NCBI GenBank assembly: GCA_013151745.1
Contig: JAADHS010000233.1
Span: forward strand, 1 to 59,224
Length of the DNA: 59,224 bases
Source: Gammaproteobacteria bacterium
GTDB taxonomy: Bacteria > Pseudomonadota > Gammaproteobacteria > JAADHS01
Direction of reading: 5' to 3'
Positions 1-59,224 of the stretch are shown here, piece by piece; within the stretch, counting starts at the first letter, position 1, and each line of letters opens with the position of its first letter. The position numbers were made by a program, and so were the translations under genes. The notes under the pieces were generated by a model that worked only from the letters and a program-made list of their open reading frames with translations, searched no databases and had not been told where the DNA came from.

Positions 1-97
1 GAGATTTGAAAATAAAATGGGTTTAGCTATTGTGAGGGTGATAAGCAAGATCACGAGCACGTGTATGCAAGACGGCAATGATACCTAGTATCCCCTC

Positions 98-1468
98 ATA
101 GGTGTTCGGGATTAATTATCTAAAATATCAATAACTTGTGGGAAACTCCCTCTCAATCCGTTAGATTGTTTGTGCAAGCAAATAATTTATCGGAAGAAAA
201 GGAGTTCACCGTGGAAAAAGATAGCATTCTAAATGTGCTTAAGCAAACGTTTAAACAAGTCATTCCAGCACAAGATAAACGAACAAAACTACCTCACTTG
301 AAATTTGTCTCAGGTTTTATTTTTTGTTTTCTCGGCGATACAAAAACTTCTTCTTTGGAAGCGATTAGGCGATTCATGATCAACACGTTTGAAATGTCCA
401 TTGGTAAAGGGACTTTCTGGGAACGTTTATCCAGAAATAGATTGAAAAATATTCTACGTGACATACTGGCGGATTTAATAAAGAAACTCCCTTCCCAAGT
501 CATCGCAGGAGAAGAAATACTCAGCAAGCTAAAAGTAACGTCAATACTGCTCATTGACTCAAGTTCAATATCGCTTTGGGACGGTGCCCAAGAATCCTTT
601 CCTGGCACTCGAACGTACGCGGGAATTAAGTGGCATGCCTGCTTTAATCTATTGTCTGGAAAAATGGAGTGGTTCTCAACATCATCGACATCAGTGAATG
701 ATCGAAAGTATTTTCCCAACGTGGATGGGTTAAAAGGAAAACTGATTATTTTTGACTTAGGCTATTGGGATTATAGTCTCTTCAGTGAGATTGCTTTAGC
801 ACAAGGGTTCTTTCTATCAAGGATTAAAAGCAATGCGGTGGTCTCGATTAGTGAAATTGTAAAAGGGATTAGCAGTGAGTTAATTGGCGAAAAACTATCT
901 TCAATTCACCTGAAAAAGAGACGCGGAAGAATTATCGAATTTTATGGCGAAGTCGGATGTAAAAACCCTAAACGTCATAGAATTATTGGGTTTTGGAATA
1001 AAACAGATAAAAAATATCACTGGTATGTTACTAATCTTGACGTGTGTTCATCGGCAATCTATTCGCTCTATCGAATTCGTTGGCAAATTGAATTAATATT
1101 CAAAGGTTGTAAGCGTTCGTTAAACTTGGATGGTAAAACGACATCAAACAATAATAACATTATTGAATCGTTGATATTGTCCTCCATCATTGCCAGTTTT
1201 GCGATGCACCTTGTTTATAGAGAAAGTGCGAAAGGACTGACAAGTCGACAAAAATTGGCAGTATCGTTTCAAAGGTTAAATCATGTGGTCGTCTTATTAG
1301 CGCAAGATTTTATAAACTATTTAACACTGGCCAACTATTTTAAGAAATTGAGCAGAAAAATTAAATTACTATCTCGTGAGATATATGAGAAAAATCATGA
1401 GCACAGACGTACGACGTTACAGATTTTAGCTGACGACTTGAAGTGCGGGTAAAATCCCGAACACCTAT
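98..1468 (+). mobile_element. IS4-family insertion sequence, 1371 bp, complete
   Basis: The element is bounded by a perfect 16-bp inverted repeat, ATAGGTGTTCGGGATT at 98-113 and its complement at 1453-1468, and encodes one transposase whose stop codon abuts the right repeat. No target-site duplication is visible: the left flank reads TATCCCCTC and the right flank GGTGAATCA. The right flank is a hipA pseudogene, but bases 1-97 do not read as the missing hipA 5' part in any frame. The copy may therefore have mediated a deletion or recombined with another copy. Confidence 0.9.
211..1452 (+). CDS. IS4-family DDE transposase
   Basis: This is the transposase of the surrounding IS, 413 aa from the GTG at 211. 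That start was chosen because AAAAGGAG lies at 197-204; the frame is open upstream to 136. It has the IS4-type RNase H-fold catalytic triad: D about 116 in LLIDSSS, D about 182 in IIFDLGYWD, and E about 294 in the family's Y-R-E-K signature, here YRIRWQIELIFKGCK. A basic C-terminal tail follows. All catalytic residues are present and the frame is intact, so the element may still be active. The IS4 subgroup cannot be told by eye. Confidence 0.93.
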   Translation: MEKDSILNVLKQTFKQVIPAQDKRTKLPHLKFVSGFIFCFLGDTKTSSLEAIRRFMINTFEMSIGKGTFWERLSRNRLKNILRDILADLIKKLPSQVIAGEEILSKLKVTSILLIDSSSISLWDGAQESFPGTRTYAGIKWHACFNLLSGKMEWFSTSSTSVNDRKYFPNVDGLKGKLIIFDLGYWDYSLFSEIALAQGFFLSRIKSNAVVSISEIVKGISSELIGEKLSSIHLKKRRGRIIEFYGEVGCKNPKRHRIIGFWNKTDKKYHWYVTNLDVCSSAIYSLYRIRWQIELIFKGCKRSLNLDGKTTSNNNNIIESLILSSIIASFAMHLVYRESAKGLTSRQKLAVSFQRLNHVVVLLAQDFINYLTLANYFKKLSRKIKLLSREIYEKNHEHRRTTLQILADDLKCG

Positions 1469-2622
1469 GGTGAATCAGGCTGCTTTACTTACCGGTTAAC
1501 GGGACAGCAGTGACCTTAAATAAAGATACTTTTCTCGGATTGCCTGGTTTATTAGCGGATGCCTTACCGGATAAGTTTGGTAACAGTATGATTGATGCGT
1601 GGCCGCAATGGCCGGGACAGCGCAAGCTTTAGCCCCGTTGAGCGTCTTTGTTATACGGGCCGGCGTGGTATGGGGGCCTTGGAGTTTGAACCCGCAATGA
1701 TGGGGAAATTTGATGCTTCGGTTTCTGTAGAAGTATCAGACCTGGTTGCGCTCGCACAGGATGTAATGAAAGAAAAAAAATTCTAGAAACAGAATTGGGC
1801 TGTGCTGAAAACGAAAATTCGGATGCCATTTTGGACATTCTTCGAGTCGGTACGTCGGCTGGAGGGGCAAGACCCAAAGCTGTGATTGCGATGGATGATC
1901 AAGGCCATATTCGATCGGGTCAAGTCAAGGCACCTGTGGGTTATGATTATTGGTTGCTTAAATTTGATGGTGTGACTGATCTGGAGCTGGGTGAACCCAG
2001 AGGCTACGGGCGTATTGAATATGCTTATTATTTAATGGCAAAAGCGGCCGGTATCACGATGACGGAATGCCGGTTGCTAGAAGAAAATGGTCGTGCGCAT
2101 TTTATGGCAAAACGGTTTGACCGGGTGGATGATAAAAAACTTCATATGCAATCTCTTTGTGGTATTGCCCATTATGATTTCAATAGAGCGGGTGTCTATA
2201 GTTATGAGCAAGCTTTTACCGTGATGCGCAAGTTACGTTTAAGTAAAGCGGAAGCTGCTGAGCAATTCAAGCGTATGGTCTTTAGTGTTGTGACTCGTGA
2301 CCTTGATGATCATACCAAAAATATTTCTTTTTTAATGGCCGCCGATGGTAAATGGACATTATCACCCGCATACGATGTCACTTATGCACACAACCCTGCC
2401 GGAAAATGGACCCATCAACATCAGATGAGTATTAATAACAAGCGTGATGGTTTCAGTCGGCAAGATCTCATCACCCTTGCCGACTCTATTAATTTAAGTC
2501 AAGCGGATGAAATAATTAATCATGTGGTGAGTGCAGCAGAAAAATGGCCTGAATTTTCTAAAACAGCAGGAATAAAGTTTAAAGTTATGGATGAAATTAA
2601 AAGCAATCATCAGCTACTATAA
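1469..2622 (+). pseudogene. hipA: HipA-family Ser/Thr kinase (toxin), decayed
   Basis: HipA kinases phosphorylate targets such as glutamyl-tRNA synthetase and cause growth arrest; they are normally paired with HipB. Here the coding sequence is split over frames. Segment 1 reads TFLGLPGLLADALPDKFGN. Segment 2, from about 1592, reads GRDSASFSPVERLCY and stops at 1786. Segment 3, from about 1786 to 2622, reads ILRVGTSAGGAR, then WLLKFDG and the catalytic DDHTKNISF with LSPAYDVTYA. There are frameshifts near 1600 and 1785. The N-terminal 60-80 residues are absent because an IS lies directly upstream, and no hipB is visible. Segment 3 (275 codons, TTG at 1795) keeps the kinase core but lacks the N-terminal lobe, so it is probably non-functional. 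Confidence 0.85.
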
Positions 2623-2691
2623 ACTTTTTCTATCACTTCCCGATAAACCCGCGTTGTCAGGAGGCTTTCCCAGTCTCAGAGGAGAATAGAC

Positions 2692-3837
2692 ATGCTCATC
2701 CACACGGTAAAAGTTCTGTTGACGATGATTGTGTTGTCGTTTGCATTAACCCCTCTCGTGGTATTGGGTCAGGACACGGTTAAAACGGAAGAATATTCGC
2801 TGCGAATCACAACGCTAACCACTGGCCTTGAACATCCATGGGGGCTTGCATTTTTACCCGATGGCCGTATGTTAGTGACGGAACGTTCAGGCCGTTTGCG
2901 TGTCATCTCTGAAAAAGGTGTGCTTGACTTCAAACCGGTAACGGGTTTACCTCAAATTGAGAGCGACGGTCAGGGTGGTTTGTTGGATATTGTTCTTCAT
3001 CCAGATTACGCGAAAAATGCCTGGCTCTATTTTTCTTATGTGGCATCGGGCAAAGACGGCAGCGGTACGGAGGTGGCGCGTGCCCGGCTTGATGGTTATC
3101 GCCTCAAAGATGTCCAGATCCTATTTCGTATGGAGCCCAAGCTGCGTAGCACGCATCACTTCGGCTCGCGACTGTTGTTTGATGAGCAAGGCTATCTTTA
3201 TATTACGTTGGGTGACCGGGGTGATAAAAATGAAGCGCAACAATTAAATAATCATGCGGGTACAGTGGTTCGCTTGCACGACGATGGCAGCCTGCCCCCG
3301 GATAACCCTTTTAGCAAGCACAATCATGCCAAAGCAGAAATTTATACTTATGGCCATCGTAACGTGCAAGGCATTACTCAAAATCCTTGGAGTAAGGCAA
3401 TTTGGGTGCATGAACACGGCCCTCAAGGGGGGGATGAAGTTAATATATTGAAACCGGGAACGAATTACGGCTGGCCAATCATCACCTACGGCGTAAGTTA
3501 CGGTCTGGGTTTTAAAATTGGCGAAGGTACGGCGAAAGAAGGCATGGCTCAACCCATTTATTATTGGGTTCCTAAATCTATTGCGCCCTCCGGCATGGTT
3601 TTTTATAACGGTAATTCGTTTCCTGAGTGGCGTGGTGATTTGTTTTTGGGTGCGTTGCGCGATGAAATGCTGGTCAGGTTGGAGATCAAAGGTGAAAAAG
3701 TGATGAAAGAAGAGCGTCTATTAAAGGGAAAATTGGGGCGCATTCGCAATGTCAAAATGGGCCCCGACGGTTATCTTTATTTGCTTGTGGATGATGCTCG
3801 TAACGGTAAGCTGGTCAGGCTGGAACCTGCGAAATAA
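2692..3837 (+). CDS. PQQ-dependent aldose sugar dehydrogenase (YliI/Asd type), periplasmic
   Basis: Soluble six-bladed beta-propeller dehydrogenase of the glucose/sorbosone family; relatives oxidise aldoses in the periplasm using PQQ. It has 381 aa with an N-terminal signal peptide (hydrophobic core about residues 8-24). Family motifs include LEHPWGLAFLPDGRMLVTER near residue 47, STHHFGSRLLFDEQG, YGHRNVQG, HGPQGGDE and NYGWP. The start is supported by AGAGGAG eight bases upstream. It is followed 27 bp later by a PqqU-like receptor in the same direction. PQQ dependence is inferred from the family. No PQQ synthesis genes occur in the window, which fits use of imported cofactor. Confidence 0.9.
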   Translation: MLIHTVKVLLTMIVLSFALTPLVVLGQDTVKTEEYSLRITTLTTGLEHPWGLAFLPDGRMLVTERSGRLRVISEKGVLDFKPVTGLPQIESDGQGGLLDIVLHPDYAKNAWLYFSYVASGKDGSGTEVARARLDGYRLKDVQILFRMEPKLRSTHHFGSRLLFDEQGYLYITLGDRGDKNEAQQLNNHAGTVVRLHDDGSLPPDNPFSKHNHAKAEIYTYGHRNVQGITQNPWSKAIWVHEHGPQGGDEVNILKPGTNYGWPIITYGVSYGLGFKIGEGTAKEGMAQPIYYWVPKSIAPSGMVFYNGNSFPEWRGDLFLGALRDEMLVRLEIKGEKVMKEERLLKGKLGRIRNVKMGPDGYLYLLVDDARNGKLVRLEPAK

Positions 3838-3864
3838 TGGTTTGATACAGAGAGTCGCAATGAC

Positions 3865-5922
3865 GTGAAAACGCCTGGATTCATAACTCCATGGGTATAT
3901 TACACCATCTTGCTTATTTGTTTTCCTTTTGTCTCTGTGGCGCAAATACGGACTTCTTCGGAACCCCTTCGTATTACAATTACTGCCGGACGTCTAGACA
4001 ACGTTTTGGCGGAAACGCCCGCGGCGGCCAGTGTGCTGACCGATGATGCCCTCCACGGCGGGCGCCAGCAACTCGGCCTGGACGAAGTTCTTGCCGGTGT
4101 CCCCGGTGTTTTTGCGGTTAACCGCTATAATTTTGCACAAGATTTACGTCTATCCATTCGCGGCTTTGGTGCCCGGGCTAATTTCGGTATCCGTGGCGTG
4201 CGTATTTTGATCGACGGTATTCCCGCGACGACACCAGATGGCCAATCGAGCGTCGATGATATTGATCTTGATATTTTGGAACGCATAGAAATCATCCGTG
4301 GCCCCGCAGGGGCACTTTATGGTCCTTCTGCGGGCGGAGTGCTGAGTCTAAAAACTCAACAAAGCAGGACGACGCCTAATGTAGTAGGTAGTCTAAAGAG
4401 TGGTGCTTACGGTGTTCGTGAAATTCGTCTTAAGGGCAGCAATACGCACGGTAACCTGGGTTATGCGCTTAATGTTGCACGACTGTCTATCGATGGCTAT
4501 CGAGCGCAATCTGCTGCCGAAAGAGAAGTATTCAATGGCCGGTTAGACTATAATTTTAAAAATAACGGTGAACTGACGGCGACACTGGCGTTGCTTGATG
4601 CACCATTAGCGCAAGATGCGGGTGGGCTGACGATAGAACAAGTACGTGCCGACCCGCGCCAGGCGGCACCGCTTAGTTTGCGCTTTGATACCGGCGAATC
4701 TGTGCGTCAGCAGAGACTGGGTTTGCACTCTCGCCATCCTCTTGCCGATGGCTCTGAAGTGCGCTTAAGTGGTTACTTTGTACAGCGCGACTTTGCTAAT
4801 CGCTTGCCATTTAATATCATCGAATTGGATCGCCGTTTTGGTGGCGTGGGGGTGGAATATCAGCGTGAAACGCAGTGGTTCGGTGCATTTGGACGATGGC
4901 TACTGGGCGTTGATCTCGACTATCAAAACGATGAGCGCCGTCGTCGTGAAAACCTGGACGGCAGGGCAGGGAATTTACGTTTTAATCAGCGCGAAAGCGT
5001 GATGAATAACGGTGTTTTTATCGCCTACGAACAACAACTGACGCAACAGTTACGCCTGGATGTTGGCTTACGTTATGATCGTTTGCGTATTGTGGCGAAT
5101 GATCGCTTTTTGAGTAACGGCGATGATTCAGGTGTCGTAAATTTTGCGCATTGGAGTCCGAGCGCTGCGTTACTCGTGCAAGCAGGCAGGGCCATTCAAC
5201 TTTATGCTCGTATTGCGACGGGTTTTGAAACCCCGACGACAACTGAACTTGCACGTATTGATGGTAGCGGTGGTTTTAACAGTACGTTAAAACCGGCAAC
5301 GTCAGTGAATTATGAAATGGGTGCGCGTGTCATGCTCGCGCCCAATATACATATAGAAGCTGCATTATTTCAGATTAACGTTGACGATCAACTGGTTCCT
5401 TTTGAAATCGTCGACTCACCCAATCGCTTCGCTTTTGAAAATGCCGGTCGTTCTCGCAACCGAGGTTTGGAATCGGCGCTGTCTTTTGGGGAGTACTCAG
5501 GATGGGGGTTACAACTGGCGTACACTTATTCGGATTTCAGATTCATTGAGTTTACCGATAAAAATAATTTGGCACTGACGGGTAATAACTTTCCCGGTGT
5601 ACCTGTTCATTTGTTGAATTTGGAATTGCGGCATCGTCACTCATCAGGTCTTTATACCGCTCTTGAGACTCGGTATACGGGTCGTTATTACGCAGATAAT
5701 CTCAATACCGTTGACATTATTTCATCTTTCAATAGTAGCTTGCGTCTAAGTTATCCCCATTTTGTTGGTCATTGGCGGATTAATGTCTCTGCTGGAGTCA
5801 ATAATCTTTTCGATGAAAACAGCTACTCAAATGTGCGTTTGAATGCTAATGCGGGGCGTTACTTCGAACCTGCACCAGGCCGTCATGGATATTTGGGGCT
5901 TAGTGTGGGTCGTGATTTTTAA
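3865..5922 (+). CDS. pqqU: TonB-dependent receptor, probable PQQ receptor PqqU (YncD-like)
   Basis: Outer-membrane active transporter, 685 aa: signal peptide (about 1-27), plug domain (about 35-150), then a 22-strand barrel. It starts at a GTG; the alternative would be internal. From memory it shares long blocks with E. coli YncD, renamed PqqU after being shown to import pyrroloquinoline quinone: the plug block FAQDLRLSIRGFGAR with DGIPATTPDGQ, the GFETPT block, and the terminal GRYFEPAPGR. Its position directly after a PQQ-dependent dehydrogenase supports the same substrate. A siderophore role cannot be excluded by eye, but the neighbour and the matching blocks make PQQ the better guess. The last residue is Phe, as expected for BAM recognition. 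Confidence 0.82.
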   Translation: MKTPGFITPWVYYTILLICFPFVSVAQIRTSSEPLRITITAGRLDNVLAETPAAASVLTDDALHGGRQQLGLDEVLAGVPGVFAVNRYNFAQDLRLSIRGFGARANFGIRGVRILIDGIPATTPDGQSSVDDIDLDILERIEIIRGPAGALYGPSAGGVLSLKTQQSRTTPNVVGSLKSGAYGVREIRLKGSNTHGNLGYALNVARLSIDGYRAQSAAEREVFNGRLDYNFKNNGELTATLALLDAPLAQDAGGLTIEQVRADPRQAAPLSLRFDTGESVRQQRLGLHSRHPLADGSEVRLSGYFVQRDFANRLPFNIIELDRRFGGVGVEYQRETQWFGAFGRWLLGVDLDYQNDERRRRENLDGRAGNLRFNQRESVMNNGVFIAYEQQLTQQLRLDVGLRYDRLRIVANDRFLSNGDDSGVVNFAHWSPSAALLVQAGRAIQLYARIATGFETPTTTELARIDGSGGFNSTLKPATSVNYEMGARVMLAPNIHIEAALFQINVDDQLVPFEIVDSPNRFAFENAGRSRNRGLESALSFGEYSGWGLQLAYTYSDFRFIEFTDKNNLALTGNNFPGVPVHLLNLELRHRHSSGLYTALETRYTGRYYADNLNTVDIISSFNSSLRLSYPHFVGHWRINVSAGVNNLFDENSYSNVRLNANAGRYFEPAPGRHGYLGLSVGRDF

Positions 5923-6088
5923 TGAAAAGCACACATAAGGCTCGAACGGGGTCTTTGATGGGTTGATTTGGTGACGCTAAGTGACTTTCAGAAAAAACGA
6001 TTCCGAGTCTATGTTTCTAGGGTAAACTTGTTGACGTACTTGTGCTACTCTCAGTGACTTGTCGTCAAAACAACAACAGGATAGGGGT

Positions 6089-6568
6089 ATGATATATCTA
6101 TTTTGGTTTTTAGCTGCAGCAATATTGTTTTTGGTTATTATGAAATATCGTGCTGCGAAAACAAAACATCAAGCTGCTGGTAATGTGGTATTTGCAAAAT
6201 ATACTTTTGATAAACTTTCCGTTGATGATCAGAATAAAGTGAAAGAGAAGGCCGCGCAAATAGCCAGTGAAACGGTTCGTGATGAAATTGAGCAGTATGG
6301 CTGGTATGCCGTAGCCATGCATACACTCAACATTCCTTCCGCAATACCCGATAATCCATCCTGGTATCATACTAAGCGGCCTGATGTGTTACGCCCCAGT
6401 GATTTAATGCTCAGATCGGTTTTAATCTTTCTCAATAGAAACTATAACCTGGATATCGAACTTGCGGGTATTGCTTCAAAAAAAAAAGAAAAGCCAGTGA
6501 TAAGCTCAGAATCAGATCAAGAAGAGCCAAAAAAACTCAATAAACCTGATGAACAAAATAAGGGTTGA
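6089..6568 (+). CDS. Small single-pass membrane protein of unknown function
   Basis: Not recognised. It has 159 aa from the ATG at 6089, chosen because AGGATAGGGG precedes it; the frame is open from a TTG at 6059. One N-terminal transmembrane segment (about residues 2-17) is followed by a basic stretch, a middle soluble part with Trp/Tyr-rich motifs (EQYGWYAVAM, NPSWYHTKRPD) and a charged Lys/Glu-rich C-terminal tail. It is probably anchored with the C-terminus in the cytoplasm, given the positive charge after the helix. It stands alone between pqqU and a convergent YkgJ-type gene. Confidence 0.6.
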   Translation: MIYLFWFLAAAILFLVIMKYRAAKTKHQAAGNVVFAKYTFDKLSVDDQNKVKEKAAQIASETVRDEIEQYGWYAVAMHTLNIPSAIPDNPSWYHTKRPDVLRPSDLMLRSVLIFLNRNYNLDIELAGIASKKKEKPVISSESDQEEPKKLNKPDEQNKG

Positions 6569-6593
6569 GTGACCATTAAAGGTTGCGATCAAC

Positions 6594-7331
6594 TCAGGTT
6601 TTGGTATCGCGGCTGGAAAGGCGCTCCTGCCCTTTCTTTTCTTCAGACAAGGGCGTGAAAATAATCTTGCCTTGGCACCATTGAGCATAGGCTTTTGGGT
6701 TATTTAAAACAACATTGAGAGCTTGAGAAAGTTCGTAGGTATTGCCATCCAGATTTTTCTTTTTCAGACTGTGATGCAAACTTTTGAGAAAGCTCATTAC
6801 ACCCAGCGATAATCCTCTCACGCTCAGTGCACCGTGAACCGGGTTGTCTGGCTCTTTGTAGCTTTTGATGCAGGATTCAACATCAAGTGAATGATATTTA
6901 CGACACATACCGGGTCTGACGGCATAAATAGAACAGGTATTCGTAATTAGCAACGGGCAAGTAATGCGAGTGCTGCTATATTCCTGGTTGGATAAACCCC
7001 TTGCACGCTCAGCGGTTTCTGAAACGGCTAACTTTATATTAGATAATGCTTCTGTTGAGAGCTTTTTTTCTAGATAATCTTTAATGCGAAAAATTTCGGG
7101 TAAAAAGGCTTCGATAAGAAAATGCTTACAACAATAAGTACAGCCTTCTTTACAGGCTAATTTAATATTGTATTTTTTGGTGTTTTGTTCGAAATAAAGA
7201 TCAATTTTTTGATGCACAGAGTGCACCGCTGAAGACATTGTTTTTGGGGAAACGGAGTGTTTAAATAATTTTATTAACCTTTTTCTTTCTGTTTTTTCGA
7301 TTTTTTGAGTTTCCAGCAATACTTCATCCAT
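6594..7331 (-). CDS. YkgJ-family cysteine-cluster protein
   Basis: 245 aa. It has the conserved cysteine pattern of the YkgJ/CxxCxxCC family (putative zinc or iron-sulfur chelating domain): C60-x3-C64-x2-C67-C68 in CKEGCTYCC, then CPLL...TCSIYAVRPGMCRKYHS (about 124-146) and a further Cys. It has an N-terminal charged helix and no signal peptide, so it is probably cytosolic. The biochemical function of the family is not established. It is transcribed toward the preceding small membrane-protein gene and ends 25 bp from it. Confidence 0.85.
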   Translation of the reverse strand: MDEVLLETQKIEKTERKRLIKLFKHSVSPKTMSSAVHSVHQKIDLYFEQNTKKYNIKLACKEGCTYCCKHFLIEAFLPEIFRIKDYLEKKLSTEALSNIKLAVSETAERARGLSNQEYSSTRITCPLLITNTCSIYAVRPGMCRKYHSLDVESCIKSYKEPDNPVHGALSVRGLSLGVMSFLKSLHHSLKKKNLDGNTYELSQALNVVLNNPKAYAQWCQGKIIFTPLSEEKKGQERLSSRDTKT

Positions 7332-7411
7332 TTTAAAATATCCCTTGTGATTTTCGTTTTTTTTAAACCCTATCGTTGTATAAATTGTAGGTGCAGGTGC
7401 TTTTAGAGTAG

Positions 7412-7479
7412 TATATACCTGTAGCGATTAAGGTTTGGTGTGATTGTACGCCCTTTTTATTCCCTCGCTACGATTTCTA
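7412..7479 (+). repeat. Partial copy of the TATACCCG palindromic element
   Basis: The left half of the repeat family described at 24288-24449 is present: TATACCTGTAGCGATTAAGG, then TTTGGTGTGATTGTACGCCC and ATTCCCTCGCTACG. The similarity stops where a TTCTCGGACAA repeat begins at 7480, and no right arm follows. It looks like a copy truncated by a later insertion or deletion. Confidence 0.6.
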
Positions 7480-7499
7480 TTCTCGGACAACCTCCTAGG
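7480..7499 (+). repeat. Short repeat TTCTCGGACAACCTCCTAGG (copy 1 of 3)
   Basis: The same motif occurs at 13367-13387 (plus strand, TTCTCGGACAACCTTCTAGG) and at 9841-9858 (minus strand, TTCTCGGACAAGCTCCTA). All three lie in gaps flanking or inside the pldA-urease region. It looks like the end of a small repeat element. Confidence 0.5.
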
Positions 7500-7645
7500 G
7501 AAAGTTGAGATGCTAGACGAAGAAATGCAGGAGCGGTTTTAGTGACCGTAGAGCCATAGAGGAAGGCATGACGGAGTGTAACGAGCGAAGTATGAGCGGT
7601 GTTATACGCAGTCGTGCCGAACGCAGGGCGATCGGGGCAAAAGGA

Positions 7646-8695
7646 ATGGGTTGTCGCGTAAGCGAGGCGATTTTTGGCAGGGACGCCAAAAATCTCTACC
7701 GAGGTAGAGGCACTAAAAAAATACGGTTAATACTCTTCGTCCTTACCTGTTTGGCAACCTCTCTGCCTGTTTTTTCTCAAACAAAAAATGAGGCCGTTGA
7801 AGCTTGTATTGCTGTATCCAGCAGAACAGCACTTGATGATCAAACGCTGGGTGAATTACGCCAGCAGTGTCAAAAGCAGACAGGCAGCCTTATTGGTAGA
7901 CGAATAGCATTTGAAAATGCAGCATCGCGTAATCCTTTTTCTATTTTGCCACATAAACCCAATTATCTGTTACCTGTTACCTATTCTGATGTCAATGAAA
8001 AACCATACAGGGGTAGCTTACAGGGCTATCGTTTTGATGATATAGAAGCAAAGTTTCAAATTTCCGTCAAATATATTGCCGTTGAAAATTTTTTTATTGA
8101 TGACCTGGGTCTGCACATAGCTTTTACCACAACAAGCTGGTGGCAATCATATAATAGTGAAATTTCCGCACCTTTTCGAGAAACCAACTATGAATCTGAG
8201 TTGATTTTCAGTTACAAAAAACCCTGGTCACTCGCTGGACTAAACGTGACACATTCTTCTCTCTCTTTAAGCCACCAGTCCAACGGACAAGCGAGTGAAT
8301 TATCCCGCAGTTGGAACAGGATTGTTGGCAGCCTCATTTTTAGTCGTGACAATGTTATCTGGAACCTGAAAGCCTGGTGGCGTTTTCCTGAAGATAATAA
8401 AAAGAGTTCAAATGATCCGGTTGGAGATGACAATCCAGATATAGAAAAATATATGGGATATGGTGAGTTAAGTGCATTATGGAAGCTACCTAAAGAACAT
8501 AATATTGATATGTCGCTACGCAATAATTTGCGGCGTGACAATAAAGGCGCTATCCAGCTAGGTTGGTCATTTCCATTCAATAAACAGTTACGATGGTATG
8601 TTGAATATTTCAATGGTTATGGTGAAAGTTTAATTTACTATAACTACTCTGTTTCACGTGTTGGTCTCGGTGTTAAACTCACTGACTGGTTATAA
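7646..8695 (+). CDS. pldA: Outer-membrane phospholipase A1 (OMPLA)
   Basis: Ca2+-dependent dimeric outer-membrane phospholipase that hydrolyses surface-exposed phospholipids. The catalytic region is intact: HQSNG (His and Ser nucleophile) followed by SRSWNR with the conserved Asn. The C-terminal half has typical amphipathic strands. The start is unclear. The natural signal peptide seems to begin at KKIRLILFVLTCLATSLPVFS (about 7711), but the codon before it is ACT, not a start. The nearest in-frame ATG with a Shine-Dalgarno-like AAAGGA is at 7646 (349 aa); another ATG is at 7568 (375 aa). Two hairpins lie between 7646 and the hydrophobic core. The 5' end may have been replaced by a repeat insertion, so expression is uncertain. 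Confidence 0.85.
   Translation: MGCRVSEAIFGRDAKNLYRGRGTKKIRLILFVLTCLATSLPVFSQTKNEAVEACIAVSSRTALDDQTLGELRQQCQKQTGSLIGRRIAFENAASRNPFSILPHKPNYLLPVTYSDVNEKPYRGSLQGYRFDDIEAKFQISVKYIAVENFFIDDLGLHIAFTTTSWWQSYNSEISAPFRETNYESELIFSYKKPWSLAGLNVTHSSLSLSHQSNGQASELSRSWNRIVGSLIFSRDNVIWNLKAWWRFPEDNKKSSNDPVGDDNPDIEKYMGYGELSALWKLPKEHNIDMSLRNNLRRDNKGAIQLGWSFPFNKQLRWYVEYFNGYGESLIYYNYSVSRVGLGVKLTDWL
7669..7709 (+). repeat. Tandem hairpins in the 5' part of pldA
   Basis: GATTTTTGGC at 7669-7678 pairs perfectly with GCCAAAAATC at 7685-7694 (6-nt loop). It is followed at once by CTCTAC-CGAG-GTAGAG at 7694-7709. Both lie inside the reading frame if pldA starts at 7646, just before the signal-peptide core. They resemble the end of an inserted repeat rather than ordinary coding DNA. 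Confidence 0.6.
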
Positions 8696-8768
8696 TTAGA
8701 CAACAGAAAGAACGAGTAAACTGGACACATTATCAGAAAAATGATTTTTTAGTCAGGTGATAACGATA

Positions 8769-8864
8769 ATGCAACGAAAAAACTTTAGTTTTAATTTGAA
8801 TCATAAATTTATTTGTTTTGTAATTTTAATTACGCTGCTGTTCGCGTGTTCACATGTACTTTAA
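8769..8864 (+). CDS. Possible 31-aa lipoprotein-like peptide
   Basis: A short frame starts MQRKNFSFNLNHK, continues as a hydrophobic stretch and reaches LLFACSHVL before TAA, so it has a basic N-terminus, a hydrophobic core and a lipobox-like LFAC. AGGTGATAACGATA precedes the ATG, giving a weak ribosome-binding site. After lipid modification only four residues would remain, smaller than entericidins. It lies alone between pldA and ureD. It could be a chance frame. Confidence 0.3.
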   Translation: MQRKNFSFNLNHKFICFVILITLLFACSHVL

Positions 8865-8924
8865 GATTTGGTTTTTTAGATTGCTGTCTTGATTATGAGG
8901 TTCATTTTATTCATTTGGGGAATA

Positions 8925-9782
8925 ATGAGTACGAAAGATAATTTGTCAACAACCAGTTCGTTTTGGCATGCAGAATTGGAGCTTGTCTTTCAACAGGGAT
9001 TTAGCCGGACGGTGATGGTGCGTTGTCGTCACCTTGGTCCTTTACGTGTACAAAAACCTTTTTACCCAGAAGAGGGTTGCTGTCATGTTTATCTTTTACA
9101 TCCGCCAGGTGGGATTGTTGGCGGAGATCAATTATCAATAGATATTAATGTTGAGGCTCAGGCCAATGTTTTAATCACCACGCCTGGAGCGGGTAAGTAT
9201 TATCGTAGCACGGGTGCCCAGGCCAAACAGCAACAAAGGTTTCGGGTGGGAAAACAAGCGCTATTGGAGTGGTTACCCCAAGAGCAAATTATTTTTGACG
9301 GGGCTTATGCCAGTGTGAGTACTCGGGTCGATCTGGCTGAAGAGGCACATTTTATTGGCTGGGATATTTCTTGTTTAGGGCGTCCAGCCTCTAAGGATTA
9401 TTTTGTTCAAGGTCGCTATCAAACCCGTTTTGAGTTATGGCGAGATAAACAAGTTTTATACATAGAACGTGCTCGATTTGAGGGTGGCAGTGACCTCTTT
9501 AATGCCTCTTGGGGATTGCGTGGCTATACGGTAGTCGGTACGATGGTCTGTATTTCTGCTGGTGCCACCGAAGGCGATGAGTTGATAATGCAATTACGCG
9601 AGGCATTATATAGCCGGTATGTTTTATTATTTAGCGTTAGCCAGCTTGATGACGTGTTAGTTTGCCGGTATTTGGGTGATAGTGCAGCAGAAGCCAAGTC
9701 GATCTTTACCCAGGCCTGGCAAATCATTCGTCCTGCTTTTGTCGGGCGCAAGGTTTGTCGGCCAAGGATATGGAATACCTAG
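8925..9782 (+). CDS. ureD: Urease accessory protein UreD
   Basis: Scaffold of the urease maturation complex: it binds apo-urease and passes nickel from UreG through UreF. 285 aa from the ATG at 8925 (GGGGAATA just before); the frame opens at a TTG at 8889. Family motifs include the LGPLRVQKPFYPEEG block and HPPGGIVGGDQL, then TTPGAGKYYRS and the WLPQEQIIFDGA region. First gene of ureDABCEFG. A 114-bp gap with an inverted repeat separates it from ureA, so ureA may have its own promoter. Confidence 0.95.
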   Translation: MSTKDNLSTTSSFWHAELELVFQQGFSRTVMVRCRHLGPLRVQKPFYPEEGCCHVYLLHPPGGIVGGDQLSIDINVEAQANVLITTPGAGKYYRSTGAQAKQQQRFRVGKQALLEWLPQEQIIFDGAYASVSTRVDLAEEAHFIGWDISCLGRPASKDYFVQGRYQTRFELWRDKQVLYIERARFEGGSDLFNASWGLRGYTVVGTMVCISAGATEGDELIMQLREALYSRYVLLFSVSQLDDVLVCRYLGDSAAEAKSIFTQAWQIIRPAFVGRKVCRPRIWNT

Positions 9783-9858
9783 ATTCTGCAAGTGATGGCA
9801 CTACGCAAGTACAATAGTACAATTATTTGCAGGATCTAGGTAGGAGCTTGTCCGAGAA
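9779..9858. repeat. Inverted repeat plus TTCTCGGACAA motif (copy 2 of 3) between ureD and ureA
   Basis: CCTAGATTCTGCAA starts at the ureD stop and pairs imperfectly with TTGCAGGATCTAGG (ending 9840). Within the loop is a second small palindrome, GTACAATAGTAC. Directly after it, TAGGAGCTTGTCCGAGAA (9841-9858) is the reverse-strand copy of the short repeat found at 7480 and 13367. The structure could form a transcript hairpin in the ureD-ureA gap. Confidence 0.55.
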
Positions 9859-9896
9859 AAATTTGCGCTGTATTAAATATGGATTAGGAGACAATA

Positions 9897-10217
9897 ATGG
9901 AGCTGTCACCGCGAGAAAAGGACAAGATGTTGATTTTTACAGCCGGGCTTGTTGCCGAGCGACGTAAAGCAAGAGGGGTGAAGTTAAATTATCCTGAGGC
10001 CGTCGCTTATATCTCTGCTGCGCTATTAGAAGGGGCGCGAGACGGACGAACTGTTGCTGAGTTAATGAGCTATGGTACAACGCTGCTTTCCCGAGAAGAT
10101 GTTATGGAAGGTATTGCTGAATTGATTGGTGAGGTGCAAGTTGAAGCGACTTTTCCCGATGGTAGCAAACTCGTAACCGTTCATAATCCTATTGTCCAAG
10201 AGAGGAGTCAAGGATGA
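9897..10217 (+). CDS. ureA: Urease subunit gamma
   Basis: Small structural subunit of urease, 106 aa (family about 100). It has the characteristic [12 protein letters not shown] start, [19 protein letters not shown], and the C-terminal [18 protein letters not shown]. The start is supported by TTAGGAG eight bases upstream. Its stop overlaps the start of ureB by 4 bp, implying translational coupling. The extra C-terminal residues are short (VQERSQG). Confidence 0.97.
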
Positions 10218-10531
10218 TACCAGGTGAAATAGAGACTCAAGACGGTGAACTGGTGTTAAATGATGGACGGGATACGATCAGGGTTAAGGTTGCCAACACC
10301 GGCGATCGTCCTATTCAGGTCGGTTCACACTATCATTTTTTTGAAACGAATCCCGCGTTATCTTTTGACAGAGCGGCAGCACGCGGTTTTCGACTCAATA
10401 TTGCAGCAGGAACAGCCACCCGTTTTGAACCCGGTCAGTACCGTGAAGTTGAACTGGTTGCTTATGCAGGGCGTCGTCATGTCTATGGCTTTAATGGCCT
10501 CATAACGGGTGCGTTGGAGGGTGGGCAATGA
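10214..10531 (+). CDS. ureB: Urease subunit beta
   Basis: Second structural subunit, 105 aa, of the usual length. Motifs: IPGE at the N-terminus, [19 protein letters not shown] (residues about 27-45), and the RFEPGQ...EVELVAYAG region with GFNGLITG at the end. It overlaps ureA by 4 bp and ureC by 4 bp (ATGA). Separate gamma and beta genes are the common proteobacterial arrangement. Confidence 0.97.
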
Positions 10532-12231
10532 GTACCATTTCACGAAAAGCCTATGCTGAGATGTATGGCCCCACCGTGGGTGACCGTATTCGTTTGGGGG
10601 ATACCGAACTGTGGATTGAAGTGGAAGCAGACCGTACGACTTATGGCGAGGAAGTTAAATTTGGTGGTGGTAAAGTCATTCGTGACGGTATGGGGCAGAG
10701 TCAGGCTACGTCTAGAGAAGTTGTTGATACGGTGATCACTAATGCGCTTATTTTAGATCATTGGGGCATCGTTAAAGCGGATATTGGATTGAAAAATGGT
10801 CGTATTGCGGCGATAGGTAAAGCAGGTAATCCAGACATTCAACCTAACGTTGATATTATCGTTGGTGCCGGTACAGAAGCCATTGCCGGCGAAGGACTGA
10901 TCATTACGGCCGGGGGTATTGATGCGCATATTCATTTTATCTGCCCGCAACAGGTTGATGATGCCTTGATGTCGGGTGTAACAACAATGTTAGGGGGAGG
11001 TACTGGGCCTGCCGCAGGAACCAATGCGACAACTTGTACGCCGGGTCCTTGGTATATTCATCGCATGTATCAGGCTACAGATGAACTGGCGATGAATTTT
11101 GGTTTTATGGGAAAGGGCAATGCCAGTCTGCCTGCTCCGCTTGAAGAGCAGCTTCGTGCCGGTGCGATGGGTTTGAAGCTACATGAAGATTGGGGTACTA
11201 CGCCTGCGGCAATCGATAACTGTCTATCCGTGGCTGAGCAGTATGATGTGCAGGTTGCTATTCATACCGATACGCTGAACGAGTCTGGTTTTGTTGAGCA
11301 TACCCTCGCGGCTTTTAAAGGGCGTGCTATTCATACCTATCATACCGAAGGGGCGGGAGGTGGCCATGCGCCCGATATTATAAAAGCTTGTGGAGAAGCC
11401 AATGTTTTGCCTTCTTCAACCAATCCAACTCGGCCTTATACCATTAATACTATTGATGAACATCTCGATATGTTGATGGTTTGTCACCATTTAGACCCGG
11501 CTATCGCTGAAGATGTTGCCTTTGCAGAATCAAGAATTCGTCGTGAAACCATTGCCGCTGAAGATATCCTCCATGACTTGGGCGCATTTAGTATGATCGC
11601 CTCAGACTCGCAAGCGATGGGACGGGTTGGTGAGGTGATAATTCGAACCTGGCAAACAGCGCATAAGATGAAGGTGCAACGCGGTTCGTTATCAGAAGAT
11701 AACGCGCGACACGATAATTATCGAGCAAAACGTTATGTTGCCAAATATACAATCAACCCCGCAATAACGCATGGTATCGCTCATGAAGTGGGGTCGATTG
11801 AAGTGGGTAAATTGGCGGATATTGTCTTGTGGAAACCCGCTTTTTTTGGTGCGAAGCCGGCTATGATCATAAAAGGTGGCATGATTGTCGCGGCCCCAAT
11901 GGGGGATCCCAATGCCTCTATTCCGACGCCTCAGCCCGTGCACTATAGAAAAATGTTTGGCGCTTATGGCGGTGCAAGAGCGTTAACTTCAGTGAGTTTT
12001 GTCTCCGCTGCTGCTGTAAAAGAAGGTATTCGCGAGCAGCTTGATTTGGCTAAAAGAACGGTAGCAGTAAAAGGGACTCGGGCGGTGCGTAAAAAAGATC
12101 TGATTCATAATAGCTACCAACCAAAAATTGAAGTTGACTCACAAACTTATGAAGTACGAGCCGATGGCATGCTGTTAACTTGCGAGCCAGCTGTTGAGCT
12201 TCCTTTAGCACAGCGCTATTTTCTTTTTTAA
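10528..12231 (+). CDS. ureC: Urease subunit alpha, catalytic
   Basis: Catalytic subunit that hydrolyses urea to ammonia and carbamate at a binuclear nickel centre; 567 aa, normal length. Nickel ligands and active-site residues are visible: HIH in [14 protein letters not shown], the Lys to be carbamylated in GLKLHEDWG (about 217), [14 protein letters not shown], the [15 protein letters not shown] block, and the flap Cys-His in MVCHHLD. Nothing essential is missing. The stop is one base before the start of ureE. Confidence 0.98.
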
Positions 12232-12232
12232 A

Positions 12233-12670
12233 ATGATAATATTAACAGAGCGCTTAACTCGTCTTGAAAGTAGTCCTATAGCTATAGGACTAACATTAAC
12301 ACTGCCTTATGAACTGCGAAAAAAATGTCGTTTACGTGCCGTGTTAGATGATGGTCGTGACGTTATGTTAATGCTTAATCGCGGTGTGACCTTGCAGGAT
12401 GGAGATGCTTTAGGCAGTGATTGTGGCCTTATTGTGCGTATCTGTGCAGCAGCAGAACAACTCTCAACGGCAACAACAAGTGATACTTTATTGTTGCTGA
12501 GAGCCTGTTATCACTTAGGTAATCGACATACACAATTACAAATTGGTATCGGTCAGTTGAGTTATTTGCGTGACCATGTACTAGATGAAATGTTAAGGCA
12601 TCTTGGTCTTGATGTCACACATGAAATGTGGCCTTTTCAACCTGAGTCGGGTGCTTATCATCATGGATGA
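12233..12670 (+). CDS. ureE: Urease accessory protein UreE (nickel chaperone)
   Basis: Dimeric metallochaperone that supplies nickel to UreG. 145 aa, with the N-terminal LPYELRKKCRLRAVLDDGRDV-type beta domain and the metal-binding C-terminal domain containing CYHLGNRH. It lacks the long His-rich tail of some UreE proteins; the terminus is only YHHG. The stop codon overlaps the ureF start by 8 bp. Confidence 0.93.
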   Translation: MIILTERLTRLESSPIAIGLTLTLPYELRKKCRLRAVLDDGRDVMLMLNRGVTLQDGDALGSDCGLIVRICAAAEQLSTATTSDTLLLLRACYHLGNRHTQLQIGIGQLSYLRDHVLDEMLRHLGLDVTHEMWPFQPESGAYHHG

Positions 12671-13364
12671 GCTAGGTTCGTCTTCACAAAATATAAGCAG
12701 TATCGCACTGTTGCGATTATTACAGTTGACGAGCCCGGCTCTACCCATTGGCTCGTATATGTACTCTCAAGGTTTAGAGTCCGCGATCGAACTTGCTTTG
12801 ATTAATAATGAAGCGGAAACACAAAATTGGTTGCTCGGCATGTTAAACCATACTCTCTGTTATCAGGACTTGCCCATTTTCGTGCGTTTGTATCAGTCTT
12901 GGCAAGGCTCTAATGAACGCCAAATTCAACATTGGAGTCAACAACTTTTAGTTTCACGGGAGTCAGCAGAATTGCGCTCGGAAGATAAAAAAATAGGGCG
13001 AGCGCTGGCAAAAGTTTTATCGCAACAAGGCATCTCTTGTGCAGAAAATTGGGAACATGAAGAGGGCATAACAGTGGCTACGATGTTCAGCTTGGCAGCA
13101 GTTCAATGGAGTATACCCTTAACCGCTGCGATGAATGGTTATTTATGGGCCTGGTTAGAAAATCAGGTCGCCGCTGCCATTAAAATCGTGCCGCTAGGGC
13201 AAAGTGCGGGTTTGCGCTTGCAAAGCCGTTGTGTCGCAGATATCCCTGCTATTGTTGCCAAAAGTTTACAGATTGACGATGACAATATTGGCTTCAGTGC
13301 ACCCTCGTTTGCTATGCTTTCCGCGCATCATGAGGTGCAATACTCTCGGCTGTTCCAGTCGTGA
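12663..13364 (+). CDS. ureF: Urease accessory protein UreF
   Basis: Bridge between UreD and UreG in the maturation complex, thought to form part of the nickel tunnel. 233 aa from the ATG at 12663, which overlaps the ureE stop; the frame is open from 12603 but that extension lies wholly inside ureE. Family motifs: [21 protein letters not shown] near the start and [11 protein letters not shown] toward the end. Confidence 0.93.
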
Positions 13365-13366
13365 TG

Positions 13367-13387
13367 TTCTCGGACAACCTTCTAGGA
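13367..13387 (+). repeat. Short repeat TTCTCGGACAACCTTCTAGG (copy 3 of 3), between ureF and ureG
   Basis: This is the same motif as at 7480-7499 (plus strand) and 9841-9858 (minus strand). It fills part of the 70-bp gap between the ureF stop and the ureG start, the only sizeable gap in ureABCEFG. Confidence 0.5.
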
Positions 13388-13434
13388 AGCACTCTTTCAT
13401 AACAGGCACGACTATATATAAAATTGGAGTTATT

Positions 13435-14043
13435 GTGGCAAAAAAACAAACTTTAAGAGTTGGAATAGGGGGGCCTGTTGGTTCGGGGAAAACAGCCCTG
13501 GTCGAGGCCTTGTGTCAAAGCATGCGTGATACTTACGAAGTGGCGGTGGTGACCAACGATATTTACACGCGAGAAGATGCGCAGTTTCTGGCACGGCGCG
13601 GTGCCTTGGCAAAAGATAGAATTATCGGAGTTGAAACGGGTGGCTGCCCACATACTGCAATAAGAGAAGATGCTTCAATGAACCTTGCTGCTATTGATGA
13701 GTTATGTCAACGTCACGCTAACTTAGATCTGGTTTTTGTTGAAAGTGGTGGCGATAACTTAAGTGCAACATTTAGCCCTGAATTATCCGATCTAACCCTC
13801 TATGTGATTGATGTCTCTGCGGGCGATAAAATTCCGAGAAAAGGGGGCCCTGGCATTACCAAATCAGATTTGTTGGTTATTAATAAAATTGATTTAGCAC
13901 CGTATGTTAATGCCTCTTTAGAAGTGATGGATAGCGATGCAAAAAAAATGCGCGGGACAAAACCCTTCCTCTTTTCTAATCTTAAAACTGGTTCCGGTTT
14001 AAACGAGATTCAAAAATTTATTATCGAAACGGGTATGCTTTAA
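13435..14043 (+). CDS. ureG: Urease accessory GTPase UreG
   Basis: SIMIBI-class GTPase that delivers nickel to the urease complex. 202 aa from the GTG at 13435 (GGAG about seven bases upstream); the frame opens earlier, at 13204, inside ureF. P-loop [13 protein letters not shown] at residues about 10-22, then the metal-binding [13 protein letters not shown] (Cys-Pro-His), [15 protein letters not shown] and NKIDLAPY. Last gene of the cluster, followed by a terminator. Confidence 0.97.
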
Positions 14044-14077
14044 TAAAGAACAATATTTTTGCCATACTAGAGTTAAG

Positions 14078-14102
14078 ACATAACCTTATTCGTTATGTTT
14101 TT
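14078..14102 (+). terminator. Terminator after ureG
   Basis: ACATAAC (14078-14084), a 7-nt loop, GTTATGT (14092-14098), then a run of T. The stem is short and AT-rich. It overlaps the stop codon of the convergent toxin gene. Confidence 0.55.
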
Positions 14103-14439
14103 AGATGGACAGCACAAGCCTTAGCCCTTCATTTAAAACCATGATTTTGTTAGAAGGTAGTTTGCCTAATTTCTTTGATAAAAAAGACTTATCCAGCGTT
14201 AATATTTGAGAAATATTAACCACCGACTCTTTAGAAAGGCCAGATTCTTTCTTTGAAATTGAGAAGTTACCAGGCGAATCAGCTAAGCGAAGGTTTGAAG
14301 TGATGATTGTAACGAGAACTGTTTTAATTTTGCTTTTATTAAATTCATTAGATGACACGATAACAACCGGTCGTCGATAACCCGGCTCTGGACCCATAGG
14401 CTCGTCAAGTGCGGCCCACCATACGTCCCCTCTTTTCAT
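14101..14439 (-). CDS. MazF/PemK-family mRNA interferase toxin
   Basis: Type II toxin, predicted endoribonuclease, 112 aa. It has the family's N-terminal signature KRGDVWWAALDEPMGPEPGYRRPVVIVS (in parts: RGDVW, G-x-RRPVVIVS), an Asn/Ser-rich centre, and the C-terminal QILTLDKSFLSKKLGKL typical of MazF/PemK. Its ATG follows the antitoxin stop without a gap, so the two are translated together. The target sequence cannot be predicted by eye. Confidence 0.93.
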   Translation of the reverse strand: MKRGDVWWAALDEPMGPEPGYRRPVVIVSSNEFNKSKIKTVLVTIITSNLRLADSPGNFSISKKESGLSKESVVNISQILTLDKSFLSKKLGKLPSNKIMVLNEGLRLVLSI

Positions 14440-14676
14440 TTACCATTCTTCTTTTGGTAGGGATTGCGACTGCATAGAGTGCATTTCTTCATCCAATGAA
14501 GATGGTTCATCTTGGTATATTTCATTCAATATTTCTGTAACATTTTGATTTCTATGGGCATCCATATATTCAGCAACGGCCTTTGCATAAAGCTGACTTC
14601 GCGACATTCCTAAACGATGGGCAAGCCCTTCAGCAGCTTGAAATATTGGGTCTGGAATCGATATGGCTGTTTTCAT
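14440..14676 (-). CDS. Ribbon-helix-helix antitoxin
   Basis: 78-aa antitoxin of the adjacent MazF-type toxin. The N-terminal beta strand MKTAISIPDPIF and helices GLAHRLGMSRSQLYAKAVAEYM form an RHH DNA-binding domain; the acidic C-terminal tail (DEPSSLDEEMHS) presumably wraps the toxin. A palindromic operator overlaps the promoter immediately upstream, which suggests autorepression. No Shine-Dalgarno lies before the ATG, and the predicted transcript start is only a few bases away. Confidence 0.92.
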   Translation of the reverse strand: MKTAISIPDPIFQAAEGLAHRLGMSRSQLYAKAVAEYMDAHRNQNVTEILNEIYQDEPSSLDEEMHSMQSQSLPKEEW

Positions 14677-14685
14677 AATGAATAA

Positions 14686-14713
14686 AGTATAACTAATGTT
14701 ATACTATTGTCAA
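14686..14713 (-). promoter_or_regulatory. Promoter and palindromic operator of the toxin-antitoxin operon
   Basis: Read on the minus strand: TTGACA (14713-14708), 16-bp spacer, TATACT (14691-14686), close to the sigma-70 consensus. AGTATAAC-TAAT-GTTATACT at 14686-14705 is a perfect 8-bp inverted repeat covering the -10 box, as expected for an RHH operator. The expected transcript start, near 14679, is about 3 bases from the antitoxin ATG at 14676. Confidence 0.75.
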
Positions 14714-14748
14714 GGCATCATGAAAACATCTCACGGTAGGAGCCCCTG

Positions 14749-14850
14749 TTACCAAGTCGCGCCGAACGAAATCATGTTGTATACACCCTGTGTTACCGCT
14801 GTTTTTCCTACTGCTTGAATTTTAAATGAATTAGTAAATATTTTCTTCAT
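14749..14850 (-). CDS. Possible 33-aa small protein
   Basis: Not recognised. A frame beginning MKKIFTNSFKIQAVGKTAVT and ending SFGATW has AGAGGC 12 bases before the ATG. A perfect 20-bp palindrome (14860-14879, arms CCTCTAATT/AATTAGAGG) lies directly upstream and could be an operator or transcript hairpin. There are no hydrophobic segments. It lies between the toxin-antitoxin operon and unassigned sequence, and chance cannot be excluded. Confidence 0.3.
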   Translation of the reverse strand: MKKIFTNSFKIQAVGKTAVTQGVYNMISFGATW

Positions 14851-14887
14851 TGTGAACTGCCTCTAATTAAAATTAGAGGCGACAACT

Positions 14888-15146
14888 AGCCTGACACAGG
14901 GGGAAACAGCGAAACGTTACCTATTGGAATATATCAAGGAGAACCGGCATATGAAGACTTCATTATTGCTGGTATCTCTAACGAAGAAGTTGCGTGCTCA
15001 TTCCTTACCACTTAATGTTTGGTACAGCTTTATTAGGTCACGACTACAAGTGGAACAGCAAACCAAGAGAAGGAAAGTGGCATTTTGATAGATTTAATTT
15101 TTATGCTAATTATTGTATGTCAAAGTGGACTCCATGCAGGAGCTGA
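14888..15146 (+). other. Unassigned stretch with possible gene remnants
   Basis: The gap between the toxin-antitoxin operon and the TolB-like gene has no convincing gene. One frame reads ETLPIGIYQGEPAYEDFIIA and on to a stop at about 15015. Another opens at the ATG at 15015 (TAATG) and reads GHDYKWNSKPREGKWHFDRF, then stops at 15146 inside the end of the lipoprotein gene. The unusual Trp/Asp/His-rich text looks protein-like, so this may be the remains of one gene broken by a frameshift. Family unknown. Confidence 0.25.
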
Positions 15147-16670
15147 TGCGTCCTCTACCAGCATATGTAAATTATCATCCTCTATATCATAAATCCATAT
15201 GTCATATGGCCCATCATAACGGAGACTTCTTTCAAAGGCTATCTTGCCCGCAGATGGAGAAATGGTAATATTGCCAATATACTCATTTTCCAGCTCAAGA
15301 AGCATGTTAGTGCTGCCAGTATTCAAGTTATGTTTGTATAGCCTATAGAAAGTACGCTTCTGCTGGTCAAATCTATTTCCTGTACCTACTCGCATTGAAA
15401 TAATAAATCCACTGCCATCAGGCAGCCATTCGATATCTAAAATATGGCATCTGTCTACACCAGAGTAATTTGGTGCATCATAGTGACAGAAGCCAAGGTC
15501 GATACGTTGTAATCGATCCAGGGTATCCATATCCGAGTCACTGGTTGAGCTGAGATAGATGCGATCTGCAAAATAATGATGTATCACCAACAATAATTTT
15601 TCATCCTCTGTCGGCGAAAGTTTTATATGTGTTGGGTCATTTTCATAAGTTTTAAAAAGACCAATTCCGGCTCCTCTGTTACCAGGAGAAAGATTTTCAC
15701 TATTACTCATCGTAATGCTGTAATTTTCAAAGTTGTCACTTGAAGGCCCGTCAGAAAAGTTATCAATGCCGGCAATTCTCGTAAACAGAATCTTTTCTCC
15801 ATTATAGTTCCAGGAAGGCTGACGTACTGTCAGGCAGTGCATAAACTTGATATCCCACGCATCGAAATCTTGAGCAATTTCAATAGTTTCTCCCTCCACT
15901 ATATCTGCCGATCCAGCCACGTCATAGCGGCACATTCTCCGACGGTTATAACCAAAGTAGCCCACTACAGCATATTGGCGAATACCCGCGCCAAAATCAG
16001 CAACGTCGTTAAAAGGTATGCGCCAATTCTCGGCAGAAGCAGCAAGCCAGGTAGCGTTAGTTGAAGCCCCTTCTATATAAGCCCAAAAATTAGTTCCCCC
16101 ACTCCGAAAATTTTGACTATAGAGCTTTGCTCTCCCTTTTGGATAGCTCTCAAAATATCTGGGCTCAGGTGGATTGGTAATCTTTCGTAGATAGTTGCCA
16201 TCGGCTGCTATGGCATACAGATCGCGACCATAATAAGACATGCCAAACGCATGATCGCTATCAAAAGCCAGTTCTGTACCATCAGGTCTCCAGGCCAGTG
16301 TTCCTATACGCGGTGATATTAAAAGATTTTCCGGAGCAGTCCAAAGCAATTTATCGTTACTACCATTACTTTGAATTAGGCGAATACTATTTTTTTTTCG
16401 GCTGGGAGATATGTACGCAATGGTATTAGCGATGACTGGGGAGATGTTTGCCGGTGAATTAAAACCACCAGTACTGACAACTGGGTCATCTGTGTCATCT
16501 GTGTCATCTGTACCATCTGTACCATCTGTACCATCTGTGTCATCTGTACCATCTGTGTCATCTGTACCGCCTGCACCATCAGTTGCTGGTTCATTGCTAC
16601 CACCACCACAACCAGGCATCGCTAATAAAAAGGGTATCAGAGCTATTACTATTACATGTTTATAATTCAT
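15120..16670 (-). CDS. Lipoprotein with TolB-like beta-propeller
   Basis: 516 aa. A signal peptide ends in LLAMPGC, a plausible though imperfect lipobox, so it is probably a lipoprotein. Residues about 33-62 are a low-complexity Thr-Asp-Asp/Gly tract. The rest carries TolB/PD40-type repeats, seen as LAWRPDGTELAFDSD, YNGEKILFTR, EWLPDGSGF and SPSAGKIAFE, ending in APAWSPL. Such propellers mediate protein contacts; the partner is unknown. There is no link to the tol-pal genes here. The gene stands alone between the toxin-antitoxin system and a palindromic repeat. Confidence 0.82.
   Translation of the reverse strand: MNYKHVIVIALIPFLLAMPGCGGGSNEPATDGAGGTDDTDGTDDTDGTDGTDGTDDTDDTDDPVVSTGGFNSPANISPVIANTIAYISPSRKKNSIRLIQSNGSNDKLLWTAPENLLISPRIGTLAWRPDGTELAFDSDHAFGMSYYGRDLYAIAADGNYLRKITNPPEPRYFESYPKGRAKLYSQNFRSGGTNFWAYIEGASTNATWLAASAENWRIPFNDVADFGAGIRQYAVVGYFGYNRRRMCRYDVAGSADIVEGETIEIAQDFDAWDIKFMHCLTVRQPSWNYNGEKILFTRIAGIDNFSDGPSSDNFENYSITMSNSENLSPGNRGAGIGLFKTYENDPTHIKLSPTEDEKLLLVIHHYFADRIYLSSTSDSDMDTLDRLQRIDLGFCHYDAPNYSGVDRCHILDIEWLPDGSGFIISMRVGTGNRFDQQKRTFYRLYKHNLNTGSTNMLLELENEYIGNITISPSAGKIAFERSLRYDGPYDIWIYDIEDDNLHMLVEDASAPAWSPL
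16483..16578 (-). repeat. 9-bp minisatellite inside the lipoprotein gene
   Basis: About ten tandem 9-bp units alternate between GTCATCTGT and ACCATCTGT (plus strand) and encode Thr-Asp-Asp or Thr-Asp-Gly on the minus strand. Because the unit is a multiple of three, gain or loss of copies would change linker length without breaking the frame. Confidence 0.9.
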
Positions 16671-16705
16671 GGTTTCTTATTACCTATCATGAAAAACCTT
16701 CAAGT

Positions 16706-16853
16706 AAGGGGTTGTAAAGAAATAACTTTACATTCTACTAGCCTATCGTTTCGTCTTCAAGACACACCAAGGGTTACATACAACGAGTATGCGCCCCTTG
16801 AAGACAAAACGATAGTTGACGCAGAATATCACGTTATTTCTTTACAGCTCCTT
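16706..16853. repeat. 148-bp palindromic (MITE-like) element, second type
   Basis: The ends are AAGGGGTTGTAAAGAAATAAC and, on the other strand, AAGGAGCTGTAAAGAAATAAC. The imperfect inverted repeat continues inward through CTATCGTTTTGTCTTCAAG, giving arms of about 50-60 bp around a short centre. No coding capacity. It lies in the 343-bp gap between the divergent lipoprotein and porin genes, which otherwise shows only the porin's leader. Confidence 0.75.
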
Positions 16854-17013
16854 AGTTTGTTAACGCACATGTTGTTCCTCTTTAATAAAATCTTTGTTTT
16901 GTAAACCCCCTTTTTTTGTTAGCATAACTGCTGCAGGATAGCTGTATAGGGGGAGATATATTCGTTTTTAACTGCTTGAAACAATAATACAACGAAAAGC
17001 ATGGGGAGAAAAA

Positions 17014-18138
17014 ATGATTAAACGAAAATTAGTGACGGCTATTGCTTTAGCCGTAGGTAGTTCAGCTGCTTTCGCTGGCGGTAAAATAAACATTGATGAC
17101 ACCAAATGGGTTAGTGCCGGCGCGGGGATGCGTACCAGTTTGATTTCAGCAGAAGATGCTGCGCCTAGTGGCAGTGATCGTTCTACTGACTTTCAGGTAG
17201 AGAGTGTTCGTTTATATATCAATGGTCAAATTCATGAGAATGTAAGTTTTGAATTCAATACTGAGGCAAGTACTAATAACAATGGTACAACTACCGACGA
17301 CGTAGAAAGTCTTGTGGTTTTGGATGCGATAGCAAAGTTCACTTTTTCCGATATGTTCAACGTCTGGATGGGTCGTCACCTCCCGCCAAGTGATCGTTCC
17401 AACTTGAGTGGCCCTTATTATTTAAATGCCTGGTCATTTCCTATTGCTCAAAAGTATCCTAATAAAATTGCCGGACGGGATGATGGTGTCAGTGTTTGGG
17501 GTGATAGTGGCATGTTTAAATATCAAGTGGGTCTTTATGAAGGCGCTGAGAGACAATACGATCCCAATGGAACCATAGAGACACCCAACCAAAAAGATAA
17601 TACCTTATTAGCGAGTCGTTTTACGCTTAATTTATGGGACACCGAGCCGGGTTATTACAACGCCAGTACCTATTATGGTGCAAAAGATGTTCTCGCCTTT
17701 GGCTTTGTCTACCAATCGCAAGCAGATAGTCAAGGTACAGCCGATGATGCGGGTGATTTTACGGGAATGAGTTTAGATGCGTTGCTAGAAAAAAAGATGG
17801 CAGGCGGTGTTGTGACTGCGGAAGCGGCTTATTATAGTTATGACTATGACAATAAATCTGGTGATTCTGATGGCTACTTTGTTTTAGGCAGCTACTTGTT
17901 TGGCAACAAAATGGGGATAGGTCAACTCCAGCCTATGCTGCGCTACCAGAGTGTCGAGGTTGATGGCTTTGCTGGCGGATCAGGAACCGACACAGAACAG
18001 CTTGATGTTGGTATAAACTATATTATTGATGGCCACAATGCACGTATCTCTTTGGTCTATGAAGCAAACGAAGTCACTATAGGTAGTACTTCAACCGATA
18101 CGAATGCGATTAAATTCGGCGTTCAATTACAAATGTAA
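17014..18138 (+). CDS. Outer-membrane porin, probably for urea or short amides
   Basis: 374 aa: signal peptide ending SSAAFA (about 1-22), then a beta-barrel rich in alternating strands with Gly/Asn/Asp turns (RLYINGQIHENVSFEFNTEAS, FNVWMGRHLPPSDRS). GGGGAG precedes the ATG. It lies 45 bp upstream of urtA in the same direction. Porins with this position occur before urea and short-chain amide transport genes, so a role in urea entry is inferred from context, not from a specific motif. The final residue is Met rather than the usual Phe. Confidence 0.85.
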   Translation: MIKRKLVTAIALAVGSSAAFAGGKINIDDTKWVSAGAGMRTSLISAEDAAPSGSDRSTDFQVESVRLYINGQIHENVSFEFNTEASTNNNGTTTDDVESLVVLDAIAKFTFSDMFNVWMGRHLPPSDRSNLSGPYYLNAWSFPIAQKYPNKIAGRDDGVSVWGDSGMFKYQVGLYEGAERQYDPNGTIETPNQKDNTLLASRFTLNLWDTEPGYYNASTYYGAKDVLAFGFVYQSQADSQGTADDAGDFTGMSLDALLEKKMAGGVVTAEAAYYSYDYDNKSGDSDGYFVLGSYLFGNKMGIGQLQPMLRYQSVEVDGFAGGSGTDTEQLDVGINYIIDGHNARISLVYEANEVTIGSTSTDTNAIKFGVQLQM

Positions 18139-18183
18139 CGAGTACTTATTTTTATCGATAATAATTATTTGAGGTAAAAGAAC

Positions 18184-19482
18184 ATGTTTCTTAAAAAAAA
18201 GTTTCAATATACAGCGTTTGCTGCTAGTTTTGCTGTAGCATCATTTTGCATCAGTACGCCTACTTTTTCAGCAGAGACCATTAAAATTGGTATTTTACAC
18301 TCCTTGTCTGGCACGATGGCCATCAGTGAAACCACCTTGAAAGACACTATGTTGATGTTGATTGAAGGTCAAAATAAAAAAGGCGGGGTGTTAGGTAAAA
18401 AACTAGAAGCTGTCGTTGTGGATCCCGCGTCAAATTGGCCTCTATTTGCTGAAAAAACGCGAGAATTGATCGAAAAAGATAAAGTAGATGTCATCTTTGG
18501 CTGTTGGACATCAGTGTCACGTAAATCTGTTTTACCGGTTATTGAAGAGTTGAACGGTTTGTTGTTCTATCCTGTTCAATATGAAGGTGAAGAGTCCTCC
18601 AAAAATGTTTTTTATACCGGTGCGGCACCGAATCAACAGGCTATTCCTGCTGTAGACTATTTGATGGATGAGCTTGAGGTAGAACGTTGGGTGCTGGCGG
18701 GTACTGATTATGTCTATCCACGAACGACGAATAAAATTTTAGAATCTTATTTGAAAGCTAAAGGGGTCGCCGCTGCTGATATTATGATTAACTATACTCC
18801 TTTTGGTCACTCTGATTGGCAAAGTATCGTCTCTGATATCAAAAAATTTGGTTCTACGGGTAAAAAAACAGCAGTGGTTTCGACGATCAACGGTGATGCC
18901 AATGTCCCTTTTTATAAAGAGTTAGGTAACCAGGGGGTCTCTGCCGAAGATATTCCCGTTGTTGCATTCTCGGTAGGGGAAGAAGAGCTTTCAGGGATCG
19001 ATACCAAACCTTTGGTGGGTCATCTGGCCGCGTGGAATTACTTCATGAGTGTAGAGTCGGATGAAAACGAGGCTTTTATTGAAAAGTGGCAAGCTTTTAC
19101 CAAAGATAAAAAGCGTGTTTCTAACGACCCTATGGAAGCACACTATATTGGTTTTAATATGTGGGTAGACGCGGTTGAAAAAGCAGGCACGACCGCAACG
19201 GATGCAGTAGAAAAAGCGATGATTGGCCTTAAAACACCAAACTTAACCGGCGGCACTGCGGTCATGCATAAAAACCATCACCTGTCTAAACCTGTCTTAA
19301 TTGGTGAAATCCAAGAAGATGGCCAGTTTGAGGTGGTTTGGGAGACCGAAGGCACGGTTCCAGGCGACGCTTGGTCTGACCATTTAGCGGGTAGTAAAGA
19401 TATCATTGCTGATTGGACGGCGCCAATTAAATGCGGAAACTACAACACTAAAACGAAGAAGTGCTCCGGGCAAAATTTCTAA
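18184..19482 (+). CDS. urtA: Urea ABC transporter substrate-binding protein
   Basis: Periplasmic urea receptor, 432 aa. Signal peptide about 1-30 (ends TFSA), then the type I binding-protein fold with the family block IKIGILHSLSGTMAISE, FGCWTSVSRKSVLPV and LLFYPVQYEGEE. GAGG precedes the start. Its position, first in urtABCDE and after a porin, matches known urea uptake operons. A strong hairpin follows it, which probably keeps its mRNA more abundant than that of the membrane genes. Confidence 0.96.
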   Translation: MFLKKKFQYTAFAASFAVASFCISTPTFSAETIKIGILHSLSGTMAISETTLKDTMLMLIEGQNKKGGVLGKKLEAVVVDPASNWPLFAEKTRELIEKDKVDVIFGCWTSVSRKSVLPVIEELNGLLFYPVQYEGEESSKNVFYTGAAPNQQAIPAVDYLMDELEVERWVLAGTDYVYPRTTNKILESYLKAKGVAAADIMINYTPFGHSDWQSIVSDIKKFGSTGKKTAVVSTINGDANVPFYKELGNQGVSAEDIPVVAFSVGEEELSGIDTKPLVGHLAAWNYFMSVESDENEAFIEKWQAFTKDKKRVSNDPMEAHYIGFNMWVDAVEKAGTTATDAVEKAMIGLKTPNLTGGTAVMHKNHHLSKPVLIGEIQEDGQFEVVWETEGTVPGDAWSDHLAGSKDIIADWTAPIKCGNYNTKTKKCSGQNF

Positions 19483-19508
19483 GGAATTAGAAGCTGGTTC
19501 GAGAACAG

Positions 19509-19542
19509 ACTTTCCCACTGAACTTTATGGTGGGAAAGTTTT
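19509..19542 (+). terminator. Hairpin terminator or attenuator between urtA and urtB
   Basis: ACTTTCCCAC (19509-19518) pairs perfectly with GTGGGAAAGT (19530-19539) across an 11-nt loop, followed by TTTT. Partial termination here would give excess binding protein over permease, as in many ABC operons. It could also stabilise the 3' end of the urtA message. Confidence 0.7.
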
Positions 19543-19707
19543 AATAATCAAAATTAATGGGTTCTGTAAGTTCTCTACCTGCAAGTGACCACTGTTTTGA
19601 TCCAAAAAATAAAAGTCCCTGCTTCAAATCCCTGTGATAAGCTGATGGCGATAGCTGTTTTTTTATTATTTCAAATTGCCAATATTTTCTTAGGATGAAA
19701 TTGCACA

Positions 19708-21369
19708 ATGTTGCAAAATAGCGGCTCTTCTTTTAAATTGATCTCTATCGCTATATTGACTGTTATTCTTGCTTTGTTCCTCTTGCCGCTCCCTATCGTT
19801 CAGGCTGCGCAGGACTCTGCTAAGCAATCGTCCTTCGAACAAATCGTTACATTACTTGCCCAAAAAAGTTTTAAGGAAAAAGCCAAAGCCTTAGATGCTT
19901 TGTCTCATGTTGACGATGAGCGTGTTGAGCGCATTCTGAATGCCATGTTGGAGAGTCGTTTATATTATTTGAAAAGCGATAAAACGGTTGTGTTTACTGA
20001 AAAAGTTGATGGCCTATACCAGCTGAACGCGGTATTGAATCAAGAATCTCTCGGTACCGTTAAAAAGAAAAAAATTAAAAAAATAAGCCTTAATAATAAA
20101 CTGCGGAAAAAAATTCGTCTCATTCTCGCTAAGATAAAACTGAGCCATCCCGATGCAGCGGTTCGTTATTCAGGGGTAAAAGAACTGCTTAAAAAAACGT
20201 CAGCCGAAACTTTATTTTTATTTCGTGAACTCAGAATACAAGAGAACGATGATGCGGTACTTGAGGCGATTGATACTGGTATTGCTTTGAGTGAGATTGA
20301 GAGCACTGATGTTAGCACTCAATTGGATGCGATTAAAGTTTTAGGTGAAAGCTTGCTGCCAGTGGCACGCGCCAAAGTAGCCGCCCTTGCTGTAGCGGCA
20401 GGCAACGCAGAAAATATTGATCTTAAAGTGCGTCAGGCTGCAGAAAAATCACTTAAAAAAATTGATGGTAGTTTAGAATTTTACGCTTTTATCGAAAAGC
20501 TATTTTTTGGTCTGAGCCTGGGTTCTGTGTTGTTGTTAGCTGCGATTGGTTTATCCATTACCTTTGGGGTGATGGGCGTGATCAATATGGCGCATGGTGA
20601 ACTGATCATGATCGGTGCTTATACCACGTATGTCATTCAACTATTAATGCCTAATAATATTGGCATGTCTGTTATTGTTGCCATTCCTGCCGCATTTATA
20701 GTTGCTGGCCTTGTTGGTATTGCCATTGAACGGGGGGTGATTCGTTTTCTCTACGGTCGCCCCTTAGAAACTTTGCTCGCGACCTTCGGCATTAGTTTAA
20801 TTCTACAACAGTTAGTTCGTTCTGTTTTTTCACCATTGAATCGTATTGTTGAAACGCCTGCATGGATGAGTGGCTCATGGGAAATCAACAGTGCGCTGGC
20901 AATAACCTATAACCGGCTTTATATCGTTATTTTTAGCTTGATGGTCTTTTTTGCGCTACTGGTTTTTCTTAAAAAGAGCGTTTTTGGTTTGCAGATGCGA
21001 GCCGTCACTCAAAATAGACAAATGGCTAAATCGATGGGTATACGCAGCACCTGGGTTGATGCGCTGACATTTGGTTTGGGGTCTGGCATTGCCGGGGTTG
21101 CCGGGGTTGCGCTGAGTCAATTGACTAATGTTGGACCTAATCTCGGTCAAGCCTATATCATCGACTCTTTTATGGTGGTGGTCTTTGGCGGGGTGGGCAA
21201 TCTTTGGGGTACTTTGGTTGGTGCTTTTTCGTTGGGTATCGTCAATAAATTTCTAGAGCCTTGGGCGGGTGCGGTATTGGCAAAAATTTTGGTTTTAGTC
21301 TTTATTATTTTATTCATACAAAGTAGACCTAAAGGACTGTTTCCGCAAAAAGGCCGAGCGGCGGAGTAG
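19708..21369 (+). CDS. urtB: Urea ABC transporter permease UrtB
   Basis: Inner-membrane permease of the LivH type, 553 aa. It has a signal-like N-terminal helix and then a periplasmic alpha-helical domain of about 230 residues (KAKALDALSHVDDERVE), which is usual in proteobacterial UrtB but absent in short cyanobacterial forms. The LivH core follows, with GLSITFGVMGVINMAHGELIM and FGGVGNLWGTLVGA. AGGA precedes the ATG. It ends 3 bp before urtC. Confidence 0.95.
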   Translation: MLQNSGSSFKLISIAILTVILALFLLPLPIVQAAQDSAKQSSFEQIVTLLAQKSFKEKAKALDALSHVDDERVERILNAMLESRLYYLKSDKTVVFTEKVDGLYQLNAVLNQESLGTVKKKKIKKISLNNKLRKKIRLILAKIKLSHPDAAVRYSGVKELLKKTSAETLFLFRELRIQENDDAVLEAIDTGIALSEIESTDVSTQLDAIKVLGESLLPVARAKVAALAVAAGNAENIDLKVRQAAEKSLKKIDGSLEFYAFIEKLFFGLSLGSVLLLAAIGLSITFGVMGVINMAHGELIMIGAYTTYVIQLLMPNNIGMSVIVAIPAAFIVAGLVGIAIERGVIRFLYGRPLETLLATFGISLILQQLVRSVFSPLNRIVETPAWMSGSWEINSALAITYNRLYIVIFSLMVFFALLVFLKKSVFGLQMRAVTQNRQMAKSMGIRSTWVDALTFGLGSGIAGVAGVALSQLTNVGPNLGQAYIIDSFMVVVFGGVGNLWGTLVGAFSLGIVNKFLEPWAGAVLAKILVLVFIILFIQSRPKGLFPQKGRAAE

Positions 21370-21372
21370 ACT

Positions 21373-22584
21373 ATGGCTAATAACAAAGTGACAGATCAAA
21401 AAAAAGCCTATCAAAGCAAAGTAATGATGTTGTTAAAATCTGACAAAGGCGGCAGCATACTCATCGCTTTTCTCTTAGCGTTGGCTGTGGTGGTGCCGGT
21501 TTGTAATTTGATGGTTCCTGAAAGCTCCGCATTGTATATGCCAACCTATATCGTTGTTTTGTTAGGTAAGTACCTCTGTTTTGCGCTATTAGCCTTAGCG
21601 CTTGATTTAGTTTGGGGTTATTGTGGCATTTTAAGTTTGGGTCATGCTGCTTTTTTTGCGCTGGGTGGCTATGCGATGGGAATGTATCTGATGCGCCAAG
21701 TGGGTGATAGAGGGGTTTATGGTAACCCTGAACTGCCCGATTTTATGGTTTTTTTAGACTGGCAAGCGCTTCCCTGGTACTGGTTTGGTTTTGATCAATT
21801 TTGGTTTGCAATGTTAATGGTTGTGGTTGTGCCAGGATTGTTGGCCTATGTATTTGGTTGGTTAGCATTTCGTTCCAGAGTGACCGGAGTTTATCTCTCT
21901 ATAATGACGCAAGCTTTAACGTATGCTTTATTGCTCGCTTTTTTCCGTAACGAAATGGGCTTTGGCGGCAATAACGGACTGACGGACTTTAAAGACATAT
22001 TGGGTTTTAATCTGCAAGAAGATCTAACGAGAGTCATGCTTTTTCTAGCAACAGTGGTTTGTTTGGTGCTCTCTTATTTGGCGTGTCGATATATAGTGCG
22101 ATCTAAAATGGGTCGCGTTGTCGTTGCGGTGAGGGATGCTGAGAGCCGGGTGCGTTTTTTGGGTTACCGGGTGGAACATTACAAACTATGGATTTTCACT
22201 TTTTCGGCCATGCTGGCGGGTATTGCTGGGGCACTCTATGTTCCTCAAGTTGGTATTATTAATCCTGGTGAGTTTTCACCGTTGAACTCTATCGAGTTGG
22301 TGGTTTGGGTCGCTTTGGGCGGTCGCGGTACTTTATACGGTGCGATTATAGGCGCGCTGGTAGTGAACTATGCGAAGACCTATTTTACCGGTGCCTTTCC
22401 TGAAGTATGGTTGTTTGCCTTGGGCGGCTTATTTGTGGTCGTGACCTTGCTGTTACCTAAAGGTATTATCGGTTTAATAGAAAAACAAAGTGGACGATTT
22501 TCAAAAAAAAGAAAAATAAAATCTAAAGATGAAGCGCTCCCAGCTAGTGAGAGTAAACAAGCGTTACAGAGGAATCAAACGTGA
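21373..22584 (+). CDS. urtC: Urea ABC transporter permease UrtC
   Basis: Second permease, LivM type, 403 aa, with about ten hydrophobic segments. Motifs: LDLVWGYCGILSLGHAAFFALGGYAMGMY and the cytoplasmic loop VRDAESRVRFLGY that contacts the ATPases. It has a charged C-terminal tail. Its stop overlaps the urtD start by 4 bp, so translation is probably coupled. Confidence 0.96.
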   Translation: MANNKVTDQKKAYQSKVMMLLKSDKGGSILIAFLLALAVVVPVCNLMVPESSALYMPTYIVVLLGKYLCFALLALALDLVWGYCGILSLGHAAFFALGGYAMGMYLMRQVGDRGVYGNPELPDFMVFLDWQALPWYWFGFDQFWFAMLMVVVVPGLLAYVFGWLAFRSRVTGVYLSIMTQALTYALLLAFFRNEMGFGGNNGLTDFKDILGFNLQEDLTRVMLFLATVVCLVLSYLACRYIVRSKMGRVVVAVRDAESRVRFLGYRVEHYKLWIFTFSAMLAGIAGALYVPQVGIINPGEFSPLNSIELVVWVALGGRGTLYGAIIGALVVNYAKTYFTGAFPEVWLFALGGLFVVVTLLLPKGIIGLIEKQSGRFSKKRKIKSKDEALPASESKQALQRNQT

Positions 22585-23420
22585 AAACCTTACAGCGTAT
22601 ACAGGAGGTCATGCGCCGCGACCGGGTGTTCGATTTTGTCGTAGCGAAAGACCCACTGGCCTCGCCGTTGCTGGATACCTCGCATGGCCCCATTCTTTAC
22701 CTTGAGGATGTTTCGGTCAGTTTTGATGGATTCAAAGCACTCAATAAGCTGACACTTTATATTGATGACGGTGAATTGAGGTGTATTATTGGCCCGAATG
22801 GTGCTGGCAAAACAACGATGATGGATGTGATTACCGGCAAGACTCGCCCTGATGAAGGTTCGGTTTATTTTGGTCAGCGGCTCAATCTGACTCGAATGTC
22901 AGAACCCGAAATTGCGCAAGCCGGAATAGGTAGAAAATTTCAAAAGCCAACGGTATTTGAAGCGCTAAGCTGTTTTGAAAATTTAGAACTGGCAATGGAC
23001 TTAGATAAACGTGTATGGCCGAGTTTAACGCAACGTCTCAACGGGGAGCAAAGCGATCGTATCGACGAGGTGTTACAAAAAATTGGCTTATTATCGCTCC
23101 GAGGAGACCCTGGAGAAAGGTTATCACATGGTCAAAAACAGTGGCTGGAAATCGGCATGTTATTGATGCAAAACCCTCGTCTACTTTTGGTTGATGAACC
23201 CGTTGCCGGCATGACTCACCAAGAGATGGATCAAACAGCAGAACTATTAACGTCGTTAGCAGGTCAGCACTCTGTCGTTGTGGTCGAGCATGATATGGAA
23301 TTTGTACGTAGCATTGCACGCAAAGTGACCGTATTACATGAAGGCAGTGTACTGGCAGAAGGAGATATGGATACCGTGGCAAATGATCAAAAGGTTATTG
23401 AGGTTTATTTAGGTGAATAG
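22581..23420 (+). CDS. urtD: Urea ABC transporter ATPase UrtD
   Basis: LivG-type ATPase, 279 aa with an N-terminal extension of about 35 residues before the domain. Walker A GPNGAGKTT (about 73), signature LSHGQKQWLEIGMLL, Walker B LLLVDEPVAGMT and switch His in VVVEHDMEF. SHGQ replaces SGGQ, which is usual for this subfamily. It pairs with UrtE, which starts 6 bp later. Confidence 0.96.
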   Translation: MKTLQRIQEVMRRDRVFDFVVAKDPLASPLLDTSHGPILYLEDVSVSFDGFKALNKLTLYIDDGELRCIIGPNGAGKTTMMDVITGKTRPDEGSVYFGQRLNLTRMSEPEIAQAGIGRKFQKPTVFEALSCFENLELAMDLDKRVWPSLTQRLNGEQSDRIDEVLQKIGLLSLRGDPGERLSHGQKQWLEIGMLLMQNPRLLLVDEPVAGMTHQEMDQTAELLTSLAGQHSVVVVEHDMEFVRSIARKVTVLHEGSVLAEGDMDTVANDQKVIEVYLGE

Positions 23421-23426
23421 CTCGGT

Positions 23427-24122
23427 ATGCTAGAGATAAAACAACTCAATCAATTTTATGGTCAGAGCCATACTTTATGGGATATCTCTTTAGAGATTAA
23501 AGAAGGGGCCTGTCTCTGTTTAATGGGGCGTAATGGCGTGGGTAAAACCACTCTATTAAAAACCATTATGGGTCTGTTAGCTGTTAAGTCTGGATCTCTA
23601 ATTTTTGAAGGTAGAGATATCACTAATACTGCGCCAGAAAAAAGAGCACCTATGGGTATAGGCTATGTACCACAAGGGCGAGATATATTTTCTCAGCTCA
23701 CCGTTGAAGAGAACCTGAGAGTGGGCTTGCCCGTGCGTAAGGATAAAGCAAAACAGATTCCTGAATTTATATTCGAACTGTTTCCTGTCTTAAAACAGAT
23801 GATGTATCGTCGTGGTGGTGATCTATCCGGCGGTCAACAACAGCAGTTGGCTATCGGCAGAGCCTTGGTGATCGACCCTAAAATTATTCTTCTTGATGAG
23901 CCGACTGAAGGTATTCAGCCCAATATAGTCAGTGAAATTGGTGACATCATTATCCGTTTAAATGAAGAGTTGGGTTTGACTGTCGTCTTGGTAGAGCAAA
24001 AATTACCTTTCGCCAGGCGGGTAGGGCGTGAATTTGTAATTTTAGATCGAGGCCGAATCGTTTCAACCGGTGCAGTGGCGGAGTTGAGTGATCAAATTGT
24101 CTCAGACTATCTTACGGTTTAG
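23427..24122 (+). CDS. urtE: Urea ABC transporter ATPase UrtE
   Basis: LivF-type ATPase, 231 aa: Walker A GRNGVGKTTLLKT (about 34), IGYVPQGRDIFSQLTVEENL, signature LSGGQQQQLAIGRAL, Walker B IILLDEPTEGIQP, switch His replaced by Gln in VVLVEQKLPFA. The Gln at the switch position is common in LivF/UrtE proteins. Last gene of the operon; a transposase remnant follows. Confidence 0.96.
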   Translation: MLEIKQLNQFYGQSHTLWDISLEIKEGACLCLMGRNGVGKTTLLKTIMGLLAVKSGSLIFEGRDITNTAPEKRAPMGIGYVPQGRDIFSQLTVEENLRVGLPVRKDKAKQIPEFIFELFPVLKQMMYRRGGDLSGGQQQQLAIGRALVIDPKIILLDEPTEGIQPNIVSEIGDIIIRLNEELGLTVVLVEQKLPFARRVGREFVILDRGRIVSTGAVAELSDQIVSDYLTV

Positions 24123-24178
24123 GGCTGTAGTCGCTCAGATTTGACAATGACTCGTTTTTTTTTAGCGTGCCTGTTAGT

Positions 24179-24535
24179 TTAGGTTTGAGCTAAACTCTTT
24201 TCCGCCCAAATCGATTTATTATCAAGTGATGTCTCCATTGGCGTTCGCCCACAGTACATCTTACCTTGATAAGTTTGCTTATTATTATATACCCGTAGCG
24301 ATTAAGATTTAGGTGTGATTGCACGCCCTCTTAATTCCCTGGCTACGTTGAAACTCCTCGCAATAGCCAGCTACACCTTGTCATTTCGCCTTGCCAGGAA
24401 ATGAATAGGACGCACACTCAACACCTAAATCTCAAGCGCTATGGGTATAGTATTTCATCCGTTCGTCCAGGTCTTTTTGTAATTCCTTCCTTGTTGAGTA
24501 AAATTTTTTCCTGAATGTGAGCTGATAACGCATTC
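24179..24535 (-). pseudogene. IS481-type transposase C-terminal remnant split by a palindromic element
   Basis: On the minus strand the text TFRKKFYSTRKELQKDLDER then MKY runs up to a palindromic repeat (24288-24449). It resumes after it with NNKQTYQGKMYCGRTPMETS and ends SIWAEKSLAQT, stop at 24179-24181. Joined, this matches the conserved end of IS481-like integrases (YNxxRTHQGKxCxGRTPxET). Everything upstream is lost, and an in-frame stop sits near 24535. The RND gene ends only 12 bp away. Confidence 0.75.
24288..24449 (-). repeat. TATACCCG palindromic element, complete copy (162 bp)
   Basis: The ends are TATACCCGTAGCG and, on the other strand, TATACCCATAGCG; arms of about 30 bp include ATTTAGGTGT. 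The interior (GCAATAGCCAGCTACACCTTG) is the reverse complement of that of the copy at 31222, so this copy is inverted relative to it. It interrupts a transposase remnant. The flanks suggest insertion at a TA dinucleotide (remnant text AAATA before, TAATAATAAG after). Confidence 0.85.
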
Positions 24536-24547
24536 AGAATTGTTTTG

Positions 24548-27500
24548 TTAAAAATTTCTCTTATTATTTTCGTTTTTAAGGTTTATCCACGCTTTTATCT
24601 GTTCCATTATTGCTAACATTGCAGGAATGACGATCAGCACCAGTACAGTAGAAAAGGCGAGTCCGAAGGTGATGGACGTGGCCATGGGTATCAGAAATTG
24701 TGCTTGTACTGACGTTTCGAAGAGTAATGGCGTTAAGCCCGCTATGGTTGTCAATGACGTGAGTAATACCGCTCGTAAGCGGCTACGCGAGGCTTCAAGT
24801 ATGGCGTCCATGGGTCGGTGGCCTGCTGCGATTAGTTTTTGATGAAAGTCTAAAAGAATAATAGAATCGTTGACGACAATGCCCGATAGACCGATGATGC
24901 CAAATATAGAGAGTAAGGTAAACTCTATATCCATGACAAGATGGCCAATAATGGCACCAATGAGGCCAAAGGGGATGGCCATTAAAATGACCAAAGGTCT
25001 CAAGTAGGATGACGAAACCCAGGCTAAAATAATATAAATCATAATGAGAGCAAAGAAGGCGCCGCGTTTCATATCCGCCATTGTTTCCGCCTGATCTGCA
25101 GCGCGGCCTTCCAGGGAATAACTGAGATTATATTGTTCTATGAGTTCAGGAATAAATTCATTTTCCAAGTTGGCCAGGATGCGGTTTGCATTATTGAGCT
25201 TGCGATTGACGTTGGCCGAAATACGGACACTTAATTTGTTGTCGAGATGACGTAGCGCGGCGAACCCTTGTTTGCTTTTAAAGGTGACGATGCTATCCAG
25301 AGGGATACTTTCCCCGCCAGGTAAAATATAGTACAGGTCGCTCAAGGTCGCGAGCTGGTTACGTTCGGCGGCACTGAGCATGACCAGTACATCAACTTCG
25401 TCGTTACCCTCCTGGAAACGTTGTACTCTGGCACCTTCAAATGCATCGCGTAGTTGTTGCCCTGCTTGTTGAATGCTAATGCCTAATGATTGTCCCAGGG
25501 GGGTTAATGCATAGACCAACTGTTCCTGGCCCCAAGGTAAATCATCTTCAATGGCAGAGACCCCAGGAAAGGTCGCCAGTTTGGTGTTAAGTTTGATTGC
25601 GGCTTGTTTTAGCTGGTGCGCATCGGCTCCGGAAAGTTGAATGTCGATATCTTGTCCCGGTGGCCCACCTGCTCGCTGAGTGACAACAAACATTTCTATG
25701 CCAGGGGGTTGTTCAATATGGGATTGCCAGGTTTCGATGAATTCGCTATTACTGACGTCGCGGCTGTCGGGAGAGGTGAGTTCGACGATGAGAGAGCCGT
25801 ATTGTTCGCCCGTGCGTCGTCCGGATGCATTAGCGCTGCTGCTTTCGCCGAGTCGAAATACGGCAGTGTTAACCAGTTTTTCATCATAAAATTGTTCGGT
25901 TTCCGTTAATGCCTGGTCGACATGTTCAAAAAATGTTTGCACACGATCCTTGGGTGTTCCGGCGGTAAAGCTGGCATTAGCCAGGAGTATAGTACTGTCT
26001 ACGCCAGGGAAAAAAGTGAAGCTAATACGACCGCCAGCAACCAGACCAATGCTAGCGATGAGTAATGCCAGTGCGGCTGCGACGGTCGAAAAACGGTATT
26101 TGAGGGCAAAGGCAACAAAACGTTTGAATTGATGATCCCTAAAATAATTAAAATAGCGATCGAAGCGACCCTCTGGGATTTTATTTCCCTTGAGTTTATT
26201 TAGAGCGCTGCGGGTATGGTGAGGGAGTACCCACATGCATTCAATAAAAGAAGCAATGACCACACAAATAACGACTAAGGGAATATGAAAAAGAATTTGT
26301 CCTATCGGGCCGCTGACTAACATGAGTGGAAAAAAGGCAGCAATGGTGGTTAATGATGAGGCTAATACAGGGAAGTACATGCGATGTGCTCCCTTAATTG
26401 CTGCATCGCTGGCCGGGTCACCCGCTTCAAAATTGGCTTGCGCATTTTCAGCGACGACAATAGCATCATCGACAATAATACCCAGCGCCATGATCATGCC
26501 AAATAGGCTGATCATGTTAATACTGCCTCCAGCGATATAGAGCAAACCCAAGGTGGCCATGAACGAGACGGGAATACCCCAGGTGACCCAAAAAGCAATA
26601 CGTCCATTTAAAAAGAGATAAACGATCAGTGTGACCAGTATTAAGCCTCCTATACCGTTGGTTAGCAGCAGCATCACGCGCTCTTTAATGAGAGACCATT
26701 GCTGATCATAGAGTTCAATACTCATTGTGTCAGGCAGTGTAGGACGGCGTTCTGCAAACCAATTTTCGAGAATTTTAGCTGATTCGAATGAGTCTGAATT
26801 TTCGGTGCGTCTTAAGATCAGCTCAACGGCGGGACGTTGATCTTTGAATACGTGAACTTCATTGCGTTTGGCGCGACGTTCAATCGTTGCAATGTCTCCC
26901 AGAGTCAAATAATTACCTTGGTCGTTGGCCAGAACAGGGAGGTTGGCAAATTCGTCGATTTTATGTTTTTGTTCAAGCCCTCTAAGCTGTCGGGCAACGT
27001 CGTCCTGGCCAACCAGGCCCGCAGGCATATCTTTGCTTTGCTGACGTATTTTTTCGGCGATATCATCCAGACTCAAGCCCAATGATTTTAATTGGGATCC
27101 CGGTATTTCTATGGCTATTTCTTCATCTGGAAGACCGGCGATATCAATTTTGGCGATGCCCCGGTCGAGTAATTCGTCTTTAATGTCGTAGGCGAGTTGT
27201 CTGATTTCGGGCAGGGTGGCATTGCCGGAGATCACCATTCGGGCAATCAGTTCATAATTGACAATACGGGCAACTTCAGGATCTTCAGCATCAACGGGAA
27301 GATTGCGGACTTTAGCGATACGTTCATTTATTTCATCCAAAGCGGTGCCCATATCGGAGTTTTCTATAAACTCCAGTGTGATAGAGGACATGCCAAGTAC
27401 GGATGTAGAGCTGATTTTTTTAAGGTGTTCCAGCGTAACCAGCTCTTGTTCCAGAGGTTTGGTGATTGCAATTTCAACATCTTCAGCACTGGCACCACTC

Positions 27501-27664
27501 CATTCCATTCTTACGGTGGCGAAACTCAGTGATAGATTTGGAAAAAACTGGGTATTGAGTTGCAGAATAGCCCATACCCCAGTCAAGATCATAATCGCCA
27601 TGAATAAATTCGCCGCAACTTTATGCTGCGCAAAGGCGCTGATGACTCCTGCTTTATGAGACAT
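24548..27664 (-). CDS. RND-family efflux permease (HAE-type)
   Basis: Proton-driven inner-membrane pump, 1038 aa, the full size for the family. It has a cytoplasmic N-terminus, TM1, a large periplasmic loop, TM2-7 including LGIIVDDAIVVAEN (two conserved Asp of TM4), a second loop, and TM8-12. In the TM10 position where AcrB has Lys, this protein has GIVVNDSIILLDF, as in other RND subgroups, so its proton relay differs from AcrB. The adaptor gene ends on the base where this ORF starts, so both are in one operon. Substrate unknown. No outer-membrane factor is encoded nearby. Confidence 0.93.
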   Translation of the reverse strand: MSHKAGVISAFAQHKVAANLFMAIMILTGVWAILQLNTQFFPNLSLSFATVRMEWSGASAEDVEIAITKPLEQELVTLEHLKKISSTSVLGMSSITLEFIENSDMGTALDEINERIAKVRNLPVDAEDPEVARIVNYELIARMVISGNATLPEIRQLAYDIKDELLDRGIAKIDIAGLPDEEIAIEIPGSQLKSLGLSLDDIAEKIRQQSKDMPAGLVGQDDVARQLRGLEQKHKIDEFANLPVLANDQGNYLTLGDIATIERRAKRNEVHVFKDQRPAVELILRRTENSDSFESAKILENWFAERRPTLPDTMSIELYDQQWSLIKERVMLLLTNGIGGLILVTLIVYLFLNGRIAFWVTWGIPVSFMATLGLLYIAGGSINMISLFGMIMALGIIVDDAIVVAENAQANFEAGDPASDAAIKGAHRMYFPVLASSLTTIAAFFPLMLVSGPIGQILFHIPLVVICVVIASFIECMWVLPHHTRSALNKLKGNKIPEGRFDRYFNYFRDHQFKRFVAFALKYRFSTVAAALALLIASIGLVAGGRISFTFFPGVDSTILLANASFTAGTPKDRVQTFFEHVDQALTETEQFYDEKLVNTAVFRLGESSSANASGRRTGEQYGSLIVELTSPDSRDVSNSEFIETWQSHIEQPPGIEMFVVTQRAGGPPGQDIDIQLSGADAHQLKQAAIKLNTKLATFPGVSAIEDDLPWGQEQLVYALTPLGQSLGISIQQAGQQLRDAFEGARVQRFQEGNDEVDVLVMLSAAERNQLATLSDLYYILPGGESIPLDSIVTFKSKQGFAALRHLDNKLSVRISANVNRKLNNANRILANLENEFIPELIEQYNLSYSLEGRAADQAETMADMKRGAFFALIMIYIILAWVSSSYLRPLVILMAIPFGLIGAIIGHLVMDIEFTLLSIFGIIGLSGIVVNDSIILLDFHQKLIAAGHRPMDAILEASRSRLRAVLLTSLTTIAGLTPLLFETSVQAQFLIPMATSITFGLAFSTVLVLIVIPAMLAIMEQIKAWINLKNENNKRNF

Positions 27665-28923
27665 TATTCAGTGGATTTCCGAATGACCTTCAGGCCATTC
27701 ATTGCATTGGCGAATTTTGTTGTGAGCACGGTATCATGGTCATTCAGTTCGTTACTTTGAATAATTAATTGTGATGTATCATCTTTATTAATATAGTTGC
27801 CGAGCACTTTTATTTTTAAGGATTGTAAACGATTTTCGTGGATGCGATAAATAAGATCAGTACCATATAAAGCTTCTCTGGGCAGCAAAGCACTCTGTTT
27901 AAATGTTTCCAGGCTGAGGTGAAGTTCTACATTTAACCCGGTGGGCCAATGAACTTGTTTTTTGTTGAAGGTGAAAAAACAATCAACGCTGCCTTGTCCC
28001 GGATCAATGTTCGCCGAGATACGTGCAAGGGTTAAAGCGTAACGTTGTTGAGCGAATTTAAGCCAGACGGGGAGAGGTGTTTCCTGATCTATGGTTTGAT
28101 AAATCATATCCATATAACGCAATGGGATTTTGGCTTTGACCTCGAGTTCATCTTGTTTATATAGCTTAATTAACGCATTGGTCTTTTTTATACGTTCTCC
28201 TACGCCAACCTTGATATCGACAATTCTGCCGTTGAAGGGCGCCTTGATGAGGGTGTGTTCCAGATTCAGCCGTGCTCGTTGTTGTTGGGCGTCGGCTTGT
28301 TGTTGCCTGGCTTTAAGTTGCGCTAATCGACTGGGATATTCGGCAATTCGGTAACGACGTTCTTGTAGTGTAATTTGTTGGCGAACAAAGTTTTGCCGGG
28401 TTTCATCGAGCTGACTGCGTGAGGCCAGGTTACGTTCTTCAAGGTCTTTAGCGCGTTCAACAGCACGTTTAGCCAATTGCAGCAAGGTTTTTTCACTTTT
28501 TAAATTAACTTGATCACTTTTATGACGCTCTGTTTCGGCTTTGATTAACGCTTTAATTTCTTCTCCTTTGGCCGTACTTTCCTTGAGGTCAAGCTGAGCT
28601 TCATCTTGCTCAAAAACAATCAAAGTTTGATTATGTTTCACATGATCGCCTGCATTAACCCGAATTTCGAGCACTTCAGCTTCGATGGCGGCAGTGAGTT
28701 GTGTAGGATGAGGTGATTGCACGACACCCAGTAGTTTGATGACCGGAGCATAACTGGCCAAATGGATTTCTTGGCTGGTCACCGCCCAGGCGCGTTCTTC
28801 AATGGGTTGCTCTATAGCCTCGGGTTGGGTAAACAAAAAAACAGCAAAAACAGCCAAGCCAATGACGACAATCAGGACTGGAGTAAGAAACCGGGTGATT
28901 GATTTCATCACGTTTTTAGACAA
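27664..28923 (-). CDS. RND periplasmic adaptor (membrane fusion protein)
   Basis: 419 aa. N-terminal membrane anchor (about residues 12-32), split lipoyl domain (EAEVLEIRVNAGDHVKHNQTL and later APFNGRIVDIKVGVGERI), an intervening alpha-helical hairpin of about 100 residues (LKESTAKGEEIK to LKARQQQADAQ), then beta-barrel and membrane-proximal domains. It links the pump to an outer-membrane channel not found in the window. The stop overlaps the permease ATG. No promoter was identified in the 156-bp gap upstream. Confidence 0.92.
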   Translation of the reverse strand: MSKNVMKSITRFLTPVLIVVIGLAVFAVFLFTQPEAIEQPIEERAWAVTSQEIHLASYAPVIKLLGVVQSPHPTQLTAAIEAEVLEIRVNAGDHVKHNQTLIVFEQDEAQLDLKESTAKGEEIKALIKAETERHKSDQVNLKSEKTLLQLAKRAVERAKDLEERNLASRSQLDETRQNFVRQQITLQERRYRIAEYPSRLAQLKARQQQADAQQQRARLNLEHTLIKAPFNGRIVDIKVGVGERIKKTNALIKLYKQDELEVKAKIPLRYMDMIYQTIDQETPLPVWLKFAQQRYALTLARISANIDPGQGSVDCFFTFNKKQVHWPTGLNVELHLSLETFKQSALLPREALYGTDLIYRIHENRLQSLKIKVLGNYINKDDTSQLIIQSNELNDHDTVLTTKFANAMNGLKVIRKSTE

Positions 28924-29079
28924 AGATCTTCCTCCTGACTTCTATCTTTAACCTGGGTTCCGCAGTTGATCGCTCGTATTAAAATGCAATTCATTACGAG
29001 CTGATGTCAATGGTACATTGAAAATCAAACACAGAAGTAAATACGTACCCATCCCTGAGTTTTTGACAACCGATGGAGT

Positions 29080-29754
29080 TTAAATAATTACGCCGGCTCT
29101 TAACTCTAGTTTTCGTCCGCAGCGATCAGCAAGATATTCATCATGAGTAACGAGAATCAGGGTTGTATGTTGTTCTCTGTTTAATTCAAATAACAAGTCT
29201 ATTACTTTTTTGCCCGTAGCCCGATCAAGATTGCCAGTGGGTTCATCGGCAAATAAAAGTTTGGGTTGCGAGGCAAACGCTCTTGCTATCGCAACTCGCT
29301 GTTGTTCACCGCCAGATAACTGTTTAGGGTAATGATGTAAGCGTGCACCTAAACCGACGCGCTCTAATACGCTACAAGCCGACTTCACGGCCTTTTTATT
29401 TCCCATCATCTCTAGAGGGAGTGTAACATTCTCGATCGCCGTCATATTTTGCAGTAAATGAAAACTTTGAAAAACAAAGCCAATCAAATCACGTCTTAAA
29501 TCAGCACGGTGATCTTCATTCAAAGAATAAATGTCAACGTTATTAATCATCACGGTACCTGAGGTAGGCAAATCTAACCCGGCCATTAATCCCAGCAAGG
29601 TTGTTTTGCCGGAGCCGGAAGCGCCGACAATAGCCACGCTTTCCCCTGGAAAAATGCTAAACTCGATATGGTCTAATAGAGTGAGCGTTCCTTCCGGACT
29701 GGGAACCTGTTTACAAAGCTGCGATATTTTAATGATGGGTGATTGTTGAGACAT
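29080..29754 (-). CDS. ybbA: ABC transporter ATPase, LolD/YbbA type
   Basis: 224 aa. Walker A GASGSGKTTLLGL (about 40), Q-loop FVFQSFHLLQNMTA, signature LSGGEQQRVAIARAF, Walker B LLFADEPTGNLD, switch His ILVTHD. In E. coli and many relatives ybbA is divergent from tesA and followed by the permease ybbP. The divergent arrangement with tesA is kept (start codons overlap in CATG), but no FtsX-type permease follows: next on this strand is an RND adaptor. The ATPase therefore seems orphaned here or works with a permease encoded elsewhere. Confidence 0.88.
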   Translation of the reverse strand: MSQQSPIIKISQLCKQVPSPEGTLTLLDHIEFSIFPGESVAIVGASGSGKTTLLGLMAGLDLPTSGTVMINNVDIYSLNEDHRADLRRDLIGFVFQSFHLLQNMTAIENVTLPLEMMGNKKAVKSACSVLERVGLGARLHHYPKQLSGGEQQRVAIARAFASQPKLLFADEPTGNLDRATGKKVIDLLFELNREQHTTLILVTHDEYLADRCGRKLELRAGVII

Positions 29755-30385
29755 GTGTAATATTCGTTATCTGTTTATTATAATCAGTTTATTTTTCTGT
29801 CTACTGCCAATAACGTCATCGGCTTCTTCAACGCTTGTCGTCTTGGGAGATAGTCTCAGTGCGGGCTATGGTTTCAATCCGAAGAACGGGTGGGTTGAGT
29901 TATTACAACAACGCATCACTGATGAAGGTTATCCCTTAGAGGTTATTAATGCGAGTATCAGCGGCGACACGACACTTGGCGGATACCGCAGGTTAAAACC
30001 CATATTGAAAAAACACCAGCCTGATATTATCATTATCGAACTCGGCGCTAACGATGGATTGCGTGGTTTGTCACTCGCTGCGATGAAAAAAAACATCGAA
30101 AATATAATTAGCACCAGTCAAAGAGCTCAGGCGACTGTTATTCTTATAGGGATGAAATTACCTCCTAATTATGGCCCCGCGTATAGCGTGGCTTTTCATC
30201 GTGTTTATACCGACTTGGCCGATGAATACAGGGTAACATTAATCCCCTTCCTGTTGCACGGACTGGAGACTCAATTTGAATTGTTTCAGGCTGATGGACT
30301 ACATCCAACGCAAGCGGCTCAACGCATTATTATGGATACGATCTGGCCCAGCATTCATCGTGTGATTAAGAATGTCTCATTTTAG
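29753..30385 (+). CDS. tesA: Arylesterase / acyl-CoA thioesterase I (TesA-like), SGNH hydrolase
   Basis: Periplasmic lysophospholipase/thioesterase, 210 aa with a signal peptide of about 24 residues. SGNH blocks are complete: I VVLGDSLSAGYG (catalytic Ser), II ASISGDTTLGG, III IELGANDGLRG, V DGLHPTQAAQ (Asp and His). The start codon overlaps that of the divergent ybbA gene, so both promoters must lie within the opposite coding regions or leaders be very short. Confidence 0.93.
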   Translation: MCNIRYLFIIISLFFCLLPITSSASSTLVVLGDSLSAGYGFNPKNGWVELLQQRITDEGYPLEVINASISGDTTLGGYRRLKPILKKHQPDIIIIELGANDGLRGLSLAAMKKNIENIISTSQRAQATVILIGMKLPPNYGPAYSVAFHRVYTDLADEYRVTLIPFLLHGLETQFELFQADGLHPTQAAQRIIMDTIWPSIHRVIKNVSF

Positions 30386-30441
30386 TTTGCACCTCCCTTT
30401 GAATCATATCTTTGCTTGGTGTTCTGGTAGATCATTCATTG

Positions 30442-31044
<603 letters not shown>

Positions 31045-31221
31045 TCATTTCTCTGAGTTGTTATTGCAAAATGTAGCAACCTTTAAGACGTCTTCGTTCG
31101 CCTGATTTTATGACGCAAGACTTTTCTTGACAGGATATTTTAGCAATGGTAGCTTGTTTTCTTCAAGCGACATTGCTGTGCTTATCTATATGTAATTAGA
31201 TATCGCTTTCAAATTTACAAA

Positions 31222-31389
31222 TATACCCGTGGCGTTTGAGATTTAGGTGTTAAGTGTGTGTCTTACTTTATTTCATTTCATGGCAAGGCGAAATGACGAA
31301 GTGTAGCTGGCTATTGCGAAGATTTTCAACCTAGCCAGTGAATGAATAAGGCGTGCAATATCACCTAAATCTTAATCGACACGGGTATA
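31222..31389 (+). repeat. TATACCCG palindromic element, complete copy (168 bp)
   Basis: Left end TATACCCGTGGCGTTTGAG with ATTTAGGTGTTAAG, right end CACCTAAATCTTAATCGAC then ACGGGTATA. The interior includes GCAAGGCGAAATGACGAAG and GTAGCTGGCTATTGCG, matching the 24288 copy in reverse. It ends 26 bp before the ATG of the next gene. The remaining part of the 383-bp gap (31033-31221) shows nothing else recognisable. Confidence 0.88.
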
Positions 31390-31415
31390 TATTCAATGCG
31401 CCTCATGGATTGTGT

Positions 31416-31871
31416 ATGTATTTACGTTTTTACCAATTAGCTTTTATTGTCCTTTTCTTGGTGGGCTGCGTGTCCTACCCAACACAAGAACTCAGTGACG
31501 CACGTCAAGCATTGAAGGCGGCTCAAAAAGCTAATGCGGCACAGCATGCGCCTGTTAATTTAAACAAAGCCACAGAACTACTCAGTAATGCAGAGCAGGC
31601 CTTGGCACCTGAAGATTCTTCTTATGCTACTGCACGCACAAACGCTTTAGCCGCAAAAACTGAAGCTATTAAGGCTCGTGAGCTATCTTTAGCATTTACG
31701 TTAGCGATTAATGAATTGAACGAAGGTTCGCTGACAACACTTTTACGTAGCAAAGCAGAGAAGCTGCTTCAGCAAGCGAAAGAGGCGGCGCAATCTGGCG
31801 ATGATATTCAGGCCGCTGTCTTTGTGTCGCAAGCACGAACTATAATAAAAAAAAATATCATAAACCCGTAG
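31416..31871 (+). CDS. DUF4398 small lipoprotein
   Basis: 151 aa from the ATG at 31416; the frame is open from 31353, but that part lies in the palindromic repeat. Signal peptide with lipobox VGC (FLVGC), then an alpha-helical Ala-rich region: ELSDARQALKAAQKANAAQ, LLSNAEQAL, and a final helix KLLQQAKEAAQ. DUF4398 proteins are envelope lipoproteins without assigned function, often near OmpA-like genes; none is adjacent here. The promoter and ribosome-binding site must lie within or very near the repeat. Confidence 0.75.
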   Translation: MYLRFYQLAFIVLFLVGCVSYPTQELSDARQALKAAQKANAAQHAPVNLNKATELLSNAEQALAPEDSSYATARTNALAAKTEAIKARELSLAFTLAINELNEGSLTTLLRSKAEKLLQQAKEAAQSGDDIQAAVFVSQARTIIKKNIINP

Positions 31872-31967
31872 CTAATAAGTAGCGAACGAGCATCATTTTA
31901 ATAAAAAATTTACATCCACTATTTAATTAATTTAATTTATTTTCACTACCTGATTTGGAGCCATCCT

Positions 31968-32249
31968 ATGACAATAGCAACAGCGCGACACATCCTGGTT
32001 TCCAGCGAAGAAAAATGTGCAGAACTTAAAACTCAAATAGAAGCGGGCACAGACTTCTCTGAAATGGCTAAAGAACATTCAAGTTGCCCTTCAGGTAAAA
32101 GTGGTGGTGATCTTGGTGAGTTTGGGCCAGGCATGATGGTGCCGGAATTTGATAAAGTCGTGTTTACTGCGGATATCAACACCGTACAAGGTCCGGTGCA
32201 AACTCAGTTTGGTTACCACTTATTAGAAGTGACAAGTCGTACGGACTAA
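31968..32249 (+). CDS. ppiC: Parvulin-type peptidyl-prolyl isomerase
   Basis: 93 aa, the exact size of E. coli PpiC. Single parvulin domain with the family's signature text: ARHILVSSEEKC, FSEMAKEHSSCPSGKSGGDLGEFGPGMMVPEFD and QTQFGYHLLEV. No signal peptide, so cytosolic. Catalyses cis-trans proline isomerisation. GGAG lies 10 bases upstream of the ATG. Confidence 0.96.
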   Translation: MTIATARHILVSSEEKCAELKTQIEAGTDFSEMAKEHSSCPSGKSGGDLGEFGPGMMVPEFDKVVFTADINTVQGPVQTQFGYHLLEVTSRTD

Positions 32250-32280
32250 AAAAAGGCAGAGGTTATAAGCTTCGTATCTA

Positions 32281-32320
32281 TGCCTGTACCTAGCCATTAA
32301 ATTTAGGTGTGATTACGCTT
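32281..32320 (+). repeat. Possible truncated TATACCCG element
   Basis: TGCCTGTACCTAGCCATTAA then ATTTAGGTGTGATTACGC resembles the left arm of the palindromic family (TATACCCGTAGCGATTAAGATTTAGGTGTGATTGCACG). No right arm follows because the next gene's end begins at 32328. Short and degenerate, so tentative. Confidence 0.4.
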
Positions 32321-32327
32321 GTTGTTC

Positions 32328-33041
32328 CTAAGAAGCCCAAAGAGGAATCACCTGTGAGGCTCGGCGAAGCTCCGTCTCATGTGCTTTATGCCCTGGTTCA
32401 TACTTTGCCACCAAGCGCCAAAAATTCGTAGAATGATTCAGGTGTTTGGTATGGCATAACTCGTGAATAAAAAGATATCTTACCGCCGCAGGCGACATAA
32501 ATAACAGGGCGCGATTAAGGCTGATATGTCTTTTAGAGGAGCAGCTTCCCCAGCGGGTTTTTTGAGCACGAACAGATGCCTTTTTGAAAGGCAACAGGAG
32601 TTCTTCACTCACCGCAGTTAGCCACGGAATCAAGCAGGTCTTCGCATGCTGTGTCAGCCAGGCTCGCAATACCGTTAATTGTTCTGTTTCTGTAATGCCC
32701 CTGACTGTTAATTGATTATGATCGATATCCACTTGTACATTGCTATGCTCTGTTGAATCGTATTGAATTTGCCATTGTTCATCAATAGCGTTCAATAATA
32801 CTTGATAAGGTAGTTCAATTTTATCAGGTTGATGTGATTTAATTCGAACGAGTGTCTTTTCAATCCACTGTTTATGTTGCTCAACAAAATCAGAGACATG
32901 ATGTAAAGCAACCCCTTTAGGTACAACGACTTCCACCTGATGATGAGCTGATATTTTTAACTGTAAATACTTTGCTCGATTGGAAATTCTGACAGAATAG
33001 GGGGGTAAGCCCCCTTTTTTTTGAATAAGTGGCTGTAACAT
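32328..33041 (-). CDS. YgjP-like (M48/DUF45) metallopeptidase
   Basis: 237 aa. C-terminal zinc-binding motif HELCH (in FIHELCHTKHLNHSTNFWRLV) preceded by the family block RWGSCSSKRHISLNRALLF. An N-terminal beta domain begins IRKSxRAKYLQLKI-like: VRISNRAKYLQLKISAH. Relatives include YgjP, whose substrate is unknown in most bacteria and which sits beside restriction genes in some. Soluble, single gene, next to def. Confidence 0.88.
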   Translation of the reverse strand: MLQPLIQKKGGLPPYSVRISNRAKYLQLKISAHHQVEVVVPKGVALHHVSDFVEQHKQWIEKTLVRIKSHQPDKIELPYQVLLNAIDEQWQIQYDSTEHSNVQVDIDHNQLTVRGITETEQLTVLRAWLTQHAKTCLIPWLTAVSEELLLPFKKASVRAQKTRWGSCSSKRHISLNRALLFMSPAAVRYLFIHELCHTKHLNHSTNFWRLVAKYEPGHKAHETELRRASQVIPLWAS

Positions 33042-33177
33042 ACTTGTTAACTTAATTGTGCATTTTTGGTGAGGGTTGAAGAAGAATAGATTAAATCGTC
33101 CTGAGTTTGAATTTCGGTATTTTTCATTGCTGGTCTATTCTCTCCCATTGATCGGGAATGATCAACAGTGACACAGA

Positions 33178-33714
33178 TCAATCACTACGAGTAGGCTGAT
33201 TTTCCGGGAAACCTTCTTGCGTAAAGCCAAAATTATGCAAGTTTGTGATTTTCAGTGGATAAATAATTCCATCCAAATGATCCACTTCATGTTGTACCAC
33301 TCGAGCATGGAACCCTTCGACGATACGCGATATTTTCGCTCCCGTTTCATCATACCCTGAATATTGAATTGTTTTATAACGAGGTACTTGCCCACGCATA
33401 CCTGGCACACTCAAGCACGCTTCCCAGCCTTCTTCCATCAATTCATCGATTGTTGAGATAACAGGGTTAATTAATATTGTTCTGGGGATAGGCTCTACAT
33501 CAGGATAGCGGTCACATTTTTCTACACCAAAGACCACCACGCGCTTTAACACGCCAATTTGCGGTGCCGCCAAACCAACACCATCGTAATCAATCATGGT
33601 GTCGATCAGATCTTGAACCAATAAATGTAATGCATTGTCAAAAGGTTTTTCCACTTCTGTCGCACGTTGCCATAAATCTATATGACCCATTCTTAACACT
33701 GTTTTTACCGCCAT
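33178..33714 (-). CDS. def: Peptide deformylase
   Basis: Removes the formyl group from nascent proteins; 178 aa from the ATG at 33714, chosen for the AGGAGGT just before it (the frame is open from a TTG at 33729). Motif I GVGLAAPQIG, motif II EACLSVPG (canonical EGCLS has Gly in place of Ala, with the metal-binding Cys kept), motif III HEVDHLDG with both His ligands. The C-terminus is short. No fmt or dprA neighbour, unlike the common def-fmt operon, so this may be a second deformylase. Confidence 0.93.
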   Translation of the reverse strand: MAVKTVLRMGHIDLWQRATEVEKPFDNALHLLVQDLIDTMIDYDGVGLAAPQIGVLKRVVVFGVEKCDRYPDVEPIPRTILINPVISTIDELMEEGWEACLSVPGMRGQVPRYKTIQYSGYDETGAKISRIVEGFHARVVQHEVDHLDGIIYPLKITNLHNFGFTQEGFPENQPTRSD

Positions 33715-33778
33715 ACATACCTCCTGCAATTAACAATATGTTATATTATGTCATAAGCTTTAGTAACAGGGTCTAATT

Positions 33779-34762
33779 ATGATGCTTCGTGTTTTGCCAT
33801 TCATCCTGCTCCTTCTTTCTTTTTCGGCAGCAGGAGAAGAGCAAGCTGAAGAAACTCCGCAATGGTTCCAATTTGAAATCATTATTTTTGAATATTCAGA
33901 TGAAAAAGGCCTCTATTCTGAGCTTTGGTCAGAAGATCCTGAATTAGCAGATTACAGTTCGGCTCAAGAATTATTACCGCTAACCGTCTTGCCGCTCTTT
34001 GCTAAGCCTCATTCGTTTGACGAAGATATTCTACAAGATCTATCGCTAGAGGAGGGGAATACCGTAGCACGACAGGCTGAAACCCAATTTGTTGATTTCC
34101 CTGCTCCAAGTCTTGATATACAACCCAGCTTAACTAAAAAAGCACAACCTGAAAGACCGTTCATGTTACTTGAAAAAGCGGATCGTTCTTTAAATGAGAT
34201 AGCAACCCAGTTCAAGCTTAAGTCAAAATACAAATTGTTATTTCACCAGGCATGGCGACAGCCCGTCGCAAAGCATGGCGAAGCAACCGCAATACGTATT
34301 TCCAGCTTAACGAGTAACCTGGATCATTTGCTCGGTGTATACGAACGAGATAAAGATACCTCGAGTTCGATTGAAAATGAAAGCATCATCCTGGTAGCAC
34401 CAAAACTGGAAATTGATGGGCTGATTATACCTTCGCTCAATCGCTATCTACACCTGGATCTGCAACTGTCTTATCGTAAGTTGCTCCCTATTGAAACAAC
34501 AGAGCATGATGCGATGAACGATATTCAAAATGAATTTTTGCAAAGACCGCTTGCCAGAGACGAAATCTCTGACAATGTAAACAATATAGTGGCTTACCGC
34601 GACCAGGATTTTTCCCTGAAGACGACACGCCGTATGCGCAGCAAACAGTTACACTATTTTGACCACCCACTCTTTGGCGTGCTTGCACTGATTACCCCTT
34701 ACAAACGTGCTGTCGATACAGAAATACCCAAGGATGATAACGAAACGCTTGTTTTTCCGTAA
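33779..34762 (+). CDS. csiV: CsiV family protein
   Basis: 327 aa with an N-terminal signal peptide (ends SFSAAGE). Family features: WFQFEIIIFEY near residue 30, YKLLFHQAWRQP in the centre, the strand LNRYLHLDLQLSYRK and the C-terminal RRMRSKQLHYFDHPLFGVLALITPY. CsiV is a periplasmic protein first described in Vibrio cholerae as needed for peptidoglycan synthase activation under D-amino acid stress. It is convergent with tamB; in some genomes it sits next to mfd. Confidence 0.82.
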   Translation: MMLRVLPFILLLLSFSAAGEEQAEETPQWFQFEIIIFEYSDEKGLYSELWSEDPELADYSSAQELLPLTVLPLFAKPHSFDEDILQDLSLEEGNTVARQAETQFVDFPAPSLDIQPSLTKKAQPERPFMLLEKADRSLNEIATQFKLKSKYKLLFHQAWRQPVAKHGEATAIRISSLTSNLDHLLGVYERDKDTSSSIENESIILVAPKLEIDGLIIPSLNRYLHLDLQLSYRKLLPIETTEHDAMNDIQNEFLQRPLARDEISDNVNNIVAYRDQDFSLKTTRRMRSKQLHYFDHPLFGVLALITPYKRAVDTEIPKDDNETLVFP

Positions 34763-34802
34763 TTGGCTTTAGGGTGTTGCAAGGCTGGAGACAAGTGCTC
34801 AT

Positions 34803-37800
34803 TTAATCTCTATCTATAGTGTACAAAAGATCAGTGCCGTAATTTTTTCTACCTCTGCTCGCTTCAATAGACCATTTACTACTCAAGACTTGGCGAATAA
34901 CCAGTGTGGGATTAAATGTGTCGCCAACATTATCAACACGAATGTCGTCAATGCCAAAATGTTTGCTTATTTTTCTGGTTAAAAGGTCTCCACCCGCCAT
35001 GCTCAGTTGATTGGCGGCTTCTAACAGAAGTTTGCCCTCTTGCCGGGATCCTTTTTCGCGCATCGAGCGCCCCAGTATTAAATAGGACAGTGCATCAGTA
35101 TGATCCATTGCCGGTTCAGAAAAAAGTGACATTTCAGGTGCTGATAAAGGGCCTTGAACATTAACGCCCACTCTGATGCCTTTTTCAGGTTGCCGACTGG
35201 CGAGAATATCCAGCCCTGGATCATCAATAGGGCCACCCACGAATATAAAACGGCCACGATCTATGTTGAGATCTTGTCCGTAGGCTTTGAATTTTCCTTT
35301 GTTTAAACGTAATTCACCGATACCACTGGTCAGTTGGTCGGGGGTATCCATAATCACCGTCATACCTTGAATTTCAGTTTCAAGCCCCAGCCCTTTGAAT
35401 TTGATTTCGTCGCCAAGTTCAAGACGAATCATCGTCGAAATTTTAGGTAAGTTTGATTGAGTGGTTTGGTTTTGGGGCGATATAATTTTAACATCAGGAG
35501 AAATGGCAACCGCGTTACTTAAGTCGGTCGGCTCTAGTCTGGCATAAGGTACCCCGATTACGCCATTGATTTTGAGGGCTTCTTTGGATAGCTCAATATC
35601 AATATCTGGAGAGATCAGAGCTTCGTATTCAGGAAGGTTTAAAATTTGAAATCGCTCTCCTTTAATATTAAATGAAGTTTGCCATATCTTGGCATCATTT
35701 TGCTGCAACATCCCCTTTACTGAAATTTGACCAGGCCCTGAAGCCGCTTGTAACTGATAGTCTATTTGATTGAGGCGGTGACTCGTGCTTTGAAAGGAAA
35801 GATTGCTCAGTGTGATGCCGGGCCGGATTAGGAAAAGACGACCATCGTCCAAAGAAATATTGGCGTGTAATTGCGGCTGAGCAAGAGTACCAGAATAATT
35901 GATTTGAGCTTTTAGCTTGCCGCGACTACTACCAATTTCAGGTACGAAATTGGGCAAAAAATTTATTTTTTCCAGATCTAGTTGAATGAGCCCCTGACCT
36001 TGAAGGGTATGGTAGTCGAGTGGCTTGAGAGGATCGATAGTGAATTCGCCACTTGCCGTGATATTGCCATGCTCACCCACTTTGACAGTAGAAGAGAGCT
36101 TGGTGATGTTTTTGCTCAATGAAAGTTCGAACAAGGCGTCGCGGTAATTTAAATTCATAGCAGGTTCTTCTTTTTCGCTAAAATTAAAGCTACCATTGGG
36201 ACTGTGTAAAGTGATTTTCCCTTGTATGGGCGTTTTTTTTGATTGTGAAAATTGGCCTGAAAGATCAATATAACCCTTGGCTTGAATATTGTTTGGTATG
36301 TTATCTTGCAAAAGAGAGAGGGGGATTGCATTCGCATTAAATGCAACTAAAAAAGTTTGGCTTTTCTGCCAGTCAGCATTAAAACACATTGTTGTTTTTT
36401 TGCCTTGCAACCAGCACCAGGGTGCTAGTTTGATTGTACTTTTGCTGACACTAAATGTACTGGGTTTGGCTTGCCAGTCACCATACTGTTTTGATTCAAA
36501 AAAGGTATCGTTTATTTTTCCTTGCCAACGATATTGTTGATATTGTCCCTGAAAGTGGGTGTTCAATAGCATATCATCTTTTTTTATCAATAACTTAAGT
36601 TTATGCTCATTGGGGGTTCCATTTAAAGAGGCTGTTAAAACATCGATACTATTTTGAGCATTACCCAAGTTTTTGAGTGTCAATTGAATATGCGATTGAC
36701 TTTGTTCGTTGAAGTTGATGTTAAAGTTTGAATGTAAATTGTCTAGTTGTTGATCCTGAAAGCGTAAACGCGAACTGCTTGCTTTACCACTGATGTGCGG
36801 GTGGCGGGTCGACCCTGTAACGACACCTTGAGCCAGCAAATTGCCTGAGACTTCTTTTGAAATCGTGTTTAAACGAGGGGCATCGATAAGCCAGCTTAAA
36901 TGATATTGATCACTCAATTCACCCGATAAAACCACATGGTTTTCACCAAAGCTAAATACAAAAGGGGAAAAATTGATGGATTTTTTGTCATATAAAATTT
37001 GAGCATAGCCACTTACGGTTTGTTTTCTCAAGTTTCCATGCAAATTTTTGACAACAAGGTTCGCGCTCACTTCGTTATTTTCGGTGCGTGTTCCTGTTAA
37101 AGTGGCATTAAAACCTAACTGTCCAGCGAAGTCAGGCCAGCGGTACCCCGGGTTGAACCGTTTTGCAACCAGCGCTATGTCCCAGGATAGCTGGGGAGAT
37201 AATGTGATTTCACCCTGGCCATTAAAAGACCCGATGGTAGTGATGTTGTCAGGCTTGGCATATTGCTGGATTGAAAAATCAGACAAGACTATTTTTGATG
37301 GGCTACCCTGGCCGGTCAGGGTAATATCAGCCGCGCCCTCGGTTGAGTGAGTGATCACGCTGGCCAGTGTGAAGTCGTACGCACGAGTATCGCCAGACAA
37401 GTGTAAAATCCCGCCTGGACTGGATAAAGTAGTTTTGTCGTCTATCGGCAGATTCAGATTTGACCATTGGTATACCATGTCAAAATGCAAAGATGCCAAC
37501 GGATCAGAGACCGTTGCATGCATTTCAGATGAATAAGGTGCCGCAGTTTCAAGATTAACGTCAAATAATTTTAAATTGCCCTGAGTGTGTGCTTGCAGTG
37601 CGATAGGGGGAAGTTCACCTATATTGAAATTAAATAATGTGTCCAGTTCGAAAGGGTAATCACCCTGAGTGGTGAGTGAAGCTTGACCCGATGCGGTAAA
37701 ATATTCTGTAGTGATGTTGATTTTTTCTAATGTTAAATGGTTTTGATTTAAGGCCGCAGTAAAGCTCAAAGTAGACCAGGCAGGTAGAATCTCTTCAGCA

Positions 37801-38228
37801 TCATTGATAAAAACGACATCATTAATGCTGGCCTGTTGTATTTTTATCGAGATAGGTGAATAAAAGTCCGTCAGGCTTATATTTTGCGCTTCGGCTGAGC
37901 GGGTGAGCGGGTGTTGCTGGATGTTGATGTTGTTTATTGCAAGGCGATTGATTTTAAGCAAAGCTTTGAATAAAGCATCAGGCTCCCATAATATGCTTAT
38001 TTCCTCGATATGAACATCGGCTTGCGCACTGCGGTATTGAATATCGGACAAAGTGAGTGAACCACTGCTCAGTGTGCCATTGATGGCTGCAACCATGATG
38101 GGTTGAGGTGACAATTTCAGGGCGTAGTGTATCGCCCATTGGCTGCCTGTGGATGTTGTCACAATCCATACCAGAGCCAGGATGAGCAGGCTACTTGATG
38201 AGAGAAAAATAAGCGCGATTTTTTTCAT
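34803..38228 (-). CDS. tamB: Translocation and assembly module protein TamB
   Basis: AsmA-like bridge protein linking the inner membrane to TamA, implicated in outer-membrane protein assembly and phospholipid transport. 1141 aa from the ATG at 38228. The frame extends to 38264, but the ATG in TAATG fits coupling with the tamA stop. One N-terminal TM (KKIALIFLSSSSLLILALVW), a long beta-rich middle, and a conserved DUF490 C-terminus with LSYLILGRSM, GDLLTRKISKHFGIDDIRVD and KWSIEASRG. The family is usually 1200-1260 aa, so this is slightly short. Confidence 0.93.
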   Translation of the reverse strand: MKKIALIFLSSSSLLILALVWIVTTSTGSQWAIHYALKLSPQPIMVAAINGTLSSGSLTLSDIQYRSAQADVHIEEISILWEPDALFKALLKINRLAINNINIQQHPLTRSAEAQNISLTDFYSPISIKIQQASINDVVFINDAEEILPAWSTLSFTAALNQNHLTLEKINITTEYFTASGQASLTTQGDYPFELDTLFNFNIGELPPIALQAHTQGNLKLFDVNLETAAPYSSEMHATVSDPLASLHFDMVYQWSNLNLPIDDKTTLSSPGGILHLSGDTRAYDFTLASVITHSTEGAADITLTGQGSPSKIVLSDFSIQQYAKPDNITTIGSFNGQGEITLSPQLSWDIALVAKRFNPGYRWPDFAGQLGFNATLTGTRTENNEVSANLVVKNLHGNLRKQTVSGYAQILYDKKSINFSPFVFSFGENHVVLSGELSDQYHLSWLIDAPRLNTISKEVSGNLLAQGVVTGSTRHPHISGKASSSRLRFQDQQLDNLHSNFNINFNEQSQSHIQLTLKNLGNAQNSIDVLTASLNGTPNEHKLKLLIKKDDMLLNTHFQGQYQQYRWQGKINDTFFESKQYGDWQAKPSTFSVSKSTIKLAPWCWLQGKKTTMCFNADWQKSQTFLVAFNANAIPLSLLQDNIPNNIQAKGYIDLSGQFSQSKKTPIQGKITLHSPNGSFNFSEKEEPAMNLNYRDALFELSLSKNITKLSSTVKVGEHGNITASGEFTIDPLKPLDYHTLQGQGLIQLDLEKINFLPNFVPEIGSSRGKLKAQINYSGTLAQPQLHANISLDDGRLFLIRPGITLSNLSFQSTSHRLNQIDYQLQAASGPGQISVKGMLQQNDAKIWQTSFNIKGERFQILNLPEYEALISPDIDIELSKEALKINGVIGVPYARLEPTDLSNAVAISPDVKIISPQNQTTQSNLPKISTMIRLELGDEIKFKGLGLETEIQGMTVIMDTPDQLTSGIGELRLNKGKFKAYGQDLNIDRGRFIFVGGPIDDPGLDILASRQPEKGIRVGVNVQGPLSAPEMSLFSEPAMDHTDALSYLILGRSMREKGSRQEGKLLLEAANQLSMAGGDLLTRKISKHFGIDDIRVDNVGDTFNPTLVIRQVLSSKWSIEASRGRKNYGTDLLYTIDRD

Positions 38229-39964
38229 TACAATGCCGGGCCGAATGATAAATGAAAACGCCATGGTTTGGCGCTGGGATCCAGTCCTTTGGCAATATCA
38301 ATACGTACGGCACCAAATGGGGTATGCCAGCGTGCGCCGAGACCGATACCATCAAAAAGTTTGGGTGGCCAAGTATTGAATGCGTTGCCGGTATCGTAAA
38401 AAAAGGCACCACTCCAATTTTCTCTCAACATATGTTCGTATTCGATACTGCCGACCAGTAATTGTTCGCCTCCCAAATTATTTGGGCTCAGTGAGTTATA
38501 GGCATAACCACGAATTGAATGATCTCCCCCCGCATAAAAACGAAGTGTGGGGGGCAGGGTCGCCAGAGAACCAAAGCGAGTACTGGCAATATCTGCCCGG
38601 AAGATGAATCTGCCCGATTTTCCGCCAGGTAAAACAAACGTTACGTTGCTGGTGGTTTGTAAGAAATGAGCGTCAGAAGCCAGTTTAGGGTGCGCCCCCT
38701 TGATATCTAAAGAAAGTCGTAAACTTTTTTTTGGGAACGTTTTTTGAGCTGAGGCTACACGTCTCCAGGTTATTCCAGGAATAAGTAAATTGGACTTTTC
38801 ACTTTGTGTCCCGGAGACATAGGCATCTGTTTGATAGTTGAGATACATTGTTTCTAACCAACCAGGATAACGTTGTATGCTTCGATTAACGCTATAGAGA
38901 AAGGTTTCAGTTTCAGTGTTGGGTATGGATTGATCATTTATCCATGAAAAAGAAAAGCGTAATGAGTCAGTGCGAGGATCTGCTATTGGAATAATATAGC
39001 GGCTGGTGAAGTTACTCTTGATTTCAGATAATTTTAGTTTGCTGTTAATGCGATGGCCGCGACGATTAATCCGTCTATTAATCCAGCCTAAACTGCCTCG
39101 TGTTCCTGTGTCGGTTCCATAACCCATACCCAGAGTATAACGGTGCTTTTTTTTAGCCTCGGTGGTGACTTCAACAGGAACACGTTGATTGACGGCGGCA
39201 GCTTGATTGGCACGCACTTCTACGCGAGAGAAAAGGTCACTGTCATTCAGTGCATTTTGAAAATCAAATAATTGAGCTGTCGTATAAGGGTCACCCGCTT
39301 TGAAGCGGGCGTAACGGCGCAAATAATCCTGGTTGACGATCACATCATTAAAGTTAATGCTGGAAAAATAATATTGTTTACGCGTGTTAATGGTGATGTT
39401 GATCGTCGCCAGATGAGTTTCTGGGTACACTTTGATGCTTTTGTCTTCAAAGCTGGATTGGAGGAAGCCGATTGTCAGTGCTTTTCGCAGCAGGGCGCGT
39501 TTCCCTTTTTCATATTTTCCGTGATGAAGGATGTCGTTTATTTTTAAAGGGAAATTATTGACCAGCTTCATGAGTTCAGGGTGCTGTTGTGCTTCTCCTA
39601 GAATAGTGATGTTGATGGCTTTGATGCGCACAGGTTGTCCCAGCTCGACGGTATAACTGGCATGCCATATTTTTTTTCGGAAAATGAGTTCGGAGCTGAT
39701 TTTGGGTGCATAGTAGCCATAAGCTTGCAATGCTTTTGTGATGTCGTCTGGTGCGCGCCGATGGAGTAATTTAATGCGATAGGTGGGTAAATTGGTTTGC
39801 TCTTTAAGTTGATTGAGTAGCAGAATAGACTCCAGGCTTTTTGTGAGTTCCTTATTTAACCCTATAATTTTTGCTTCGACAGCCTGCTTCTCCGCATTCG
39901 CCAAAGACGGGTAAGACAATAACAGCGTGAGTGTCATAAGTAGGTTGACGATTCGTAAAAACAA
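38228..39964 (-). CDS. tamA: Translocation and assembly module protein TamA
   Basis: Omp85-family outer-membrane protein with three POTRA domains and a 16-strand barrel. From the TTG at 39964 it is 578 aa, close to E. coli TamA (577), and starts with a good signal peptide ending PSLANA. The frame is open to an ATG at 40084, which would leave only 27 bp to the divergent prmB. POTRA regions lie at about 25-260 (LGQPVRIKAINITILGEAQQ), then the barrel with TLRFYAGGDHSIRGYAYNSL and GIGLGARWHTPFGAVRID. The stop overlaps tamB (TAATG). Confidence 0.92.
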   Translation of the reverse strand: MFLRIVNLLMTLTLLLSYPSLANAEKQAVEAKIIGLNKELTKSLESILLLNQLKEQTNLPTYRIKLLHRRAPDDITKALQAYGYYAPKISSELIFRKKIWHASYTVELGQPVRIKAINITILGEAQQHPELMKLVNNFPLKINDILHHGKYEKGKRALLRKALTIGFLQSSFEDKSIKVYPETHLATINITINTRKQYYFSSINFNDVIVNQDYLRRYARFKAGDPYTTAQLFDFQNALNDSDLFSRVEVRANQAAAVNQRVPVEVTTEAKKKHRYTLGMGYGTDTGTRGSLGWINRRINRRGHRINSKLKLSEIKSNFTSRYIIPIADPRTDSLRFSFSWINDQSIPNTETETFLYSVNRSIQRYPGWLETMYLNYQTDAYVSGTQSEKSNLLIPGITWRRVASAQKTFPKKSLRLSLDIKGAHPKLASDAHFLQTTSNVTFVLPGGKSGRFIFRADIASTRFGSLATLPPTLRFYAGGDHSIRGYAYNSLSPNNLGGEQLLVGSIEYEHMLRENWSGAFFYDTGNAFNTWPPKLFDGIGLGARWHTPFGAVRIDIAKGLDPSAKPWRFHLSFGPAL

Positions 39965-40111
39965 TTTGCTTTGCAACTCTAAAAAAGTAGGCCAGGGATT
40001 CACAAGGGCGCAAAATATCGCTAAGCTGCTATACTTAAAAACGTTCGAAATATATCTTTGATCCTGTTTTAATAATTGTATCATGGGTGGTGAATCAATG
40101 GTTTATAAAGG

Positions 40112-41056
40112 ATGTTGGTGCGTGTGTCGGAAATAGATAAACTATCAAATTCAGAGGTGCCAGTCGATCAGCTAGAAACGATATGTGACTATATCCGCTG
40201 GGGAGCGAGTCGTTTTAATGCCTCAGAGCTCACTTTTGGGCATGGTGCAGATAATGCTGTTGATGAAGTTTTGGCTTTGCTGATGCATGTTTTGCATTTA
40301 TCTGTACCTTTGGCGCCTGAGTTAATTCAAGCGAAATTAACTCAGGACGAGCGTCGTGCTGTGGTAGCGATATTTACAAAAAGAATTAATGAGCGAGTGC
40401 CCGCAGCTTACCTGACAGAGACCGCCTGGTTTTGTGGTTTGGATTTTTATGTGAATCGTGACGTACTGATTCCCCGTTCTCCTATTGCTGAGCTGATTGA
40501 ATGTGAATTTACCCCCTGGGTAGAAGAAGAACAGGTGTTTAAAATATTGGATCTTTGTACGGGTAGTGGCTGTATCGCCATTGCTTGCGCATATCACTTT
40601 TCAGGCGCTGAAGTTGATGCTGCTGATCTATCGCTAGCTGCGTTACAGGTTGCGCAAACGAATATTGAACGACTGGATGTTGCCGATAGAGTGGCTACGA
40701 TTCAGTCTGATCTGTTTACTGATATTAAAGAAACAGAGTATGACATTATTGTTTCCAACCCTCCTTATGTCTCCAGCGATGAGTTCGCTTCATTGCCCGA
40801 AGAATACAAGCATGAGCCTGAGTTGGGTCTACTTGCAGGAGACGAGGGTCTGGCGATCGTTGCTCGTATTTTAGAGCAGGCAGCGGCGCATTTGGCTGAC
40901 AACGGGATCTTAGTGGTTGAGGTCGGAAATACCCAGCTTGCAGTACAGGAAGCCTTTCCGCATATGCCGTTTACATGGCTGGAATTTGAGCGAGGAGGGC
41001 ATGGCGTTTTCCTTTTAACTAAAGACGAATGTCAGAGTCTCGCCGAAACCTTATAA
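40112..41056 (+). CDS. prmB: Ribosomal protein L3 glutamine methyltransferase
   Basis: N5-glutamine methyltransferase of ribosomal protein L3, 314 aa. Class I AdoMet fold with ILDLCTGSGCIAIA and catalytic NPPY (SNPPYVSSDEF). The PrmB form is distinguished from PrmC by PRSPIAELI (PrmC has PRPDTE) and by the N-terminal helices. AAAGG lies 4-9 bases upstream of the ATG. Divergent from tamA. Confidence 0.94.
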   Translation: MLVRVSEIDKLSNSEVPVDQLETICDYIRWGASRFNASELTFGHGADNAVDEVLALLMHVLHLSVPLAPELIQAKLTQDERRAVVAIFTKRINERVPAAYLTETAWFCGLDFYVNRDVLIPRSPIAELIECEFTPWVEEEQVFKILDLCTGSGCIAIACAYHFSGAEVDAADLSLAALQVAQTNIERLDVADRVATIQSDLFTDIKETEYDIIVSNPPYVSSDEFASLPEEYKHEPELGLLAGDEGLAIVARILEQAAAHLADNGILVVEVGNTQLAVQEAFPHMPFTWLEFERGGHGVFLLTKDECQSLAETL

Positions 41057-41219
41057 AAATACAGGATCACAGGTGCATTTAGAATGAAAATTTCGTAAAT
41101 TCTCTTGTTTATATGCGCTGAAAGTGGGGAGTACTCATATCACTTTCCATTTTGTGGTGAAATAATAGACAATATAAAAATAGTACTCTATTTTCAGCGC
41201 TAATCGAGTTATCAGTGGG

Positions 41220-41254
41220 TTATCCACAGCTTTATCCACGGAGATTGTGGACAG
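41220..41254. promoter_or_regulatory. Cluster of DnaA-box sequences
   Basis: TTATCCACA at 41220-41228 matches the strong DnaA consensus exactly; TTATCCACG follows at 41232-41240 on the same strand, and CTGTCCACA (7 of 9) at 41254-41246 on the other. They lie in the 236-bp gap between convergent prmB and ygfZ, where no promoter is needed. No other origin feature (13-mers, dnaA, gidA) is seen. Confidence 0.5.
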
Positions 41255-41292
41255 AAGTACGGAGTGTTGCATCTCTTTTCTTTTTTTCAAAT

Positions 41293-42339
41293 TCACATCG
41301 GTATTGTGTAGGGAAGTATCCTCAGTTTGATCAGATGACCTTGTTCATCTTGTAAATTTGTAGAGGTATTCGTACTGCTGATTTCTACGACTGCGAGTAA
41401 TAAATAGCCGCCTTCTGCCGAGGGTTTTGCGGTGACAATCGTACCCACTTTTCGCTCTTCAGGGTTTTTCCCCTGAAGAAAAATGTTGCTTCCGGCAAGG
41501 GGGAGGGTCTCTGCCGGAGTATGGAATAGTGCCATGCGGCGCTTCAATTTTCCGCGGTAATGGGTTCTTGCGACTATTTCTTGGCCTGGGTAACATCCTT
41601 TTTTAAAACTAATACCATTGATCAGGTCGAGGTTGGTCATTTGAGGGATGAAGAGTTCCTGTGTCGCGGTGGTGATAGTGGGTATGCCACTAATGATGTC
41701 GATTAAATCCCATGCATCGGTACCAACAGGAGCGGCATCGACATTAAAAATATTCCAGACGGGTTTGATATCATTGCTTTCGCCAATGATGAGACATCTG
41801 GGAAAGAGTCCGGGAAGACGAATCATGTTTAGCTTGTCAGTATTTGTACAATGATAGTTTTTTTGTGGTGTGCTGATCGTTTTTTGCTTAGAGAGTTGGT
41901 CTGTTAAATCAGGGCTTGATATCCCGATACAGACTAAACTGTCACTCGCATCTTTAAGTGTGACTTTTGCGTTAAGAATAAATATTCTCAATCTGTCTAT
42001 AACCGGTTGAACCAATTCCCGGGGGAGCTGTAAATAATAGGTGTCACCGCGTAAAAAAACACAAAAAATAGCTAATAATCGACCCTTGGGCGTGCAATAA
42101 CCATTGAGTTGTGCAAGAGCGAGAGAGACTTGATTAATGTCATTAGTAAATTGGTTTGCGAGAAATGTTTGCGCATCTTCACCATGAACAGCAATCAATC
42201 CATAATGCGAAAGGTCGGAGATAACGGAGCCTGTGGTGACAACGTGTCGCTCTCGCACAGGATTGCCAAAATGGGTTACTTCATTGTCTTTGAATTCAGC
42301 GCCAGCATGGCTTAAAAAGGTTTTCCAGTCGTCTCTCAT
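41293..42339 (-). CDS. ygfZ: Folate-binding protein YgfZ (Fe-S cluster maintenance)
   Basis: GcvT-like folate-binding protein that supports Fe-S enzymes such as MiaB. 348 aa from the ATG at 42339 (AAGGA upstream; the frame is open to 42387). It carries the diagnostic FKKGCYPGQEIVARTHYRG motif with the conserved Cys, and LIAVHGEDAQTFLANQFTND near the start. Its occurrence near sdh and sdhE is common in gammaproteobacteria. Confidence 0.93.
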   Translation of the reverse strand: MRDDWKTFLSHAGAEFKDNEVTHFGNPVRERHVVTTGSVISDLSHYGLIAVHGEDAQTFLANQFTNDINQVSLALAQLNGYCTPKGRLLAIFCVFLRGDTYYLQLPRELVQPVIDRLRIFILNAKVTLKDASDSLVCIGISSPDLTDQLSKQKTISTPQKNYHCTNTDKLNMIRLPGLFPRCLIIGESNDIKPVWNIFNVDAAPVGTDAWDLIDIISGIPTITTATQELFIPQMTNLDLINGISFKKGCYPGQEIVARTHYRGKLKRRMALFHTPAETLPLAGSNIFLQGKNPEERKVGTIVTAKPSAEGGYLLLAVVEISSTNTSTNLQDEQGHLIKLRILPYTIPM

Positions 42340-42455
42340 TTTCAGAGTGTCCTTATTGAATATCAATGGTATCCCTATATATATCATAGCTTATCAGTCA
42401 AGGAAAAAATAAAGTATAGGGTAGATTATTTTAATAAACAGGTTAAACTACGCAA

Positions 42456-42650
42456 CATACCCGTGGCACTTGAAGTTCAGGAGGCGCCAGGGGCTAAATA
42501 ATGTTACATTCTGCTGGTCTATCATCCTGTATTTGGTTTTAGAAAAGGGTGATGTATTGAGTAATAGCAGGCTATTGAGAGGCATTTGCAACGCAGTCAT
42601 GGAATGTAGGGCGTACACTTAGCGCCTGAATCTTAATCGCTACGGGTACA
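42456..42650 (+). repeat. TATACCCG palindromic element, diverged copy (195 bp) abutting sdhC
   Basis: Left end CATACCCGTGGCACTTGAAG, right end GAATCTTAATCGCTACGGGTACA. The centre keeps GAGTAATAGCAGGCTATTGAG and CGCAGTCATGGAATG but is longer than in other copies. The sdhC ATG starts at 42652, one base after the element, so the whole leader of the sdh operon lies in it. The rest of the ygfZ-sdhC gap (42340-42455) holds no other recognised feature. Confidence 0.8.
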
Positions 42651-42651
42651 T

Positions 42652-43035
42652 ATGGTCACCAAACAAAAACGACCCATATTTCTAGATTTGAGGCGGATCC
42701 GTTTTCCGGTCACGGCTTTCACCTCTATACTACACCGAATCAGTGGTGTAGTTTTGTTTCTATCCATACCTTTTCTAATACAGTTATTGGCCATGTCCTT
42801 GGCAAATGAAATAGCGTATGAGCGTGCGGTTGAATTACTAAATGAAATCTGGGTGAAGCTGTTTTTGTGGATTGCATTGTGGAGTTTACTGCATCATTTG
42901 CTGGCCGGAATTCGGTTTTTATTCCTTGATATCGATGTAGGTGTCGCGCTAGAACAAGCACGTCGATCAGCACGTTGGGTTAATATTGTTGCCGCAGCAG
43001 GGGCTGTTATTATTGGCTGGGTCGTGTTGTTATGA
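42652..43035 (+). CDS. sdhC: Succinate dehydrogenase cytochrome b556 subunit
   Basis: Membrane anchor subunit of complex II, 127 aa with three TM helices. N-terminal KRPIFLDLRRIRFPVTAFTS and SILHRISGV (quinone-site region); heme ligand in SLLHHLLAGIRFL. Alignment with E. coli SdhC from memory supports the ATG at 42652, although no Shine-Dalgarno precedes it: the bases upstream are the end of a palindromic repeat. It overlaps sdhD by 4 bp. Confidence 0.94.
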   Translation: MVTKQKRPIFLDLRRIRFPVTAFTSILHRISGVVLFLSIPFLIQLLAMSLANEIAYERAVELLNEIWVKLFLWIALWSLLHHLLAGIRFLFLDIDVGVALEQARRSARWVNIVAAAGAVIIGWVVLL

Positions 43036-43370
43036 GTTGGCGAGCGCAGGGGTTTCGAGCTTGGTTGCTGCAAAGATTCACCGCTATTTACATGTTATTG
43101 TTTTTGATTTGGTTTTTCTGCGCATTGTGGATTAATTCTCCGGTGGGTTATATCGAGTGGCGCACTTGGCTGGGTAGTACCACTGTGGCCATACCGGTTA
43201 CCATTTTTTTTATTGCATTACTGATGCACGCCTGGGTGGGTATGCGTGATGTCATTATTGACTACATGCATGTTCTTGCTGTTCGTCTCGTTTTGTTAAG
43301 TATTGTGGGACTGAGTTTGCTGTACATGGCTTTATGGGTGATGCAAGTGTTATTTCGGGCGGTTTTATGA
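43032..43370 (+). CDS. sdhD: Succinate dehydrogenase hydrophobic anchor subunit
   Basis: Second anchor subunit, 112 aa, three TM helices, with the heme-ligand motif LMHAWVGMRDVIIDY. It starts in an ATGA overlap with sdhC and ends in an ATGA overlap with sdhA, so C, D and A are translationally coupled. Confidence 0.94.
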   Translation: MSWRAQGFRAWLLQRFTAIYMLLFLIWFFCALWINSPVGYIEWRTWLGSTTVAIPVTIFFIALLMHAWVGMRDVIIDYMHVLAVRLVLLSIVGLSLLYMALWVMQVLFRAVL

Positions 43371-45157
43371 GTGCGATTACAAGTTCTTTACGTCGTCGTC
43401 GATTCGATTCTTTGGTTATCGGGGCTGGAGGTGGCGGCCTGAGGGCGGCGCTACAACTGGCTCGCGCCGATGCCACTGTTGCGGTTGTTTCGAAGGTGTT
43501 TCCCACTCGCTCTCATACGGTTGCTGCGCAAGGCGGTATGAACGCCGCCTTAGCGAATGTATTGCCCGATAACTGGCATTGGCATATGTATGACACCGTA
43601 AAGGGTAGCGACTATTTGGGTGATCAGGACGCAATAGAATATATGTGTCGTGCAGCTTCCCATCTTGTTGTTGAGCTGGAGCACATCGGTGTACCTTTTT
43701 CTCGCCTGGATGATGGCAGTATCTATCAACGTCCATTCGGTGGACAAAGTCAAAACTTTGGAGGTGTGCAAGCAGCCAGAACGTGTGCCGCAGCAGATCG
43801 AACCGGTCATGCTATTCTGCATAGCCTGTACCAACAAAATATTCGTGCCAGAACCCATTTTTTTGATGAATATTTTGCTTTGGATTTTATTAAAGATGAT
43901 CAAGGCTACATCCTTGGCGCTTTAGTCCTGGAAATCGCGACGGGCGAGCCGCTGCTCATTGAGGCGAAAACGACACTATTGGCAACAGGTGGAGTAGGGC
44001 AGCTTTTTGCGACTAACACGAATGCGCGTATTAATACTGGCGATGGTTTGGCGATGTCTTTGCGGGCCGGTATTCCTGTCCAGGATATGGAATTTTTTCA
44101 GTTTCATCCTACCGGCATTGCTGGCAGGGGAATGTTGATTACTGAGGGCGCAAGGGGAGAAGGCGGTTATCTTGTTAATAAAGATGGCGAGCGATTTATG
44201 GAGCGCTATGCCCCCAATGCAAAAGATTTAGCCAGTCGGGATGTGGTGAGTCGAGCGATTTATATGGAAGTTCGAGACGGTCGGGGCTGTGGTCCAGAGG
44301 GCAGTTATGTTCACTTGAAGCTCGATCATCTGGGTTCCGATGTGATCAAAAAACGCTTGCCGGGTATTCGCGAGACCATTAAAACTTTTTTGGGAATAGA
44401 CCCCATAAATGAGGTGATACCGGTTTATCCTACCGCGCACTATACTATGGGCGGGATTCCAACCAATCGTTTTGGTCAGGTTGTTATGCCGATTAAAAAA
44501 GGTGCGGAAGAAGCCGTGCCTGGTTTATATGCGGCGGGGGAGTGTGCCTGTGTGTCGGTGCATGGTGCCAATAGATTAGGCGGCAATTCACTGTTGGATA
44601 TTGTTGTATTTGGTCGTGCTGCCGGTAATCATATTATCGAATACCTTAAGGAAGTTCGTCAGCACAGGCCGGTGGATAACGAAAGTGTTGAACAGGCGAT
44701 GGCGCGTTTTTTGCGGTGGGATGCTCGGGCTCAAGTTGAGGGTCAAGAAGAAACCGTCGATGCTTTGCGTCGTTCTTTGCAGCAAGTTATGGAAAAGTAC
44801 TGCGGTGTGTTTCGCGATGACACTATTTTAACTCAAGGTGTTGAAAAAGTACGAGAGATTGAGGCTCGTTTTCAAAATGTGGTGCTACGGGATCAATCAA
44901 AATGTTTTAATACGGCACGTATTGAAGCTTTGGAACTAGAAAACCTGATTGACTTGGGTTTGGCTACCGTGATCTCAGCGCTTGCCCGGAAAGAAAGCCG
45001 AGGGGCGCATTCACGTATCGATTATCCCGAGCGAGATGATCTTGCCTGGATGAAGCACAGTCTCTATTTTAAGGAAGAGCAGCGGCTTGAGTATAAACCG
45101 GTGCGAACCCAACCTTTAACGGTAGATTCTTTTCCGCCTAAGAAACGAGTCTATTAA
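43367..45157 (+). CDS. sdhA: Succinate dehydrogenase flavoprotein subunit
   Basis: Catalytic FAD subunit, 596 aa from the ATG at 43367 (the frame is open to 43334). Dinucleotide-binding VIGAGGGGLRAAL, covalent flavin His in TRSHTVAAQGG, active-site region FQFHPTGIAGRG, RDVVSRAI, and HGANRLGGNSLLD. Ends KKRVY, normal. A short palindromic element begins two bases after the stop codon and separates it from sdhB. Confidence 0.97.
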   Translation: MSAITSSLRRRRFDSLVIGAGGGGLRAALQLARADATVAVVSKVFPTRSHTVAAQGGMNAALANVLPDNWHWHMYDTVKGSDYLGDQDAIEYMCRAASHLVVELEHIGVPFSRLDDGSIYQRPFGGQSQNFGGVQAARTCAAADRTGHAILHSLYQQNIRARTHFFDEYFALDFIKDDQGYILGALVLEIATGEPLLIEAKTTLLATGGVGQLFATNTNARINTGDGLAMSLRAGIPVQDMEFFQFHPTGIAGRGMLITEGARGEGGYLVNKDGERFMERYAPNAKDLASRDVVSRAIYMEVRDGRGCGPEGSYVHLKLDHLGSDVIKKRLPGIRETIKTFLGIDPINEVIPVYPTAHYTMGGIPTNRFGQVVMPIKKGAEEAVPGLYAAGECACVSVHGANRLGGNSLLDIVVFGRAAGNHIIEYLKEVRQHRPVDNESVEQAMARFLRWDARAQVEGQEETVDALRRSLQQVMEKYCGVFRDDTILTQGVEKVREIEARFQNVVLRDQSKCFNTARIEALELENLIDLGLATVISALARKESRGAHSRIDYPERDDLAWMKHSLYFKEEQRLEYKPVRTQPLTVDSFPPKKRVY

Positions 45158-45159
45158 AA

Positions 45160-45242
45160 TATACTCGCGGCGTTTGAGCTTTAGGTGTTAAGGAATGAAG
45201 AGGGCGTACACCACCACCTAAATCTTAAGCGCCGCGGGTATA
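45160..45242 (+). repeat. TATACCCG palindromic element, short internally deleted copy (83 bp) between sdhA and sdhB
   Basis: Left arm TATACTCGCGGCGTTTGAGC with TTTAGGTGTTAAGG, right arm CACCTAAATCTTAAGCGCC then GCGGGTATA. Both arms are intact, but the usual 80-100 bp centre is missing, so the RNA would form one long hairpin of about 30 bp. It lies within the operon, 48 bp before the sdhB ATG. Confidence 0.85.
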
Positions 45243-45290
45243 TACGTCGCTCAATAAATTCGGTCACAGTTCAAAATGGGGTATGGCGTC

Positions 45291-45983
45291 ATGCGATTTT
45301 CAATTTATCGTTATAATCCGGAGACGGATCAAGCACCCTATATGCAGGATTATGAGCTTGAGACGGCTCCGGAAATGATGTTGCTGGATGCGCTTGAGCA
45401 GTTAAAAGTCCAGGATGAAACGCTCAGTTTTCGTCGTTCCTGTGGTGAAGGGGTCTGTGGTTCTGACGGCGTGAATATTAATGGCCGTAATGGCCTGGCC
45501 TGTATTACGGCGTTATCTTCATTAACTGAACCTGTCGAAATCCGACCGATGCCGGGTATGCCGGTGATTCGAGATTTAATTATTGATATGGCGCAATTCT
45601 ATCACCAGTATCGTTCTGTTAAGCCGTATCTCATCGTTCATGACCCCGAGCCAGAAGTCGAATTTAAACAGACCCCCGAGGAGCGAGAACGACTCGATGG
45701 TCTGTATGAATGTATATTGTGTGGTTGTTGTTCTATGTCGTGCCCTTCTTTTTGGTGGAATCCAGATTATTTTCGGGGTCCGGCGGCGTTGTTACAAGCC
45801 TGGCGATTCCTGGCCGACAGTCGAGATCAAGCAACAGCAGAGCGACTCGAAGCATTAGATGGGACTTACCGTTTGTTTCGCTGTCACACCATTATGAATT
45901 GCGCTGATGTTTGTCCAAAAGGTTTAAACCCGACTCAAGCTATAGGGAATATCAAAAAAATGATGTTGACGCAGCTCACTTAG
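45291..45983 (+). CDS. sdhB: Succinate dehydrogenase iron-sulfur subunit
   Basis: 230 aa from the ATG at 45291 (GGGG upstream); an earlier ATG at 45276 is in frame. [2Fe-2S] ligands in SCGEGVCGSDG and GLAC, then CILCGCCSMSCPSFWW and CHTIMNCADVCPKGLNP for the [4Fe-4S] and [3Fe-4S] clusters. Length and motifs are normal. It is separated from sdhA by a palindromic element, so its expression may depend on read-through. Confidence 0.96.
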   Translation: MRFSIYRYNPETDQAPYMQDYELETAPEMMLLDALEQLKVQDETLSFRRSCGEGVCGSDGVNINGRNGLACITALSSLTEPVEIRPMPGMPVIRDLIIDMAQFYHQYRSVKPYLIVHDPEPEVEFKQTPEERERLDGLYECILCGCCSMSCPSFWWNPDYFRGPAALLQAWRFLADSRDQATAERLEALDGTYRLFRCHTIMNCADVCPKGLNPTQAIGNIKKMMLTQLT

Positions 45984-46083
45984 TTTCATTATCCAAAAAA
46001 CCGGGCATAAATGCGATACATCATGGATCATCTGTGTGTTTTAGGATTATTTTAATGGTTGAAAAATGTGATGACTTAGCCTG

Positions 46084-46362
46084 ATGATCGACCATCCTGG
46101 ACAGCCTCCTATACATTCCTCTGGCGATCAGTCTCGACTGCAATGGCGTTGTCGCCGTGGTATGTTGGAACTGGATTTGTTATTGCAAGACTTTTTGGCT
46201 CAGTCTTATTTCAGTTTATCCGCGTTGGAGTTGTCCGCTTTTGAAGAGTTGCTTACCTATTCTGATCCAATATTGCTCGATATTTTATTAGGGAAAAAAG
46301 TGACAGCAGATCAAGCTGTTGCCGAGGTTGTTGAACGTGTTAGATTCGCCGCTGGTCATTGA
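46084..46362 (+). CDS. sdhE: FAD assembly factor SdhE
   Basis: Small protein that promotes covalent flavinylation of SdhA. 92 aa with an N-terminal extension of about 20 residues; the conserved RRGMLELDLLLQDF motif lies at about 25-37, followed by a five-helix bundle with FEELLTYSDPILLDIL. It overlaps the following ygfX gene. The grouping with sdhCDAB and ygfX is standard in gammaproteobacteria. Confidence 0.93.
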   Translation: MIDHPGQPPIHSSGDQSRLQWRCRRGMLELDLLLQDFLAQSYFSLSALELSAFEELLTYSDPILLDILLGKKVTADQAVAEVVERVRFAAGH

Positions 46363-46822
46363 TCTCCATCCTTCTCGTTTTTTAGCATGGACGGTGGTTG
46401 GAATGGGTTGCGCAACGCTGATTCTGATACTGGTCTTACCCCTGTTGATCTGGATTCAGTTGCCGTTGTTTATCCTGGTTTTTTTATGTTTTTTTCAAGT
46501 CTATCAACGTGATGTTGCTGTAGCGAGTCCCTTCCGCGTGACCCAGGTAATCTGGGAGGATAAAAACCAATGGCGGTTAGTGACCCAGAGCGGGCAGGAG
46601 ATCAAGGCAAGTCTGGAGCGGGATAGTGTATTATGGGCGAAGCTATTGGTCTTAAGCTTTAGACCGTATGAAAATACTCGAAAGAGGTCGTTGGTGATCT
46701 TTTCAGATAGCGCAAATTGTGAGCCATTAAGGCGTTTACGCGTACACTTGAAAACTCAATTAACTCAAATATTTGAGGTTGAAGTTCTGCATGAAAAATC
46801 GAAAGTAAGACTTATAAAATAA
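46337..46822 (+). CDS. ygfX: YgfX (CptA-like) membrane protein
   Basis: 161 aa from the GTG at 46337 (GAGG about 10 bases upstream); the frame is open to a TTG at 46319. Two closely spaced TM helices (about 20-60) follow SPLVIDLHPSR, then a soluble part with LVTQSGQEIKASL and SFRPYENTRKRSLVIF. E. coli YgfX was reported as a toxin-like partner of SdhE that affects MreB and FtsZ, but its main role is unsettled. Overlaps sdhE by 26 bp. Confidence 0.82.
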   Translation: MLDSPLVIDLHPSRFLAWTVVGMGCATLILILVLPLLIWIQLPLFILVFLCFFQVYQRDVAVASPFRVTQVIWEDKNQWRLVTQSGQEIKASLERDSVLWAKLLVLSFRPYENTRKRSLVIFSDSANCEPLRRLRVHLKTQLTQIFEVEVLHEKSKVRLIK

Positions 46823-46902
46823 ACAATAATCCGCTATGATGCCCTTTATAAAATAAGCTAGAGACGATTATTCAAAATAAACGTGTTTTTTAGGTATATT
46901 TC

Positions 46903-46930
46903 GAACTTATCCATTTAACTATTGTCTATC
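46903..46930 (+). promoter_or_regulatory. Sigma-E type promoter of rpoE
   Basis: GAACTT at 46903-46908, a 16-bp spacer, and TCTATC at 46925-46930 match the sigma-E consensus (GAACTT-N16-TCtgA). It lies 50 bp before the rpoE start and fits autoregulation of the sigma-E operon, as known in E. coli and Pseudomonas. Confidence 0.75.
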
Positions 46931-46979
46931 AGAGCGGAGTGGTCTGTTGAAGGAACTCGCGCGGAAAGGGGCTGCCCTA

Positions 46980-47558
46980 ATGGGCGAGCAAGCGGTCGAT
47001 CAACAACTGATTGAACGAATAAAAAAAGGTGAAAAGGAGGCTTTCGACGTCCTCGTTCTGAAGTACCAGAATAAGGTAGTGAAGTTAATCTCCCGATATG
47101 TACATGATCAAAGTGAAGCATTGGACGTTGCTCAAGAAGCGTTTATCAAAGCGTATCGAGCTATTCCGAGCTTTCGTGGTGACAGTGCTTTTTACACCTG
47201 GTTATATCGCATCGCTATTAATACGGCGAAGAATCACTTGGTCTCTCAAGGAAGAAGGCCTCCCGCCGTTGATGTTGAAGTCCTCGATGCGGAACAATTC
47301 GATGGTTCTACTGATCTAAAGGACTATGGCACTCCTGAAGAATATCTGATTAGGGATGAAGTGGAAAAAACCATTCTGGAGGCGATGGAAGCGCTTCCTG
47401 ATGATTTAAGGACGGCCATTACCTTGCGTGAAATTGAGGGTTTGAGCTACGAAGAAATTGCCGACGCGATGACCTGTCCGGTAGGAACGGTGCGTTCTCG
47501 AATTTTCAGAGCGCGAGAAGCAATCAATAGTCGACTGGATAAATTGTTAGCTGACTGA
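46980..47558 (+). CDS. rpoE: RNA polymerase sigma-E factor (AlgU/RpoE)
   Basis: Extracytoplasmic-function sigma factor for envelope stress. 192 aa from the ATG at 46980; the frame is open to 46947. Region 2: FDVLVLKYQNKVVKLI and DVAQEAFIKAYRAIPSFRGDSAFYTWLYRIA; region 4: LREIEGLSYEEIADAMTCPVGTVRSRIFRAREAI. Strongly AlgU-like. Followed by its anti-sigma factor and regulators in the order rseA-rseB-rseC-mucD, the Pseudomonas-type arrangement. Confidence 0.96.
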   Translation: MGEQAVDQQLIERIKKGEKEAFDVLVLKYQNKVVKLISRYVHDQSEALDVAQEAFIKAYRAIPSFRGDSAFYTWLYRIAINTAKNHLVSQGRRPPAVDVEVLDAEQFDGSTDLKDYGTPEEYLIRDEVEKTILEAMEALPDDLRTAITLREIEGLSYEEIADAMTCPVGTVRSRIFRAREAINSRLDKLLAD

Positions 47559-47578
47559 TAATTCGGGATGTAAATCTT

Positions 47579-48172
47579 ATGAAGGAAATAAAAACAGAAA
47601 AACTTTCGCTGTTTGTTGACGGTGAGCTTGAAGCCCGGGAAGCCGATGCTTTACTCTCTTCAATGTGTAAAGAGGGCGATTTAAAAAGTTGTTGGCAGCG
47701 CTATCATCTTATTGGCGATGCTTTACGGAATAACTTGCCTCGTGATACAAAGCATAACCTGGCCAAACGTGTTGCCACTGCATTAAGCAACGAGCCGACC
47801 TTACTCTGCCCTCCGTCTTCAAATTCAGCTCCCCTTTTTTCTCCTTTTCATAAAAGACAAAAAACAGTGATGGGTTTTGCTATTGCGGCATCGGTTGCTG
47901 TCGTTGGGTTTATGGCGGTTAGTTTACTGGGTTGGGATATCACTCAGGAGACTCAGCGGGTTGCGAACCAGCAACATGAGTCGCAAACGTCCGCTCTTGC
48001 TGCACCTTTGGTGCAAGTCAATCAGCAGCAAGATGTAGAGCTGGTGAGCACCAATCAAGTGAATCCAAAGTTACGTTCCTATATTATTGATCATACCTAT
48101 TCAACCTCGTCATATAGTCGCCCTGGGCTGCCCCCTAATGTACGAGTCGTTACCTTTTCAGCAGACCAATAA
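47579..48172 (+). CDS. rseA: Anti-sigma-E factor RseA (MucA)
   Basis: Single-pass inner-membrane anti-sigma factor, 197 aa. The N-terminal cytoplasmic domain binds RpoE (KLSLFVDGELEAREADALL, CWQRYHLIGDALRN); one TM at about 100-118 (FAIAASVAVVGFMAVSLLGW); a short periplasmic part that should bind RseB. Degradation by DegS and RseP on stress releases sigma-E. Starts 20 bp after rpoE. Confidence 0.92.
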   Translation: MKEIKTEKLSLFVDGELEAREADALLSSMCKEGDLKSCWQRYHLIGDALRNNLPRDTKHNLAKRVATALSNEPTLLCPPSSNSAPLFSPFHKRQKTVMGFAIAASVAVVGFMAVSLLGWDITQETQRVANQQHESQTSALAAPLVQVNQQQDVELVSTNQVNPKLRSYIIDHTYSTSSYSRPGLPPNVRVVTFSADQ

Positions 48173-48222
48173 ATGAGATTCAAATTTTATCTCTGGAAGG
48201 CGGTTCTTTCTGGACGTGTTGT

Positions 48223-49179
48223 GTGATGTTGATCAAATACCCGGTATTTTGTGTTTTTCTGATATTATTACCACTGCATGTCTTAGCAGAAAACAGCTCA
48301 GACAAAACGCTGCGCGACTGGCTTGATGCGATCACCGCGTCTGCTTTAAAACACAGCTATGAAGGTACGTTTGTGTATAATTGTGGTTCGCAAATTATGG
48401 CTATGCGGATCGTACACTCTGCTGACGGCACAAATGAGCAGGAACAAATTACTTCGCTGAGTGGGCCAGTACATCAAATATTTCAGCAAGGGCGGTCATT
48501 AACATCAAGTTTCAAAGGAACGCCACTTGTGTCCCAGGATTCACCTTCGACTGATGTCCTGACGGGGCAACGTCCTGATTTCGATCAAATCTTGATGGCG
48601 AATTATCGTGTTAATTCCCAAGGTATGGATCGTATTGCAGACCGGCAAACACAGGTGGTGCATGTCGCACCCAATGATCAATATCGCTATGGTTATAATT
48701 TGTGGCTAGATACGCAAACGGATCTTGTTTTACGCTCCGATATGATTGACCATGAAGGCCACGTTATTGAGCAAGTTATGTTTGTTGAAATTTCCCTAAT
48801 GGATTATGACAAAGCACAAGCACAGATGAATGTACCTAAGGCTGATGCAACTCAATCAGAGGCCAATAATTCTTCTTTTGATGTGGAATGGTTTATCGGC
48901 TTGCGACCAGAAGGGTTTGTTTTGACCGGTCATTATGTTAAACCGGCCAGCAAAAGACAACTTCGTTATGAGCATATGGTCTTAACGGATGGTTTGGCTT
49001 CTGTTTCAGTTTTTATAGAAAAAATGACATCTGGCTCAGAGTCCTTGGTTGGCCAAAAAAAAATGGGAGCAGTCAATGCCTTTTCCCAGGTGATCGATGA
49101 CTATCTGATCACCGTTGTGGGCGATGTGCCTGCTGTAACCGTGAAATTGATTGCTCAATCGGTACGTCCTGAGTCTTGA
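48223..49179 (+). CDS. rseB: Sigma-E regulatory protein RseB (MucB)
   Basis: Periplasmic sensor that shields RseA from cleavage and responds to mislocalised lipopolysaccharide. 318 aa with a signal peptide (ends LHVLAEN). MucB/RseB domains: LDAITASALKHSYEGTFVYN near the start, GYNLWLDTQTDLVLRSDMID in the centre, and a C-terminal domain with HMVLTDGLASVSVFIEK. The stop is directly followed by the rseC ATG. Confidence 0.93.
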   Translation: MMLIKYPVFCVFLILLPLHVLAENSSDKTLRDWLDAITASALKHSYEGTFVYNCGSQIMAMRIVHSADGTNEQEQITSLSGPVHQIFQQGRSLTSSFKGTPLVSQDSPSTDVLTGQRPDFDQILMANYRVNSQGMDRIADRQTQVVHVAPNDQYRYGYNLWLDTQTDLVLRSDMIDHEGHVIEQVMFVEISLMDYDKAQAQMNVPKADATQSEANNSSFDVEWFIGLRPEGFVLTGHYVKPASKRQLRYEHMVLTDGLASVSVFIEKMTSGSESLVGQKKMGAVNAFSQVIDDYLITVVGDVPAVTVKLIAQSVRPES

Positions 49180-49632
49180 ATGTTAAAAGAACAAGGTACA
49201 GTCCTCGGATTAGAGGGTGACATGGCTTGGGTTGAAACACAAAGAATGAGTGCTTGTCAGGTATGTAATGCAAAAAAAGCGTGTGGAAGTGCCGTATTGT
49301 CAAATGTTTTAGGCATCAAAAGAACACGCGTTAAAGCGATCAATAAAGTAGAAGCGAAAGTAGGTGATCGCGTTATCTTGGGGTTGAATGAAAGCGCATT
49401 GGTTAAAGGTGCTTTTTTGCTTTATGCCATTCCTTTAATTGCATTGATTGTTTTTGCTGTCATTGGCGATGGTTTAGGGCGTTATTTCCAGGCAGGGACA
49501 GGAGATTTGTGGGCGATTTTATTTTCGGGCCTGGGTTTTTTGCTTAGTGTTCTTTTGTTACGTCGTTATACAAAAACGTTAAATTGCCGAGAACATTATC
49601 AACCTGTGATTGTCTCAATAACCAGAATGTAA
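49180..49632 (+). CDS. rseC: RseC/MucC family membrane protein
   Basis: 150 aa. The N-terminal cytoplasmic part has a conserved Cys group (CQVCNAKKACG, about 25-35); two TM helices (about 75-95 and 107-125) follow. RseC homologues are tied to redox and sigma-E regulation; RseC in E. coli is a positive factor and is linked to the Rsx/SoxR reducing system. The ATG lies immediately after the rseB stop. Confidence 0.9.
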   Translation: MLKEQGTVLGLEGDMAWVETQRMSACQVCNAKKACGSAVLSNVLGIKRTRVKAINKVEAKVGDRVILGLNESALVKGAFLLYAIPLIALIVFAVIGDGLGRYFQAGTGDLWAILFSGLGFLLSVLLLRRYTKTLNCREHYQPVIVSITRM

Positions 49633-49663
49633 AGTGATGTCTCTTTATCGTGTGAGGATGGAT

Positions 49664-51088
49664 ATGAATTGTAGTAATGTGAATCGCTGGGTACTCGTGT
49701 TTTTTATTGTCGCACTGAGCTTGCCTGTTACGGCAGCGACCTTGCCTGATTTTGTCAGTGTTGTTGATAAAGTCAGTCCCTCTGTTGTGAATATCAGTAC
49801 AACACAAAAAAAAGAAAAAAAAGGGGCTACGCGACGGCCTCATGGGAATATGCCCTACTATCCAGAAGGCAGCCCGTTTGATGATTTTTTCAAACGTTTT
49901 TTAGAGAATAATGAACACAAATTTAATCGACGGGCACCGCAATCATTAGGGTCGGGGTTTATTATTTCAGAAGATGGTTATGTTTTAACAAATTATCATG
50001 TTATCAAAGATGCGGATGAAATTGTTGTCCGGTTAAGTGATCGTCGAGAGTTGCTGGCAAAACTGGTGGGGAGTGATGAACGTAGCGATGTCGCTTTGTT
50101 AAAGCTGGATGCTGAAAATTTACCTGTTATTCAAATGGGAGACTCAGACAAGTTGCGTGTAGGAGAGTGGGTCTTGGCGATTGGTTCTCCATTTGACTTT
50201 GAGCATACCGTGACAGCCGGGATTGTTAGTGCTTTGTCACGCAGTTTGCCCCGTGATAATTATGTTCCGTTTATTCAAACGGATGTCGCTATTAATCCCG
50301 GTAACTCAGGGGGGCCGTTGCTGAACCTGAAAGGCGAGGTCGTGGGTATTAACGCACAAATATACAGTCGCACGGGTGGTTTCATGGGTTTGTCTTTCAC
50401 GATTCCGATAAGCCTGGCTATGGATGTGGTAGAGCAAATTCGCACTAACGGCCATGTCGTACGCGGTTGGTTAGGTGTCTTCATACAAGATGTAACCCGG
50501 GAGCTCGCAGAGTCTTTTGGTATGTCACGTCCCGAAGGTGCATTAGTGTCGCGGGTGATTGAAGACAGCCCTGCTGAAAAAGCGGGCGTTAAAGTGGGAG
50601 ATGTCATTGTGGAATTTAATGGCCGATTAGTGGTGAGTTCATCGGCATTGCCACCCATGGTGGGCATTACTTCCATGGATAAACCCGTCCCGGTTGTTGT
50701 GGTTAGAGAGGGTGTTCGAGTGACTCTGGATACCTTGCTTGAGGCTTTACCTGAAGAAAAAGAAAATGATTCATTCAGCCATCTGGATCAAATACCTGAA
50801 AATGTAGAGCTCAATCGGCTGAAGATAAAAGTCAAGGATCTTACTGAAAAGCAGAGAGAAAAACTACACATCGCCAAAGGTGGAGTTATTGTCATAGATT
50901 TAAATCCCGGTCCTGCATTAGATTCCGGTTTGTTACCGGAAGATATTATTATGAAAATTGATAATAAAAAAGTAAAGGATGCCGAGCATTTTGAGCAATT
51001 AGTCGAAGCCCTGCCTTCCGGTAAAAATGTTGCAGTACTCGTGCAAAGAAAATCGGGAGCCGTGTTTCTGGCATTGAAAATTATGTAA
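49664..51088 (+). CDS. mucD: DegP/MucD periplasmic serine protease
   Basis: HtrA-family protease and chaperone that removes misfolded envelope proteins. 474 aa from the ATG at 49664 (GAGGA upstream); earlier GTG and ATG starts at 49634 and 49637 are in frame. Signal peptide ends PVTAA. Catalytic triad: His in TNYHVIKDAD, Asp in SDVALLKLD, Ser in NPGNSGGPLLN. Two PDZ domains follow (GWLGVFIQDVT..., then from about 375). The last gene of the sigma-E operon. Confidence 0.94.
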   Translation: MNCSNVNRWVLVFFIVALSLPVTAATLPDFVSVVDKVSPSVVNISTTQKKEKKGATRRPHGNMPYYPEGSPFDDFFKRFLENNEHKFNRRAPQSLGSGFIISEDGYVLTNYHVIKDADEIVVRLSDRRELLAKLVGSDERSDVALLKLDAENLPVIQMGDSDKLRVGEWVLAIGSPFDFEHTVTAGIVSALSRSLPRDNYVPFIQTDVAINPGNSGGPLLNLKGEVVGINAQIYSRTGGFMGLSFTIPISLAMDVVEQIRTNGHVVRGWLGVFIQDVTRELAESFGMSRPEGALVSRVIEDSPAEKAGVKVGDVIVEFNGRLVVSSSALPPMVGITSMDKPVPVVVVREGVRVTLDTLLEALPEEKENDSFSHLDQIPENVELNRLKIKVKDLTEKQREKLHIAKGGVIVIDLNPGPALDSGLLPEDIIMKIDNKKVKDAEHFEQLVEALPSGKNVAVLVQRKSGAVFLALKIM

Positions 51089-51101
51089 GTGTTTCGCCAT
51101 A

Positions 51102-51228
51102 ATTATTTTAACTCAATTTTTGCAGGATTTTTCGCGTGAATCAAGGCGCGGCGAAACGAGCATAGTGGGCTATGTGGCTGGTGCAACGCGGAGTCACGCG
51201 AAAAAGACCAAAAAAATGTTAAAATAAT
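51102..51228. repeat. 127-bp palindromic element, third type
   Basis: Perfect 11-bp terminal inverted repeat ATTATTTTAAC / GTTAAAATAAT, with a second 12-bp match inside, TTTTTCGCGTGA / TCACGCGAAAAA. The centre contains GAGCATAGTGGGCTATGTGG. No coding capacity. It starts 14 bp after the mucD stop and could act as a terminator-like structure. Confidence 0.8.
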
Positions 51229-51247
51229 GTATGGTGGGGGGACTTAC

Positions 51248-51400
51248 TATACTTGTGGCGTTTGAAATTTAGGTATTAACACGCGTTCAATTTATTTCAT
51301 AGCTAGTCAAAATGACAAGGTATAGCCCGCTATTTCTAGGGATTTTAACGCAGCCATGGAATGAAGAAACACGACCTAAATTTCAATCGTCACGGATATA
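51248..51400 (+). repeat. TATACCCG palindromic element, complete copy (153 bp)
   Basis: Left end TATACTTGTGGCGTTTGAAA with TTTAGGTATTAAC, right end GACCTAAATTTCAATCGTC then ACGGATATA. The centre has CAAAATGACAAGGTATAGCC and GCTATTTCTAGGGATTTTAACG, in the same orientation as the 31222 copy. It lies 20 bp from the preceding palindrome. Confidence 0.85.
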
Positions 51401-51446
51401 TATGCTTCCTGATGGTCTGTTCAAGAAGCAGACCGCTGTGATCAAG

Positions 51447-51581
51447 CCATTTGATTCGGTTTTCTGATCATTTTCGTAAAATGGATTCGCCTATTCTCTG
51501 GACTCGCGAAGCGATCCCCCCGGCGGAGTGAGATACAGGGACGTATTTCATCAAATGATCGAAAAATCTGATCTAAAATGG
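51447..51581. repeat. Possible further palindromic element upstream of lepA
   Basis: CCATTTGATTCGGTTTTCTG then ATCATTT (51447-51473) is an imperfect complement of AAATGATCGAAAAATCTGAT then CTAAAATGG (51553-51581). The perfect part is CATTTGAT/ATCAAATG. A smaller hairpin CATTTT-CGT-AAAATG lies at 51469-51483. The promoter of lepA must be in or next to this region; none was identified with confidence. Confidence 0.4.
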
Positions 51582-51635
51582 TATATTCTTTGGTAAAAAT
51601 CACCAAATCCTTTCTTTAACTTAAACTAAGCTTGC

Positions 51636-53432
51636 ATGAAAAATATACGTAACTTTTCAATTATTGCTCACATTGACCATGGAAAATCTACATTAGCCGA
51701 TCGTTTTATTCAGGTATGCGGTGGCTTGAGTGATAGGGAAATGTCCTCGCAAGTCTTAGATTCTATGGATTTGGAGCGCGAACGGGGTATTACGATTAAG
51801 GCACAAAGTGTCACACTCGTCTACAAAGCTAAAAATGGTGAAGCGTACCAGTTAAATTTTATTGATACACCAGGGCATGTCGATTTTTCATATGAAGTTT
51901 CTCGTTCTTTGGCGGCCTGCGAGGGTGCTTTGTTGGTGGTGGATGCTTCGCAAGGCGTAGAAGCACAAAGTGTGGCGAACTGCTATACCGCTATTGAACA
52001 AGGACTGGAAGTTTTGCCCGTTTTGAATAAAATTGACCTGCCCGCTGCAGATCCTGATCGAGTCGCGCAAGAAATCGAAGATATTATCGGCATTGAAGCT
52101 ATGGATGCGGTGCAAGTGAGTGCCAAAGCAGGCATTGGAGTGGATGATTTATTAGAACAACTGGTTGCACGAATACCACCTCCTAAAGGGGATCCAGAAA
52201 AACCATTGCAAGCTCTCATTATCGACTCCTGGTTTGATAATTATTTAGGTATCGTCTCTTTGGTGCGGGTGAAGCAGGGGACAATACGGGTTAAACAAAA
52301 AATTAAAATGATGACCGTGGGGCGTGCGCATATCGTCGATAAAGTCGGTGTTTTTACACCGAAGCGCACGGATATGGAAGAACTGAAATGTGGTGAGGTG
52401 GGTTATGTTATTACCGGTATCAAAGATATTGAGGGTGCACCTGTCGGCGATACGATTACCTCGTTTGATCATCCCGCGAATGAAGCTCTAGACGGTTTTA
52501 AAGCGGTTCAGCCGCAGGTGTTTGCTGGATTATTTCCTACCAGTTCTGATGACTATGAAGGGTTGAGAGATGCTTTGGCAAAGCTGAGGCTCAATGATGC
52601 TGCGTTGTTTTATGAGCCTGAAACATCGCAAGCCCTGGGGTTTGGGTTTCGCTGTGGTTTTTTGGGTATGCTGCATATGGAAATCATCCAGGAGCGTCTT
52701 GAACGAGAATATGATATCGATCTTATTACCACTGCGCCAACGGTCGTTTATGAAGTACTCTGTAAAAACGGCGAGGTCATCATGGTTGATAATCCAGCGC
52801 ATTTGCCGGAACTCGGTCTTATAGATGAAACCAGAGAGCCTATCATCAGAGCTAACATTCTTGTGCCTCAAGAATATCTTGGCAATGTCATTACACTTTG
52901 CGTAGAAAAACGCGGAGTGCAAAAAAACATGCACTATACGGGCAGTCAAGTCTCTCTAGAGTATGAGCTGCCGATGAGCGAAGTGGTATTAGATTTCTTC
53001 GATAGGTTGAAGTCAGTGAGCCGAGGCTATGCTTCTCTGGACTATCATTTTGAGCGCTTCCAGACAGCCAATCTGGTTAAGCTGGATATTATGATTAACG
53101 GTGATAGGGTGGATGCGCTTTCCAATATTGTACATAAGGACTTGGCTTACCAAAGAGGTCGAGACCTGGTCGATAGAATGAAAGAAATTATTCCTCGGCA
53201 AATGTTTGATGTGGCGATACAAGCGGCAATCAGCACTCATGTTATTGCCCGATCCAGCGTTAAGGCTTTGCGCAAGAACGTCACGGCGAAATGCTATGGT
53301 GGTGATCTCAGCCGTAAACGAAAATTATTGGAAAAACAAAAAGCAGGTAAAAAAAGAATGAAACAGGTTGGTTCGGTGGAAATCCCCCAGGAAGCATTCT
53401 TGGCCGTTTTAGATGTGGGGAAAAATAAATGA
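51636..53432 (+). CDS. lepA: Elongation factor 4 (LepA)
   Basis: Ribosome-associated GTPase, 598 aa, full length. G motifs [21 protein letters not shown] and [10 protein letters not shown]-terminal domain with [13 protein letters not shown] and [17 protein letters not shown], typical of LepA. The ATG has no strong Shine-Dalgarno. Overlaps lepB by 4 bp (ATGA), the usual lepA-lepB arrangement. Confidence 0.97.
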
Positions 53433-54256
53433 ATGTAGATTTTGCGGCGGTCATGGTGATTGCGACCTTCTTGACAGGTGTGATTTGGCTTTACGATTCG
53501 CTTGTTCTGGCACCTAAAAGAAAAGTGCAGCAAGGTGAAGATAGTGAATCGATTGTTTCACCCACTTCCAGCAATATAACAGAGAGTCCCAAAGAACCTT
53601 TAGTTGTCGAGTATGCCAAAGCTTTTTTCCCGGTGATTCTGATTGTGTTGCTGTTAAGGTCTTTTCTTGTTGAGCCTTTTCGAATTCCCTCAGGGTCTAT
53701 GATGCCCACTCTGCTAACTGGTGATTTTATTTTGGTCAATAAGTTTACATATGGCATTCGTTTACCCGTGTTGGATACAAAAATAATTACAATCGGTGAG
53801 CCGGAGCGGGGTGATGTGGCGGTATTTCGATTTCCTGAAGATCCCTCAATTGATTACATCAAAAGAATCGTTGGTTTGCCTGGTGATCGAATCAGTTATC
53901 GAGATAAAGCAATATATATCAATGGTGAAAAAATGGAAGTAACTGGATTAGGTTCTTACCAGGGAGAAGGCACGGCCTTATCTATGACCGGAGCACAATG
54001 GGCTGAAGAACAACTTGGCGATGTTAAACATCAAATTTTGATGCGTTCCGAGAGTCGGCCACGTAATCGTGAATTTCGGGTTCCTGATGGACGCTATTTT
54101 GTTATGGGAGATAATCGTGACAATAGTAATGACAGTCGGTTTTGGGGCACTGTTCCAGAGGAAAACCTGGTAGGCCGAGCATTTATGATCTGGATGAACT
54201 GGGACAAGGTCGATAATACGATCCGGTTTAGCCGGATCGGTAATTCGATTGAGTAA
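53429..54256 (+). CDS. lepB: Signal peptidase I
   Basis: Removes signal peptides at the inner membrane. 275 aa with TM helices near 5-22 and 63-80. Catalytic Ser in [12 protein letters not shown] and Lys in [12 protein letters not shown]; box [15 protein letters not shown]. Length is intermediate between E. coli LepB and shorter forms. It shares the operon with lepA and rnc. Confidence 0.96.
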
Positions 54257-54286
54257 GGAATGATGATAACAAATAAGGGGAATGAT

Positions 54287-54670
54287 ATGCAGCACAACAT
54301 CAGATCACAAGCCGGGGTAAGCATTTTTGGTTGGTTGCTCATCATTGCTCTTATCGCGTTTTTTGTTACGACAATACTGACGCTTTACCCTATGTATTAT
54401 AATCATTACAAAGCAATGGCGCATCTAAAGTCAATAACAAATAATCCCGCTACTGAGAAGATGAACAAAAAAGAAATCAGAAGGGCAATCGGGAAACGTT
54501 TTCAAGTGGATAATATCGAATTCATTAACTTGAAAGAAGATATAGACATCGAAGTTAAAAAGAAAAAAATAACGATTAATTTGTCCTATGAGGTCAAAGC
54601 GCCCTTAATGGGGAATATTTCTGTTGTGGGTGATTTTTATGATAATGTATTTGAGGTGTCGCGTCCTTGA
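54287..54670 (+). CDS. DUF4845 membrane protein
   Basis: 127 aa from the ATG at 54287 (AAGGGG just upstream); the frame is open to an ATG at 54260. One N-terminal TM (FGWLLIIALIAFFVTTILTLYPMYYN), preceded by QAGVSIFGW, then a periplasmic alpha/beta domain with VDNIEFINLKEDIDIEV and YEVKAPLMGNISVV. This family sits between lepB and rnc in many gammaproteobacteria; function unknown. The stop overlaps the rnc TTG. Confidence 0.88.
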   Translation: MQHNIRSQAGVSIFGWLLIIALIAFFVTTILTLYPMYYNHYKAMAHLKSITNNPATEKMNKKEIRRAIGKRFQVDNIEFINLKEDIDIEVKKKKITINLSYEVKAPLMGNISVVGDFYDNVFEVSRP

Positions 54671-55368
54671 TTGTCAGTCTTCATTTTTTGCAATCTCGCT
54701 CTCAGCTTGGGTATCAGTTCAAGCAAATCAAACACCTGGAGCAAGCACTGACCCACAGAAGTTTGGGGCGAATAAATAATGAACGTCTTGAGTATCTTGG
54801 TGATGCTATTTTGGGTTTTGTTATCGCCAGCGAGTTATATCGTCGTTTTCCGCTAGCAACAGAAGGAGAGTTGAGCCGTATGCGCTCTCATCTTGTCAAA
54901 GGAAAAACACTGGCCGAAATTGCTCGCGACCTGAACTTGGGTGACTATTTGCGTTTAGGTACCGGCGAGCTCAAAAGTGGTGGACATCGGCGAGACTCTA
55001 TTCTGGCCGGTGCATTTGAAGCTATATTAGGTGCGGTGTATGTCGATAGCGAAATTGAATCAACGACATTATTAATTGTGAACTTATTCCGGAAGAAATT
55101 GGACACATTAACGCCAGAATCAGCTCAGAAAGACCCCAAAACGACCTTGCAAGAATATTTACAAGCACGCCAGCTTTCTCTGCCCGTCTATACAACCGTT
55201 GCTGTGGATGGTGCCGAGCATAAGCAAAATTTTAAAGTTAGTTGTCGTATTGATGAGTTAGCTATTACAGAAAATGGTCTGGGTATTAATCGACGCCATG
55301 CAGAGCAACAAGCTGCAGATGAAGTATTAAAAAAAATCTTGAGCCTAAATAACAAGGGGTACTTATGA
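54667..55368 (+). CDS. rnc: Ribonuclease III
   Basis: Double-stranded RNA endonuclease for rRNA and mRNA processing, 233 aa. Signature NERLEYLGDAILGFVIA with the metal-binding acidic residues, second site GAFEAILGAVYVDS; dsRNA-binding domain from DPKTTLQEYLQ to RRHAEQQAADEVLKKIL. The start is the TTG at 54667 overlapping the upstream stop; another TTG lies eight codons later. Since this genome is rich in transcribed palindromes, RNase III may process them. Confidence 0.95.
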   Translation: MIVSLHFLQSRSQLGYQFKQIKHLEQALTHRSLGRINNERLEYLGDAILGFVIASELYRRFPLATEGELSRMRSHLVKGKTLAEIARDLNLGDYLRLGTGELKSGGHRRDSILAGAFEAILGAVYVDSEIESTTLLIVNLFRKKLDTLTPESAQKDPKTTLQEYLQARQLSLPVYTTVAVDGAEHKQNFKVSCRIDELAITENGLGINRRHAEQQAADEVLKKILSLNNKGYL

Positions 55369-55398
55369 TCCCTGACCAACAGGACATCAATTATTATT

Positions 55399-56307
55399 AT
55401 GGATAAATTTCGCTGTGGATATGTTGCCATAGTTGGGCGACCTAATGTTGGAAAATCGACTTTAACCAATCGAATTGTTGGGCAAAAAGTAAGTATAACC
55501 ACGCATAAACCACAGACTACGCGTCATCGTGTACACGGTATAAAAACGACAGAATCATCACAAATGATTGTTGTTGATACCCCGGGTTTACACGACAATG
55601 TAAAAAAAGAGCTTAATCGTTTGATGAATAGAGCAGCCAGCTCAGCTTTGTCTGATGTGGATGTGATTTTGTTTCTTGTTGATGGTACAGAATGGAAAGA
55701 TGAAGATCAGTTTGTTTTAAGTCGCGTTCGTAATAGCGGCATTCCTTTTATCATTGTTGTTAATAAAACCGATAAAATAAAAGACAAAACCGAACTCTTG
55801 CCACACTTGCAACATCTTAGTGAAGAAGCAGAGCATGATCGCATTATTCCTGTTTCTGCTCGCCAGGGAGACAATATTGAAGAACTGGAAATATTGATCG
55901 AAAAATATTTACCCGAAGGGGAGCCTGTTTATGGAGAAGAGCATATTACGGACAGAAGTATGCGTTTTCATGCCGCTGAACTAATTCGAGAAAAATTAAT
56001 GCGTCGTCTCGGCCAGGAGCTGCCTTACAGTGTTGCGGTAGAAATAGAAAATTTTTCAGAAGAAAAAGGGAAAATGAATATAGGGGCGGTGATCTGGGTT
56101 GAACGCGCGGGTCAAAAGGGAATAGTGATAGGTAAAGAGGGTCATTTACTGAAAGAAATTGGTACGAAAGCTCGCATCGACATGGAAGCCATGTTTGATA
56201 GCAAAGTTTATTTACAACTCTGGGTTAAGGTCAAGGAAGGGTGGTCGGAAAACGAGCGCCTGCTACGTAATTTGGGTCTTGGAGATACCGGTTCTGACGC
56301 TATTTAA
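55399..56307 (+). CDS. era: GTPase Era
   Basis: Essential 16S rRNA maturation GTPase, 302 aa. G1 GRPNVGKSTLTN, G2 TTHKPQTTRHR, G3 DTPGLH, G4 NKTDKI, G5 PVSARQGDN; C-terminal KH domain with VIGKEGHLLKEIGTKARIDME. Normal size. Downstream of rnc by 30 bp, upstream of recO by 8 bp. Confidence 0.97.
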   Translation: MDKFRCGYVAIVGRPNVGKSTLTNRIVGQKVSITTHKPQTTRHRVHGIKTTESSQMIVVDTPGLHDNVKKELNRLMNRAASSALSDVDVILFLVDGTEWKDEDQFVLSRVRNSGIPFIIVVNKTDKIKDKTELLPHLQHLSEEAEHDRIIPVSARQGDNIEELEILIEKYLPEGEPVYGEEHITDRSMRFHAAELIREKLMRRLGQELPYSVAVEIENFSEEKGKMNIGAVIWVERAGQKGIVIGKEGHLLKEIGTKARIDMEAMFDSKVYLQLWVKVKEGWSENERLLRNLGLGDTGSDAI

Positions 56308-56315
56308 TATAATCT

Positions 56316-57089
56316 ATGCGCGTTCAATTACAACATGCTTATATACTGCATCGTCGCGCATACCGAAACACCAGTTTCATTGTCGATCTTTTCAGTCAAA
56401 ACCGGGGGCGAATTTCCGCTGTAGCACGAGGTGCGCGGCGCTCACGTAACAACGCATTAATTCAGGCTTTTCAACCGGTGCTATGTTCCTGGTTTGGACG
56501 AGGGGAATTATATACATTAGGTAATATTGAGCCTGCCGGTGGCTATCAAAAAATCAATGCACGGCTGGTGTTAAGTGGCTTGTATCTCAATGAGTTATTA
56601 ATACGCTTATTGCCTAAAGAAGAGCCGATGGGTAGGCTCTACGACGATTATGCAGAGGCAGTGACCGGCTTGGTTCAACTGAGTTTATGCTGGCATGAAG
56701 TTGAAGATACGACAACCTCCGCAACATATAAACATCTTAACTTGCTTGAACAAAAAATATTGCGTCGTTTCGAAAAAGCATTGTTAGAGCAGCTGGGATA
56801 TGGCGTGGATTTTTCTTTCGAGGCCAACACCGGCCAACCTGTTTGCGCAGACAGAAGGTACGTTTTTGTGCCCAACAAAGGTTTGCTGCAAACATCGCTG
56901 GATAATTTTAGTGCAGGCTGTATATCAGGTTCAAGTTTACTGGCTTTGGCAAACGAAAAATTTGAGTCAGAGCAGAGTTTAAGAGAAGTTAAATGCTTAT
57001 TGCGTACTATCTTGGATCAATATCTCGGAGATCGTCCTTTACAAAGTCGCCAGCTACGGCAGATGTATGCTCGGCAGAAAAAAAGGTAG
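56316..57089 (+). CDS. recO: DNA repair protein RecO
   Basis: Recombination mediator that loads RecA on gaps with RecR. 257 aa: N-terminal OB fold (AYILHRRAYRNTSFIVDLFSQ...GRISAVARGARRS), then a helical domain (YLNELLIRLLPKEEP, FEKALLEQLGYGVDF). The proteobacterial form lacks the four-Cys zinc motif, as here. It ends five bases before the pdxJ ATG. Confidence 0.95.
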   Translation: MRVQLQHAYILHRRAYRNTSFIVDLFSQNRGRISAVARGARRSRNNALIQAFQPVLCSWFGRGELYTLGNIEPAGGYQKINARLVLSGLYLNELLIRLLPKEEPMGRLYDDYAEAVTGLVQLSLCWHEVEDTTTSATYKHLNLLEQKILRRFEKALLEQLGYGVDFSFEANTGQPVCADRRYVFVPNKGLLQTSLDNFSAGCISGSSLLALANEKFESEQSLREVKCLLRTILDQYLGDRPLQSRQLRQMYARQKKR

Positions 57090-57094
57090 AATAA

Positions 57095-57847
57095 ATGTTA
57101 AACAGAGCCATTAAGTTAGGTATCAATATAGACCATGTCGCTTCATTAAGGCAAGCAAGAGACACACGTTACCCTGACCCGGTACAAGCCGCTTTTGAGG
57201 CCGAACAAGGTGGTGCGGATAGTATTACTATACATTTGCGTGAAGATCGTCGGCACATACAAAATCGCGATGTCGCCTTGTTGAAAGAAACCTTGCAAAC
57301 CCGCATGAATCTTGAAATGGCAGTCACCGATGAGATGCTTTCCTTAGCAGAAAAATATAAACCAGAAGACTGTTGCCTGGTGCCAGAACGCCGCGAGGAG
57401 CTCACTACGGAAGGTGGTTTGGATGTTCTAGGCCAGCAACATAAAATTAATACTGCGGTGGCGCGTTTAAGCGATGCAGGAATACGGACATCACTGTTTA
57501 TCGATGCTGACCTTAAACAAATAGACGCAGCTATAGTAAGTAAAGCCCCTGTGATTGAAATTCATACCGGGCATTATGCGAATGCTGAAAACAAGCAGAT
57601 GGCATTGAAGGAATTAGAGCAGATCAAAAAGGCAGTTTTGCATGCAGACCAAGCAGGCATTAAAATACATGCAGGACATGGTCTTCATTATCACAATGTT
57701 GATGCGATCGCAGAATTGCCCGAGGTGCTTGAATTAAATATTGGTCACGCCATTATCGCGCGGGCGGTATTTAGTGGTTTGCGTGAGGCCGTAGCGGAAA
57801 TGAAACACTTGATACTAAGAGCACGGACAAAACAATTTTCAGATTAG
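57095..57847 (+). CDS. pdxJ: Pyridoxine 5'-phosphate synthase
   Basis: TIM-barrel enzyme that condenses 1-deoxyxylulose 5-phosphate and 3-amino-2-oxopropyl phosphate to PNP. 250 aa, normal. Motifs: [15 protein letters not shown] at the start, [32 protein letters not shown], and [14 protein letters not shown] at the end. The recO-pdxJ order is standard. Confidence 0.97.
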
Positions 57848-57896
57848 GATTTGCTTGTGCTAATTAAATGGCTGTGATAGTATGCGTCTTCTTCGG

Positions 57897-59224
<1,328 letters not shown>

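Follow-up and report, generated by a model that had tools for sequence, protein, structure and literature searches.

A PqqU-type receptor gene beside a gene for a six-bladed PQQ sugar dehydrogenase in a gammaproteobacterium: a probable two-gene unit for the import and use of PQQ

A 59,224-nucleotide contig of a gammaproteobacterium (the window, here the whole stretch of DNA that was analysed) carries a gene for a PQQ-dependent sugar dehydrogenase directly followed by a gene for a TonB-dependent receptor, raising the question of whether the receptor supplies the enzyme with its cofactor. The initial annotation had read the two genes as a periplasmic PQQ sugar dehydrogenase and a TonB receptor, and both identifications were confirmed at these positions by the family matches, PF07995 for the first and plug and barrel domains for the second (Table 1). 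Both open reading frames are complete and intact and lie on a common strand, with the dehydrogenase gene upstream and the receptor gene downstream. A scan for promoters and terminators reported no terminator-like site in the gap between them, and found no sigma-70-like promoter upstream of the dehydrogenase gene; hits over the whole scan were no more frequent than in shuffled sequence. The lack of a promoter match counts against the unit proposed below, and co-transcription is suggested only by the spacing of the two genes, with which it is consistent. Just upstream of the pair lie an IS4-family transposase (136-1452) and an ORF of 275 aa with a HipA_C domain that is without its N-terminal part (1795-2622); repeat copies are also present in the window.

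Table 1. Features of the gene pair in the window
Feature	Position	Strand	Length and start	Family match
GSDH/Asd-type (six-bladed) PQQ-dependent sugar dehydrogenase	2692..3837	+	381 aa, ATG start	PF07995, 5.9e-135
Intergenic gap between the GSDH and receptor genes	3838..3864	+	27 nt	
PqqU-type TonB-dependent receptor	3865..5922	+	685 aa, GTG start	NF041535, 410 bits

On the evidence of its family domain and of its catalytic, PQQ and Ca2+ residues, the upstream ORF is a predicted six-bladed GSDH/Asd PQQ aldose dehydrogenase. It matches PF07995 across the full length of the profile (positions 1-332 of 332) with 450 bits against a curated cut-off of 25, and its closest solved relatives are the glucose dehydrogenase of Pseudomonas aeruginosa (7cdy, 348 bits) and the Glucose/sorbosone dehydrogenase of Escherichia coli (2g8s, 340 bits). 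The N-terminus contains a signal-peptide-like stretch. The predicted catalytic histidine (H156, which we take to be H144 of sGDH), the PQQ-contact arginines R223, R350 and R352, and G243 and P244 of the Ca2+ loop are all present in the window enzyme; H156, R223, G243, R350 and R352 are invariant across the 41 GSDHs aligned, with P244 kept in 40 of them and N224 in 34. At the position of sGDH Lys377 (K377), which is also lysine in E. coli, the window enzyme has R323. The equivalent sGDH residues, assigned from the alignment by eye, are R228, N229, G247, P248, R406 and R408, and the roles given to the PQQ residues follow PMC6881789.

The genome that carries the pair (3.70 Mb in 292 contigs, 95.55% complete) was searched for the PQQ synthesis proteins PqqE and PqqC and for other users of the cofactor. 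No PqqE-like gene was present: the best match reached 28.8 bits, far from the cut-off of 381 that 10 of the 94 genomes in the search passed; a PqqC search returned no match in this genome and none in any control genome. From the absence of PqqE in a genome of this completeness, the bacterium appears unable to make PQQ, in which case the dehydrogenase would depend on the importer encoded beside it. Only one PF07995 gene was detected at an E value of 0.001 or better, that of the window, and the single PQQ_2 gene is BamB, with no other eight-bladed quinoprotein found. BamB was considered as a second PQQ client and rejected, being an assembly factor whose gene lies beside genes that we take, from the usual gene order, to be YfgM- and HisS-like. 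With one GSDH in the genome, and BamB as its only PQQ_2 gene, the sole evident client of the receptor is the neighbouring dehydrogenase.

We consider it very probable, from sequence evidence, that the two genes constitute a two-gene unit for the import and use of PQQ. The receptor would carry PQQ, scarce in the surroundings, through the outer membrane in a TonB-driven step, and the imported PQQ, together with Ca2+, would load onto the periplasmic apoenzyme encoded next door. The activated dehydrogenase would then oxidise aldose sugars, its presumed substrates, with electrons passing to the respiratory chain through a presumed acceptor.

The alternative that best withstands the evidence, though we regard it as unlikely, is that the two genes are matched in function and adjacent only incidentally, the importer serving the whole periplasm and linkage in relatives reflecting nothing more than common descent. 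A sister genome, Gammaproteobacteria bacterium isolate D100SM.bin.11 (L011), also has the pair, intact and 77-80% identical to that of the window, in a region of 76% nucleotide homology that joins its positions 6919-10034 to positions 2772-5925 of the window. This homology is confined to the two genes and both flanks differ; 11 other L011 genes gave no match in the window, and the only other similarity is a short interspersed repeat. That homology ends at the borders of the pair counts against incidental adjacency, as does the presence of one GSDH, and of no other dehydrogenase client found, in the genome. Neither gene was detected, at the thresholds applied, in either of the same-family genomes available (G001 and G002).

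A broader view was obtained from 369 genomes of the class, in which receptor and GSDH matches were accepted at 1e-80 or better. A receptor match was obtained in 45 genomes, and setting aside seven at only 278-314 bits left 38 PqqU genomes. Of these, 28 encode an Asd-type GSDH and 10, which count against the unit, do not, compared with 77 carriers among the 331 others (Fisher p 1.1e-9, uncorrected for phylogeny or genome size); retaining the seven low-scoring receptors gives 29 of 45 (p 7.7e-8, likewise uncorrected for either). Incidental adjacency draws support from the 24 of 28 genomes in which the GSDH gene is not within 600 bp of PqqU, and from the origin of most linked cases in one family. 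Against this, four of the 28 (G000, G254, G393 and G451, from four families) have a GSDH gene 600 bp or less from PqqU, where about 0.03 would be expected (28 x 0.0012). Furthermore, in a tree of 41 GSDH rows the label 'linked to PqqU', held by 11 rows, needs at least five changes, four of them forced by well-supported branches; a change can be either a gain or a loss, and the unlinked rows are mostly the best hits of chosen genomes. The linked enzymes are those of the window and L011, of Nitrosomonas, of Ancylomarina (L081, Bacteroidota), of G254 (L208) and of G393 (L209), and the order of the genes varies among them, GSDH being upstream in the window and L081, downstream in Nitrosomonas and G254, and divergent in G393. 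Label changes of this number, in different gene orders, argue against common descent as the whole explanation. The adjacency of receptor and GSDH recurs in relatives (L011, Nitrosomonadaceae and some genomes of the class sample) and also in distant bacteria. A more distant PF07995 protein (164 bits) adjoins PqqU in G040, and two Ectothiorhodospiraceae (G103 and G125) encode an Asd-type GSDH (458 and 422 bits) that is not beside PqqU within the flanks examined.

A second alternative concerns the substrate. TonB receptors switch substrate easily, and the receptor might import some other compound (a siderophore, cobalamin or something sugar-like), with its position beside the GSDH gene due to chance or to carbohydrate use; we think this improbable. 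Among 29 NCBIfam families the receptor ranks highest with the PqqU model NF041535, 230 bits ahead of the next family, with a siderophore-receptor model at 180 bits and a B12-receptor model at 77. Among solved structures, E. coli YncD/PqqU (6v81 and 9c4o) scores 322-324 bits and all other receptors score below 50. The receptor falls short of the 1200-bit equivalog cut-off of NF041535, a point in favour of another substrate, although this cut-off probably fits only close orthologues of the E. coli protein. Because its score falls below the cut-off, the receptor is called here a diverged, PqqU-type homologue; 210 of 633 aligned positions are identical to E. coli PqqU.

The published criterion for PqqU is Y, F or W at position 99 together with R at 304 and R at 365 (PMC12124388), and the window receptor has F107 (Y99), R308 (R304) and R358 (R365) at these positions. 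It further keeps R521 (R536) and Q92 (Q84) of the E. coli protein. Elsewhere N477 is replaced by T, Y481 is aligned to a gap, and E278 occupies the position of the functional K274. This last replacement also favours another substrate, since K274E inactivated E. coli PqqU, yet glutamate is reported at that position in many homologues (PMC12124388). The signature is present in 129 of 138 aligned rows, which include E. coli, the window and some duplicates and cut genes; five of the nine failures are cut genes (L094, L095, L098, L153 and L154) and four are real (L023, L040, L045 and L053). By locus, 76 of 80 PqqU-type loci pass. In a tree of 54 receptor rows, E. coli PqqU is nested within 44 PqqU-type rows that include the window, apart from 10 outside receptors that are the next-best TonB receptor homologues and not characterised siderophore receptors; the separating branch has a support of 93, below the starred level. 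The signature occurs in 42 of the 44 PqqU-type rows and in none of the 10 outside receptors. A siderophore or B12 receptor was ruled out by the NCBIfam ranking, the PDB ranking and the tree. The likeness to E. coli PqqU (YncD) noted in the initial annotation holds in the models, the structures and the signature, and the tree places the receptor with that protein; taken together, the model ranking, the structure ranking and the tree do not group it with siderophore or cobalamin receptors. We conclude that it is a PqqU-type homologue and likely an outer-membrane PQQ importer.

The neighbours of PqqU genes elsewhere bear on the same question. At about 10 of 80 PqqU loci a quinoprotein is encoded close by, some flanks being short; most PqqU genes are without such a neighbour, which counts against the unit. 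At five of the loci the neighbour is a GSDH (L011, L075, L081, L085 and L089), at three a PQQ alcohol dehydrogenase (L031, L043 and L063, the first of which is below its model's curated cut-off, with 455 of 480 bits) and at two a convergent membrane glucose dehydrogenase (L068 and L073). Outside the 80-locus set, a quinohaem alcohol dehydrogenase gene overlaps PqqU in G039 (L168) and a membrane glucose dehydrogenase gene is beside PqqU in G493 (L198). Eight- and six-bladed PQQ enzymes are described as having no sequence homology (PMC6881789). Three kinds of enzyme with the cofactor in common adjoin one type of receptor, which argues that PQQ is its substrate and against a siderophore, cobalamin or sugar-like compound. 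The earlier suggestion that adjacency supports PQQ as a substrate outside enterics is accordingly strengthened, the three kinds of enzyme being found beside distant PqqU homologues; for such homologues this substrate had rested on residue signatures and modelling (PMC12124388).

The upstream transposase, the HipA_C fragment and the repeat copies might suggest that the two genes are decaying in a stretch rich in insertions. This is very improbable, since both frames are complete, every catalytic and binding residue that was checked is present, and the 77-80% identical L011 pair is intact as well. The import-and-use unit remains the preferred reading. A scavenging unit in which imported PQQ activates the adjacent apoenzyme had been proposed initially, and it gains support from the adjacency, the conserved residues, the lack of PqqE, the single client and the recurrent linkage, while PQQ import and activation of the enzyme are steps that we infer.

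The pairing also bears on a question raised by the ammonia-oxidising relatives of Nitrosomonas marina in the family Nitrosomonadaceae. In the available text of a 2025 survey of PqqU, no PQQ enzyme is reported in 40 Nitrosomonadaceae; the Pfam models listed there are PF01011, PF13360 and PF13570, all for eight-bladed quinoproteins, without PF07995, and a further dehydrogenase profile was also used (PMC12124388). Among 81 Nitrosomonadaceae genomes sampled around N. marina, PF01011 has a strong match in one, in agreement with the survey. A receptor match was found in 63, and leaving out three that belong to the family of the outside receptors and have no signature (G150, G154 and G210) gave 60 PqqU genomes. 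With a GSDH threshold of 1e-60 or better, a PF07995 Asd-type GSDH was found in 38 of the 60 and in none outside them (p 7.7e-8, or 1.3e-6 with the three retained, both uncorrected for phylogeny or genome size). In 32 of the 38 the GSDH gene is downstream of PqqU on the same strand and within 5 kb, including 21 at 600 bp or less, and in six it is unlinked. Cultured carriers of the pair include Nitrosomonas marina Nm71 (L075) and, outside this family, Ancylomarina euxinus M1P.

In the remaining 22 PqqU Nitrosomonadaceae the receptor seems to belong to another PqqU lineage: five of the 22 were inspected, and all have an E. coli-like K274/Y481 pocket. A client was sought in these 22 genomes and no Asd-type GSDH was found, PF07995 reaching 133 bits or less (73 bits or less in 4 of the 22). 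Of the two PqqU lineages in the family, one has a likely client in the PF07995 GSDH. No Asd-type explanation emerged for Nitrospinota, where the best PF07995 matches were 139.9 bits (G096), 155 bits (G131) and an E value of 1e-8 (G137). For some bacteria in which no user of imported PQQ was apparent, the GSDH pairing suggests a probable one, and the use of PQQ by Nitrosomonadaceae can now be tested in cultured strains, such as N. marina Nm71.

PqqU is already known as a widespread PQQ importer, scavenging without synthesis is the thesis of the paper that described it so (PMC12124388), and GSDH/Asd enzymes are known as well. What appears to be new is the recurrent pairing with PqqU and its fit to the question left by Nitrosomonadaceae; no published PqqU-GSDH pair was found in the openly accessible literature searched. 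Tentatively, PqqU and the six-bladed GSDH may form a transferable, self-contained unit for import and use that originated or was put together several times, and may be an overlooked reason for PQQ import in some PqqU bacteria taken to have no quinoprotein, including one Nitrosomonadaceae lineage. If so, nitrifiers that live autotrophically would use a cofactor produced by their neighbours, much like a vitamin, to oxidise aldoses from the environment in their periplasm, a physiological claim that is weaker than that of the import-and-use unit itself.

The window receptor and E. coli PqqU belong to a common fold family and have full-length homology, with the signature residues, R536 and Q84 in common, and the E. 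coli protein likewise acts in a cell that is unable to make PQQ. The window receptor differs in being paired genetically with a PQQ enzyme, a pairing that is not discussed for E. coli PqqU in the available text of PMC12124388. The dehydrogenase resembles E. coli Asd/YliI (2g8s), an established PQQ enzyme that was reconstituted in vitro (PMC13088180), and P. aeruginosa 7cdy in its six-bladed GSDH family, catalytic histidine, PQQ arginines and Ca2+ loop, but it sits on another branch of the tree from YliI and, unlike both, adjoins the presumed importer of its cofactor. The loci at which PqqU accompanies an alcohol dehydrogenase (L168, L043, L063 and L031) or a membrane glucose dehydrogenase (L068, L073 and L198) likewise place an importer beside its client; there the client is an eight-bladed quinoprotein, whereas that of the window is a six-bladed GSDH.

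Among the 57 neighbours scanned, the commonest gene on the same strand as PqqU was one of the LrgB family (6/57). The PqqU loci bearing it, assigned by ORF size, are probably L044, L050, L056, L057, L066, and L069, and this neighbourhood apparently belongs to Marinobacter. In some Nitrosomonadaceae, PqqU and the GSDH are separated by extra genes; a D-2-hydroxyacid dehydrogenase is encoded between them in genome G178, and an HpcH/HpaI-like protein together with one further protein in G158. Other loci of this family (L141, L142, and L164-L167) represent a second PqqU lineage with an E. coli-like pocket (K274 and Y481, E. coli numbering), in which neither a PF01011 enzyme nor an Asd-type GSDH was found.

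The HipA_C kinase-like ORF of the window is without the usual N-terminal portion and adjoins an IS4-family transposase. An interspersed, MITE-like repeat of ~162 bp with terminal inverted arms of 27-32 nt occurs in the window and in the sister genome's locus (L011).

Positions of the transposase, HipA_C ORF, repeat copies and intervening genes
Feature	Sequence	Coordinates
IS4-family transposase	Window	136-1452
HipA_C kinase-like ORF (275 aa)	Window	1795-2622
MITE-like repeat, copies	Window	24288-24449, 31221-31391, 51245-51402
MITE-like repeat, partial copies	Window	7409-7472, 42565-42652, 45192-45244
MITE-like repeat, single copy	L011	15573-15735
Extra genes between PqqU and GSDH	L160	4136-5170
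Extra genes between PqqU and GSDH	L157	4138-6111

Comparison of the alignment columns corresponding to E. coli PqqU K274, N477, and Y481 suggests that, judged from the residues at 274 and 481, PqqU pockets may be of two types. Other receptors have Glu or Gln at 274 and a gap or different residue at 481, while E. coli-like receptors pair Lys at 274 with Tyr at 481.
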